A DNA stretch of 64,000 bases from Isoetes taiwanensis (taxonomy: Eukaryota; Streptophyta; Lycopodiopsida; Isoetales; Isoetaceae): positions 145,001 to 209,000 of the forward strand of contig JAJEKV010000192.1 in assembly GCA_021234155.1 (NCBI GenBank). Direction: 5' to 3'. This document shows positions 1 through 64,000 of this stretch, piece by piece. The translations under genes and the position numbers were made by a program. The first letter of the stretch is position 1, and the number at the start of each line of letters is the position of its first letter. The notes beneath the pieces were generated by a model. It was not told the DNA's origin, ran no database searches, and saw only the letters and a program-made list of their open reading frames with translations.

Positions 1-204
1 CATATGAATTGTGGTGATCCACTTGAGATGGCTAAGCTCTTGTTAAATACTTGCAAGAAGTGATTAATATAATTTTGTCTTCCTATTTGAGGCTTGTTGC
101 AACAAATAAATGTTTTTATTCAAAATTACTAATGGAAAAGTAATTTATTAATGAAAAAATTATTATTAATGGTAAATAGATTATTAATCATAACTTGTAG
201 ATAA

Positions 205-480
205 AATGTCGCTTCTGACGCGTCAAACCCTAGGTTTTGTGTGCTACATCATCAAACCCTAGATTGTAAATGCCATGTGGCACAATCTAGGATTTGATGA
301 TGTGACACACGCAAGCTAGGGTTTGATGACATGGCACTTACTATGATGTGGCAATATGAAATTAAGCCACGTGACACAACCTAGGGTTTGATGATGTGCC
401 ACACGCAATGTAGGGATGTGGCACTAAAAATGCCACGTGGGATAATTTAGGGTTCGGTGTATGACATGATACATGGCCTG
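205..480. repeat. Degenerate repeat array with CTAGGGTTTGATGATGTG core
   Basis: A short motif resembling CTAGGGTTTGATGATGTG recurs at roughly 50-70 bp spacing in both orientations, mixed with GCCACGTGG/GCCACATG pieces. No coding frame is visible. The bases before it (1-200) are AT-rich and show nothing recognisable. It could be the end of an unidentified element. Confidence 0.5.
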
Positions 481-559
481 ATAATATGGCAACCTAGAGT
501 TCGATATGCACCCCATACATATATATGAGATACTTTTCTAATATAGATAAGAAGATAAG

Positions 560-1440
560 AATATAAATTTAGGTATTTATTCAAAGATATTTGTTCAAAG
601 CTTTTCTCTCGCTAATTCGTTATGTTCAAATTAATATACATAGTCATGGCGGAGGCTCAACTCTTAAGCGGTCTTTCTCATTGTGGTTATCTTTCTCGAT
701 CGCGATATTCGTTGGCATTATCGTCTTCCCCTCGCCCCGGTCAAGGCTGCCCGATAGCGATCTTAGGGGCTCATTGGTAGTACATTTCAAACCATCAAAG
801 TACTATTTATGATCTGTATAGTTTGTAAGTATCATCCTATTATTGCAAACATATCATTTATGGTTATCAAATGTTTCTCTCATAATTTCTTTTGATCTAG
901 GTGTGCTAGTTTTCTCGACGATGAATAAAGGTAATCGCAATCGTTAGGGAGAATGACGAAGGGTAAGGTAAGTATTTATATAGTTTTTATCACAGCGTTA
1001 CCCTCTAATTAGGTATGTAGGTTTATGCATGGAGTTTTAATTTGTTGTGTAGAGGAAAGGGAAGAGCTTAGAGAAAATAGGAGGAGGACTCCACGAGGTA
1101 GGGGCAATCGTCTTTGATGTTCCAAGTAGTCAACCTCCACACACCTCTGTGGCGGAGTTTTGGGTATTAAGATAGCTTTTATAAAAATAATAAATAAATG
1201 GATTGTTTTTTGCGTGATATTTGTGCTTCTGCGGCTCCTCCGAGATTAGCTCTGATAGAGATTAGCTCTAGGCTAAAAGGGTGGATACTCCCCTTAACGA
1301 GTCTTTTGTGATTATTTAAAAATATAAATTCAATAGACGATTTTCATTAAAAAAAAAGGTGACATGCCTTTGCCTCTTGTACATCATATTGTAATTATCT
1401 AAGCAAAACATTTATTTTTTTTTAATTCTTTTTTCACAGA
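560..1440. other. Gene-free stretch
   Basis: Only short open frames occur here, and none shows protein-like composition or a known motif. I see no gene, RNA or clear repeat. Confidence 0.4.
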
Positions 1441-1471
1441 CGTCGCGTCACGGCGTCTACATTTTTTATTA

Positions 1472-1608
1472 CACGTGGAGTTTTTTATTACACGTGGATT
1501 TTTCAAATTTTTTACATAACATCGCAACGTCTACATTTTTTATTCCACGTGGCTTTTTTAATTGCACGTGGATTTTTTTATTACACGTGGAATTTTTATT
1601 ACACGTGG
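1472..1608. repeat. 19-bp minisatellite of G-box/ABRE motifs
   Basis: Six perfect CACGTGG motifs start at 1472, 1491, 1546, 1565, 1584 and 1602, giving steps of 19, 55, 19, 19 and 18 bp. The unit resembles TTTTTTATTACACGTGGA, and decayed copies (CACGTC, CACGTT) follow to about 1650. CACGTG is the plant G-box, and ACGTGG is the core of abscisic acid response elements bound by bZIP and bHLH factors. Whether the array is bound here is unknown. Confidence 0.7.
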
Positions 1609-1675
1609 ATTTTATATTCCACGTCAATTTTTTATAAATATTACACGTTAATTTTGACGCGTCTAGTATCACGCC

Positions 1676-1930
1676 GTGATGCGACGTCTATGTCACGTAT
1701 GTGTCACGTCCGTGTCACATCTGTATATGTCGCATGCGACGTCTATGTCACGTATATGTCAAGTCTATGTCACATATCTATCACGTCACATGTCACCGCG
1801 ATGCGATATCGCGCATGAGGCGTCTATGTGCAGCGTCGCATGCGGCGTGTCTCTAGTGACGCGTCTTCGTCCACGTCTATGTCGCGGGGTCGGGGCGTCG
1901 CATGGGCGTGACCGGACGTCGCTTCGCTGC
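1676..1930. repeat. TGTCACGT / GCGACGTC degenerate array
   Basis: Short words such as TATGTCACGT, GCATGCGACGTC and GTCTATGTC repeat irregularly, and the array turns CpG-rich towards its right end. It adjoins the G-box array, so the two may be parts of one element. No coding is supported. Confidence 0.5.
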
Positions 1931-1949
1931 GACGCCGCTAAATGGCCTT

Positions 1950-2120
1950 TCTCTGTTGTGGCGGTTCTAACCAAATGTAGCGCGTGGCACCTGAGAAATT
2001 CCCTGCTAAACAGACCAAATTTATGCAACGGTTCTTTTGCCTTGATCATCTAGGGTGCATTTTTGTAACCGGATCAATCAAAGTACTTTGCTCATATCTT
2101 GTGTTGCCATTTTCAAATTT
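1950..2120 (-). pseudogene. PHT1 phosphate transporter internal fragment
   Basis: This fragment aligns with about 36165-36338 of the PHT1 gene further right. It covers the end of the central loop and the start of the second half (residues reading FGLFSREFL, then HALHLV). It is joined directly to the larger PHT1 remnant at 2124, so the order of gene parts is scrambled: codons from the middle of the gene follow codons from near its end. It therefore represents a further partial copy, which suggests past tandem duplication of the locus. In the loop it carries TAG where the 36-kb copy has CAG. Confidence 0.8.
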
Positions 2121-2123
2121 GAG

Positions 2124-3489
2124 AGGGCCCTACTATTGCACCTCCTTGCCGATGCGTGTGAAATTCCATGGCATGTAGACCTTAGTCTTGCGGGGAAGAT
2201 CTTTGCGGGAACTATGAAAGTGGTGCCGTTTGGTCCAAAATTTGCAAAGAAGAATGTCAATGCATAGAGAATAACAAAACTCAAATGGTTGTCATTTTTC
2301 CAAAGGTGATAGTAAAGAAATGCCGGGGCAAACATGAAGACCGTCATAAAGAAAAAAAACCCATGAGCCGAATGGTAAATCTTCCAATCTTATCAATCAA
2401 GAAAAATCAGAACCAATAGCCGTGAAATCGGAGAAAAGAGCTATCGAGAGCACGGGCCCTAGCGATTTTAAACACTTCTTCAAGGGCACTCATGGTTTTA
2501 GGAGGATGCAACCACTCCAATTCTTTGTCAAAACATCTTTTCGGAAACAAATTACGGTCAGTAAAATGCCACATCTAAAAAGAACCATGTTGTTGTAGTT
2601 CCAACCAAATGTAAGCGGCGTGGCCCAGGGAGAAATTCCCCGCTAAATGGACCAAATTTACGCATCGGTTCTTCACTTGATCATCCGGGGTGTAGTTTAT
2701 GTAACCGGATCAACTGAAGTACTTTGCTCATATCTTGTGTTACTGTTTCAAATTTCCAAAGAACCAAAGCGGTATACTGGCGGTTTAAGCATCTTCATAC
2801 GCCAATAGTATGTCAAAACAACGGGAAGAGCACCAAACATGAAGATTAATCTCCATACAAAATCGCTTGAGAGGGAGTAGATAAAACAGATCATCTTGGA
2901 ATGCAGGGGTTGGGATATGCGTTGTTGAATGTTGCGTAAATAATTATAGAAACTGGCCGCTCCCGCAAGGATTTCAAAACCCCGCATGGCAAAATCTGGC
3001 CGCGCAATAAATCCACCCACGGTTCTCGGTATTTGCATACTCGGACATTATGGTGGCGAAAGGGGATAATCTCCGCCAATTCCAAACCCTAACCAAAATC
3101 TAAAAACATAGAGTTGTCATAACAGATTTTGCGGTATGCCCAAAGGATAAACCGGATGCTCTGAGCAGGGACCATTAGCACGAGAGTAATACCGTAAACC
3201 TTTTTCCGACCTAATTTATCGCCCAGCCAACCGAAGAAAAGCTGCCCTGCTAGGGTTCCACAAAGGGCAACTCCGTTAACCGCAGCAGATACATTTGGAG
3301 GCAGAGATCCAGGCTTCCCTGTGCTTGCATCGTAATAATAAATTCGCCCCAACAGCCTTGTAACCGTCGAGATGCAAAATAAATCATATGCATCTGTGAA
3401 GAAACCCATTCTGGCGATGATTATCCTGTAAAATGATACCATTGCGTCTTTGCCTTATCCAAGGCTGTTAAAACCTCAAGATTTGCCAT
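2124..3489 (-). pseudogene. PHT1 phosphate transporter pseudogene
   Basis: This is a second copy of the inorganic phosphate:H+ symporter gene at 35469-37073. It starts at the conserved ATG ([14 protein letters not shown], complement of 3489) and is almost identical for about 290 bp, including [12 protein letters not shown] and the [14 protein letters not shown] loop. It then loses frame repeatedly to about codon 452, where it joins the fragment at 1950-2120, so the last ~80 codons are absent. After the first 290 bp nearly every difference from the other copy falls at a CAG or CTG triplet, so some apparent frameshifts may be sequence errors and not mutations. The missing end and scrambled junction still indicate a non-functional copy. 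Confidence 0.9.
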
Positions 3490-4134
3490 GGACTAATCCA
3501 GAACACACAGAATTGAAAGAATTTGAAGGAGCGCTTTTTTGACTATGCATGATTAACTTATAAGGGTAGGATCTATATTTTTTTTTAAGGGAAATTTTTG
3601 ATGTGCCCTTATTCGTGCATGGCAAACTTTAGTATACCCTTAAGTGCACAATTCGAATTGCCTTTCTTTTTACTAGGATTACAAAAAGAGCAACTTATTT
3701 TAAGCAAATAGCTTACTAGTTTTAGAAAGAGGACATATTTTACTAGTACTTAGTATCATATTTACAATATACTTAACTGAAATATGAAGCCCCGAAAGTA
3801 TCAAGCAAGCTACCAAAGTTCTATGATCTGCCTATTTTTGTCATTTTTTTAATTCTTTGTATAAATGTATATCTAATCTACGACTTCCATCCCTTTTAGA
3901 CTATTCAGTGACACAAATATCAGTATCCATCACTTGAAATTTAATCTCAGCTTCTATCCTCATCTTTGATGCTATTCAAATCAATCTTAGGAATATATTC
4001 TACTGTAGCACACACCATAACAAAAATAATATTCTAAAAGAAGTAGTAGAATAATTGATTAGTCAGCTCAGTGGATTTTGCTGGAACTCGAATGAAAAAT
4101 TGACAAACAAGAGCTTGCTCTCATGTACGTGATT

Positions 4135-4509
4135 GTTAGATTTTCGTTACTCATTTTTCCTTCTTCGTCAAACAAATAACAACCACATTCATTAATTTTA
4201 ATCAATCATTGAGTTGAGGGATATTGATTAAATTTACTAACCTTCTTCAACATATATCTTGTTAGATTTTTGCTACTCGTCTTTCCTTCTTCGCCAAACA
4301 AATAACAATCACATTCGTTAATTTTAATCAATCATTGAGTTGAGGGATATTGGCTAAATTTACTAACCTTCTTCAACACATATCTTGTTAGATTTTTAGT
4401 ACTCGTTTTTCCTTCTTCGCGAAACAAATTACAACCACATTCATTAATTTTAATCAATCATTGAGTTGAGAGTATTGATTAAATTTACTAACCTTCTTCA
4501 ACACATATC
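4135..4509. repeat. 126-bp tandem repeat, three copies
   Basis: Three units begin at 4135, 4261 and 4387 with GTTAGATTTT and end in ACCTTCTTCAACA(C/T)ATAT. They are very similar to each other. The third unit lacks one base of the GAGGGATATT segment. Confidence 0.9.
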
Positions 4510-4627
4510 CAAGTATTTTTTGATAAAACCCAATAGTAGATAAGATAGTAAATATAACAAACATAAATAAATAAGTATAAAACTATATTCAGAGAAGGTC
4601 CTTATCAAGAGGACTCGTTAACAAAAT

Positions 4628-5374
4628 ATTAATGACATATTCAACAAAATTTAAACTTATTCAGATTTAATAGATAACACTTCAAGAACGCCATTATAAG
4701 AATATATGTATTGTGATTCTTCTTGATTGTTATAATTTTTATAAGTTTATCTTTAAATTAAAAGTATAATGGTTATCAAAGAATAAACTTGATTTTCAAA
4801 CTAATTTTTATTTGAATCTATTTAGAATTAGACATTTCAAGAATATAAATATTTCAATTTTTATTGATTTAACAGATTCAAGATTTAGCAATCATGATAA
4901 TTAAATGAAATCTGATGGTTTGATAAGCGATTGACTTAAAACTATTATTAGAATTTCACAACTTACAAACTTTTACACTTTAAAAAATACTTTAAGGAAG
5001 GTCTTAGGTTGAAATTAATTAAATGATATAACGTTATTGGTTTAATAATAACTATTAAATAATTTATTATTGATGAAATAAAAATATTTTAATCAAACAT
5101 AAACGTAACCATTTAATTAATTTCAATGTAAAACTTTCTTTAAATATTTTTTAAAAAATAGCATTTTAATTATACAAGGTTATCTTAGATGAAAATTTAA
5201 TTCTAAATAGATGGAACCAAGAATTAGTTTAGAAAGCAACTTTAAACTTTAGTAAGTATCATATTTTTTTTTATCTAAAGATAAACGTAACAAATTATTA
5301 AAATCAATAAAAGCTAAAAATACATTTATTACATTTGAATAAGTCCAAATTTTGTTAAATATGTCATATTAAGG
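4628..5374. repeat. 745-bp AT-rich foldback (imperfect palindrome)
   Basis: The left arm begins ATGACATATTCAACAAAATT and the right arm ends with its complement (AATTTTGTTAAATATGTCAT). Shared inverted words run inward to a centre near 5050-5060, for example TTGAAATTAATTAAATG on the left and its complement near 5110. It would fold into one long imperfect hairpin, as foldback transposons and large MITEs do. No protein is encoded. Confidence 0.7.
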
Positions 5375-5548
5375 TTTTTTCAAATTGATGCCCTTATTTT
5401 CAAGGGTCTTCATTTTTTTGCCCTTTTATGGTGGAGGGCAAAGTTTTTTGTTGCCCTTATAAATAATAGCTCCTAAGAAAATCCCTTAATTGGAAGGGTT
5501 GGAGGCCTACTTAAGGGTGGGCAACGTTGTAAAGTTGATCATTGCATG

Positions 5549-5995
5549 TAATTCATCATAGGATTGCGTTGGAATTTAATAGGGGGCAAATTGGGAATAA
5601 AGGTAAAGATGCTTCGTATATACCTTCATATGCTTCATATAAAGATGCTTCATATAAAGGTAAAGATGCTTCGTATATTCGTATAAGGATAAAGATGCGC
5701 CTTCCGACTTTTGCATGACTTTCTGCTCTGCAATTTTAATACAATTCAATTATAGTACGATGATTCAGACCTTGGTCAATCCCGTAACATTTTTCAATTA
5801 CACCATATAAAGGGTACGAGCAGTGTTGGGAAACTTTTAGAGCCTATAAAAAAATCTCCTAATGTTCCCTAAACAATAGGATATTTCAAGCTTCCTACCA
5901 TGTCTTCCTTTTGTAGAATAGGTAACACATGAAAATCTTCCAAATTTTTTTTTACCATCCACTAACTCGACCGAAAATTTTCTTGATTTTTCAAT
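5549..5995 (-). promoter_or_regulatory. Displaced 5' flank of the PHT1 pseudogene with P1BS sites
   Basis: This block is homologous to 37130-37540 upstream of the other PHT1 copy, including GGAATTTAATAG, AGTACGATGATTCA and AATTACACCATA. GTATATAC at 5616-5623 fits the PHR1-binding consensus GNATATNC (P1BS) and lies at the same place as in the other copy. A local expansion of the unit AAAGATGCTTC(G/A)TATA adds a second match, GTATATTC at 5673-5680. The 2-kb insertion now separates the block from its gene. Confidence 0.65.
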
Positions 5996-5999
5996 CGAA

Positions 6000-8323
6000 A
6001 CCGTCTTTAGCGACGAAAGGTTGCCCTCCTGGGTCTTGAAAGTGTCTTTTCATGGTTTCTTGTTTCTCGTTTATTTTCATGTTTTTTGTTTGATTGTTCC
6101 TTAAGATCGAGCTTGAATGCTAATTTATTTTTTTCATCCGGTTTGTCTCTTTCAACCGCCTACCTATTGTAAGGGAGAAAGAAAGAAGAATATAAGAATT
6201 GGGTAGACATTCTTCTTGTTTTTTGTTTTATTCGCAATCTACATGGTGAAAGAACTTTGCATGATATTATTGAGACAAGGGTCAGATTCTCTTGCTTAAG
6301 GACTTATGAAAGAATATGAGATCAAAGATCTGTGTACTTGCTCCAACCACACTTCACTGCACATATTTTCTTGTAGAAGTCGTTGTCCATCAGAGCACTC
6401 ATGCAGCTTGTGGGTGCTTCTTGCATTTTCTCATTTTTACCAGAAGTCATTATCCGTAAGCATTTGTGGGCACTCGTTTTCCACCTGCACCCCCTTTTTT
6501 TTTTACTTTGAATTCATTATCCACAAGGGCGCAAAATTAAATTGATGTGCACTTCTTTTTGTATTCTTTCCTTTTGTTTTGCTTTAGTAACACATCATTG
6601 GTTCTACAACTACATCAAGAATTCGGAGCCTTTTGAGCTTACCAGAGTCTTTTGAGCTTACTTTGTTTTAAAAAATATATGCCCTCTCACGACATGCTCT
6701 ACAACTATATCAAGAATCTAGAGCCTTTGAGCTTACCTTGTCTGGAATAATATGCACGTTCTCACAACCACATGGCCATAACGCCTCGAGGGAGGACGTT
6801 GCATAGCCCTTAAATCTAATGGTATAGATTTGTTATAACGTTGGAAAGAAACCTTCAATTTTCTTTCTTAGGTAAAAGTAGTTTTAATGTCTCATTTGCT
6901 AAAACATTTCAGAATCATTTTCAATTAAGAACATGCTTTTGACATCTATTTATTGGGAGATGCATAGGACCTTTATTTACATGTTTAGAATGAAATTAGT
7001 ATGCAACACACATCTATAGCTAGCAATCATTGAATTCCATGTCACGACATCCCATTTTGGCAATATGAAAAAATTCTACGTGCCTCTTTCAAGCTATCAC
7101 ATTGTAATACATATCTACAAGGCTATTTTCCACGACCATATTACATTGAAGATTAGCTTCGAAATTTGACAATTAAAGTATCTAGCTTGAGTTAAGGCAC
7201 TCATGCTGCCATAGGCTTTTAAGAAGCGAATGTGAACTTATATATGGCTCTATGTCGCCTTCTTTGCATGACTTTAAAATACTCTAGAACAAGGTGGCTC
7301 TCTTAAATGATCAACACAAAAGAGTATTATTACCATTGGAATGTGGAGGTAATTATTTGGGGCTCTTACGTCTCTAATTACATGGTTTCTTGGATTCCCT
7401 AATATTGCATCCAAGCTTTTCTCATATGCTTAGTGTTTGGCCAACGCCAGGGAAAGAGGAAGATATGAAGTTGAGGAAGATATGAAGTTGCGTTCAAGCC
7501 CAAAAACCCATAGGCCATTCCTGCATTGCCGCATCCTTGAAGATAGATTTCGAGAACCGATGCCTTTCTATGACCTATGACCACAAAAAAAAAAAACTAT
7601 TCCGTGGACGTTAAAAAAACTATTCTATTCTATTCTATTCTATAATAGCATTCACATTCTATTTAAGTCTGATCTTGTGACTCACCACAAAGACTATATC
7701 AAATTTTATATGAGCTTGGAGAAGCCAAGGGGAATGAAAAGGGTCTCCATCTGTGGCAGAACATTTGACTTATCTCTCACGTTTACAAATTATGGACTTC
7801 ACCAGCTTGAAATATGAGAAACTGCCACTCACAGATGGATGTTTTACATCATATCATGCTTCTATTCGTGTTTTATAGACCAGGAACTACTATCCAGGTC
7901 TGTAAATTTTATATTTTCCAGATCTTATAATAAGGAAACAGTTCTCCATTTATGAGTAGGCCTAGATGGGACACAGGCACTTAGCTTGCTAATAAAGTTT
8001 TTATTAAACTACATGATCATGTAGTTATGTAATAGTACATGTTATAAAAGACAATAAAAAAGTGATACTGCCTCATCATGAAGAAGTTTTGCTGGAGCTC
8101 TGGAATTGATCAACTGTTGCATAGCTGCATGTGCTGCTCTCTTTGCGATGAAACTAGAGATGAGAGTGTCGTCAAGGTATTAGCTGAATTTACACAATAA
8201 ACACACGACAAAACATAGAAAAAAAAAGTGCAAACAATTGCAGTACACTTTTGATGTTGATGCAAAACATTTGTTGTCATTGAGGACTGAAAAAACCACC
8301 AAAATCAATGTTGAATTGGCCTC
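6000..8323. other. Gene-free stretch
   Basis: I find no convincing gene. Minor structures are a partial ~95-105-bp duplication (6599-6660 and 6692-6745, around CTACAACTA(C/T)ATCAAGAAT) and a (CTATT)n microsatellite at 7619-7643. Confidence 0.5.
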
Positions 8324-8328
8324 ACATC

Positions 8329-8551
8329 TATTGGAACACATCAAGCACATCAGGCACATTAAGCACCACATCAAGCACATCAGTGGAACGCATCATTATA
8401 ACATCAGGAAATATGCATGCGTTTTGTCCATTTATAGAAGTAGTTAAACTAGGAGTTAAGATATTGTGACGTGTAAAGATCCGTTGTATTCTGTATAAAA
8501 GATGGAATAGAGAAGAGGGAAACAGGCTTTTGGGGATTTCTTGCTTCTTTA
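8329..8551 (+). repeat. 5' LTR of the copia element
   Basis: It starts TATTGGAACACATC, ends TTGCTTCTTTA, and matches 12719-12945. Near its start it holds a small internal array of CATCAAGCACAT-like words. The usual TG start and CA end are not present, so one or both ends may be mutated. Confidence 0.9.
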
Positions 8552-8563
8552 TGGTATCAGAGC
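8552..8563 (+). other. Primer binding site (tRNA-iMet)
   Basis: TGGTATCAGAGC directly follows the 5' LTR. It is the standard sequence complementary to the 3' end of plant initiator methionine tRNA, which primes minus-strand synthesis in many copia elements. Confidence 0.9.
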
Positions 8564-8606
8564 CGGATTTCTAAACATATTAGAAATACCGATCTTGCAA
8601 AGAATC

Positions 8607-9667
8607 ATGTCTACAAAGGGATCCATCGAAAAGCTTACTGCTGCTAATTCATATGTGTGGTTTATCAAAACCAGGGGAATTTTGGCGAAAAAAGGATTGT
8701 GGGGAGTGTGCTCGGGAGGAAACAGCTCAATCTCAAGAAAGATGACATGGGTCAAAGGAGGAGATGGCCAAGTGGGTGCAAAATTAACCGGAAGGCTAAG
8801 AATCGGATCATGAAGTACGTGAATGATGGGCAAATTCCTTGTATTGAAGAGGCATCCACAGCCAAAGAAGCATGGGATTATCTGATCAATGCTTTCAGAA
8901 AGGATCAGTTCTCCCAGCAAGTGATGCTTTATGCTCAAATCTTTACTGCAAAATTGAAAGATTGTGAGGATGCATCAAGCTATATTGAGGGGATCAGGAC
9001 TGCTGCAAAACAATTGCAAGGAATGGGTAAAGCTTTACCCGAGGATGCAATTGTCGGAGCTTTGGTGGTAGGGCTCCCACCAGCATTTGATGGAGTACGA
9101 GCAGTCATAGGAGGCGCAAAGGACGTAAGCCTAGACTGGGCTTGCACACAAATCCTGCAGGAGGAGGCTGTACGAACCAGCAGAAAGAAGCCTGAGAGAG
9201 GTGGTGGGAGTAGAGACTCTACTGCCTTGTATGCAGGTAGGGAACGTGCTGAGACAAGGACCTGTTACAAGTGTAACAGGGTTGGCCATATTGCAAGGAA
9301 TTGTGGAGAAAGTAACAAGGAAAATTCAAAGAATGAGGATGTCAAAGGAAAAGGGAAGTTAGTGGCTAAGAAGAAAAATAAGGCTACTAAAGCACATGTG
9401 GCTCACATTGAATCAGAGAGTGAAAGTGAAGAGGAAGATGACGAGACTAGTGATGGCAGCTTCATGGCCAGAGTTGAGGAAAATAGCACTTGGAAGAAAA
9501 TGCTTTGGGGAAAGATTGAGCAGACCATAGCATGGTGTACATCGTGGATTGTGAGAGATCACAGTATCAAAACCAATATATGTGCTATGCTTGCACATGA
9601 GGAGGATGCTTGGTTTGTGGATTCTCGTGCAACAGATCACATGACGCCACCTGAGACCTCTTTTTAA
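8607..9667 (+). pseudogene. Copia gag and protease region
   Basis: Gag probably starts at ATG 8607 (MSTKGSIEKLTAANSYVWF), typical of copia gag. The frame shifts near 8750 into a long open frame (8657-9667) that carries the rest of gag. A CCHC zinc knuckle lies at 9263-9304 (CYKCNRVGHIARNC), followed by a Lys-rich then acidic linker. The protease begins at WFVDSRATDHM near 9611. The family motif is DSGA, and here the Gly codon reads CGT, again at a position where CTGG would give the normal residue. The frame ends at a TAA at 9665. Gag packages element RNA, and the protease cuts the polyprotein. Confidence 0.9.
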
Positions 9668-9721
9668 TTCAAGGAAGAAGCAATTGGAAGGACAAGACAA
9701 ACAGGAAAGGGCAAGCTTAGA

Positions 9722-10740
9722 GTGGCTGGTACAGGCACAATCAAGGTCAGACTTGGGGAAGAGGATAAGGAAGTAACCGAGGTGCTTTATGTTCCAGGTC
9801 TGCCAGTCAACTTGCTGTCAGTTTCACAAATGGATGATGCAAATCTCAAGCTCACATTCGGGGGTGGCAAGTGTGTGATTCGTGGACCTCAAAAGCGGGA
9901 GTAATAGCACAAGGACGAGGTATGGCAAGTCAGATCGTCTCACTTGGGCTGCAGGACCACAAGCTTTTGTGATAAATGGATGTGACAAAGAACTTGCAAA
10001 TATGGCATGAACGGATGGGGCATTCCAATTTCAGGACATTAGGAAGATTGTCAAAATTGGGTCTGGTTGAAGATTTGCCATCTTTGAAAGGCAAGACCAA
10101 GCATCTCTGTGAGGGTTGTGCCAAAGGAAAGATCAGTGAAGACTCCATTTCCAAAAGGTGGCGCTAGATCGCGAGCAACCAAACCGCTTCGGTTTAGTGC
10201 ATATGGATTTATGGGGCCCTGCCGAAGTTCTCTCACTTGGAGGCAAACAAGTACTTTTCTGCTCATCATTGATGATCCGACCCGAAGAAGGCTTGGGCAT
10301 TTTTTCTCAAAAAAGAAGTCCCATACTTTTGAAGAGTTTACCCGGTGGAAGTTGGAGGTTGAAAATGAGAAAGACATGAAGATCAAGAGAATTCTGGACG
10401 CACCGAGGAGGCTAATTCATGGGCGGAAGGTTCCGTAAATTTTGGCGTGTCATGGTATAAGGCATGAGACATCTATACCCTATGAGCATGAGCGCAATGG
10501 GGTCGTGGGCGTAAAATCGAACTGCGGTCGAGGGAGCAAGAGCTTTGCTTCTAGGCAAACAACGGCCTACTGATCCGCTTTCGGGCGGAAGCGTGAGCAT
10601 GGCGATGTACATTCAGAATCGTTTGCCTACCAAAGCACTTGACAATATGGTTCCCGGCGGCCCTGGAGTGGGGTCAAGCCATCTGTCAAACACTTGCGTG
10701 TATTTGGATGCACAGCCTATGTCTACCTGAGCAAAGAGGA
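9722..10740 (+). pseudogene. Copia protease end and integrase, broken
   Basis: A first open piece (9722-9904) matches the region between protease and integrase (VLYVPGLPVNLLSVSQM). The zinc-binding gag-pre-integrase domain follows at 9976-10167 (WHERMGH, then CEGC). The catalytic core is only partly readable (HMDLWGPAEV near 10200, LIIDD near 10265) and continues in fragments to KALD and RVFGCTAYVYL near 10700. At least four frame changes occur. Integrase would insert the DNA copy into the host chromosome; this one could not be made as one protein as sequenced. Confidence 0.85.
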
Positions 10741-11138
10741 AAGAACACAAGGTAAACTAGCAGAAAAGAGCATCAAATGTTTGTTTTTGGGTTACTGTTC
10801 AGAGAGCAAAGGGTACAAACTTTGGGATCCTATCACAAAAAGGATGCTCAACCGCAGAAGTGTGACGTTTGATGAACATGATTTCAGTCTTGGCAAAGCA
10901 AACTCTTTGGATAATGATCGATGGAAATTGAATCATTGTATGATAGCGGTGATAGTGAGTCCGATAGTGATAAGTCGAAATCGGAGGTGGACCTGGTCCG
11001 TACTCCTCCCTCTCATATATCTTCACCCGCAAAGATTCCGCTCAAATGTACAAGATTCTCACCCTCCACTAAGGAGATCAGCGAGGACTTGAAGCCTACG
11101 GCACGAAAATCTTGAAAGGTTTGCCTTAACGCGTTTCG

Positions 11139-11870
11139 GTGACCATTGATGAACCAAATACATTTCAAGAGGCTCGCAGTGTGTGTCTAGGTCCGGGTCC
11201 GCTATGGCGGAAAGGCAATGGAAGAAGAGTTCCAATCACTTCAAGCTTAATGACACTGAATTGGTTCCTTTGCCTCGCGGCAAAGCGCCTTGTAGGATGC
11301 AAATGGATTTACAAAGTCAAATATAATGAGCAGAGCAAAGTGCAGAGGTATAAAGCGAGATTAGTGGCTCAGGGATGTTCTCAAATTCCAGGGATTGACT
11401 TTCATGTTCTCTCCCCTGTGGCTAGACTTTCGTCCATCAGAGCAGTGTTGGCCATCGCAAATGCACATGATATGGAATTAGATCAAATGGATGTCAAGAC
11501 GGCATTTTTGCATGGGACTCTAGATGAAGACGTATTCATGAGGCAACCTCCTGGATTCGAGTGCTCTGGCAAATCACCGTATGCAAACTCAAGAGGTCCA
11601 TCTATGGGCTGCGCCAGTCACCAAGAGCTTGGTATCAGACTATCAACTGTTTCTTCACAACACATGGATTCCAGCGCAGTCAATCTGATTGGAATATCTA
11701 CAGTAGACAAACTGAGCATGAATGGCTTATTATTGTCTTGTACGTCGATGATCTCCTTCTGGCTAGCACAAATCGCAGCAGTCTAGATCATCTCAAGATG
11801 CTTTTGTCACAGAGATTCCGGATGACCGATTTAAGGCAGGTTTGAGTTTCTTTTTGGGGATAAAGGTGGT
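11139..11870 (+). pseudogene. Copia reverse transcriptase, broken
   Basis: The reverse transcriptase starts after a linker with EPNTFQEA. Recognisable family blocks are GCKWIYKVKYN (11298 onward), RYKARLVAQG, DVKTAFLHG and PPGFE, then in a second frame KLKRSIYGLRQSPRAWY, and YVDD at 11741-11752 with LLLAS after it, and finally SFFLGIKV. Several joins sit at places where a CAG or CTG would restore the family sequence (for example near 11200-11290). Confidence 0.9.
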
Positions 11871-12189
11871 CGTAAATAGAGCTAAACGTGTGCTTACCCT
11901 TAATCGTGCTAAAATATCCAAGGGATTCTCAACAAGTTTGGCTTTACAGATTGTAAGGATTTGTCACGCCAACAAGGCCATCATCCACCTTACCCGGATA
12001 TGGCTCCTTCCAAATTCGAAGATGCGCCTACATGCAAGATATTCCTTTTCGTCATGCGAATCGGCAGTCTTATGCATCTCATGGTTTGCACAAGGCCGGA
12101 TCTAAGTCTTCAGAAGTTACTTCGGTCCGCTTTGAGTTGTCCCGTCCGTAACATTGGAAGGCGCAGTCGTCGATTCTCGAGGTATTTAC

Positions 12190-12675
12190 ATGCTACACAG
12201 ATCTTGGGCTTCACCGCGTAATGGTTTGCATGGGTTTGCTGATGCATTATGGGGGGATCTCATGGAAAGATACTCAGACGGGGGTAATCGCCTCCTGCCC
12301 AAGGGGAGTAGTTAGCTGGTGTAGCAAGAAGCGTAAAGCAATTGCAGCTTCGAAGTTGTGAATCAGAATATATGGCTCAGGTGCGCAGCAGCCAAGGAGG
12401 CAATTTGGCTCCAAAGGTTAATCAAGGAACTTGGGGAAGATCAACAAGGGCCCGTGGCTATATTCTCAGACAATCAAAGTCGCAATATCCTTGGCGAAAA
12501 TCCGACCAATTTCACCAAAGCAAAGCACATTGAGATCCAAAGATCATTTTACAAGAGAAAAAGATTGAGCAAGGGAAAATCAAGGTCACGTATCTATCCA
12601 CCCGAAGATGACAATGAGATATGTTTACAAAACCACTACCAAGGAAAAGGTTCTTGGAATGTGTTGAAGAATTAG
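12190..12675 (+). pseudogene. Copia RNase H, broken
   Basis: Fragments of the C-terminal RNase H domain are readable: GFADA near 12235, SWCSKKRKAIA near 12315, ESEYMA near 12361, then EAIWLQRLIKELGE and IFSDNQS, and KAKHIEIQ near 12520. RNase H removes the RNA strand during reverse transcription. Frame changes separate the pieces. The block ends just before the purine tract. Confidence 0.85.
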
Positions 12676-12710
12676 GCATGAAGAAAGTTTGAATCGATCA
12701 TATTTCCTTC

Positions 12711-12718
12711 GAGGGGAG
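12711..12718 (+). other. Polypurine tract
   Basis: GAGGGGAG lies immediately before the 3' LTR, where plus-strand priming takes place. Confidence 0.85.
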
Positions 12719-12945
12719 TATTGGAACACATCAAGCACATCAAGCACATTAAGCACCACATCAAGCACATATCGCTGGAACGCATCATTATAACATCGTG
12801 AAATATGCCGTCCTGTTGTCCATTTATAGAAGTAGTTAAACTAGGAGTTAAGATATTGTGGCGATGTAAAGATCCGTTGTATTCTCAGATAAAAGATGGA
12901 ATAGAGAAGAGGGAAACAGGCTTTTGGGGATTTCTTGCTTCTTTA
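12719..12945 (+). repeat. 3' LTR of the copia element
   Basis: It matches the 5' LTR over its full length with about ten differences. Most of these fall at CAG/CTG sites (for example CATCAGG versus CATCGTG). The flanking ACATC at 12946-12950 completes the target duplication. Confidence 0.9.
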
Positions 12946-12950
12946 ACATC

Positions 12951-15092
12951 AACTGCATGATAAACATTTTTTACAAAATCCCTTTGCCCACCTCCTACTT
13001 GTCATTACGCATAAACAGAAAAATTACAAACTTTTGTAAGACTAAAACAGTACGTCCATTTTACATTTTTCTACAGGCCTTTGAGTAGCAATGAAGAGGA
13101 AAGGCACACTATTCACCTTAATGATTGTCTTAGAACCAACAAAAGCTTCAACCTTTTTCCAATCACGGTTGAATCTGCAAGAAACACACACATCCATCCA
13201 CCAATAATAGATCCATCTGCACAACATTTACACACCTTAAGCATATTTGAAAGAACACATTTACAAATGGAAATGCATTGTGGAAGCAATGAACAAAGCA
13301 CCTCTCACTGATATGGGTTTATCTTTATACACTTTCCCGGAAAATAATGTGAACACCCGCAGTCGGGCCGATCACCTCAACAGGCTCCACAGCTGATCTG
13401 GATTCTAGAGCATGTACGCAAGTAGAAGCGAAAAGGGGTGTACTCTCACTGCTGCATCCTGAAATATGGCAACATGCAGTGATGTTGTAGGCCCTCTTTG
13501 TGTCGTGAAAGGTTGATGATCAATATCCTCATCAATATTGCATGTTCAATCCTATAAATACCACAATCCTGAGTTAGAAAGCAATTAAATATCTCATATA
13601 ATTTGCATAATAAAACTTGCCCTATGGTCCATGGGTTGAGGCATGCCCTAAGATGAAACAGTATTGACATGCTAGGAAGGATGCTCAGCCATATGTTACC
13701 TAAGTGAAAAAGCAAAAAACACAGTTCAGATGACTTTGAGAAAGCTTTGCATTCTCATTCTTGACCTTTTTTTCTATAAGGACAAAGAAATGGAATGAAG
13801 AAGAAATTTTTTGCAAGTAGCTATAGTCTGCTTAGAGGCCATGTCTTAATAACCAATCTGTCGACATACAGCCATCACGCATTGGATATTCCACCGTGGC
13901 CTTATAGACTATGGTAGGTTCATACTAGACGTAGAGTCTTTGACACTAATGGCAATCAGTGATCAGCAAACCACAACAGAAAAACACAAAGGAGCAAGAT
14001 GAACAAAAACAAAAATAACAACATGCAACAGTGCCATCAAAGTTTTCTTATTGCACAACTCAATATTAATACATTCACAATTTTTCTATCACATGAGGAT
14101 AAAAAAACAAAGCATAACGGATATCCAGACTTCTCACCAGGCAAGGATATTACTCTAAGAATATGCAACAAAGAACTAACACACCTATTCACTTACTGGC
14201 AAAATAATGACAAATATTCTTACTATTTGCTCATCACACACTATTAGCTGCTGAGTGACAACAAGTTGCTATTTAGCTGAGAAAAAAGACCTTGAGATTG
14301 CTCTTTCCAATGCACTCAGCATGAGAGCAGGTAATCTTTACCATCTACAACTAGAAGCTTTTACGAACAAAATGCAAAAGTTCAATGGTTTGCAAAAGCT
14401 TAATTGATGCCACAGAGGCTCGTGTTGCTTTATGTTCCCTATTTCTACCCTTCTATCATAAAATGGGCATGGCCTATCAGATCGTCCCTGCGATCTCCTT
14501 TAGTTGGTCTTTAGTGGACTTTGAAAAAGCTCTATGGCGATAAAACTAGACAGTTCTGATAATCAGGATAATAAGCATTTGAAGAGATTGCTGAAAGATT
14601 TGGTTATATACAGCAAATTTGGCCAACCTTTTTCGAACTAAACAAAAATGGACGTTCCTAAGAAGTGACAGAAAGCAAAAACCACGAAAAGCTGTATAAG
14701 AGAACTGTAATTGAACATCATAATACCACTTACGTCAACCATATTTTCTCTGCCTTACTTTAAATTTGCACTCAAACATAAAGGTTTCCTATTTTATAGT
14801 CAGTCACAGTGAAAAAGGTGTATATTGGCAGAAGCCACTTAAGTGTTATAAGAAATCTTAAGCGATATGCAATCTTGGAAGTTTACCATGGATGATTGTA
14901 ATGTTGGCTTATAGTAAGCTCATTATGTTTCCCCTTTGGCAATGATATGTGACTTGGTTTTCTATTTTTTTGCATTCAGTCTCTGTACTAATGCCATCAA
15001 CTAGTCTCCCACTTCAGAAGGTTTGGCTCTGTTATGCTCGATGAATAAATGTGACATAGATTTTGCATTCTGTTTGACTTTTAAGTGATTAG
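12951..15092. other. Mostly non-coding, possible exon remnants on the minus strand
   Basis: The region is dominated by short frames. On the minus strand about 13301-13113 reads a Cys-rich stretch (CKCVLSNMLKVCKCC), and about 13450-13340 reads SAVEPVEVIGPTAGVHIIF. Both have protein-like composition but no family I can name. They may be exons of a lost gene. Nothing else is supported. Confidence 0.25.
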
Positions 15093-15321
15093 GGTACTAG
15101 TGAATCTATGGAGGCTATTTCAGTGATTGAAAAGCTAAAGGTACTTGTGTCCTGCTTAATAAAATCTTCTAAATACTGCAATAACTAATGTTATTTTGTG
15201 AACCAGCTTGAGAAGATAAAGTACGAAAGATAGCTACATGAACTTGCATCAATGGTGGAAAGACTTGAAAGCGGAAGGCAGAAACTTCTTGTAGAGGTCA
15301 AGAACATTCCCAACAGAAGTT
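15093..15321 (+). pseudogene. Coiled-coil host gene, left part, interrupted by a LINE
   Basis: Two exon-like pieces lie in phase. 15093-15140 (GTSESMEAISVIEKLK) is bounded by AG and GT. 15207 onward follows AACCAG and reads LEKIKYER, a stop, then LHELASMVERLESG and QKLLVEVKN. The stop is a TAG at a position where CAG (Gln) fits the heptad pattern. Composition is that of an alpha-helical coiled coil. The LINE enters at 15322, and further exon-like pieces occur beyond its other end at 31812. I do not recognise the protein. Confidence 0.5.
15303..15321. repeat. LINE target-site duplication, left copy
   Basis: AACATTCCCAACAGAAGTT is repeated exactly at 31793-31811, after the poly(A)-like tail of the LINE. 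A 19-bp duplication is in the normal range for LINE insertion. Confidence 0.95.
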
Positions 15322-16444
15322 CCGGTGTTGACTTCTTCCATTAGTAAGGTGCAGTCTGGGTTTGTTCCTGGGAGGAACATTTTGACTAATGTTGCCGCAG
15401 CTTATGAGGGCCTTTATTGGGCCAGGAGAACAGGTCAAGGCATTGCCATCTTAAGCTTGACTTTGCCAAAGCTTACGATAGTGTCCGTTGGGAGTTCTTG
15501 TCTGCCATGATGTTAGCGTTGGGCTGTGGTCCATGCTTTACAGAGACAGTCATGAAGCTGCATAGGTCAGCACGGGCTATGGTGGTGTGCCAGGGTGAAC
15601 CCTCCGCCTTTTTCTGTTAGGCAGAGGGGTGCGTCAGGGGTGCCCTTTGGCGCCATTTTTGTTTACGATTATGGCGGAGGCACTGTCTCAGTTGTTTTTT
15701 GCTGCAGTGGAGGAGGTGGTGGTGGATGGGCTTCGGATGCAGGATGGTAGTCAGCAGATTATTAACCAGTTCGCCGATGACACTTTCCTCTTCTTGGTGG
15801 CAGAAGAGAGGAATTTGCGGAATGTGAAGGGTTTGCTGGATACTTTCTCCTTGGCCTCAGGCATTCTTCTGAATTGGGGTAAATGCTCCGCATTATGGGC
15901 CCAGCTGACTCCGCCTCTCCCTTGTTTGGCTCTATTCTCTTGGAAGGTGCTTTCAGGTAATGTTTGTACTAAGCTGTTGGGTATTCCCTTTGGAGGGGAT
16001 GTTTCCATGGGGAGGGTGTGGGATGACATTTTGCAGGGGTTGCAGAAACACCTCAATTGGTGGAAGGGTAGCAAGTTGTCCATGGCAAGTAGGATCACTA
16101 TTGCCAAGTCAGTACTTTGTAGCACTCATGTGTATACAGCATCTGCGATGTTAGCTCCTGAGGGTAAGATACAGGCTTTGGATAAGATTATTCGAAATTT
16201 TGTGTGGGGCGGAGATGATGAAGGGGCGGTTGTTAAAGTGGCTTGGTGGAAGTGTCTCCGCCCCCGGGAGGATGGGGGCTTGGCCATTTTGGATTTGGCA
16301 CTGCATAGTAAGGTGTTGGTCTCCAAGTTTGTTTGGAGGGCTCTGCATGGAGCATCTTCTCCTGGTGCGGCGCTGTTGTTGCAGTCTCTTCGCCATTGTG
16401 TGGCATTTGGGAAGCCGTCTGTGCATGTGGAGTTGCCCTGGGCA
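15322..16444 (+). pseudogene. LINE reverse transcriptase, left part
   Basis: The readable blocks of a plant LINE reverse transcriptase are GFVPGRNIL near 15360, KLDFAKAYDSVRWEF (motif A, second frame, near 15440), RQGCPLAPFLF (15632 onward, motif B), QFADDT near 15770 (motif C, F-A-D-D), then NWGKCSALW and the thumb region to ELPWA at 16444. Two frame changes occur before 15629, and from there the frame is open up to the CACTA insertion. The enzyme would copy element RNA at a nicked target. Confidence 0.9.
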
Positions 16445-17030
16445 CACTACAAGAGGATAGGGTTTTTGCGTCAACCCCTGCGTCACTACCTTCAAAGGTT
16501 TGTCAGATTTGTGTCAGAAGCTTGAAAGTGACACAAATTAATTTGATTGCGTCAGAACTTGTCTCAATACAATTGTGTCAATAACAATGTCATTTTTATG
16601 GCACATGTGTGTCAAAATTTTGGAATTTTTTCGTTAGCTTTTATAATGATGATTACATCGTTTATTGCAACAATATTGTGACATAATTTAAGTCAATGTA
16701 GCAATAGGTTTGTTTCCACCATCACATCGTCAGTTCTACAGTTTTGGGTCAATTTTGTTATGCATTTGTGACACATTTTGTGATAGTTTCTTGTCACCTT
16801 TTGTAGAACTTTTGCATCATTTTGTAGTATCATATATAATGGCAATTTTACGTCAACTTTTTGTTATAGATTGTGGCACTTATATCTTGTGATTGTGTCA
16901 AAAAAGTGTCAATGTAGTGACATTGTTAAGTAGAAATACATAGATATCTTGACACAAAAAGGGCTAAGTTTGACACAAAAGTGCCACTAACTAATATGAG
17001 GGAAACAACCTTGCAAATAAACATTTTATA
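16445..17030. repeat. CACTA left end and subterminal repeats
   Basis: After the inverted repeat, the words GTGTCAA, GTGACAC, TGACACAAA and TTGTGTCA recur many times in both orientations. In CACTA elements such arrays bind the accessory transposition protein. The open frame running in from the LINE to 16525 is chance read-through. Confidence 0.85.
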
Positions 17031-17091
17031 GTTTTTAATCAGACTATCATGGTTTTAATGGTACTATATAAACAATATAACCAATATTTGT

Positions 17092-18230
17092 TCTGTGTGC
17101 TCCCAAGGGCATAGCCTAAATCGGGCCCTTGACGGACGCTCATGAGCACCGGGGTACTTGTTGGTCACGGTTCTTGCGGGCGGTTGTGATTTAATGGGCC
17201 ATATTGATCAGAACCGCTTAGGTCTATGGTGACGGAAGCGGAATAAGGGTAGTAAATGGCTAGCGGCGTAATGGTCCGCTAGGGGCACTAATATTACTAA
17301 ATATTAGTGCGGAAGGAGCTAGCGAGTTTGCCGGTGCGTAAGACCTATATGGTTGCATGGTTAACATTATTATATTAATGTTAATGTAACTTGTATAGGC
17401 ACTAGGGGCCAATGTCATTAACATGAAAGATAAATATGTTAGCTATGGTTTTAATAAACCATTAAAGAGACACGTGGCAGCAAAGGATTCGATGGGTCAT
17501 AGAAATCTGATATTGATCAGAGGAGACGAATTCGTGAAGGAATCCGGATGCCAGATCGATGGGTTAGTTGTAGAGAACAGATTTGGATCAAATAAAAGCA
17601 TAATTTGGCCGGTTTTGGGCATATAGGACTGATAGTTAACTCCAGAGCTGGGAGGAAGTATTGGTTGAGGGCACGAATTTGGATCAGAAGAATAGGAGGG
17701 TCGATTCTACTATAAGACTTGGCTAATTGATTCAAGAGCTGGGCCTTGAGCTCGGATTTGGATTCCAAGGCTGTAGGTGTGGCTCCAAGGCAGATTGTTG
17801 CTGCCAGGAGCCGGATTAAGCTTGGCCAGCCGATAACCATTCATCCAAGGAGAATTCTCTGGAAGGATCCAGTCTGTGTGGGTGGTTTTGCATAGTAGCA
17901 AGCTATCGTGGTCAGTGAGGGGGATCTAGGATCCAAGGTGTGGGCGGTTCTCGACCCATGAGCAACGCTGGCAAGGGTTTTCCTTTGGAAAATTTTTGTC
18001 TTTATAACATGGTATCGGGGCCTAATGGCTGAATCTGCACCGATATGCGGCTAGACCAATTGACGATTTCCACGAAGTGCATTCGCCGGAAGATCGGCAT
18101 AATACTCACGCTCTCGAGGACATTCATCTGGAAGATGAATTGCCCGAGTTCGATTTGGACGAAATTGCACCCTCGATGTTTGCTCCAAAGAGCGGTGACC
18201 CCGTAGGTGTGCTTTGTCCATGCAAATGCT
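17092..18230 (+). mobile_element. LTR retrotransposon 5' fragment within the CACTA
   Basis: TGGTATCGGGGCC at 18010-18022 resembles the tRNA-iMet primer site TGGTATCAGAGCC with its CAG changed to CGG. It directly follows a TTTATAACA end. The upstream ~900 bp (from about TGTGTGCTCCCAAGG) would then be an LTR. Downstream a short acidic open stretch follows (LEDIHLEDELPEFDLDE). No second LTR is seen. The block is strikingly poor in CAG/CTG and rich in CGG. Assignment rests mainly on the primer-site match. Confidence 0.4.
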
Positions 18231-18650
18231 TTAAAAGTGCGTAATCACGGGTTTTGGTGATGCCGAACGCCCGGGAGCAAGTATTGAGCGGGGTCCCGTA
18301 AGTGGGAACTTACCTGACAATGATGAAGTTCTTGTCAACCGATCGTATAGGGAACTAAATGAAATAAGAACTTAACAAGCCAAGTTCAGGGATACCCTAG
18401 GGTTGATGCAAGAAAACTTGCAGAAGTGGCACAAGGCCTCCAAAAATGAACTTGTATAAAAAATTAGCATGAAAACCAGTATGTATGTGGTTTTCTTAGA
18501 CGACAATCCACAATGTAAAAAAAATTATGTGTCCTTCCTGGTTTTACAAAACCCATAATAGTCCATATCATATTTTTTGTACTAATTCGAAATTTTAAGC
18601 TAGTTTCTAGAAATCATTACTAGTTTATAAGATTGTACATTGATTTCGCA

Positions 18651-18977
18651 AAATCATCACTAGTTCATATCATGTTTAATTACATGAATTCTACAGCCGT
18701 ACAATAACTTTTTCAAATCATCAATAGTTTAAAAGATGTGTTTTAAGCATATATTGATTTTGCAAAACCAATGCCGATCTGCACTATATTTAATTAGATG
18801 AATTCTAGATAGCAAAATCATCGCTAGTTTATATCATGTTTAGTTACATGAATTCTACAGTTGTACAATAATTTTTTGAAATTATCAATAGTTTAAAAGA
18901 TGTGTTTTAAGCATATATTGATGTGCAAAACCAACGCTAATCTGCAATATATTTAATTATATGAATTTTAGATTTTA
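18651..18977. repeat. 164-bp tandem repeat, two copies
   Basis: Units start at 18651 and 18815 with AAATCATC(A/G)CTAGTT and share TTACATGAATTCTACAG and AAAAGATGTGTTTTAAGC. A partial third copy may extend to 19010. Confidence 0.85.
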
Positions 18978-19009
18978 CAACGGTCTTTAGAAATCATCAT
19001 TAGTTTATG

Positions 19010-21210
19010 GAATGGTTTCTCTATATACATTTTTAATATCATAATATTGGATGCTTTTATATGCTAGTTATCGAAAATTTTGTATTCTATTAAGTTTTTC
19101 TTATTAGTTCGAGAAGCATGTTAAATTTTGCAAAGATGCTAAGATTTTTTCATGTGATTATTCACTATGCTTATTAACGCACCCCCTCCCCCACCACATT
19201 TGGTCGACAATCGAAAACAATAATAAAAACAAAAGACGGGTTGTTTTTTTTTTATAAAAAAAATTATAAAAAAAAACTATACGTATGTGGAGGTGTGGTT
19301 TTTGAAGGATACAATATAGTTTTTCTTAAAAAGCTACGATTTTTAGCAGGCTTGCTTAACCCCCCTTACAACAATCCTTATAATTCTAGCATATCCATCT
19401 AGCATGCCACATAAGTTTGTGACGTGTCCTAATCTTAACCATAAGATCTGCTATTTTTTAATTGAACGGTTCTAAAAAATAGAAAAACCCTTCAAAATTA
19501 AGCCCCTTCTTTGACGGATGCAAAGGATTTGCTCCCCTTGCCTGGCTCGACCTCCTTCTATATTTTTCCTATTCTTTCTTTTTCCCCTACGTTGTTGTTT
19601 ATTTATTTGCTGTAGTATACGAATTTCCATCCGACTATGTCGTGGGTTGCAACCTCCTTCTAAAAGAGTTTGATTTACGAATTTCCATTCGACTATGTCG
19701 TGGACTGCAACCTCCTTCTAAAGGAATTTGATTGATGCCAGAGGCTTTACCTCAGTAAGTTTTTTCGTCTACCAATGGATACATTTAATCTATGGCTAGA
19801 AAAATTAAAAACCTTTGGAAAATAAGCTATCGCTCTTTATTTGCATTGAGCTTGGATGGTTCGATGATATGCTCCTTGCCAGAGGTTAGCATCCCAAGGT
19901 CTGCAGATTGGGTCACAGAAGAAAGGTCGCCTGGTAGCTTTTTAACTCACCTCACAATTATGTTTAATATGAAGAAGCTCGTGGCCAATGAAAGGCATGT
20001 GTAGCTCAAGGTAAAGGCCCCCAACTCTGCCAGCTTGTTGCCAAGGCTCCACTCTGTTTGCTTGTCTGCCTATCTGCCTGCGTGAGTTTTGTTTAAATGC
20101 AGGTACATATTTTCAAATTCTTGCTTAAAATACCAATGACGGATCTGAATCTCCATCAGGCTATCTTTCTTGGCCATGCACGAGGTGTGAAGATGGACTT
20201 TCGGCATTAGTAGATCTGCTACCCCCTTTAGATAAGTATCCCTCTACTGATCGTGAGTAGATGATCCATCCAACCCTGCAGAAAATTCATCCAAGCCATT
20301 TTCATTTATTGTGCAAAAAATCTAATTGCCTAGTCCATGTCCCTGTTTTCCAGCACTTTGTACATAGTTGCAACAACACAAACCAGTTCAGGTCACATGA
20401 CATTAAGGGCTACATTAATTGGAGTCTCATCTAGTGATGAAAGGTTGTGTTATAGATTGCCCAGATTGTACAAACAATGTAGGCTCTACAATAGTTCCAG
20501 TCGATTCATGAGTTTCTTCCTTTTGTGCAGTCCATTAAGTTAAAGATAGGGTTATTGTTTTCATCCCAAGTTCATCCCATTTCGATGGCATGAGCATGGT
20601 GAAAAGGCAAAGATGAGTGATGGTGTGGCAAAACACGAAGGGGTGGAAATATGAAGAATTTGCCTAGCCAACTTCGCAATTTTTTAGAATAAGCATATTT
20701 CACCGTGGTGACTTGGCATTTCATTGGATGATATGGCATGTCACATGATGTCTAAGCATTTTATGCACTTTTCATAGAAATTGATACGGAAGGAGCCGCC
20801 AATCTTCGGATATGAAGGTTCAGAAGCCACCAAGTTAGATGGTTGGGGTTTCCAAATCCCTCCTTGCTAATGATCTATAGAATTTAGCCAAAGTTAAAGA
20901 TAAAAATTGGCTTTAGATAGATAATAATAACGCCGCAACAACAAAGCTTGAATCCCTGATAACAACGGAGAAACCATAATCATGGGCATTGCCATTATTT
21001 TGTCAAAAACACATCACAATATTGATTAAAAGACATAAGTCAAATACAAAATATAGTGATTTGTGCAAGCTTTTATGCATTCACATGCATTGTTTGTTCC
21101 ACCTAATAAAGAAGTCGAAAAACATTTGTGCATGTGTCTATAGGATCCTAGCATTAAGATCTTAGCATTCTTCTTTGCAAAGAAAAGGTGCCGAGGAAAC
21201 ATGAGGGGAT
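19010..21210. other. CACTA interior without recognised genes
   Basis: No coding region is supported. A 57-bp tandem duplication lies at about 19618-19733 (ACGAATTTCCATNCGACTA, twice). The rest shows no structure I can name. Confidence 0.4.
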
Positions 21211-21214
21211 TTAA

Positions 21215-21735
21215 TTTAATCCAATAATATTTGCCCGATCACAAACCGTATCTTTACAACCAACACATAATTACCATTAACATTATTAACAAAAATCATT
21301 ACATTCAATGCATTTACATTAAAATCCCCCTGAAACCCCCTTTGGTTTGGGTGCATATTCACACGGGGGGTGACGTAGGGCAGCGAGAGCCCTGTAATTA
21401 TGTTTTGCACGTACAAAATCAACACCATATAGTATATTGCTTGAAATCTTATAGTATTTTGCAAATCTTGTTATACAGTATAACAAATTCTATACATCCA
21501 TACCCCACAAACGAGGAACTTTGTGTACGGTGTAGATTAAGGAATAAGGGGTGAATATGCCTATCCAACAGCTCTCGTTGCCCGGAGTCACCCCCCGTGT
21601 GAATATGCACCCAAACCAAAGGGGGTTTCAGGGGGATTTTAATTTAAATGCATTGAATGTAATGATTTTTGTTAATAATGTTAATGGTAATTATGTGTTG
21701 GTTGTTATATCAAAAAAAAATTTGGGCCCTTCGGG
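21215..21735. repeat. Unnamed repeat with an inverted partial second copy
   Basis: The plus-strand copy (about 21440-21735) contains CCCCACAAACGAGGAACTTT, CTATCCAACAGCTCTCGTTG and CCAAAGGGGGTTT. A partial inverted copy lies just left (21215-21410, AAACCCCCTTTGG). A further copy lies inverted at 26690-27065. Both longer copies end near a GGCCCNTTCGGGCC hairpin. No coding is likely. Confidence 0.75.
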
Positions 21736-21835
21736 CCATAACAAAAGAAAAACAGATAAACAACAAGGGCGTAAATATTAATTATTAATTGAAGAGATTA
21801 TATAAAACATCAAGGACATTACACTACATTTTCAT

Positions 21836-23162
21836 TTAATACAATGCATTTTTAGCTGGAAATAGTTCTAACATTTGAAATCCACAAATGGCCATCCAAG
21901 GAGTATATAGCACGACTGGAACTGCCTTCTTGAGTTCCTTAGAAATATGTAGCGTAGGTCCAGGATCTCCGACATCGAAACAAAGTACTGTATTTTCATA
22001 GATTATATCCACAAAACTATTGAAACTTGGAGTATACCTTTTGGTCCAAAATGCTCCATATTTGCACAAATTATGAAAATGGGTCAAAGATTAGCAATAA
22101 CTACTATACATCCTTCTTACGCCTTCAAGTTACACACCAAAGACAAACTAATTTCAAACCTCAAACTAATTTCAATTTGTGTAATGGCAACAAAGGGTCT
22201 CGTGTTATCCGCTTCATGTAAAGCAAAGATTTTTTATCAGCTGACCATAGATTGAGATATTGTCTCCATCAGCCATAGATTGAAATATTGTCTCCATCCT
22301 TCAAATACACATTCCAAAATTTCATCCGAAATAAAACCCTCAAACCGTTTGCTTTCCATCTCGAATCTGAACTTCGGCTATAGTAAGTCCCCAAACTTTG
22401 TTCTAGACCGGGGGACACCAAATAGGAGAAACTCAAGCAAGCTGGATCACATAGCCCAACTAAAAGCTGCCACATGAAGTACATAACCTTCGTATAATAT
22501 CATCCAAAACTCCCAGGCAGCAGATGAAGAGTACATTTGCCGGATCTACAAATAAAGCTGTGGCTTACTATTTAGATGGAGCAATATTTTATCTCATCAT
22601 TGATGCCTCTGCATAAAACAAAGAGGCCTGCGAACTGGCAGAATCATGGACTCCATATCTGCAAGTTTTAGAAACCTTCAGAGATTGATAGGCATATAAG
22701 AAACAGCCGAGAAAGTCAAGGCCGGCTCTGAAATGGAAATCCAACAAGAAGGGGGTTTGCGAAGAGAATTCAAAATACCCGAAAGAATACTCTCTTCTGG
22801 GTTGCTAAAGAGTTTTACTGCAACGAATGAGAAGCTGAGAAGCTGAGAACGAAATGGGCGAGCGTGATCATGTCGGTTGTGGAAAAACCCTTTCGGATCG
22901 GGTACGCAAATTGAGGAAATTGTGCGTACCCGCCCTACCAAAATTCTTGGCCCTCGCCATGCAGAGGCCCCGCGATTGTGTTGAAACCAAAACCAATACC
23001 AAATATTGCATTCAAATTTAAATCCGAATAAGTGTGAATAAAATCATGCAAAGAATACAAGGCATCGTAAAAACAATCTCGTGGAGCGACGCCTCGATCA
23101 TGTTCAGCCGGCAACGCAACTATGGCTAGGGTTTCTATTTGTTTCCACAAGAATACGAACAA
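21836..23162 (-). other. Unrecognised minus-strand open frames
   Basis: Several frames of 70-90 codons follow one another on the minus strand, for example one reading NSFVDIIYENTVLCFDVGD and one reading HTYSDLNLNAIFGIG. They have fairly natural composition but no family I recognise and no obvious splice structure. They could be exons of a captured host gene or chance. Confidence 0.2.
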
Positions 23163-24180
23163 GAATACGAACGAGCTTTACTTACTCGGTTCCTTTCTTC
23201 CTTAAGTTGCCAAATTGCTCCGGTGTAAGCACTGCCCGCCACTCCTCTTAAAAGCTCCAGATATGGCTGAATATATTTGATATACCCCTGCCAGACCTAT
23301 AACTCTTATAATGTTTCCCCAAGACTGAAGCCAAAGCTTGGAGATGCAATCACCAAACAAAACACATACACATTCAGGCAACAAACACAGATCCAAATCT
23401 GTTTCCACTCTGATCACAAGAACATTAATTTTTTGCAAGAATGCCCTGAAATGCTATCCACGAGGCTTGCATGTTCAGCCCCTAAAATAAAAAGAGGGCT
23501 TTTGTTGTGAGCCCTTGGATGTTGGACCATTGAAAAAAAAAAAGCTAAATCAACGACTAAGAAATGGTGCACTCTAGATGTACGCATTAGTACATCCATT
23601 CGAATACGCCATGAAATCTTAGGAAAACCTTTGTGAAAAGCGTACAAAAACACAAAAAAAAACCCCTGTTATTATGCTACATATTCGTATAAGAATACCG
23701 TAAATGCTGACGGTGGCACTGTGGATTCGAAATAGAAGAATCGAATATGGGGTTTTATTTCTCTGGCGTTTAGGCTCAAATGATGCCGATGCAGCAGGCA
23801 GCTATGGCGGCTATGGTGCCTCCATGCTTGTGCAGGCACTGAAGCGCTCCATTTTTTCTGTAGGAACTATGGCAAGTATAACGCTTCTGTAGGAATTGTG
23901 GCCGCTATGGCGGGTCGTTTTTCTTTTTTTTGTTGCTTGCTTTTGGTCTATTTTGACAGTTCATCTTGCAAAGGAAAGGAAAGGAAAGCTCGAATGCAAT
24001 TTGTCATCGAAAAATATGGGTCGTGGCCATGGCTTGTTGGGTGCAAAACCCTGCTTCTTCCGGCATGACTCTGCAATGAAGAGCATAAGACGGCCTGTAG
24101 GTGTTTGAAACCTTTTGTGATACAGATGAAAGGAGGGACATATTGCCTTCAGAGTTTATGGATAATCTGTGTCTTCAAAG

Positions 24181-24260
24181 GCTGGTTGATCAGGTGAGCC
24201 AAGGGCATAGGATTCTTGTTGGGGTTCGATTCCCCAAGCCCTGGTCTGTTGCAAGTCTGA
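24181..24260 (+). other. tRNA-derived sequence (SINE head or tRNA pseudogene)
   Basis: TGGTTGATCAGG (24183-24194) resembles the RNA polymerase III A box, and GGTTCGATTCC (24223-24233) is a perfect B box. TTGGGG/CCCCAA around the latter can form a T-arm stem. The acceptor stem is not clearly paired, so a SINE or decayed tRNA is likelier than a working tRNA. Confidence 0.4.
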
Positions 24261-25901
24261 GTTCTATCAGGATCAAAAATTAAACTAGATTGGGAAGGTT
24301 CAGATAAGTTGTTACAAGAATACTCTTTTGATTGCAGAAACATTATACAGTAATCTGTTCTGTTGCTTTCATACTATATTGTACAAAAGCGAGAATATAG
24401 TTTTATCCAATTACTATTTTATGCAATGGTCTGTGCCTTAATAAAGCCCCCTTAAAAGTCGGGTCAACGCAAAAGACCCGCTTTGAATGCTCTAGATTCA
24501 TGGATGGGGAATATGCTGCCAAATGTGCCCTTATCCAATGGCCGAGAAGCCATAATACAAGCTTTAGCCATAATCTAATCTATACAAGAATACCAATGTA
24601 TATTTGATTTTCTTCAAGGAGGGAAATTTAAACAATCGTTTTTCAAGTTTTCCTTTTCCGTTTTAAAATTCTTACCCTTTCCCTCTTCTCTTCTGACGAT
24701 GCGATGGTAGGAGCTCTTCACTCACAACTAGGGCGATTGGTAAGGCCTGTATTTCGTTTCACATCCGTGGTGCGGTCGATTTTTATTTTGTATATATCCT
24801 GCCGACTTTGAAGATTAAGCTCCCCCCCATTACGAAGCAATCGGGAATCGGTTCCAAACAAAAACTATGAAAGCCACTCGATAGCAGCTAGCCGCTTTGT
24901 TATGGGAGCCCATTTATTTTGCTCCGTTCCTCTACAAACAACGGATATGCTACCTTTTTTCGTGTCGTTCTTGAATCATTTGCCTTTATATCCCCGGCGG
25001 AGCGAGAAGATGATGTTATCCCCGGATTTTGCGTGTCCTAGTTTGAAATACTATTTTATTTGTTGCTTTCATTATGCGAGGTTAGATCAAAATCTGTGTT
25101 TTAAGGTGTCGGCATTGTAAAATGTTGGCACCGATATGAGAATCTTGGCACCGCCTTAAAGAAAGCAAAAGGTGTAAGGTATATATTTGAGTCGTTTTTA
25201 CGCTTGGATATATCTTTGAGTCGTTTACCTAATGAGACTTTGCTTGTGCAAAGGTTGACCGTGATGAACACGAAAAATCTTTGCACTAAGTCCGGGGTTT
25301 ACGCTTTTTCCACCATTAAGTGGTTTCCCAAAGGGTCCCGCAGGTGAGTTCACAAGTCGGTTGACGTGAGTTCTCACCTAGGTAAATGCATCCGCAGCTT
25401 ATCATCTTCATTAGTTGAATCCTCGCTTGTCATAAAGTAGCTTTTCTCAAATGTTAATAAAGCCGGCTCCTGATTTAGGAGACACATTTGTGTTTCTTTG
25501 TCCAGCCGCATTACACAAGGTAGAATCTTCATAGAGATGAGACTGTGCAATGCCCCATCCGTAAATAAGTGATGTGCCACCTATAAATTCTTTGTGCTTG
25601 GCATACATATCATGGATGGCATTGCGGCAAGAATGCTAACTTAAGTAGCACTATCTATCTCTTGGCATGCCTTTGCATGTGGCTAGATTACATCTTTGAG
25701 AATAGAACCCAATCCTGAAAAGCATGAGAGCAAATTCGGTTATCCATATGTAGCATAATAACAGGGGGTTTTCTTTGTGTTTTTGTACGCTTTTCACTAA
25801 GGTTTTCCTATGATTTCGTGATGTATTCAAATGGATGTACTAATGCGTACATCTAGAGTGCACCATTTCTGAGCCATTGATTTTAGCCTTTTTTTTTTTC
25901 C

Positions 25902-26075
25902 AATGGTCAACAACCAATGGCTCACAACAAAAGCCCCTTTTTGTGTGTGTGGTGCATAATGGTCAACAACGGCTCACAACAAAAGCTCTCTTTTTGTGCG
26001 TGTGGTGCATAATGGTCAACAACCAATGGCTCACAACAAAAGCCCTCTTTTTGTGTGTGTGGTGCATAATGGGCA
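25902..26075. repeat. 53-57-bp tandem repeat at the right end of the Mutator-like element
   Basis: Copies begin at 25902, 25958 and 26011, and a partial one at 26068, each with AATGGTCAACAAC and GGCTCACAACAAAAGC followed by GTGTGTGTGGTGCAT. The unit contains the outer end of the terminal inverted repeat, so the terminus itself has been multiplied. Confidence 0.85.
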
Positions 26076-26689
26076 CATGAAGGGCTTGAAGGGCGCATGT
26101 AGTGCAGTTTCCCCGCCGGCAACACATTTCTTATCATAACTTTTGATCCAGAGCTCTGTTTGAGATGATTTTTATTGCGTTGGAAAGCTCTCTCTGAGAT
26201 CTTTTTGATGGTGTATGATATGGATATGTTTGGTTAAGTTATCTATGCTAAAACAGCAATTTTTCGGCCGGGTTTGGTAGGCTTTCACATCCTACCAGCA
26301 GATTAATACAGGATTGCGCTATTGGATATTGTTTTATGGCTCATTCTGAATGAAGGTTGCAAAAAATTACCATGCATTTTTAGATTTTGAGGCAGTTATT
26401 AAGCAAATTCCAAGGCTTCTAGATCCTTGTGCTAACAAGCAGAAAAGTTTCCCACTTTGGTTTCTCACCACAAGAATCCATGGAGGCCAAAGGCTGCTGT
26501 TAAATTCCAGTTGAAAAATGTTTGTGTATGGGTGTTGCAAACTTTATGACTTTCAGAATAATGGGATCAATCCGCTCTATTTTTATGGTAACTTTTACTT
26601 TTTTATTGTGATGAAATTCAAAAGCTACAGGTGATGAAAGCCTTAAATGAATTCTAGTTTTTTTCTGGTTCGAATTCTAAAATTTTTGT

Positions 26690-27065
26690 CACACCAAGGC
26701 ATCCCTAAGGCCCCGAAGGGGCCAAAATTTTTTTTTGCAACACAAACCATTAACATCCAACATATAAAAATTAAATCCCCCAACACATAACAACCAACAC
26801 ATAACAACCAACATATAACAACCAACACATAACTACCATTGACATTAATTAACACAACCATTGGGTCCAACACATTTAAATTAAAATCCCCCTTAAACCC
26901 CCTTTGGTTTGGGTGCATATTCACACGGGGGGTGACTCCGGGCAACGAGAGCTGTTGGATAGGCATATTCACCCTTTATTCCTTAATCTACACCGTACGT
27001 AAAGTTCCTCGTTTGTGGGGTATGCAAGTACAAAATTTGCTATACTGTATAACAAGATTCGCATA
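26690..27065 (-). repeat. Inverted copy of the repeat at 21440-21735
   Basis: On the minus strand it shows the same words (CCCCACAAACGAGGAACTTT, CTCGTTGCCCGGAGTCACC, CCAAAGGGGGTTT). It adds a short array of GTTGGTTGTTATGT and ends with GGCCCCTTCGGGGCC. With the left copy it brackets about 5 kb in inverted orientation. Confidence 0.8.
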
Positions 27066-27480
27066 TCTTCTATATGCAGTGTCGAGGATAGTGCCAACAA
27101 TGACCTCTAGTCATATCCACCATCAAGCATCCGAGCATGAATCATTTTAGTTTCTGCTAGGGCTGCAAGACTAGCAAATACATTTAAACTCAAAAGACAA
27201 GCAGATATCGTCGGGCTGCAACCCCTTTTTGTTGGACTTTAGTCTCATGGTATTGATCGAAGACCACTTGGGCATCATGAAGCCATCCACACTTACCATA
27301 CATGATAATCATTGCAGAACTAATAATGGCAGTCCATGATAAGTGCCTTTAAAGCATCCTACCAAATAATTGTGTTGATCCTGTCAGATATTCCACTCAT
27401 GGACTACCACCTCAGCGTGAAGTTTCTTTCCCTGCCCTATGAAAGTCAAGCATACACTTAGAATCATTGTATGTGCAAAC

Positions 27481-28511
27481 TTATCTGTGCTGGCAAGTCA
27501 AGCATACACTTAGAATCATTGTATGTGCAAACTTATCTGTGCTGAGACCCTTTCTGCTGCATTTGCTCAAAAATCTTGAAAGCACTTCCCTTGTCTTTAT
27601 GTTGTATATATGCAGAAAACACTCGCCATACATATTGATAAGAGCTTCTACAACAACATCTTCAAACTCTAATCTTTTCATTATTCCATTATCAAATACC
27701 TGCAAAATGGTTCAGTGACATGACTCCAAACTCCAGTGCGTCCCCAACTCCAGTCTCCACTTCAGCCTGGAAAATAAATTCAAACAAGTCATCCAAGCAG
27801 TCTCAATCCTAGATCTGCTTCCCCATATGTATTGCAAGCACTAAGCAGAGCTGTCCACATTTCTTTACATAGGGTACACAGTGCAGTTTGAGGTAATTTT
27901 TCTGCCACATACAATTGTCCTGATCGTGCAAGGAATAATAATCCATTGTTGCTGCAATCCCAAATTCTTCTGTCATTCTCTTGAAATAATTCCGGCCCTT
28001 CGAGATCAGATTCTCATGGCTACATGCATTGAGAAGACATATGAATGTAGTAGAATTTGGCTTTATTCCAAGTTCTTGCATGTCCTTAAAACAGTCCACA
28101 GCCATATTACCACTACTCATGCCATATTCTATAGCCAACACATCAGTGCTTCCTTAAGAATACTAAGAAATGTGAGCTTGTCAGCTTCAACCGCTTCCAC
28201 ATGCATTTGCTTAAATAGTTTAAAAGCTGCTGGGCCATCTGCTTTCTGAATATATGCTGCAATCATGGCAGTCCATGAAATAACATCCCGCTTAAGCAAT
28301 CTGTCAAATACTTGTGGGGCATCATGGAAGCTGGAACCTGACATAAACTGTAGTCATTATATTCCATGAGATCACGGTTCCATGGGACCTGGAAGATGCT
28401 GATTGCCGCCTTGTACAATCCATGGTGCCGTATCCTGCAATCATACATCTTCCTGTATGTAACATCCACTTGGTTGACATCTTCCATGCATGTAACAGAG
28501 GATTTAGACAT
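27481..28511 (-). pseudogene. PLS-class pentatricopeptide repeat protein remnant
   Basis: Reading leftwards on the minus strand, 28344-28129 gives typical PPR text (VFDRLLKRDVISWTAMIAAY, then FKLFKQMHVEAVEADKLTF). 28141-27809 continues with CFKDMQELGIKPNSTTF, LLNACSH and YFKRMTEEFGI. A weaker piece (28511-28360) precedes them. The phrases WTAMIAAY and LLNACSH are typical of plant organelle RNA-editing and processing PPR proteins. Frame changes and missing repeats show it is not a working gene. It lies inside the CACTA and may be captured host sequence. Confidence 0.75.
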
Positions 28512-28771
28512 CTTCCTGTTCTTAGCTTTTTTTATTTTCTGTTGCTTGTGTATCTATGATGTTAGTATATTGGTGTTGCCATAGCTACAGAATATTTTAT
28601 TACTAACCTTGTTAACTGTTTGTCCATTATGATCTGCCATAGGAGTGAATGTGTTAAGCACTGAAATACTCAGATTATCTCACCTTGAGATCCATACTGA
28701 AGTCCTGAGATTGAGCCAGGAGGGTGCACATTAGAGACATGTGTTACAAGCTGTTGGCAATGTGCACATAC

Positions 28772-29110
28772 CTACCTGCCAGTACTGAATTTACAAGTTC
28801 CAGACACACAAATGCAGGGTTCACAAACTTTATTAATCTTGTTTGGCATTGGTCTGATCAGAGGTAGATAACTTGAGAACGTCCCTTGAGGACGTTCTGC
28901 TATGTCAAGTGACCTCTCTAGTTTTATTAACATGCTCTCAACTTGTTTCAACTGATGGGCTGCACCCATGTGATGTTCTAACCATGCTGAAGCAGAATTT
29001 TGCATATTGTCTATGCTGTGATGAACTCCAACAACTAACCTGGTAAGATTCGTTTGCTCAGATTCTAGTTTGTCAACTTTCTTCCTTAATTTTGTGATCT
29101 TTGCATCCAT
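28772..29110 (-). pseudogene. Coiled-coil open frame, unknown
   Basis: A 112-codon frame starts with ATG and reads MDAKITKLRKKVDKLESEQ, a clear heptad pattern for about 25 residues, followed by a helical region (QLKQVESMLIKLERSLD) and a less structured tail. It has no close family I can name. It adjoins the PPR remnant and may be another captured piece. Confidence 0.35.
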
Positions 29111-29822
29111 TTCACCAGATGCAGTGTTGTTGCTACTAATTCAGCCATTTGTTATATAGTCAAAAACAGATGTGGCCAAGCTTCAACCTTCTCTTATGCT
29201 CATGTTAATCTATAAGGCTTAAAGACTTAAATTCAAAAATATAGAGGAGGCATATAACTTGATTGAAATACTTCCTTGCTGGATGCAGTAATACTTGCCT
29301 TTCCATAAGTAATGGAAGGCTAGTCCATAATCTAATCAGTAAATATGGCCTTACTGATATTGTGATTTTAAGCAGCTTACTTAGAATCTGTGTTAAATCC
29401 AAAAATATAGACGCATATAACTTGTTTGAAATAGGTGCATAATTTGAGAATTGACCAAGTTCTTTTCTTTTTTAAACAGGTTAGCGAAGATGAAGAACAC
29501 AATCAGCCGAATTATAAAGGTCCATCTCCTACCAACGACGATAATCTGGAATGTAAATAATCCATGGTAGAAAGTGTTTCAAATTGAAAACTATTGGATT
29601 TATTTTTATCAATGTTAGAAGTACTCTAAATGTAAAACGATCTTCCATTTGACCTTAATTTCCTTATTTTGTCAAGTAATTTGATCACGATTAATCTTCT
29701 TATCATTACTGGTGCAGTTACTTCCTTTTCATTTTTTCTTCCTTTGTTCATTGTGCATGATGCAACTATAGACTAAAATGAAACCAATCTGGGATGAACA
29801 CAAGAAAAAGCATCTCAAATAT

Positions 29823-29856
29823 AAATCCTCCCCCCCCCCCCCCAAAAAAAAAAAAA
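29823..29856. repeat. Poly-C / poly-A homopolymer run
   Basis: About fifteen C are followed by about a dozen A. Length is likely unreliable in any read technology. Confidence 0.9.
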
Positions 29857-29879
29857 TCTATTAATGAAAAGATAAAATG

Positions 29880-30639
29880 ACAAAAAATAAAGGTGGAATT
29901 GCCACAAAAGGACATAAAGTGAAGGGTACAATGGACACAAATTTGACAATGGTCTCATTATAAAATTGACATGCATATGTTACAAAAAGACTTAAAACTT
30001 TGACACAATTTTGTTACTCAACTATTATAAAAAGGAAACTAGTTCGTCATAACAAAAAGATATACAACGTGTAATAAGAGTTGTAAATCTGACGCAAAGG
30101 ATGTCAATCTATGCAAGCTACGTGCACCAATATGATGTAACAAGTTAGTTGCATAATCGAGATTAATATGATATAAATATGACGCAGTTGTCGACAAACT
30201 TGAATATAAGTTTTGACCTAAATATGCCATGCTATTGTTACAAACGTAGTCATTGTGTTAAGACTAATCTGAAAAAAAATAGGACACAAACATTGCATAA
30301 CTTAGACATAAGCTCGACACAAACATGGCATGCAATTGCCACAAATGCAGTCATTGTGTCAAAACTAATATGATACAAAATATGACGTAATTATTGAATA
30401 ACTTGGATACAAGATCGACGCAAACATGCTATGCAATTGCCACAAATGTAGTCATTATGTCATTTTTGCGTTATGTAGCCGTGATGGAGTACTTGACGCA
30501 AAAGTTGACGTCCATGCGACATCAAAGTATAGCACTTTTAGTGTCATTATCGTGACATTTAACAGGCCTTTGAGAATACGCATAGCGTCACTTTATTTGA
30601 CGCTATACCCGACGAAAAATGCCCTATTATGTTGTAGTG
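29880..30639. repeat. CACTA right subterminal repeats and end
   Basis: GACACAA, GACGCAA and TTGTGTCA words recur throughout. Within them lies a 101-bp tandem repeat with units at 30224, 30325 and 30426 (ATG(C/G)CATGC, then CACAAATG(C/T)AGTCATT). The block ends with the terminal inverted repeat. Confidence 0.85.
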
Positions 30640-30642
30640 GCA

Positions 30643-31792
30643 CTGTTGTATGGTCTCCGGCCTTTCCCACATGCATCCCCTTTTCTCACGGGGGTGTTAA
30701 GGGGCATGTCGCGGTGCTCTTCCAAACTAGATTATGCCCCCGCCTTTATCACCACTCTTCTCCTTTCTTGTGGGTTCCTCTACCCCGCCGACTTGCCCTT
30801 GGCGCCAATGCATGTTCTGAGGTCGCTGGAGGCGAAGCCGCCAGCTCACCTTGGAGGATTGGTATTGGGGTGGTCAGCTAGCTTCGTGGGAGTTCTTTCG
30901 AGCTCGCTTTCGCCTGAAGAGCAGTGATCGGGCTATCTGGGCACAAGTGGCGGGGAGTATTCCGCTACACATACCTATAGTCCCTCAGGATGATGTGGTG
31001 ATGCAGGTTTGGAAGGTTCATTCGGATGTTGTGTCTTCTTGTTTTGTGCGGTCTTGTTACCGGGTGTTGGCTATTCATGACACTTTGCCCCTTTCAGGCA
31101 AGTGATCTCTGCAGCTTCCGGGTTCTCGATGGCACTCGGTTTGGACGTGGACATGGAGCTCACTTCCCCCATCGAAGGTTAGGGTGCTTCTGTGGCAGGT
31201 GGTGCACCGCTGTATCAAAGTGAATGTCCTTGTGAGTCAGTTTAGGTCTGGTGTGAGCCCTCTTTGCCCTTGTTGTGGTCTTCATCGTGAGACTGTGGAG
31301 CGTTGTCTGGTTTTATGCCCTCACTTACAGGCTGCCTGGGATTGGGTTAGGGCTCTGTTTCAGGTGAGATTGACTAGCCGCCAGCTTGTCGCTTCATGTG
31401 TATCTCGGTGCTTGGCCGCTCTTATGCGGCAAAGAAGCCTTGCATCTATCGCGTGGCTTGGTTGGTGTGGTTGATTTGGAAGCGGCGGCGGTTGTGGATC
31501 TTTTCGGGGATTCAAAGACTGCACCTCTCTCTGATTCCTCGACTCAGGTACAAGCTATTTCAAAGCTTTCTGGTGTTCTCGGGATTAGTAGAGTGGAAGT
31601 TTGCCATTTGGCGGGACTTCTTGGGTGTTGTAGATGGTCGGTTTGTACAGCAGTAGAGTTGCAGTTTTTTGTGAGTTTGTTATGGAGTGTGAGGTATCAC
31701 TGTCTCTTTGGGGCAGTTCTCCTTCCTCCTCACTTGCTTTGTAACATTACCATTCTTTTAATATATTGATGACACGGTTCTTAAAGAAAAAA
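30643..31792 (+). pseudogene. LINE C-terminal region with zf-RVT domain
   Basis: The LINE frame resumes in phase at the right GCA and runs as LLYGLRPFPH onward. A Cys/His cluster near 31250-31330 (CPCCGLHRETVERCLVLCPH) follows VRVLLWQVVHR-like text and matches the zinc-binding domain at the C-terminus of plant LINE reverse transcriptases. Several frame changes are present. The block ends in non-coding sequence and an A-rich tail. Confidence 0.85.
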
Positions 31793-31811
31793 AACATTCC
31801 CAACAGAAGTT

Positions 31812-32390
31812 TTATATTTTGCTCTTTCCAATTTATTACCTTGACAAATACATTTTGGTACATGATAAGCGTGTTGATGCACGATCTGTAGAAATTGAGC
31901 GTATTTTGCTGAAAATGCGAGATATTACCACCGATCTAGTAAAACTAGGCGATTTTCGCAAAATGGGAACTCCAGGTAAGATAGTCATAGCAACAGTGTG
32001 GATGGATACAATGTTTCATATAAGATGTTTTGTTGTGCTTATGGGGTTCTAGGCTCAAGAATGCTTGAAGCAAAATCTCGAATCTGCGTCATCGACTCGA
32101 TCAAGCTCGATGGGAACTTCAAAGTAGTAGTCTTGTTACGGAAGGAGGCTCGAAGACAATGTTGTGGAACTTATCAGTTAAAAGATGAAAATTCAAACTT
32201 GAGAGTATGTTTACGAACCATATCCTTTTCATATATAAACTAAAACAAGGTACTTATCCCTTTGTCATGATACTAGCATGAAATGGAAGGATCTCTTAGA
32301 GAAATTGAGGGGCTCAACATGCGGACTTCACAATTGTCAATAGAATTGTCTCAGGCAACCCATTCCTCGGACAGTGGGAACAGAATGTGA
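31812..32390 (+). pseudogene. Coiled-coil host gene, right part
   Basis: Exon-like pieces resume beyond the LINE: one ending at 31974 before GTAAG (ARSVEIERILLKMRDITTDL), one from about 32051 after TTCTAG (AQECLKQNLESASSTRSSS), and one near 32280-32388 (EMEGSLREIEGLN, then QLSIELSQATHSSDSGN). All are helix-rich and fit the left part at 15093-15321. The identity of the gene is unknown. With 16.5 kb inserted and stops present, normal expression is doubtful. Confidence 0.45.
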
Positions 32391-32399
32391 GAAGTTTCA

Positions 32400-35300
32400 A
32401 ACTGTAGCTTTTGTTTCCTCATTGTAATATTTTCCTGGATGTTGATTTCTGGTTGTTGATGTCCTTTAGGTACAAGTCGGTGCTTTTGAGCATTGAAACT
32501 CGCCTTTTGCGATAAAGCAAAATAACTTGTTTAAAATATCATAATAATCTCAATAAAATGACATTATCATTTAAAATGAAATACATTATGATTTAAAATG
32601 ATACACCTGATTTTCTGTTCCAGTAGCATGCAATGAACAATCAACCAACTAGTTCAGTGTGACAAAGGAGTGGTTCCCATCAAAACAGACACTCATAGTT
32701 TGGAATGCTAGGTTGTTGAACAATAAATTTTCACCACGAACACCTTTATGGCCTTATTCCCACCTTGAAGAAGACGAACAACTGACCGGACAACTTACCG
32801 TACGAAAGTCGTTTCAAATGTCCGCAAGTTGAATCAAGTTGTCCTAATTGCAATGATGCTAAAGGTCTCAGTCATTTCAGCAGTGATGTTGGAGCCGTCT
32901 CTAAAGCCCTAGATCTCTACCACTCCTTTTACTCTAAATTTTAACTTGAAATTAACTGGTAAGTTCTTTAGTCCAATTTTTTCAACCTTTGTGGCTAGAT
33001 TGTATGACTGGGTTATGAGAATGAGAATGAGAATGATTTTTTATCGTCCACTGTATGATAAACTTGCCACAACTTGTTTTGTATTGTGGAAGGGTTTTCT
33101 AGCAATGGTTGGAACTAAATTGTATTGTATAAGAAATCATATATTTTAGGCAGTTTGAGCAACGTGTTTGTTTTACTGGTCCAATGTCATTTTAAAGTAT
33201 TTTGGATGGGCTTTTTTTTGCAATGGTTCAAAAAAGAAAGATATCTTTTGAGTTTTGAAAATAAAATGCCACGGAGTGGCCGAATTTCTAGGGCGAATGT
33301 CTTCGGCCTGGATGACATTGTATCGTCCTTTCAGTTTTTCTAGATCTACAAGATAACGCAACCTGTCTTCTGTTTTTGTCTTTGAATTTGTATTTGCAGG
33401 GTTGCAGTTTGGCATCCTCGAAGTCAAAAGATTTAGAATGTTATGCAGTTTTGTTTTTCTCTGGTGTTTGTGATTTGGGAGTATAAGCGACTCTTGGTAT
33501 CCATATGGGTATAAATTCCACATTCTGACTCGGCACTTTCAGAGCAGAGCAGAGCACCTTTCCCGATTTTGTGATGCTTATGCTACAGGCCAATTACTTA
33601 TCTTAGAGAAGATGGTTCAGGGTTGCGGCTTGGTTTGGGCGTTCGGCTTGGTTAAGGGTTAAGGGTTAAGGGTTCTGGTTAGGTTCAGGTTTTCGGCTTG
33701 GTGTGATTTTGGTTCCAGCCAGCAGCGTACAGTTACAGCTTCAGAATTTTTATAGGACTTGATGAGTTCCGCCACAGAGATCAAGCTTTTGATTGTTGAA
33801 GAGTCTAGGGACATCAGTTCTCTATGCTCTTATGCTGGCTGAAGTGGAGATTTAAAAAATGTTCTCTCTAGATTTGGGAACATATTGAGTTTTTTCAAAA
33901 CATTCAGCTTTGTAAAGCATTGAGCTTGTAAAAGAAAGAGAGCTTGTAAAAGATTTGTGAAATTATATCATGGTATGGTAAAATAAATATATTTTGCACC
34001 ATTGGAACTTGCCCATAAATTTTTGATAAAAATATACTGGCCTTTGATCTGGCATAAAATACGGAATATTTGCCAAATCAAGGGTCGCAAATGAAAAATG
34101 CAAATAGACTCATAAACTAACCTATGCTAAATGTCCTATTCAAGGCTTCATAGATTGTATAAGGCTATATTCCTATGAGCTTAACCGGACTTCAAAATTC
34201 AACAGTGTCAACTGTTTTGAAAACTCAAAGTCAACTTTAGCATTAACTTTGGCAATAATTTGAAGTCAAGCGACAGCATGGGAACGTACCCTAAAAGTAA
34301 GCTTGTTGGGGGAAGGAATTGCTTGTTTGTCACGTGGCTGATGATGCTGCCAGCACACCAACGAATAAGGAATTTCTGAACAACAAGCTTATACTGGGTT
34401 CACATGGACAAAGTGCGAAGGGCTGGCTTAAAAGTTGCTGAACTTGGGCTGAGGCAAAAAATTTCAGCCCCGTTTTGGAAAATCAGCCCTCGCAAGGTTC
34501 AACTTGCGTAGCTGAGGCAGCGCTGAATTTTTTTATCGGTGCGGACTCCGCTAGAACTCAGCACAGGGCCTTCTCTTCTCCATGTCAACCACCCATTACA
34601 CTCACAATATCCCAAATTGAATTCTTTAATCGGTGCTGACTCCGCTAGAACTCAGCGCAGGGCCTTCTCTTCTCCATGTGAACCACCCATTACACTCACA
34701 ATATCCCAAATTGGGGAGCGTATTGGGTGCTATGAAAATAATATACCTTTATAAAAATAAAATATTCCTTGCTATGTGGCATAGATGGACGTGGAAGTTT
34801 GAAATTGCACCACAAGTGACCCAAATTGTATCCAAAACAATGATCTTCCTTTCCATTCATCCCCCTTGCTTTGGCTTTTTATGGAAGCATCAATACTGTG
34901 CCCAAAATATCACATATCACTAGAAAACAACTTCGACTAAGTACTAAAACTTTTCGGTGAGTTTATCTTTTAGCCAAGTAGAAACTACAGGAAGGAAGGC
35001 GGTGCCAGATATTTTGAATAAAAACAGATGAGTTAAAGAAAGTTGCTGCCAAATATTTTGCACAAAAAGAGGCAGTAACCTAATACATATTATTTCAGCC
35101 CTTCTTTCGAGGGGACTAACAGAGTCAATACAATGACAAAATCATGGAACTTGCACATAAAAGTATGCCTAGGCTAGGTAGAAGAAAACGACACGACACT
35201 GGAATCCAGAGTCAGACGAAGTACCCAATTGCAAATATAGCTTTAAGGGATTTAAGAAGCCCTATTCCCCAAGTCTGAAAGAAGTCTTGAGAAACGGGCT

Positions 35301-35400
35301 CCACACCTGGGATATCAGAAATGGACAACATATCAACCTCAAATCCAAGCAGTGATGCCTGCCCACGTACTACTATTTGACCCCCAATTTCTTAATATTT
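32400..35400. other. Gene-free stretch with small repeats
   Basis: No gene is supported. A TTAAGGG triplet array sits at about 33653-33675 within GGCTTGGTT-like words. A 94-bp tandem duplication occupies about 34528-34716 (GACTCCGCTAGAACTCAGC, twice). Confidence 0.5.
34528..34716. repeat. 94-bp tandem duplication
   Basis: Two copies of a unit with ATCGGTGC(G/T)GACTCCGCTAG and CCATTACACTCACAATATCC differ at only a few bases. Confidence 0.9.
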
Positions 35401-35468
35401 TGTTTTGTTGACTGCTACACCTCTGCCGGATTTCTCTAATTGCACCAAATTCTTTCAATTATGTGCTT

Positions 35469-37073
35469 TTACACCTCTGCTGAATTTCTTTTTGGGTATG
35501 CAGGAACTACCTTCATCTCCTCTTCGTTATTTTCCTGTGACAGTTCTTCCAAAGACTTGCCCTTTGTCTCCGGTACACAAAATGTGAAGAGGAAACCCAA
35601 ACAGTTGCATATTCCTAGCCCAATCAATGCAGCCCTTATGCCAATTCCTGTGGGATAGCCAGGATCAGTCTTAGCCGGGTCTCTGCTCTGTGCAGCATAT
35701 AAAAATCCAAAGGCCCCTACTATTGCACCTGCCTTGCCAGATGCAGCAGAAATTCCATGGCATGTAGACCTTAGTCTTGCAGGGAAGATCTCTGCAGGAA
35801 CTATGAAAGTGGTGCTGTTTGGTCCAAAATTTGCAAAGAAGAATGTCAATGCATAGAGAATAACAAAACCCAAATGGTTGTCATTTTTCCAGTGATAGTA
35901 AGGAAATGCCAGGGCAAACATGAAGACTGTCATAAAGAAAAAACCCATGAGCTGAATGGTAAATCTTCCAATCTTATCAATCAAGAAAACTATAAACCAA
36001 TAGCCAGGAACGGTGGAGAAAAGAGCTATCAGAGCCTGGGCCCTAGCGATTTTAAACACTTCTTCAAGGGCACTCATGGTTTTAGGAGGATGCAACCACT
36101 CCACTGCTGTCAAAACATCTTTCTGAAACAAATTCTGGCTGTAAAATGCCACATCTAAAAAGAACCATGTTGTTGTAGTTCCAACCAAATGTAGCGCGTG
36201 GCGCCGGAGAAATTCCCTGCTAAACAGACCAAATTTCTGCATCGGTTCTTCTGCCTTGATCATCTGGGGTGTAGTTTATGTAACCAGATCAACCTGAAGT
36301 ACTTTGCTCATATCTTGTGTTGCCTGTTTCAAATTTCCAGCAACCAAAGCAGTATACCTGGCAGTTTCTGGCATCTTCATACGCCAATAGTATGTCAAAA
36401 CAGCAGGAAGAGCACCAAACATGAAGATTAATCTCCATACAAAATCTGCTTGAGAGGGAGTAGATAAAACAGGATCATCTTGGAATGCAGGGCTGGGATA
36501 TGCATTGTTGAATGCTGCAGAAATAATTATAGAAACTGCTGCTCCTGCAAGGATTCCAAAACCCTGCATGGCAAAAACTGCTGCAATAAATCCACCCCTG
36601 GTTCTGGTATTTGCATACTCAGACATTATGGTGGCAGAAAGGGGATAATCTCCGCCAATTCCAAACCCTAACCAGAATCTGAAGAAACAGAGAGTTGTCA
36701 TAACAGATTTTGCAGTATGCCCAAAGGATAAACCAGATGCTACAGAACAGAGGACCATCAGCATGAGAGTAATACCGTAAACCTTTTTCCGACCTAATTT
36801 ATCGCCCAGCCAACCGAAGAAAAGCTGCCCTGCTAGGGTTCCACAAAGGGCAACTCCGTTAACCGCAGCAGATACATTTGGAGGTAGAGATCCAGGCTTT
36901 CCTGTGCTTGCATCGTAATAATAGATTCGCCCCAACAGCCTTGTAACCGTCGAGATGCAAAATAAATCATATGCATCTGTGAAGAAACCCATTCCGGCGA
37001 TGATTATCGCTGTAAAATGATACCATTGCGTCTTTGCCTTATCCAAGGCTGTTAGAACCTCAAGATTTGCCAT
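35469..37073 (-). pseudogene. PHT1-type phosphate transporter with one in-frame stop
   Basis: PHT1 proteins are plasma-membrane H+/phosphate symporters of the major facilitator family that take up phosphate, mostly in roots. The frame starts at ATG 37073 ([14 protein letters not shown]) and ends at 35469 after 534 codons, the usual family length. Visible features are [12 protein letters not shown] (about 30-41), the LGDKLGRKK loop (89-97), the PHT1 signature [13 protein letters not shown] (140-152), [12 protein letters not shown] after the central loop, [14 protein letters not shown] and [15 protein letters not shown], and a hydrophilic C-terminus. Twelve membrane segments are expected. One TAA (36276-36278) interrupts the variable central loop after KVLQVDLVT, and the same frame continues with PQMIKAEEP. 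The broken copy at 2-3.5 kb has the same TAA. It could be a recently dead gene, a truncated half-transporter or a sequence error. Confidence 0.9.
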
Positions 37074-37540
37074 GGACTAATCCAGAACACACAGAATTGA
37101 AAGAATTTGAAGAAGAGCTTTTCCGACCATGCATGTAATTCATAGGATTGCCTTGGAATTTAATAGCGGGCAAATTGGGAATAAAGGTCAAGATGCTTTG
37201 TATATACTCTGTGAATAATAATAGACTCGTGTGCGCGTTTACGACTTTTGCATGACTTTCTTCTGTGTAATTTTAATACAATTTAATTATAGTACGATGA
37301 TTCAAGCCTTGGTCAACCCCATAACTTTTTTTCAATTACACCATAAAGGCTACGAGCAGTGTTGCTTTTATAGCCTATAAGAAAATTTCTATATGTTCCC
37401 TAAGATATTTCAAGCTTCCTACTAAAAATGTGAATCTTCTTTGTAGAATAACACATTAAAATCTTCTAGACATTTTTTTACCATCCACTAACTCTGACTA
37501 GAATTTTTTTTTTAATTTTCCAATCGAAAAAACCTTTTTA
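37074..37540 (-). promoter_or_regulatory. PHT1 upstream region with P1BS/TATA-like site
   Basis: GTATATAC at 37200-37207 (about 130 bp before the ATG) fits both a TATA box and the PHR1-binding site GNATATNC. P1BS sites control phosphate-starvation genes in plants, PHT1 genes among them. The region is conserved with 5549-5995. Function is inferred from the motif only. Confidence 0.55.
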
Positions 37541-40109
37541 CCTTGGAGTTCTCCAAAAGTTGGCTACGAGGATATTTTTGAAGACTATGTGTATATAATA
37601 AATATCTTTGTTGGACAGAAATTGACTTCCTATTTTTTTTGGACTCTAATTTTTGCAAATATTTCTCTATAGTGCTGCCCAGCTTGGCCTATCATGCATG
37701 TTATGCCAGGTTGATTACACCTAACCAACCACTGCATGTAATATTTGAGATGGCTTCAGTGGGGTCCTCTAGAAGGTAATGGACATGCAAACTTAGTTGT
37801 GTCATTTATCACTAAATTAACATGTACAAATGTACAGTTTATCAGCAAGATTATTACTTGACACGAGGGTTCTTTAATTTTGGATAGTAATAATCCTGAT
37901 GTGTTATTTATTTGGGTCCCATAGGTCTTTTTGGTATCCAGGAACAAAAAAATCCAATCTAATTTATTTAAATTTATATTTGCATGTTTGTATAACCCCT
38001 CATGCCGACCTTTATGATCCATTGTTACTTTTGGTTGCATTCATTGACCTTTGACAACAAATACATTCCATTACACCAATAATCGATTGCTACTATTATT
38101 ATTTGCATTCCGTGGCATCCCATAGTTTTGACAAATTGTGCAGCCAATACAATGCAACGTGGATAAGAAGAATATCCAAGGATATAAGAAATATTCTAGA
38201 CAACTTTAAAAATGTTATGGCAATCTTCTACCCTTTACGCATGAGATCCCGATTAAGTATTTGAATTGCAGTTGAATATAACTCTGCAAGATGTTAAACC
38301 CTCTTGTGTCGTGTCTAGCATTTATGACCTTGACATGCATTATTATAGTGTTTGATGAGGGTGCTCCATGCATTAGTCAAAGTGGGCTCAATTCTAGACT
38401 TGAGGATATAGGTTGCTCTTTTATGACTTCAACATGTCCTATCCATTCAATGTGCATAATGTCAATGCACTGTAATCCCAAAACTCAACAAGTAAATGGA
38501 AGCATGTCCACATTCTTGTGCCATCCTCCTAACTTTATAGTTGAGAAATTCAAGATCGTCCAAAACAAGGGGCATATCTTTTAAAAATACCTTCGTGTTA
38601 TACTTGTGCAACTAGTAAAAACACACGTCTAAAGAGGATCATACTTTACAACCGACCACTGATTCCCACTTTATAAGATAGAACATTTGACGGTATAGTC
38701 ATAAGAAATTATATAGGATCTATTCTAAAAGTTGGAGTCCACATAAACGGCCAACACAACATTGCCATTAAATACTATTTTGACTATCAAGTTTTATTCG
38801 ACATAGATGGTTCATTGGTACCACAATCTTTTATTCCTTTGACAAGAAACATTGGGTTTGGTCATCGGTAGTATTCCAAGAAAGAATTTTATAGAGTGTT
38901 TTGGACCCTACATATGCCAAAGACCCTTTGTTATTTGGCTACAATCATCGATCTCTACGCCTCTAACAACAAATTCATTCCATTGCACTCCCCAATTATC
39001 CATTACTACTACAAAAAATATATCGTGGCAGCTAAGGCCACCTGAACATTTTTCTTTACCCGACTTACTTATGCAAGGATTTTCAATATAAGAAAGTTTA
39101 AACACATGAAACATAGATGTGGGAAAACGTCCGTGGCCTCTCTAATTCAATCCTCCAAGTTAATTGATTCCAAGAGTCATAAAAAAAAAGTTATTATGAG
39201 TGTGTTGTAGTTTGGACATTTGTTTGGTCAAGAAATATTTAACTAGACCACATTGAAAAGTACTTCATGCATTTTTTTGCTTATGATATTAGTTGGGAAT
39301 TCAGAGTCTATGAAAAATGCTCACATGTACAGATTTATTCCTACAACGAATGTTCCTTCAAATTGGATATTCTCACATCATCCTTTGCACATTAGAGTTA
39401 TTTGGCAAAAAAACTTAAGAATCCATCTACAATTGATTTTCCTTCAAACTGGATGTCTTAAGCCATCCTTTGTGCATCTGATCTATTTGGCCCAAAAAAG
39501 CCTAAAAATCAATATATTTGTATATCTCTTTCCTTTGCTTCTTTGCAATTTCTTTCTTTGTTAATGCTCTTTCCATACTTGACTTATGCAAAAGCAAATG
39601 CTGTGCAACTTACCATTTTATGCTTTCTCAGAATATGTGTGGGTGAGCTATTATTATTGCACTATATGAAGCATAAAATTGAAGCTTTGATGGTCATATC
39701 AAGTATTAAATCTACTACCATAAGTGGCCTCATTGAGTGCTGAGATTGTGGATGCAGAACTTTGAACTACTTTAGATCTATAGCAGATTTTAACTTTCCT
39801 AATATTCTGATGATCCTTTTATGTAAATTGAGAGTCAACCATGCCAATATACTATGATGATAGCATGCTACAGTAAATTTTGAAGTCGCATTTAATTAAA
39901 GTGGGTCAGATCCTGACCTTTGGGCCTTAGCTTGAAAATGGAACGCATATAGAAAAAAAGAAAGATTTTGCATTGAATCAATGATTGAATACACATCATA
40001 GAACAACAATTGATTCACTTGTCATTTCTCTTAAAAGTTACAAACCACCAGTTGAGAAACTTCTCAGGAAATTATTACAACACATACAAAAAGCAGTCTG
40101 AGAAAATAA
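37541..40109. other. Unrecognised, probably non-coding
   Basis: Only short frames occur. Weak internal repeats include CATTCCATT(A/G)CAC(C/T) at about 38068 and 38979, and a ~100-bp partial duplication at 39340-39480 (TTCCTTCAAA(T/C)TGGAT, twice). It may be old decayed repeat sequence. Confidence 0.35.
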
Positions 40110-40664
40110 AGGGGGAGGGCGGCAAGGATTGGGCCTGTTGAGGAGGGAGGCAAACCATTTAAGTGTTTCCATGTGAGTCCATTAGGTTTGTGCGTAGAGG
40201 TAGTGAACAATACAAAGAAATGGGCAATGGAAGACTATCAAAAATTCCTTGACCAGATTAGCACAATGACGGACCAGCAGCTTTACTGGATTGCCATATT
40301 TATTATGCCGGACCGCCTCAATGAGTGCCTATCCGCCATGAAGACAATAGGTGGTAGTTGTGTTTGGGTTGGCACCTACCAGGACCCCCCGGCCGAAAGT
40401 GCTTTTACCTCTAGAGTGCGGGAGTTGCAAAGTCTTGTCTTGCTCATGTATGTTGCAAGAGACCTAGCGGCTCCGCCAACGCTGGATGAACAAAATATTT
40501 GCTTTACCAGTTCGGACCATCCTAAGCAACATGCTAAATTTCCCAAGCATTTGCGAGAAAAAGCTGACATTGAGAAGAATTTACCAGATATTGAGTGTGC
40601 AGCAGGTATAGATTTAAACTGGGCGCCCGCCGGATTTCATGACTTATATTATGAATGTTTTTAG
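40110..40664 (+). CDS. Hypothetical protein fragment, 5'-truncated
   Basis: The frame is open from just after a TAA at 40107 to a TAG at 40664. The first ATG is at 40227 (MEDYQKFLDQISTMTDQQ), but protein-like text begins earlier (GGKPFKCFHVSPLGLCVEV), so the true start is probably lost upstream. The product is soluble, with no signal or membrane segment and an ending LNWAPAGFHDLYYECF. Unlike neighbouring repeats it has no internal break over 180 codons. I do not recognise a domain. A distant link to the methyltransferase-like remnant at 49.8 kb is only a guess. The copy ends exactly where a repeat family begins (40665). Confidence 0.45.
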   Translation, partial: RGRAARIGPVEEGGKPFKCFHVSPLGLCVEVVNNTKKWAMEDYQKFLDQISTMTDQQLYWIAIFIMPDRLNECLSAMKTIGGSCVWVGTYQDPPAESAFTSRVRELQSLVLLMYVARDLAAPPTLDEQNICFTSSDHPKQHAKFPKHLREKADIEKNLPDIECAAGIDLNWAPAGFHDLYYECF

Positions 40665-40840
40665 GTTGCCCCTAGGGGCAAACCCTTGTTTATAATGGAA
40701 TCGGCATATCCTAGGTATATGCTAGAATATCCCTAGGATATCTTTGGTGACTAAAACTTTACGATTGGTTTTGTAAATGCTAGGTCACTTCGTTGGTGGG
40801 CGGCCGCTCTCGAAACCCGCTAACCTGAGGAGGTATCTTA
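40665..40840 (+). repeat. Repeat starting GTTGCCCCTAGGGGCAAACC
   Basis: The block is related to 61318-61500. Both begin with the palindromic TTGCCCCTAGGGGCAA, followed by words around TATATGCTNG(A/C)ATAT. The right copy has CAG/CTG triplets where this one does not. Confidence 0.6.
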
Positions 40841-42600
40841 GGCGGATAAGCGGTTTGTTTGGGGCGGTTTGTTTTGATTCAATGGGAAAACTTCGAGTCG
40901 GGCACTCTTTTTTTTCGTCTTTGGGAATCTAATCTTTGCGACATTGAAGAGGTCCCATAGGTAAAGTTCTAAAGCATTTAAAGCTTTTCGGGCAGTCCCC
41001 TTCCGCTTATCGTTCTAGCAAGGTATGAGTTTTGTAGTATTTGTTGCTTCAAGAAATCGTTCATATACCAAAACTCTTTTGCCGTCTCTACGAATATGAT
41101 GGCAAAAATATATATACAACATGAAACCACGATGGAGCAGAGGCAACACCGTGTTCGGAGGAATTTAAATCCAAAATGGTGATTCATAAAACCTATATGG
41201 CGATAAAATGGGCTCCATTTCAACATATTTATGTCCCGGATCAGAAGTGATTTTTCAAGCGTAAGTACATTTCTTAAATCAAATTGGTGACGAATCGGAG
41301 TTTTTTTTTGTCTCTTTGGGACATATGGTTTGAGATCATTGTGGTTTGTTGCGATGGTTGTTAGGATTGCATTTTCCCGATGCCAAAATAAGATTTCTGG
41401 CGGTGTCTATGAAGATCTTTGCCTTTTTATCCTTGTCGGTTTTCTTTGTCTTATTCTTCTTACGCTCATTGTCGGGTATTTCTACACTCTGCATTTGTTT
41501 GTTATGCTCTGTCTAACTTTTATGAGGATGGAAGCTCTTAGATCATTCTTTCTTGTGCAAAGTACTACTTTTCCAAGCTATGTGACTTTCCACCGTGCTT
41601 TTTATAGACTCTTCCATTGTATGGACTCCCAATGGATTGATATATATATATATTGTTTCCGAAAGTAAATATTCCTTAAATCCTAGATAGCACATCATCC
41701 TTTTAGTGGTATGGTAATAGCATCTTAGCTGCTATTCATGGTGCATAGCGAGCATCTTAGTTGCTATTCATGGTGCATAGCGAATTTTGGAAGGAATTAT
41801 GGCTGTTTGGAAGGAATCATGGCCACATGTTGCTTTCATTCCAAATCATTAGAGAGAATGAACTCATGCAATTTAATCAAATAGGTTATTGTTGATCTAT
41901 GGAGCATTTTCACTTTCATTGTTCTCAGAACGCTTTGCAAAAGCACACTTCATCGGGTTCTGAGAATTGGTTTTCAAAAGCATTAGAAAATGCATTATGC
42001 ATCTGTTTTTGGCTGCCCTTGATGTATTTCATTCCATATGCTTTGTTCTACCTCGGTTGATTCAAGTTGAGTGGAGTGAGAGAGGAAAAGTAAGAGTTTT
42101 GTTATCTATTTCGCTTAATTTGGCATGTGTGAAGTCATTTAAATTCATTTGTACAGATTTGTAAACATAGTATTCATGGATGTTCTTGGTGGTGACGGAT
42201 GGTGTATATCACATGGAAAATTTGTCCAGAAATTTGTCTTAAACGAAGACTTAGTTTACGTAAGTAAAAGAACACCACTGGTGGTTTCATTATGACTTCA
42301 TATTTGACAAGGCTCAATTCATGTCTTTGGGATAGCGAAGATTTAGGTGGGGATGATTTACTTATGTTGTTTTTTCTGTCTTGTATTTGAGCTATTTCTA
42401 CGGTGAAGGATGCATATAGTTTTGCCCAGGATCTTTCTTTGGAAGATCCAATAAAATCGATAGTAAGTGTGCATCAATTCATGCACACTTGTTTGATGCA
42501 TACCTTAATGCATATCCTTATGCTTTAGTGGAGATGATTTACTTATGTTGTTTTTCTGTTACGTATTTGAGTTATTTCTACTGGTCTTTGCATTAGGTTA
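40841..42600. other. No gene seen
   Basis: Short frames only. A 37-bp tandem duplication (GCATCTTAG(C/T)TGCTATTCATG) lies at about 41722-41795, and words around GATGATTTACTTATGTTG occur at 42352 and 42533. Confidence 0.4.
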
Positions 42601-42616
42601 GGCGGTTGGTTGCCTT

Positions 42617-42723
42617 GAGGGCTTAATAGGCAAGTATGAGGCTCGGTGTTAGTGTAAGTAAATTTGCTACCCTTAGTATAGGGTTCGGGCATTAGTGTAA
42701 GTAAATTTGCTTGGTTTAGATGT
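42617..42723 (+). repeat. Direct repeat flanking a PPR remnant, left copy
   Basis: GAGGGCTTAATAGGCAAGTA through GGTTTAGATGT recurs at 44119-44225 with few differences. Each copy itself contains GTTAGTGTAAGTAAATTTGC twice (once with ATTAG in the left copy). Confidence 0.9.
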
Positions 42724-42829
42724 TTGCTCTCCTTTTTTTACATGTGCAAGGCATTGCTTTTCTGCAGCTAAGCGTTAAGTGAGAATTTCTTTGACATCAT
42801 TGGCCCTTATTTGAATAGCAATGTTTAGC

Positions 42830-44060
42830 TACGGGCCATGGTGGCGCTTGTGATGTCGATTGGCCCAACACACGCTTCAAATAGCTTACTACATTGGGTT
42901 CGTGGAACATTTTCAAGAGTTCCGTAAATGCATTTTAAGGTCCATGAAGCTATCATTATCTCACTCCAAAGGCCCGAGCTTACGAGATAATATAACTCCA
43001 TATATTCCATGATGATAATTCCCCCAGTAGAGACAAAGTGTCCTTATAATTATATTGAATTGGGGCCGCATCAACCCTCAATCCAAAGAACTAAGATGGA
43101 ATGCCGGAATGCCAATTTAAATGGTGGCAAATGCTAAGTGCTTGGACACTCCTCCCTTACCCCTTATTTACGCCTCCACAACCGAAAGTTAAGAGTTCTC
43201 CATGAACAAGATGATCATTGTAAAATCTATATCCTTTTATGGCCACTTTTTTTTGCAAAATCACAAGTCAAGAACCACTTTCAACATGCCGAATTGAACA
43301 TGGTCATTCTTGGTCATTACGACCCTTGCACCTCTTTATATATACATTCTAGCGAGTCTTTGCAGTTGCAAATTTTTTTACCGTTTGCTACTTAGATATT
43401 TGTAGTCGGATGCTTGATCCATCAATGTAGCTTGTGAATATGCCCAATGTCCTATCGTTGCATAGGCATTTGAAAGCAACACAAATGCTGAAATATTCCA
43501 AGGCTCTAACTTGAGAATATGTTGTGTAGTGTGTTATGCCATGGGCACACAACAATATTTGGTTGACAAGGCATTGCGATAACAAAATCCTCGGTTGTAT
43601 CCGTGAATCCCGCACAACCTAAAAGGTCAACCATGCATGTATACTGGTACATCTTTGGTAGAATGCCATATTCGAACTAATTATATTGAAATAGTGACAA
43701 CCTTCATCAATGAAGCTTGCATCAAGACAAGTAGAGATGATTGAAGATCTTTGTAAAGTTATTTGGCTCCATTCCTTCTTTTCTACGCATTAGGGTTTGA
43801 ACGATTATGAGAATCTCATTCCCATTTGCAGATTGTGCAAAACCGATTGATTAAGGCATGAGGAAACAACATTCCTACTTGCATTTTATTGAACATAGTA
43901 TGGGCATTCTTTGTGCAGCCATATTTTGTATACATGTCGATGAGAATACTTCCAACAAAGATGTCGGTCTCATATCTTTATACGCAATATCGGCATGGAA
44001 TCGCTTCCCGCTCGAGAGATGTGGATGTAGCATCGGGTTACAAACATGTTATTATGAATG
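42830..44060 (-). pseudogene. PPR protein remnant, C-terminal part with E domain
   Basis: On the minus strand, discontinuous frames give text typical of the end of a PLS-class PPR protein: near 43640 YTCMVDLLGCAGFTDTTEDF then PCQPNIVV, and near 43000-42920 a piece matching the E-domain end (SGLWSEIMIA). Such proteins act in RNA editing or processing in plastids and mitochondria. Stops and frame changes occur throughout. It is distinct from the PPR remnant at 27.5-28.5 kb and lies between the direct repeats at 42617 and 44119. Confidence 0.6.
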
Positions 44061-44118
44061 GATGGATATGTTCCTAAAACTCAGATATTGTTTGCTTAAC
44101 TGTGGCCCGTATTGTTGT

Positions 44119-44225
44119 GAGGGCTTAATAGGCAAGTATGAGGCTCGGGTGTTAGTGTAAGTAAATTTGCTACCCTTAATATAGGGTTCAGGCGTTAGTG
44201 TAAGTAAATTTGCTGGTTTAGATGT
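44119..44225 (+). repeat. Direct repeat flanking a PPR remnant, right copy
   Basis: Matches 42617-42723 in the same orientation, about 1.5 kb away. Confidence 0.9.
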
Positions 44226-44416
44226 CTTTAGGTGTTAGATCTTAGGATGCGCACTTGATTTGCTTCAAATAAGCTTTCACAAGTAGCAATCAGACAAATG
44301 ACGTGGGATGCTCTATCTTACATTAAAAGCATTATGGTCTTACTTCAAATACAGATATAACTATTATTGTGTCTTTCCAGATTCAAAAGCATGTTTGTCG
44401 CAGATGTGTTTTCTTG

Positions 44417-44731
44417 GAGAGCAAGCAGATAAGGACTACGGCATTGGCTTTGTCTTAATTCCATTATTGAAAAATTCCATTTTCAAATTAAGGATATATT
44501 GAATCATATGAGCCATGTGTATGGTATGTAGATAGATAGATGGAGGACTCAAAAAGGCATAAACCTTACAATGTATGTCTCTAACATACAACAAAAAACT
44601 TGAGAGCGTAGATTGTGGCTCTGCAGACTTGGAGAGCAAGTAGATAAGGAGTCGGTGGTTGTATTTGATCTTCTACTTAGATTGGCTTTGTCTTAATTCC
44701 TTTATTGAAAAATTCCATTTTCAAATTAAGC
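44417..44731 (+). repeat. Partial direct duplication
   Basis: GAGAGCAAG(C/T)AGATAAGGA and ATTGGCTTTGTCTTAATTCC, with TTGAAAAATTCCATTTTC after it, occur at 44417-44495 and again at 44632-44731, with extra bases inserted in the second copy. The rest of 44230-45240 shows no gene. Confidence 0.8.
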
Positions 44732-45245
44732 ATGACAACATATCAAGGATAGCTAGAGGAAAAGGACCAAAGAACCTGAATGTGAACGTAACCCTAATAT
44801 TAGTCTACCATTTACGAGTTTTCGTTATAGCCCAGCAACACTAGGCTCTAGCATTTACAAGTTTTCGATATAGCCCTGCAATTCTAGGCTTGGTTTGCAT
44901 TGTACAATTTCATGATAACATTAAAATGCATGCCCATTGAATGCGTTATACAACAAATGCACCATGACACATTTAACAAGACATGGCATTAATAAATAAG
45001 AAGCCATTTGCAGGTTTCCAACTTTTTCCTGGTGAAATTAATAAAACATGATGTCGTAAAGACTGGCTGTTTTCTCCTCTCAGATCTTAAGCAAATGTGG
45101 ACAAACCATATGTCTTTAGAATCATCATAGAACAAGCATTCTAATGATATGCATTGCTCCTAAAACAGAGCTGCAGATCAATAGATATGAAGAAAAGTAT
45201 ATAGTGCTGAAAAATGGAACAATGATAACTTTTGCCAATAATCGC

Positions 45246-46310
45246 ATCGATCCGAGACATCGGATCGACATTCTAGAATGGGGCGAGCATGCATGTCTTG
45301 CATGCATGCATGCGGCGCATGCCCTTTCTGGTTAGGGTTTCGCTATTTTAGGCGCGGTTCTGCATCAACGTCTCATGGCGCTTCCTCTTCTCTCAGCAGT
45401 ACCTTATTCTCTTTGATTTGTTTCCAGGCAGGGGAGGGGCTTCTTCCCCTTGGTTTGGCCCATTTGGCATTTATGTCATGCTGTGGCATGTCCTTTCTCG
45501 CCTCGGCCCTTCTTTAGCCTTCATCCTGTGACCTTAGGTCCTCGATTCTAGTTTGATAAGGAAGTTCTCCGTATTCGGGCGGTTTGTTGGTTTCAGCAGC
45601 CCCATTCTAGAATCGCATCGATCCGGAGACATCGGATCGACATTCTAGAATAGGCGAGCATGCATGTCTTGCATGCATGCATGCGGCGCATGCCCTTTAC
45701 GGTTAGGGTTTACGCTATTTTAGGCGCCGTTCTCGCATCAACGTCTCATCGGGCTTCCTCTTCTCTCAGCATACCTTATTCTCTTTGAACCCACCCTCCC
45801 CCCCCCTTCTTTGTTTATTGTATTGTGCACAAATTTACGTTTATCATGTTTTTCTTCCACCCATTTGGGTGATGCTTTTTCCACCCCCGGGTGATGCTAT
45901 CCTCTTGTATGTTTGTGTTGTCTCGTTTGTTGTGTTGGTGATGTGCAGGTACAGGTTGGCGAGCGGCATCTGTTTTGACTTCTCCATGCGGGAATTTCTG
46001 GGAGCGATTTCTATGCCTTACGTTTGTCCAAGCCCCTTGCCGGGGCTTATCACTAGGGTTTTCCTCGAAAACCCGAAGGGCGGGGTTTTTAATCCGGTGA
46101 TAATCTTTCTAAGGCAGTACATCAACCCACACATCTATTAGCATTGTATTTTTTGGGGTCCAAATGATATAATTGGATTTTCCCTTTATTTTTTGTGGGT
46201 AGTTCGCATGTGTGCGGCTACCCACTGTCCACCATTGTAGAAAATCTGCTGAGATGAATGAGAAGCCTATCGGGCGGTTTGTTGGTTTCACGCGAGCCCC
46301 ATTCTAGAAT
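45246..46310 (+). repeat. Composite repeat, left copy (two ATTCTAGAATGGGGC-bounded units)
   Basis: Two units lie head to tail, 45270-45613 (344 bp) and 45642-46310 (669 bp). Each starts ATTCTAGAATGGGGC (the second with AGGC) and ends with its complement GCCCCATTCTAGAAT, a 15-bp inverted repeat. A palindromic leader GATCCGAGACATCGGATC precedes each. Just inside the left end is a run of CATGCATG words. The same short-plus-long arrangement recurs at 52185-53599. No coding is supported. It resembles a MITE family, but I cannot name it. Confidence 0.8.
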
Positions 46311-46889
46311 TTATGTTCACACTTTGATTTAATATAATGGAGTGTTCTATTTTGAAAAGGTCTAATGCATAGAGCTAGCTATTTTTTACGCACACTAATA
46401 TTACAGATGCTAGATTTCCGCCCGGCTAGGACATCACAAAATTTCCGAATTACGCGGGACATTATCAGCCACGCGTGGATATTCACTCAAGATTACATTA
46501 ATTCATTAGAATTGGACTTAGACATTTAAACCACTAGCGGTAACACACACTAGACGTTTATGTTTGACAATAGCGCACACACAGACATCTGAGGCATTAG
46601 CGGAAACATACAAGGATTTTACTTCTGGCAAGTTTTTACATCCGGCAACACTTATCGCCCGACTCCCCGACATTTGTCTTCAAGGCATAGAGCTTAATGG
46701 AAGGCTTAAAAAGTTATAGAGTATATTTCAGTTTTGTTTAATAAAGTATCTATTTCTAATATATTCCAATTTATACAATTTTTTGCATTTTATCCATTTC
46801 TAATAGGTTCTAGCTTATACAGAATTCTGCCCTTTATAGATGTTATAAGGTTATTATGTGTCATTTTTATTAATTTTTAATTATGTCTG

Positions 46890-46924
46890 ACGAAAAGCCC
46901 AACAATGCTGGGCACTTTTTCTAG
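46890..46924 (+). mobile_element. Helitron-like 3' end
   Basis: GCCCA (46897-46901) pairs with TGGGC (46909-46913); seven bases later CTAG ends at 46924, followed by T. A short hairpin, then CTRR, then T is the signature of a Helitron 3' end. The 5' end is not identified. Confidence 0.45.
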
Positions 46925-48295
46925 TTTCTTTATAATCCCCTTTCTTAAACCTGCCTAATTGTATTGATGAGTTGCATGTTCATAATTTTTATCATCATAC
47001 AAAAGTTTTTCTTTCCCATTCTAACTCTTTGTCTCAAAGTCTTTCTAATGTGCAACCATTGCATTGCTTTATGTTGTTAAGGAAACACATACATTAATTT
47101 GTTTATGTCTGTCTTGTGCGTGTTTTTCCAAGAGGACATGACTTTGAAGTGTGATTTAAGCCATTTCACTCTCGGGGCATGGAGGGCAACCCTCCGTGCG
47201 CAGCACCTTGTTAACATTTGTTTTGCCTGCAGCTTATTGGCTATATCATCCCGGGTGCGATAAGGATGCAGTGACAGGCCTGGCCAGTTATCCCCATGAT
47301 AACTGGATATCCCATCATACTTGACCATTGGTATTCATGAAATAATTTTAATGTATGCTTTGTTGGTCAATAATTGACAATGCAATCAAGCCCAAAAAAT
47401 ATGGTAAAGAATTTAATCTTTATCCTTTAAAAGGAAAAATAGAACTTATTTATCATAGGCCCAAAGGCTACACTCGAGTAACAATGTACAACATAGGTAT
47501 ATAATATCCAACTTCAAATATATGTATTATCCATGAAGTCTCAGACTAAGAAATTCTAGATATCAACATGACTCTATTAATTCCGTCGCTCAACTGCTCG
47601 GCTACACTCGGGTTGCTCCCTCAACTCTGCTTACACCATGAAATAAAAGGGAGTTAGCCACAAGGACTAAGTGGGGGTCGAGGCGCTGGTAATTCTAGGT
47701 ACCTAGACATACAACATGCAATGTACAGTCCAAAACATTATTTAATCAAGGCTTACCATCATGCGCCTATCCCTGTAATCACACTTGTCAACACATGTCT
47801 ACAATTATATTATCATGGCACCTAATCTTCAAGATATCATGCACATCACCATGTTAAAAATAAGACAAGTAATTAGGACAATCATAAGGTGCAACCAATA
47901 TTCCTCTGGGTACTGAGATGGCCAACTCGGCTGATCAGGCCAGTGGCATAGGGGCGGGGTAAGCCTCGTGTGTACACACCCTTCCACACTGCGTCCAGCA
48001 TTGGAGGACCACTTAACCATGAGTTTGACGTTGCACCCACGTTGGGTATCAACGCCCCATGTTTCATTAATATATGCTAACAATGGTGGCAATAATATTT
48101 GTGTATCAGCCGTGAGACTTAGACCATGGCATCTAGTCTTCGGCCCCCAGAGGACTATATCAAAGAAGAGCATGTTACATGTAATACGAATTCAATCTAA
48201 AGTATCTTCATGGCAATGCAAGCACATTAGACATCAACAACTTGGCAAATACATATCAAGAAAGCGAAGGAACTTAATAATCCTAGTGCAATATC
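46925..48295. other. No gene seen
   Basis: Short frames only. About 47920-48140 is CG-richer, and both strands carry a frame there, neither with recognisable motifs. It may be part of an LTR element. Confidence 0.3.
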
Positions 48296-48297
48296 GA

Positions 48298-48437
48298 CAA
48301 TTCAGCAAGGGAAAATAACACATAACTAACAAGAGAAACGACACCATTAATGTCCTATTTCCAAGAACAATTCAGCAAGGGAAAATAACACATAACTAAC
48401 AAGAGAAACGACACCATTAATGTCCTATTTCCAAGAA
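48298..48437. repeat. 70-bp perfect tandem duplication
   Basis: The block beginning CAATTCAGCAAGGGAAAATA at 48298 is repeated without a visible difference from 48368. Confidence 0.95.
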
Positions 48438-48469
48438 CATAGAACAAAAGAAGTTATGGGACAAAATGG

Positions 48470-48545
48470 GCTTCTACGGGTTTGAACCCCAAAACTGAGG
48501 TAGCACTAGAAGTCTTAACAAATTCCCTTAACCAACTCTACAATA
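48470..48545 (-). other. tRNA-derived sequence (SINE head or tRNA pseudogene)
   Basis: On the minus strand GGTTCAAACCC (48478-48488) fits the B box, and TGGTTAAGGGA (about 48527-48537) fits the A box with the right order and spacing. No full cloverleaf is evident. Confidence 0.4.
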
Positions 48546-48549
48546 GAGT

Positions 48550-49776
48550 TTATTATGATAAAAATACCGAAATGTTTTATTTAAACGCGATGAGAAGCTT
48601 TTATGTTTTATCTTATTTTTAGGGTATAATGCATTGACGGCGGAGGCAAAAGCGCCTGTGACATTTCGGCCACTCTCCGGAAGAGAAGTTGCAGCTTGGG
48701 TTCTCATGAAACTGCGCAGCTGTGAAGCAGATTATCATAATCCAAGAAAGCAGTAGCCAGTCATTCTATATCAGAAGTTTACATACGGTAAGATGATTCT
48801 AAGAAATCTCTGTAGACTTCTAAGCAATATTTTTAGTTTCGAGCTTCAAGGAATAGATCGAATCCATGCTAATAGCCAATCACAGAGCAAACAGAATCGG
48901 CTGGAATCTCTTCTACGCAGTAAAGGACAGCGATGGCAAGGAGTTCTAGAATTCTTGGGTGCCGCTTGATCACAGAGCAGTAACACAGCCCAAAGGTTGT
49001 CTACTTCTGGATTTACTACAAAGGATTCTTCCTCAGTTGTTATTCTAATCTATCTATAACAAAGAATATCAAAAGAAAAGCCGCATTCATATCAAACAAT
49101 CCTTATTTATCATGGGCACAGGAAAGAACTCTGTATCAGTATCAGATGAAGAGAAACAAGACAAGAGAAACAAGACAGAACCCATTCCAAGCTCTAAATC
49201 CACAACCAAGAACCCACATTTTAATTGAAATCAAGCAGACAATCTAAGACTTGAATAATCCATCCCTAGGTGTAAGCCATAACCTCCCACCTGGAATTCG
49301 CTTCTCTCTCTTTCTCTCTGTACTTTCTGCCTTCCGATCTTCTTCCAGTCCTCTGCTCCTTCTCTAATCTCTTCTCTGATTTCTTCTTCTCCTAAAAATG
49401 AGGCAACGAAATTGCCCTTTCTCTCATGTTTTATACTAAGCTAGGCTCTATGCCTATGTGACAACATAATGCTGGCTCCTTGCATGACATGGCTATTTAC
49501 ATTTATGAGGTACTTATCCCTTTCATATTTAAATGCTGCCTTAATTATAAATTATTTATCTCTCTTTATGATGCAAAGCAACGTATGGCAGCAGCATTTA
49601 TGCACCTTGCTATTATTCAGCTCAGTATTTTCATCTAACCCTTGCATGCACCCATGTATACGTAATGTTTGTATTTAACTAGCTTTTTGACATATGTGAT
49701 AATACAAAAAAAAAGAACTTCAATGCTTAGGAGAAATATAAAAGGCAAATGTTCCTTACTTGATTTTCCCGGCTAG
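48550..49776. other. No gene seen; pyrimidine-rich tract
   Basis: About 49300-49400 is strongly CT-rich (CTTCTCTCTCTTTCTCTCTG), as in some plant leaders, but no gene follows it convincingly. Confidence 0.3.
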
Positions 49777-50626
49777 ACCTTAGGCTCGTTACAAGCAGGT
49801 GGGGGAGGAGTCCTTGTGCAGAATCAGTTAGAGTGTAGGACGTGCACCTATCTAATACAGAAGTTGATGATGGAAGGTTGCACTGTCCTAGATTTCTTTT
49901 CTGGTGGTGCATTTAGCCGGGCTGCATTGTGCGAGGGCTATAAAGCATTATTTTTTGAGATAGACGAGAAGCTGCAAATTAAGGTTGTTTAGATATTCGA
50001 ATAACTCGACGTTATATTAGACGAGAAAAAATCAAGAGCTCGAGCATTACAAAAGATAAAAGAAGGCAAGAAGAAGGCCTCTGGATCAAAAAATGTTCCT
50101 CTGCCTGAGCTTCCTCCTCTTGAGACACCTTGTCCATTCTCCTCTACAACCACACGAAGTGCAATCCATTCTGAGAATGGCCAAGAGCTCGATTCAGGAA
50201 GAGCTCAAAATAGCAGCGGCCCTTGGATCTCCAGATCTGCAAGTATTTAGGAGAAGAAAAGATACCATCAACACACTGACAGGGACCACGCTGGTGAATA
50301 CTCAGGATATAATTCAAAGGACCTCAAGATTCGAAGAACAGGTTGCCATGAATCCAGAGTCTGTAAATGTCGTCATGGAAACTCAGGAAGGGGAGTGTGA
50401 AGAAGAGTTGAAGGATGGAGAGGAAGAGGTTCCTAAGACATTAGACCATTAGCCTGAGGATGAGGTGAATGAGGAACTGGGATCTGAAGAATTCGTGGAC
50501 AAGATGGAAAGAATCAAGGAGGCAGCACAACAACCTCTTGTAATATATCTGAAGAACATGGACAGGAGCATTCAGGAGAGGTGCCTTCAGACGCATGAGA
50601 AACCTGTACTTACATTCCTGGGTTGA
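49777..50626 (+). pseudogene. DNA methyltransferase-like protein remnant
   Basis: The first frame (49777-50250) reads KLMMEGCTVLDFFSGGAFSR, then AALCEGYKALFFEIDEKLQ. The spacing of VLDxFxGGxxSxAAL and a following EID resembles the AdoMet-binding motif I of N4/N6-type DNA methyltransferases (VLDPFxGSGTT...EID). No PPW or PPY catalytic motif is visible here. Two in-frame stops (49990-49992 and 50002-50004) follow, then a Lys-rich and Pro-rich tail to 50250. A second frame (50093-50626), broken by one TAG at 50450-50452 where CAG fits, is acidic and helical (TLTGTTLVNTQDIIQ, EGECEEELKDGEEE). The two frames were probably one protein. It could belong to a mobile element or an old viral-type insertion. 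Confidence 0.45.
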
Positions 50627-50755
50627 AAACAATATAATTAATTTTTATTGACCAATGAGAATTTTTATCCAAATTTTCTTGTTTTAAAGTTGCTAAGATC
50701 ATTTTGTTGCTTATTCAGGAGAGGTGCATACTTCATCTGAAATATACTTAAGGCT

Positions 50756-51300
50756 TTCTTTTGCAAGGCAAATTGGGCGGGCGCCCAATTTGGTTGCTGT
50801 AGATGCCAGCAGCTTAAGTTCAATGCATTCCTTGACCTCCTGGGGTAATTGGGTGGGCACCCAATTTGAGCCTCAGATAAACATTTTGAAGTATGGCTAG
50901 CTTTCCTTTGCAAGGCAAACTGGGCGGGCGCCCAATTTGGTTGTTGTAGGTGCCAGCAGCTTTAGTTCAATGTATTCCTTGACCTCCTAGGGTAATTGGA
51001 CGGGCACCCAATTTGAGCCTCAGATAAACATTTTGAAGTATGGCTAGCTTTCCTTTGTAAGGCAAACTGGGCGGGCGCCCAAATTGGTTGCTGTAGGTGC
51101 CAACAGCTTTAGTTCAATGTATTCCTTGACCTCCTGGGGTAATTGGGCAGGCGCCCAATTTGAGCCTCAGATGAACATTTTGAAGTATGGCTAGCTTTCT
51201 TTTGCAAGGCAAACTGGGCGGGCGCCCAATTTCAGCACCAGGAAGGGATACAATAATTGTTTGACCAGGAAGGGAAACTGGGCAGCCACCCAATTTGAAC
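50756..51300. repeat. 147-bp satellite with paired GGGCGCCC-type palindromes
   Basis: Units start at 50761, 50908, 51055 and 51202 with TTG(C/T)AAGGCAAA(C/T)TGGGC, spaced exactly 147 bp. Each holds two versions of (A/C)TTGGGCGGGCGCCCAATTT, so the palindromic core recurs about every 65-76 bp (near 50772, 50848, 50919, 50994, 51066, 51140, 51213 and 51278). Between them TGCCA(G/A)CAGCTT and GCCTCAGAT(A/G)AACATTTTG recur. Confidence 0.95.
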
Positions 51301-51447
51301 CGGAGTCATTCATTTTGGAATATAGAATATGAGTTGGATTAATAGTATATCTCAAAGAACTATGTATTACAAAAGCATGTGTGTACTTGTTGGATACTAA
51401 CACAACCAGGTTACAACAAGATGACAAGTACTATTACTCTTTTACTA

Positions 51448-51717
51448 TTACTTCTGAATCATCGTCACTAGCCGCTCCAGAGTCCTTTCGATCGTGAACA
51501 TTTGATGCTCTCTATTCCATATAAGATGGATGATAACATCGAAAGGATCAGGACAATGGCGAGGATTGAGAGCAACAGTAGTCAGCCAGTCTTCAAGCGG
51601 TATACCTCGTTCGCGGCACTGCCTGAAGTCCTCATGATTCATCTTGCAAGTAATGGAATCACGTTCAGGACCAGAATGTGCCATAGCTACACGGAGGCCG
51701 AAGTTGATGGTCGGCAA
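51448..51717 (-). CDS. Small hypothetical protein, divergent partner of 51825-52157
   Basis: The open frame is read from a TTG at 51717. The first ATG is at 51684 (MAHSGPERDSITCKM), giving 78 codons. Features are ITCKM, a Cys at the centre of FRQCRERGI, GIPLEDWLTTVA, then VIIHLIW and a basic helix (TIERTLERLVTMIQK). The downstream plus-strand ORF shares ITC-x-M, a central Cys, GI-x-L-x-x-WLT and a (V/I)I-x-x-(I/V)W box at similar spacing, so the two look like old paralogues. I know no family. The shared pattern argues against chance. It may belong to the same element as the methyltransferase-like remnant. Confidence 0.5.
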   Translation of the reverse strand: MPTINFGLRVAMAHSGPERDSITCKMNHEDFRQCRERGIPLEDWLTTVALNPRHCPDPFDVIIHLIWNREHQMFTIERTLERLVTMIQK

Positions 51718-51767
51718 TTTGATGTATATTTATAACCACCAAAATTATTGATGGTATATACATAGAA

Positions 51768-51815
51768 ATTATTGGATATATATACTACGTATGAGACTCG
51801 TATATATCCAATAAT
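51768..51815. promoter_or_regulatory. AT-rich palindrome between divergent ORFs
   Basis: ATTATTGGATATATATAC (51768-51785) pairs with GTATATATCCAATAAT (51800-51815) across a 14-base loop, with a two-base slip. It contains TATA and CCAAT/ATTGG motifs on both strands and lies between the two divergent small ORFs, as a shared bidirectional promoter would. A replication hairpin is another possibility. Confidence 0.5.
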
Positions 51816-51824
51816 GTTGCTACA

Positions 51825-52157
51825 ATGGACATCAATAATTTTATGGGTATAAGTATAGCTGCATTCGAGGGCATAAGACATTCATTTGCTATATCTCGAT
51901 GTCTTGCTAGAGTTCTTCAGAGGTCGCAATTGCCTCCTCCTCCTGAACATCTCGACACCATTACTTGCTCTATGAGCTTCAAAGATCTTCATGCATGCGG
52001 GCTAAAAGGGATCACCCTTGATCCCTGGCTGACTGGTATAGCAGAGGGTCGAGAGAGAGATTCTCCCGGCGAGTACCGTGTTGTTATCAATATTGTTTGG
52101 GTTCCAGAGCGCGACACTTATGAGATTGATAAAATCATCAATGCCTATAATCTATGA
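51825..52157 (+). CDS. Small hypothetical protein, divergent partner of 51448-51717
   Basis: ATG at 51825 starts a 110-codon frame (MDINNFMGISIAAFEGIRHS). After a basic N-terminal region (RCLARVLQRSQLPPPPEHLD) it carries TITCSM, a central Cys (LHACGLKGI), GITLDPWLTGIA and VVINIVW, then YEIDKIINAYN. The order and spacing match the minus-strand ORF, with about a third of residues identical by eye over the core. It is intact, with no signal peptide or membrane segment. Function is unknown. A composite repeat begins about 30 bp after its stop. Confidence 0.5.
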   Translation: MDINNFMGISIAAFEGIRHSFAISRCLARVLQRSQLPPPPEHLDTITCSMSFKDLHACGLKGITLDPWLTGIAEGRERDSPGEYRVVINIVWVPERDTYEIDKIINAYNL

Positions 52158-52184
52158 ATCATGTATGTCATAAGAGTTTATCCC

Positions 52185-53599
52185 ATCGATCCGAGACATC
52201 GGACCGCCATTCTAGAATGGGACGAGCATGCATGTCTTGCATGCATGCATGCGGCGCATGCCTTCTCTGGTTGGGAGTTCGCTATTTTAGGCGCAGTTCT
52301 GCATCAACGTCTCATCGGGCGCTTCCTCTTCTCTCTCAGCAGTACCTTATTCTCTTTTCTTTGAATCCAGGCAGGGGAGGGGCTTCTCCCTACTTGATTT
52401 GGCCAATTTGGCGTTCTTTCATGTTGTGGCATGTCCTTTTCTCGGCCTTGGCTCTTCTTTGGCCTTCATCCTGTGACCTTCGTCCTCGATCCCAGTTTTG
52501 TTAAGGAAGTCCTTTGGTATTCGGGCGGTTTGTTGGTTTCATGCGAGCCCCATTCTAGAATCCCATCGATCCGAGACATCGGATCGCCATTCTAGAATGG
52601 GGCGAGCATGCATGTCTTGCATGCATGCGTGCGGCGCATGCCTTCTCTGGTTGGGAGTTCGCTATTTTAGGCGCGGTTCTGCATCAACGTCTCATCGACG
52701 CTTCGTCTTTTCTCTCAGCAGTACCTTATTCTCTTTTCTTTGAACCCACCCTCCCCCCCTTCTTTGTTTATTGTATTTGTCGCCTGGCCCGCGTGACCAG
52801 CCCCTCTATTTGAAGAGGTTTTTGTTTTGGGTGAAAGCATGCTAGGGTGTACCATTTAAATTACTTTTTAGGTAGTGCGAAACTACCCAGAAAAGTACCC
52901 AGCACTGGGTACTGGGAACTTGCATAAATCCCACAATAAACAATAAGTTTGAGAGTTAATTAATTTATTTTAGTCTCTAATAGTATTGTTATTCTCTAGT
53001 ACCATAGATTGACATGTTGTTGAACTTCAATTCAAAAATTTTCGATTGATTTTAACGGAAAGAAAAACCAGAAAGTACCAGTTTTAAAAGTACCTAGTGT
53101 AGGTACTTTTGAGGGTTCCAAAAGTGGTACACCGTAGCATGCTTTTACCCTTTTATTGTCGCGTGGCACGCGCGATCAACCCCTCCACTCTGGGAGGTTT
53201 GTTTTGTCACGTTTTTTTGTGTTGGTGATGTGCAGGTACAAGCTGGCGAGCGGCATCTGTTTCGACTTCTCCATTCGTGGGTTTTGGGAGCGATTTCTCT
53301 GCCTTACGTTTGTCCAAGCCCCTTGCCGAAGGCTTATCACTAGGGTTTTTCCTCGAAAACCCGAAAGGGCGGGGTTTTTTAATCCCGGTGATAAGCTTTC
53401 GGCAGGTACACCAGCCAAACATCTATTAGCATTGTATTTTATGGGGTCCAAATTATATAATTGGATATTCCCTTTATTTTTCATGGGTAGTTCGCATGTG
53501 TGCAGTTACCCACTATCCACCATTGTAGAAAATCTGCTGAGATGAATGAGAAGCCTAGCTAGGCGGTTTGTTGGTTTCATGCGAGCCCCATTCTAGAAT
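52185..53599 (+). repeat. Composite repeat, right copy
   Basis: Same arrangement as 45246-46310: a short unit (52209-52561, 353 bp) and a long unit (52589-53599) bounded by ATTCTAGAATGGG(G/A)C and its complement. The long unit is 1,011 bp because a 322-bp element is nested in it; without that it is 689 bp, close to the left copy. The 5.9 kb between the two composite repeats holds the methyltransferase-like remnant, the satellite and the divergent ORF pair. Confidence 0.85.
52829..53150. mobile_element. 322-bp MITE nested in the composite repeat
   Basis: Inverted ends GGGTGAAAGCATGCTAGGGT and GGGTAAAAGCATGCTACGGT (right end complemented) continue as GTACCA. TTTT flanks both sides. The matching composite repeat at 45.6-46.3 kb lacks the block, which shows it is an insertion. 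Internally it carries AGTACC words in both orientations. Confidence 0.8.
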
Positions 53600-53717
53600 A
53601 TGATATAACTGTATTATGCAGAATTCATACGTGATCTTATAGTGTTGTATCTGATCTAGCATTTTATGTTGAATAAATTAAATTTGTGGCAGTCTCAATT
53701 TTCATTTGCCCGCAACT

Positions 53718-53810
53718 TCAAGGAAATTGGGCGGGCGCCCAATTTCCTCGGGCCTCCAGGGAACTTTGTTCAGACCATTCCCAGAGCAAAGTGGGGGGCC
53801 GCCCAATCTC
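53718..53810. repeat. Stray copies of the satellite palindrome
   Basis: AAATTGGGCGGGCGCCCAATTT-like sequence occurs near 53724, and a weaker version (GGGGGGCCGCCCAATC) near 53790, about 65 bp apart, 2.4 kb from the main array. Confidence 0.8.
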
Positions 53811-53996
53811 AACACAAGGAATTGACATCCTGAAATTGTAGGTTTTGCTCCTTTATGAAAATAGACAGAAACCGTTATATTCATATAGAAATGGAGTACA
53901 TAGATGTCGATGATAAAACCAAGAAAACATCATGCCTCGATACAGTTAGTTCAACACAAAAAGAATAGATAATAGATAATATTAGAGAGCGAGGTT

Positions 53997-54499
53997 TTAG
54001 TCAATGCCCAGTTCTACCTGAATAAGATCCCCCAGATCGAACTCATCAATGTAACTTCGGCTATACAGATCCAGCCAGTCATCCAATTCTTGGATCGAGT
54101 GAGGAGTGTTGACGATGAGCTTCGTTGCCAAAGCTTCACGCTGTCTTTTTTCCTTCTTATACAGCTTCTTAAATAACGGTCTGAACGTGTTGTGCAGCCA
54201 AACATCCTCCATTTTCAGCAGCCTCTTCAATGCCTCTGTCCTATAAAATGGCGTTTCAATGATATGAGGCAGGCCTCCAGCTCCACCCTACTGAGGTGAT
54301 CTTCCTCATCGTTTACCCGTGCCAACCCTTCCCCATTGAGGAGCTTCGTGACTTGGGCACTGATTTCTTCTGTTCCATTCTGGTTTATCTTGTTTTGCAC
54401 CTCAACCTGCAACTGATTCGCATGGGCTAAGATTGGCTCACTAATATGGGACTGCATTTCAGTCATTGTGAATCCATATCTGCGCCTCGTTTCAACCAT
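53997..54499 (-). pseudogene. Hypothetical protein, one apparent frameshift
   Basis: An ATG at 54499 opens MVETRRRYGFTMTEMQSHIS, which runs to 54227. A second frame continues from about 54290 (LPHIIETPFYRTEALKRLL) through a basic segment (KKLYKKEKRQREALATK) to an acidic end (YIDEFDLGDLIQVELGID) at 53997. The two frames overlap, and the switch falls close to a CTCAG site, so they may be one protein of about 165 residues. The protein is soluble and helix-rich. No family is recognised. Confidence 0.4.
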
Positions 54500-54850
54500 T
54501 CTGAGTGCCCCGATATGGATCTAGGCTGCGCAGATTTGCAAAACCCGGCTTCACTAGCAACACCTCCTATAATGAAGGCGCTTTTTCATGACACCGACTT
54601 CGATGTCTCTTCCTTGCTTTAATAGACACAACGCCTGCCATCTCACCTACTTGCACAATTCTCGAAATTTTGCATCATTCTAATAAAAAAAACCACAATA
54701 TTCTAAAAATTCGCGTTCATTTCGGAGGCATATGGACTTAGGGAAAGTCCATGTATAATGAAATTGTGCTTTATTTCAATTCATTGTGATGATGTATGAT
54801 ATCTCTGTGTGCATCTCTTGTGTATTAAAAAGGGCCTCCATGCCTCTTAC
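54500..54850. other. No gene seen
   Basis: Short frames only; a short pyrimidine/purine-mixed region leading into a microsatellite. Confidence 0.4.
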
Positions 54851-54853
54851 ATC

Positions 54854-54854
<1 letters not shown>

Positions 54855-54943
<89 letters not shown>
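54855..54943. repeat. (CTAT)n microsatellite
   Basis: About 22 uninterrupted CTAT units. The open frame through it is an artefact of the repeat. Confidence 0.98.
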
Positions 54944-55194
54944 ATATTTCGAAGCCATTACTAAAAATTTTCTTTGACCGATTTTTGGAAAATCGAAAAT
55001 ATATCCCAGTATCCAAGATCTTTAAAGCCTTAGAAAAGTTACCTAAAAAAAATCCAAAAAAAATTCCATTTGCCGGGAAAACCAAATTCAAACAATAGAT
55101 AATGTGACGTATCAATTAAATACCATTTGCTAAATGCCATATATAATTTTTTTACATATGCTATATCACAAGTCATTTGTCATTACGTATAAGC

Positions 55195-55330
55195 TTTGAG
55201 ATGTATGTCATATGAGCTGATCCACATAATGACATATGTCATATATGTTATATGACATATGTCATATATGTTATATGACATATATGACATATGTCATTAT
55301 GAGCTATATAAGTTGATCCACAAACAGATA
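55195..55330. repeat. AT-rich palindromic cluster (TATGACATATG words)
   Basis: GACATATGTCATATATGTTA occurs twice in tandem, and ATGACATATGTCAT-type palindromes fill the block, with TGATCCACA at both edges. Confidence 0.85.
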
Positions 55331-55339
55331 TATGTAGTA

Positions 55340-56290
55340 CATGTCATATATAAGTCGAACTCCTTGCATGCAGTTGTCTTGTTAAAGTAGCAAATGTGCA
55401 TAATTTTAGGAAATAAGTCTTGTTAAAGTAGTGAGATAGATGATTTACACATTAATAAAAACCAGTTTGGTAAAGCATTGAAACTAAGATTAACATGTTA
55501 AATTTGGCATGTGAAGAACAAACAAAGATAAAGACCTATCATAATTTGCTCTTTTTATGACAAATCCATAGAGCATAGCATTTTGTTTTCTTTAGTGCCA
55601 GAAATTGAGAGTCCTCATGCTACTTCAAATTATGACCAGATAAAAAACCATCTGAGCATCCACTAAGGGATTTTTTATTTCCCATTTCTTACTTATAATA
55701 AGGGGTAGCGACAATCTATCACACTTGTCTAGTTGTATTTTAAGGGGTATAAGCGTATAACAAGGCATTTTTATGCGTATGATAAGGGGTTTTGGCATGA
55801 TACTAGGAACACAAATGCCATATCCAAAACACATGTAAGTGAATCCCCAGGGGCAAAATCATGAGCAGAACCATTTGCCATATGGACTTCTCCAAGATAT
55901 CATCATTTCATTGTTTGAATTGAATTGAATATATAAGTTACTCTCTTAAACACATAGTATGGATAGTGATTTCACTATAACTTGATGAACATATAAATCC
56001 CACTTTGGCACCAGGACTACAAGCCTATTTGCTTGCTTCATTGTCCAGGAAAAAGCTTGTAGCTATTGCATCAATTTGCACAGAGTCCCACAAGCTACAG
56101 ATTGAGACATATAGATGGGAACGATCGTCATTGCTGCGAGAAACGAGAATATGTGTATGTTTAAAGTTACAAGTTATTAAAGATGAAAGCCATGGTCTTT
56201 TAGGACGTCATACTTTTGAGATGGTCAGGAATCACTATTTAACCTTATCGGACTCTTGTATGGAAAGGGAGAGTGCTTTTTTTTTGCTTA
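55340..56290. other. No clear gene
   Basis: A 102-codon frame at 56005-56313 has mixed composition and no motif; the rest is AT-rich and unstructured. Confidence 0.3.
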
Positions 56291-56304
56291 TCATTACTAG
56301 AAAC

Positions 56305-56620
56305 GATCGATAATTAGTTATCGATCTTGGAGGAAAAACCGCCCTCCAAGTAATTATCGATCGCGATAACTAATTATCAAGATACTCCTCGATCTTGATA
56401 ACTAATTATCGATATTTAATTAACTTAGATAAAGGCGGTTTGCTCGGTCGTCGCTTCGATGTGTCACCTTTGATAATCGCCTGGCCCTAACGGGCCTCGG
56501 CGATTATCAAACAATCATGAACTTCGGCCCTAACGGGCCTCGTCGGCGCGTCCAAAATCGTGTGCTCGGTTACATGCGTCCTCGGCCTTAGTCGGGCCTC
56601 GGCCTTACGTGCCAAATACC
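56305..56620. repeat. Cluster of GATAACTAATTATC and CGGCCC-N-GGGCCTCG palindromes
   Basis: GATAATTAGTTATC-type palindromes recur four times in the first ~110 bp, interleaved with GGAGGAAAAACCGCCCTCC. Four GGCC(C/T)TA(A/G)(C/T)(C/G)GGGCCTCGG-like hairpins follow to about 56610. This could be an element end, but no boundary is clear. Confidence 0.6.
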
Positions 56621-57600
56621 TGGCCTCGGACGTACAGCCTCGGTCACGCATTTTTGGTTATCAGCCTTAGCTACACCGATAACCTTACCTTAGCATTGCA
56701 TTCCACGCCTGCACAACTTCTCAAAACACCACCTGTGCATGACTTGGCATTACACAGCTTGAGGTTCCAGATGAGCGTCTTCAATTATTAAGCCCTTAAT
56801 AGTCATCATGGTCTACATCATGTTCTATAATTTTTACTGATTGTCTAGAGTCATCATTACTGCAAAGGTTTTTTTCGTGAAAACCTTTCGCACATGATTT
56901 TTTTAATTTTAGTAGTAATGGTTGTGCTAGCCCATTATATGGGTCCCATGACCTCTTGGTCTTTGTGGATGTTAAAAAAAATCTATTCTATCTACTTACT
57001 TAAAATGTTTTTGGAGGTGGGTGTCCTCTTTTTTCCGGCAACCGGTAACACTCCCTTTTCCGGCCAAAAGCATGATTTTGGAAGCTAAAAAGAGTTTTCG
57101 GCCATACCTTAGTTTTTCGGCCCGTTATGTTACGTTTTTTCCTAAAAGGAGCACTACTCTGGCCCGTTACTGCTAATTAGCCAGAGAGATCGTGGCCGCC
57201 GCCTTCCATGATGTTTCATGTTTAAAAAAGAATCGCAGAGCACTTGGTTGAGGCAGATTGCTAGGCAGATTGCAGGACTTACAACGATTTCAAAATTAAA
57301 GAAGAAAGGAGGGTTGAACACAAAAAAGGATACAAGCTCTTCTAATTCTGAGATTTGAGCCGATCCAGGTTCTCCAAATCACCGTCTATGTTATTTCCCA
57401 AATCTTAGTTTCTATGCTTATGCATGAAACGTTTTGATGCAGGCTTTTGGTGAAGCAAATGATTGGTGAAGCAAAAGCTTAAGGGCTGGGTGCCAGTTTC
57501 CTGGATTCGCCACAAGACAGATCTATCTATTTCTTACGGATGCACACAGTTTTTTTTAGAAACACACAGCTTTTAAACAGAGGAACAAGAACTCAGGTTT
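56620..57600. other. No gene seen
   Basis: There is a small hairpin at 56868-56890 (AAAGGTTTTTTTCGTGAAAACCTTT) and CCGGCCAAAA/TTTTCGGCC words at 57030-57125. No coding is supported. Confidence 0.3.
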
Positions 57601-58910
57601 TTTAGATATGTCGAGCAGAGAAACTGGTGTTCTATGCCAGGCGAAAATAGACAGGTCGGATCCGTTGGCATGCCGGTTGTATACAGATTTGCCTATTGCT
57701 GGCTACAGAATCCGGACTTCTGGATTTGGGGATTTCGGCTGGCTACAAAAGCATTACCTTAAAAATGGCCGAATCTGTGATGGATACAGTTTTGGAGCAC
57801 ATCGATCGTGAGGTTCTTTCAGGTAATTTTTTTTTGGGTTGTGCTCTCTTTTGCCGTGATTGCTTCGTCCCTCTAGATCCAGGGTAAAAAGACCTCAAGC
57901 AGTTGATGAACATTAAGCCTCTATCATATGCACCCGTTTGCATGCAGCCCCTTCTAAAACCTGGAGTTGCTCGGGCTGTTCGGCATATTCTTGGCCTGTG
58001 AGCCTTCTCAGCCTGTTCAGAAATGTGAGCCTTAGCCTTTCTTCCCGGCCTCTTCCTATGTTGTTAAAAATCTCATTAATTTTTCTTTGTATCTGACATC
58101 TCTCAATCTTTGTATCTGACATCTCTCATTTGCAGATAAAAGTTTTCAGGTTGAACACAGGTAGCTGCGGTTGGACACATGCTGTTGAACACAGGTAAAA
58201 ATCTCCCAGCTTTTTATTTTTTAAATTAGACATTCTCATTCAATCCTTATCTTCATCAAACAGTCATAGACACTGCAGACCTTAAGCGTTAGGTCCATTT
58301 TTACTATTTGGTTCACAATAGAGACTGGTTTAGGATGCTGCCTGGTTGCAATCATTCAATAAACCTGTTCAAAATTTTTTTGCATTTGATTGATGAATAT
58401 TTTAGAAGATGCTGCCTTCTATATCTGATGTGTTCCTTCTGATATGTTCCTTCTCATGTCTTAATTATTTCGTGGTGGGTCTGGGTTCATAAATTTGTTG
58501 TTGGCTTGAGGAATAGATATTTAGGGGGCTGCCTGGTTGCAATCATTCAAAAAATTTTCCACATTTGATTGATGATTGTTTTAGAAGATGCTACCTTCTA
58601 TGTTTGATATGTTCCTTCTCATATCTGATACGTGCCCTTACTTTCTTAGGTGATTGTATCTCATATGGAAAGAATCCTCCATTAACTCTTTAAATTGCAA
58701 TTGTTATGCAGCTGGGTATCAAGCGGTGCAGTTTGTTCTCAAGTATTTGCTGCCTATGATCAAGGTCTCATTGATTTACTACCATTTCTTTTCTTCCGCA
58801 ATGATCTTGACGCTTTTGATCCTATTGTGCAAATTAGGAAGTCTTCCTTGAAAACTTTTGAGGGCTTGCATCTAGAGAGCATAGCAAATAAATCTATATC
58901 ATCTTAAAGG
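57600..58910 (+). pseudogene. Possible exons of an unrecognised host gene
   Basis: 57700-57821 reads LKMAESVMDTVLEHIDREVLS just before a GTAATTTT donor-like site. 58720-58907 reads QVFAAYDQGLIDLLPFLFF, then DAFDPIVQIRKSSLKTFEGL, and ends at a TAA. Both have natural protein composition, and the second looks like a C-terminal exon. I cannot link them or name the gene. Confidence 0.3.
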
Positions 58911-59390
58911 TAATCATGGTGAAAACTAAAGTGCTAAGAATTATAGAAGTTGCTGTAAATCTGGTCTGTTCCCTTTTCCCACCTTAAATACTGCCAATTT
59001 TATTGTGCAAAGCATGCTTATCCAACAGAAAAGGCTGGTTTGTGGCTGATATAGAGGTTAAATTTTCCTTATATGTTTTTGCAAAAATTGATGGTTGCCA
59101 TGATGAAAGTAGTCTTGAGTTGCTTATAGGTATAGATTATTCCTCTTCATGTATATTACAAATAGTTTGTTCAGGCTTTATCAACACTTTGTCTTTTGTC
59201 CATTGAGTTGGCCTCCTTGACATGTCATTACTTTTTCTTTTGTCCATTGACGTGGCCTCCTTGACATGTCATTTCTCTCGACTTTTCTTCTATCGCAACC
59301 TAATGAAAAGAGAAAAAGAGGGATGTCTTTGTTTTAGTAGAGAGGACAGTCAATTGATGGTATAGAATAGAGTCAATTGATGGTATAGAA

Positions 59391-59606
59391 TGGAGCATTG
59401 AAATATGGATCTATAACTAATATAATTTGTCTTATCCTCATGGCACCACATATTTCTTTGTTCTTTTATTTAGTTTGATTTAGAAATGATGTCGTCCATG
59501 GAGCATTGAAATATGGATCTATAACTAATATAATTTGTCTTATCCTCATGGCACCACATATTTCTTTGTTCTTTTATTTAGTTTGATTTAGAAATGATGT
59601 CGTCCA
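59391..59606. repeat. 108-bp tandem duplication
   Basis: TGGAGCATTGAAATATGGAT through GATGTCGTCCA occurs twice at 108-bp spacing with no visible difference. A smaller ~47-bp duplication (TTTGTCCATTGA, then TGGCCTCCTTGACATGTC) lies at 59198-59270. Confidence 0.95.
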
Positions 59607-60228
59607 TGACTTGAGGAACCAATAGTTAAGTATACATGGATTTTGTACTTAGACCAGGTAGAAGGAGGTTATGTTGGTGACTCAAGGCTAGGAGAGGTAT
59701 ATGAAGTTGCACAATAGCATTGATCTATAATGCGAACAGTTGAAGACCCCTAGGTACACATGTTGCATGTCAATTGTGTTTGTGTTTGATCTTAGCACAA
59801 TAAAAATAGATCAACAAAAGTTGAGCAACATGGGTTAACACAGTTCCAATATGGACGCACCCAACTTCAAAATATCCAACTCCACATATCAAAACAGTGT
59901 TGCGAATTTGCACCATAAACACAAACGAAAGAAGAAAATCACATCAAAAATGCTGCTTCCGGATGTCTACAAAAATGAGAGGCATTCATTTTAATTCCCC
60001 AATCAGCAAAAAGCCTTTCGCTTTAAATGTCCAAAGCGTTTTTTTGCAAAAAGCCTACCCCAAGATGTCCACACATAGCAAGACATCTTGCTTTAGACAA
60101 AAAAGCAAGATGTCCTTATATAGCTAAGCTTCGGACAAAAGCAAGCGATTTTGCTATGTGCATATATTAAAACCTGGGGTTCAAAAACATTGGAGCCTTC
60201 TTCAGATGCTAGAATTACAATATAAGAA

Positions 60229-60340
60229 AAAGATGCTGCAAAGCGCATTTTGAAGGAATAAAGAAAGGCGGAGGCATTCCCGAAAGATGTTGCAAAGTGC
60301 ATTTTGAAGGAATAAAGAAAGGCGGAGGCATTCTGGCTAT
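60229..60340. repeat. 54-bp tandem duplication
   Basis: AAGATG(C/T)TGCAAAG(C/T)GCATT with GAAGGAATAAAGAAAGGCGG is present twice. Confidence 0.9.
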
Positions 60341-60718
60341 GGCGGATAGCCTTATGCTGGCTATGGCACGCCAATGCCAGGCGTCATGTATATTAGGGTT
60401 CCATCATAAACTAAAGTACGCCAATGAACTAGGTCAAAATTTTATGTTTTGTATTTATGTACCTAATGTTTTATTGATGTTTGGATCTGTCTTTCCAAAT
60501 TTTGAACATATGTCTTGTTTTATGTTTTGAGCATTTTTTTCACTACTGAAATCCATAACTCAAAGTTAATGTATTAATGATGATGTCATTAGACAATTTT
60601 AATAACAAAAATAATTAGAAAAGCAAATAATGTCCCTTTTTACCAATATCAACATGTGGTGTTGTCGAAAGTTGCACATATGATGTTAAAGGCCGAGCAA
60701 AAACACATAATGACGTTA

Positions 60719-60748
60719 GCCCGGCAACGCCGGGCACACGTTTACTAG
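60719..60748 (+). mobile_element. Helitron-like 3' end
   Basis: GCCCGGC (60719-60725) pairs perfectly with GCCGGGC (60729-60735). CTAG lies nine bases further (60745-60748) and is followed by T. This is the Helitron 3' terminal signature. The preceding AATGACGTTAGCCCGGCAAC resembles the end at 46.9 kb, so both may be one family. Confidence 0.5.
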
Positions 60749-60749
60749 T

Positions 60750-62950
60750 TTTACTCTATAATTTTTTCTACAGCTTTCAAGTTTAGCCACTTTATCTTCA
60801 CCATATGCCATCACAGAGAGGAGTTACAATGGAGGGGTTACTTGTGACATTCTTATTTTTTCATTTTATAACGTGGATGCTCAAGTGCATGGATACTACA
60901 GGGGTCAGCTCATGCGTTGAGATTGCTCGTGCTACATTTCAAGATGTCAAGTATCATCTTGACTCTTCTACTTTGAAACATTTGGGACATTAGTGGAATT
61001 CTTTATTTCCATTGGTGTGATAGGTCTTATGGTACAATTTTACAATTGAGTATTTAAAAGTTTTTACGTTATTCAAGGGACGAGATATTCTTATGATGGC
61101 CAGTTGTAGATAATATTACCAATGATTTGGACGAGAAAGATATTATTCTACTATTTGTTACTTCTTTTTTATTGCAATCATTGGTTATGTCCTTTACGCA
61201 CATATATATGTTTATTTAAGCACTGGTGGAGCCAGCACCCTTTTAACCGTGGCAGTAGCTAGGTATATAGATATGAGTTTGAGGGTGCCGTGTATGCTGC
61301 TGCTGATTTATTTTTTGGGTTGCCCCTAGGGGGGCAAACCCTCGTTTATGTGGGTATATGGGCATATTCAAGTATATGCTGGCATATACCTAGCATATGC
61401 TGATGACTGCTAAAAACTGGCTGCTGCCTGTAAATGGGTGGTCATCCAGCCCCATTATCAGCCTGCTACACAAACGCTATCCGCCGGACTTGGCTATGGC
61501 TTCTACACCTCGGATTCTACCCTCCCTTCCGCGCCTTCCGTCAGGGTTCTGGCGAGTTGAGCACATGTTTATCCCTTCCTTATACCCTCTAGGGCATAAT
61601 GTCATCTCCCTTAATCTCAGCTATGCAACTCTTGACGATTTGGGAGATTTTTGCCCTTCTTTCTATGCATGTTTGAATCGATCCCCGCTTCTTCCTAACC
61701 CAAAAGTTGGCTTATTTTATCGATTGATGAATTGATTCTCGAGACATTTGCGTTGTTAGTCTCTATTTCTAATGCGATGAGGAGTTGTGAAGTTGTTCTA
61801 ATTGAAGCCGAAAGACCTGATTATTTGAGGAGTCCGTGGGGTCCGTTGTGGTCGGCAAATCCAAACCTGTGTAACATTTCGTATCTCAAGCCTTTCAGTT
61901 TTCCCTTGATTCCAATCAGATAGACTTTTCGCAGAGATTTTGCATGGGCAACCTCACCAACCAGCTCTTGCCCTATTTTGTTTATGTGGCTACGACTATG
62001 GTTGTGGTTATCTATAGAGCTTGCATTTTTCGCTTTAAAAATCCCAGTTCCACAAACAGGGTCAGCAATCAGCATCTTTCTCTTGCCTCTGCCAGTACAC
62101 TGGTAAGCTCCGTTTTTGGCATTGCATCTTCAAACAGTTTTTACATTTCGTCTTCAAATATGAGCTGCAATGCATGCGTGATTCGTGGCAAGCAAAGTAA
62201 GCAACAAACATTTTGGCTTATTTTTCCTCAAGATGCATGGTTATATGGGTCATTTGAAGCTTTTTATCCTGTGGCATGCTCTTCTTTGTTTGATTCTCAG
62301 CAGTGCAAGCAAGACATGTTATAATCCATCCTTCACAAATTGCTGCGTAAAGATGTCCAACAAGGACCCAAATATGAGCTGCATTCAAATTCAAGATGAT
62401 TCTGCGAAGGATTTCTATCCACAACCAGGTTTTTTACTACAATTTATTCAAAGTTTGATGTTATTGCTAAAGGAAACATCTGAATTTAGTTTTAAATGGT
62501 TTAATTGGCATGCATTGCAAGGTTAAATTTATGTATATTGATGATAGTGATATAGAGTGATAAGGCAACTTGCTTTGCTATCAAGAAAATAGAAACTTCC
62601 TCTTTCAAAGATATGGCCATGTAAGTACAATTTCTTATGCATCATGAAATTGTTTTTATTATTCTTAAGGAGATTAATTATCTTCTGCTGGTAGAACATT
62701 CCGATTTCTTGTTCAAAATGCTGTCCTAATTTGACATCAATTTCTCTTTGGGGAGTTACAGGAATTACAATGGAGTTGTCAAACTGGTACTTATCTTACT
62801 TAATCTTGATTTGCCTTTGACATTACAAACTTCTGGTTTTTAATTTCATATTATATGACTTAAATCTGTTCCATTGTCCTTGTAGATATGTAGCGCAGCG
62901 TCATTGGAGCACTTAAATATTGGTGGTACATTCATCACCGTTGTAACTAT
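60750..62950. other. Mostly unrecognised; repeat near 61318
   Basis: 61318-61500 is a copy of the TTGCCCCTAGGGG(GG)CAA repeat also seen at 40665. The frames at 61397-61735, 61944-62324 and 62185-62526 are the longest, but none shows a motif or convincing composition. Confidence 0.35.
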
Positions 62951-62954
62951 GTTT

Positions 62955-63504
62955 CATTAGGGATTTTTTGAGATCATAAAAGGGCCTTCTAAGAACTGCT
63001 GACTAAGCTATATGAACTACCAATCAGAAAACAGAACTGGTAATCCAGTCAGCAAAACAGTTATAACTAACTCACTGGATCACATTTTCTAGCATAAGTG
63101 TTGATAGAAAAGTCCAAATGAGCTCTTGTTTGGTGCAATAGATAGATCTCATTGAGATCTTTCTAACCTTGGGTGGTTTTCATATCTTTTAGCCCCATAA
63201 GATAGTAAAAAATGGTAAAAACCATATTTTTTGGAGTTTTGACAATCATAAATGGTTAAAATATGTGCAAAGCACCTAAGGTTGGAAAGATCTCAACGAG
63301 ATCTATCTATTGCATTAAACAAGAGCTCATTTGGACTTTTCTACCAATAGTTATGCTAGAAAATGTGATCCAGTGAGTTAGTTATAACAGTTTTGCTGAC
63401 TGGACCCGTCAGGCTCTGTTTTCTGATTGGTAGTTCATTTATCTTCATTTGGCTTAGTTAGCATGTTTTGAAGGCCCTTTTTTGATCTCAAAAAAACCCT
63501 AATG
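62955..63504. mobile_element. 550-bp foldback MITE
   Basis: The outer ends are CATTAGGGATTTTTTGAGAT at the left and CATTAGGGTTTTTTTGAGAT on the complement of the right. Inverted similarity continues for about 200 bp (GGGCCTTCT, CCAATCAGAAAACAGA, AAATGAGCTCTTGTTT, GAGATCT), leaving a loop of about 85 bp. No coding. The target duplication is not clear. Confidence 0.8.
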
Positions 63505-63910
63505 GCAATTGCAAAGCATTCCAAGCGTCTAAAGGTAAGTATAAAATGCTGTCAATTTGCCTTCAGGGAGAGATAAAGTAACGTAAATACTTCTTCTGCA
63601 GAAATTAAATCTCTGGGGTTGCAAGCATGTGACAGAAAGAGGTCTTTTAAGTCTTTCTAAGGGCTGCCCAATGTTGCAGTTTATCAACATTTGGGGTATG
63701 AAGAGTTCAGTCAATAGGGAGAGACTACTGGCAACGAACCCCCATCTGCTACTCACACCTTAGGAAAGAAGGGTATAAAGCTCTTTCTTTTCTTTATTGT
63801 AAATATTGTGATTGTGAGCATGTTATATGGCCTGATGCAAGGCTTAGAGGCCAGTGGTGATAACAGTTATTGGATGTTCAAGTGTGCCCTACTCTTGCTG
63901 TAATGTATAA
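63505..63910. other. No gene seen
   Basis: Only a short minus-strand frame; nothing recognised. Confidence 0.4.
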
Positions 63911-63915
63911 ATGCA

Positions 63916-64000
63916 GATCGATCCGACGGATCGCGATTCTCGAGCCAGACGAGCATGCAAGAGTTGCATGCGTTGCCTGCATGCATTGCATGCATTTCGG
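63916..64000 (+). repeat. Start of a further ATTCTAGAAT-type repeat, cut by the window end
   Basis: GATCGATCCGACGGATCGCG, then ATTCTCGAGCCAGACGAGCA and CATGCATT words, match the left end of the units at 45246 and 52185 with changes. Confidence 0.65.

Follow-up and report, generated by a model that had tools for sequence, protein, structure and literature searches.

The Isoetes taiwanensis assembly (1.66 Gb in 1110 contigs) contains false letters that are concentrated at CAG and CTG triplets, occur in patches and are found on more than one scaffold. The most fully documented case is a transporter gene copy in the 64,000-nucleotide stretch of contig C1010 that was analysed, here called the window. 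This copy has lost nearly all of the CAG/CTG triplets that are present in a paralogue at about 36 kb in the same window. The corruption is almost certainly a data artefact and not biology, and the likely source is nanopore error at 5-methylcytosine (5mC) in CWG, left behind by incomplete polishing. The features discussed are listed in Table 1.

Loss of CAG and CTG in the transporter gene copy

Window 2124-3551 aligns with the 36-kb copy (35711-37135) at 91.8 % identity. Counted by alignment column, 57/60 CAG/CTG triplets of the 36-kb copy are changed in window 2124-3185, a figure that is somewhat alignment-dependent, as at a few sites (e.g. 2887 and 2904) an indel lies within or next to a triplet that is still readable. 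Under any alignment at least 47/60 are gone, because 2124-3185 holds only 13 CAG/CTG in all. The near-total loss reported in the first-pass annotation was thus confirmed, with three survivors, at window positions 2777, 2996 and 3123.

From the 36-kb copy to window 2124-3185, the number of CAG plus CTG falls from 60 to 13 and the number of CGG plus CCG rises from 6 to 34. The most frequent outcomes at the changed triplets are CGG (17/57), CGT (7/57) and CAA (5/57), and an indel is present at 17/57 of the changed sites. By contrast, only 4/51 CAA/TTG and 3/53 ATG/CAT triplets are changed. Among the remaining triplet types, between 0 and 67 % are changed, with the high values belonging to rare triplets or to those that overlap CAG/CTG. 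CCG/CGG, which is also a CHG context, offers few sites in the comparison with the paralogue, 3/5 being changed in one count and 4/6 in another.

The limits first proposed for the corrupted block, 2124 and 3185, are correct on the right side only. There the edge, near 3185, is sharp, with 0/13 CAG/CTG changed in 3186-3551 as against 57/60 in 2124-3185 (Fisher p = 6e-12). The left edge is not at 2124, as 1954-2120 and sequence further left also differ at CAG/CTG from a second copy of the locus on contig C1063. Eight further pairs of repeats within the window did not show the pattern as clearly, but each has no more than 13 CAG/CTG, too few to decide.

The paralogue matches Pfam PF00083, and the gene is of the sugar/phosphate-transporter type, presumably PHT1-like. 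In this reference copy, a single in-frame TAA at window 36276-36278, which is not at a CAG, separates one stretch of 266 aa from another of 268 aa (35469-37076), both free of stops. The 167-base fragment at 1954-2120 directly precedes the larger copy, and since the same layout is found at C1063:5243029-5243198, the duplication of the fragment is probably older than the split of the window and C1063 copies. Exactly 5,000 N, which may represent an assembly gap, occupy C1010:140001-145000 and end at the window start.

Table 1. Coordinates, strand and main characteristics of features in the window
Feature	Position	Strand	Comment
Extra fragment duplicating transporter part 36168-36336, partly corrupted	1954..2120	-	Some CAG sites differ from C1063, others agree
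Corrupted stretch of MFS sugar/phosphate-type transporter gene copy	2124..3185	-	57/60 CAG/CTG changed; Pfam PF00083 on paralogue
Clean remainder of transporter gene copy	3186..3551	-	0/13 CAG/CTG changed; C1063 corrupted to ~3365
Clean paralogue, used as reference	35711..37135	-	CAG/CTG observed/expected 1.95
Inserted LTR retrotransposon of the Copia type, lacking in C1063	8329..12945	+	gag, SH3-like and RVT_2 domains; putative LTRs 8329-8551 and 12719-12945
Reverse transcriptase region	15500..16526	+	Frame 15599-16525, 308 aa, open in window; PF00078; probably LINE type
Collinear stretch, identical bins alternating with corrupted patches	1..8328 = C1063:5241096-5249411	.	Second copy, probably other haplotype
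Collinear stretch	12946..16526 = C1063:5249407-5252990	.	Window 13250-13749 lacks 9/21 CAG/CTG of C1063

A second copy of the locus on contig C1063

Apart from one Copia insertion in the window, window 1-16526 is collinear with C1063. When the alignment was divided into 100-column bins, 51/119 were identical (1.1 expected under Poisson) and 25/119 had at least 10 differences (2.7 expected). Therefore, the true divergence is tiny and the differences have been added in patches. A second locus pair, L021 on C1063 and L023 on C1010, lies ~24-25 kb upstream at much the same spacing, and its members can be aligned along their full 3.1 kb. Hence C1010 and C1063 look like two haplotypes, or else like the products of a duplication that is very recent.

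The corrupted patches in the two copies are offset. In 2124-2440, the window has lost 13/13 CAG/CTG and C1063 has kept 10/13. In 2440-3185, both are corrupted, with 44/47 CAG/CTG changed in each. In 3186-3370, it is the window that has kept all of its triplets (8/8) and C1063 that has lost 5/8, and in 3371-3551 both are clean (5/5). At the 42 sites in 2440-3185 that are changed in both copies, the letters differ at 26 and agree at 16. When the window, C1063 and the 36-kb copy were compared over the same interval, at least one differed at 124/311 columns within 2 nt of CAG/CTG, compared with 30/456 columns farther off. Inherited mutation hardly explains patches that are offset, with different letters at the same sites in two copies. 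It is therefore strongly supported that the changed letters are false consensus letters and not inherited variation, as the first-pass annotation had proposed.

The pattern is less simple in window 1-1900, where 124/1908 columns differ from C1063 and 13/20 CAG/CTG of C1063 are changed. As ACG/CGT (20/79) and GAC/GTC (16/60) also differ there, not all errors in this part follow the motif. Concentration of the errors on one motif was found in 2124-3185 and in the Copia set described below, and is not clean in window 1-1900.

Transposons and other transporter relatives

In the window, the reverse transcriptase is encoded by an uninterrupted frame, whereas its counterpart on C1063 has 29/43 CAG/CTG changed and is full of stops.

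For the Copia gag, 42 matches were found, and eight other copies with at least 90 % identity were compared together with the window copy, using a real copy, L051, as reference. L053, L054, L055 and L056 lose 13, 15, 23 and 23 of 37 CAG/CTG, respectively, largely in runs, and away from CAG only 10-15 of 777 bases differ from L051. L057 and L058 lose 20 and 30 of 37, but their divergence elsewhere is greater too (59 and 56 of 777). Losses are smaller in the window copy (6) and in L052 (5/37). Over the whole set, 46 % of 296 CAG/CTG cells are changed, compared with 1-34 % for other triplets. The putative LTRs of the window insertion are 92.5 % identical, which may be an underestimate because errors occur at CAG/CTG.

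The transporter has 45 matches in the genome. Thirty were cut out and 21 examined, the nine left out (L035 and L038-L045) being short pieces. The CAG ratio is at least 1.3 in 17/21. Seven of the 21, with a long open frame (at least 381 aa in the matched part), are clean and equally CAG-dense (CAG ratio 1.65-1.97). However, dead copies are not always corrupted, because ten short or frame-broken pieces, which include the reference copy, are clean as well. The four CAG-poor pieces, L017, L018, L023 and L031 (ratio 0.43-0.82), are fragments or have broken frames, though corruption itself breaks frames. One of these, a fragment on C1087 (L031/L061), has lost 26/33 CAG/CTG relative to L024, which at 85 % overall identity was the closest among the five relatives set against it. 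Transporter relatives appear to be clustered in both copies of the locus, with six matches and a fragment on C1010, and eight matches and a fragment on C1063.

CAG/CTG observed/expected was also calculated for 179 1-kb bins. It is below half the expectation in 31 bins, and in 14 it is <0.6 with CGG/CCG above expectation. This measure is patchy, suggestive and dependent on the type of sequence, and a skewed composition is not in itself proof of corruption.

The assembly also contains two rbcL genes with long open frames, L059 (C1052:5414801-5418800) and L060 (C840:19001-23000), which share 89.5 % DNA identity. One is on a 34.5-kb contig, followed by a frame that we take to be accD-like, and the other is inside an 11.4-Mb scaffold. 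Contamination, a mitochondrial insert, or plastid DNA that is foreign or was transferred long ago could account for these loci. As a recent plastid insert and its source, on which errors could be tested, the pair was rejected because of the ~10 % divergence.

Causes of the errors and comparison with known systems

Many of the changes create a CpG. In the transporter gene copy, a CpG was gained at 32/57 changed CAG/CTG sites (no CpG at 25/57), compared with 7/44 control changes at triplets away from CAG/CTG. The corresponding values are 19/29 and 5/43 for the reverse transcriptase, 15/26 and 6/86 for L061 against L024, and 69/124 and 4/263 for Copia copies L053-L058 pooled. Outside the pooled figure, the window Copia copy has 3/6 (control 0/11) and L052 has 0/5 (control 0/35). 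These phantom CpGs would fit a basecaller that had learned "methylated C then G".

In plants, transposons and silent copies of genes carry CHG methylation. If, as seems probable, the assembly was built from native nanopore reads, CAG/CTG cytosines in silenced DNA (transposons and dead gene copies) would carry 5mC placed by the plant CHG pathway. A basecaller apparently used to 5mC mainly in CpG would tend to write CpG at these positions, so that CAG becomes CGG and CTG becomes CCG, sometimes with an adjoining indel. Methylation of a site on both strands would make the error systematic, and it would outlive the consensus. A second correction step, probably with short reads, would then have mended most places and failed in stretches with too many errors or with ambiguous reads. 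Incomplete polishing of this kind may explain why the failed patches remain as corrupted blocks with sharp limits, for example 2124-3185.

The case for CHG methylation, which the first-pass annotation gave as the cause, is indirect. The CWG target, the phantom CpGs, C-to-T differences at CWG in a Copia copy, the clean open transporter genes and bacterial precedents all point to it. The C-to-T evidence comes from L052, where the five CAG that differ from L051 are all CAA or TAG and none is CGG. Relative to L051, C-to-T is found at 5/74 CWG and 3/360 CHH sites, and in the reverse reading at 2/68 and 2/362; these counts are small and unpolarised. The further suggestion that the errors act as an unplanned methylation map is weakly supported. 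As the position of the corruption varies between copies that are nearly identical, a factor besides methylation sets where errors remain, most likely the reach of the second correction. A corrupted patch may be a hint of methylation, while a clean patch says nothing about it.

A consensus artefact at CAG/CTG that is independent of methylation, such as a weakness of the basecaller or polisher for this triplet that persisted in unpolished stretches, shares all of the sequence evidence with methylation-induced error, and is in keeping with the ten clean short or broken transporter pieces. We nevertheless consider it improbable. The seven open transporter genes are clean despite being equally CAG-dense, although these may simply have polished well; the Copia family with corrupted copies has more C-to-T at CWG than at CHH; and the outcomes often create CpG. 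In addition, motif errors of a like kind mostly vanish on amplification (PMC10687267).

A real mutational process at CAG/CTG (hypermutation, a deaminase or repair at CAG) is very unlikely. The changes are dense and motif-specific, as it would predict, and the CAA and TAG outcomes in L052 look genuine. However, copies that share many identical 100-column bins have differing wrong letters at the same sites as well as offset patches, and stops abound in the reverse transcriptase frame of one but are absent from that of the other. Moreover, A>G, T>C and indels are not products of cytosine deamination. Methylation-driven C-to-T decay (RIP-like or by spontaneous deamination), which turns CAG into TAG or CAA, is not what is seen in 2124-3185, where CGG (17) and CGT (7) are the most frequent outcomes and CAA accounts for 5/57.

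That the 36-kb copy has decayed instead, from ancestral CGG/CCG to CAG/CTG by CpG deamination, is scarcely credible: CCG to CTG and CGG to CAG do have the form of CpG decay, but the CpG form would then be expected in other close copies and C1063 has CAG/CTG at 10/13 sites of 2124-2440 where the window differs, the CAG ratio is at least 1.3 in 17/21 transporter pieces, and the indels (17/57 changed sites) and outcomes such as CGT are left unexplained.

If errors of this kind are general, plant genomes assembled in this way have patches, in silenced repeats and gene fragments, where frameshifts and stops are false and divergence is inflated, and pseudogene calls, transposon dating and CpG/CHG statistics would be distorted. 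A simple screen that needs only the assembly is to look, between copies that are nearly identical, for runs in which CAG/CTG are lost and CpG gained. The artefact is useful as a warning to assembly users and as a crude clue to the location of methylation. A bolder possibility, which we put forward tentatively and hold to be somewhat less than an even chance, is that plant assemblies from native nanopore reads are a fossil of their own CHG methylome, with phantom CpGs at methylated CAG/CTG. Given a clean copy of a repeat, runs of CAG to CGG with normal flanks would then mark CHG-methylated copies without an assay, and pseudogene calls and repeat ages at these places would be false.

Among the matches listed in a search of open-access titles and abstract openings, none described consensus errors at CAG/CTG or CHG in nanopore assemblies of plants, which argues only weakly that no such description exists. 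For native plant DNA, reduced accuracy of nanopore sequencing has been reported, with methylation and untrained models suggested as likely causes (PMC9749173), though the main text of that report names no CHG or CAG motif (0 occurrences).

The closest relatives of the errors described here are bacterial. In Kit 14 data, methylation-linked R/Y ambiguities (A/G and T/C) are reduced by PCR and occur at the motifs RACG/CGTY (PMC11610573). The A/G and T/C confusion is alike, but the motifs are different and the reads lean to G/C. As the true base in the example shown there is G, the error direction is not the A-to-G seen here, and PMC11610573 backs the kind of confusion and not its direction. In Listeria R9.4 data, mismatches at GCAGC and GCTGG, both of which contain CAG or CTG, are left after ONT polishing and largely removed by amplification (PMC10687267). 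In that study, mismatches and not indels explain the low quality, in contrast to the 17/57 changed sites with an indel found here. Finally, nanopore basecallers make consensus errors at the Dcm motif CCAGG/CCTGG in Klebsiella/Enterobacteriaceae, and these are nearly absent with basecalling models trained on such DNA (PMC6591954). The likeness is that a C-W-G-containing motif is affected and that the Dcm cytosine is methylated. The Dcm errors concern bacteria and one 5-base motif, whereas here they concern a plant and nearly every CAG/CTG, in patches. The corruption adds a case from a plant to a type of error that is already known, and does not represent a new biological system.
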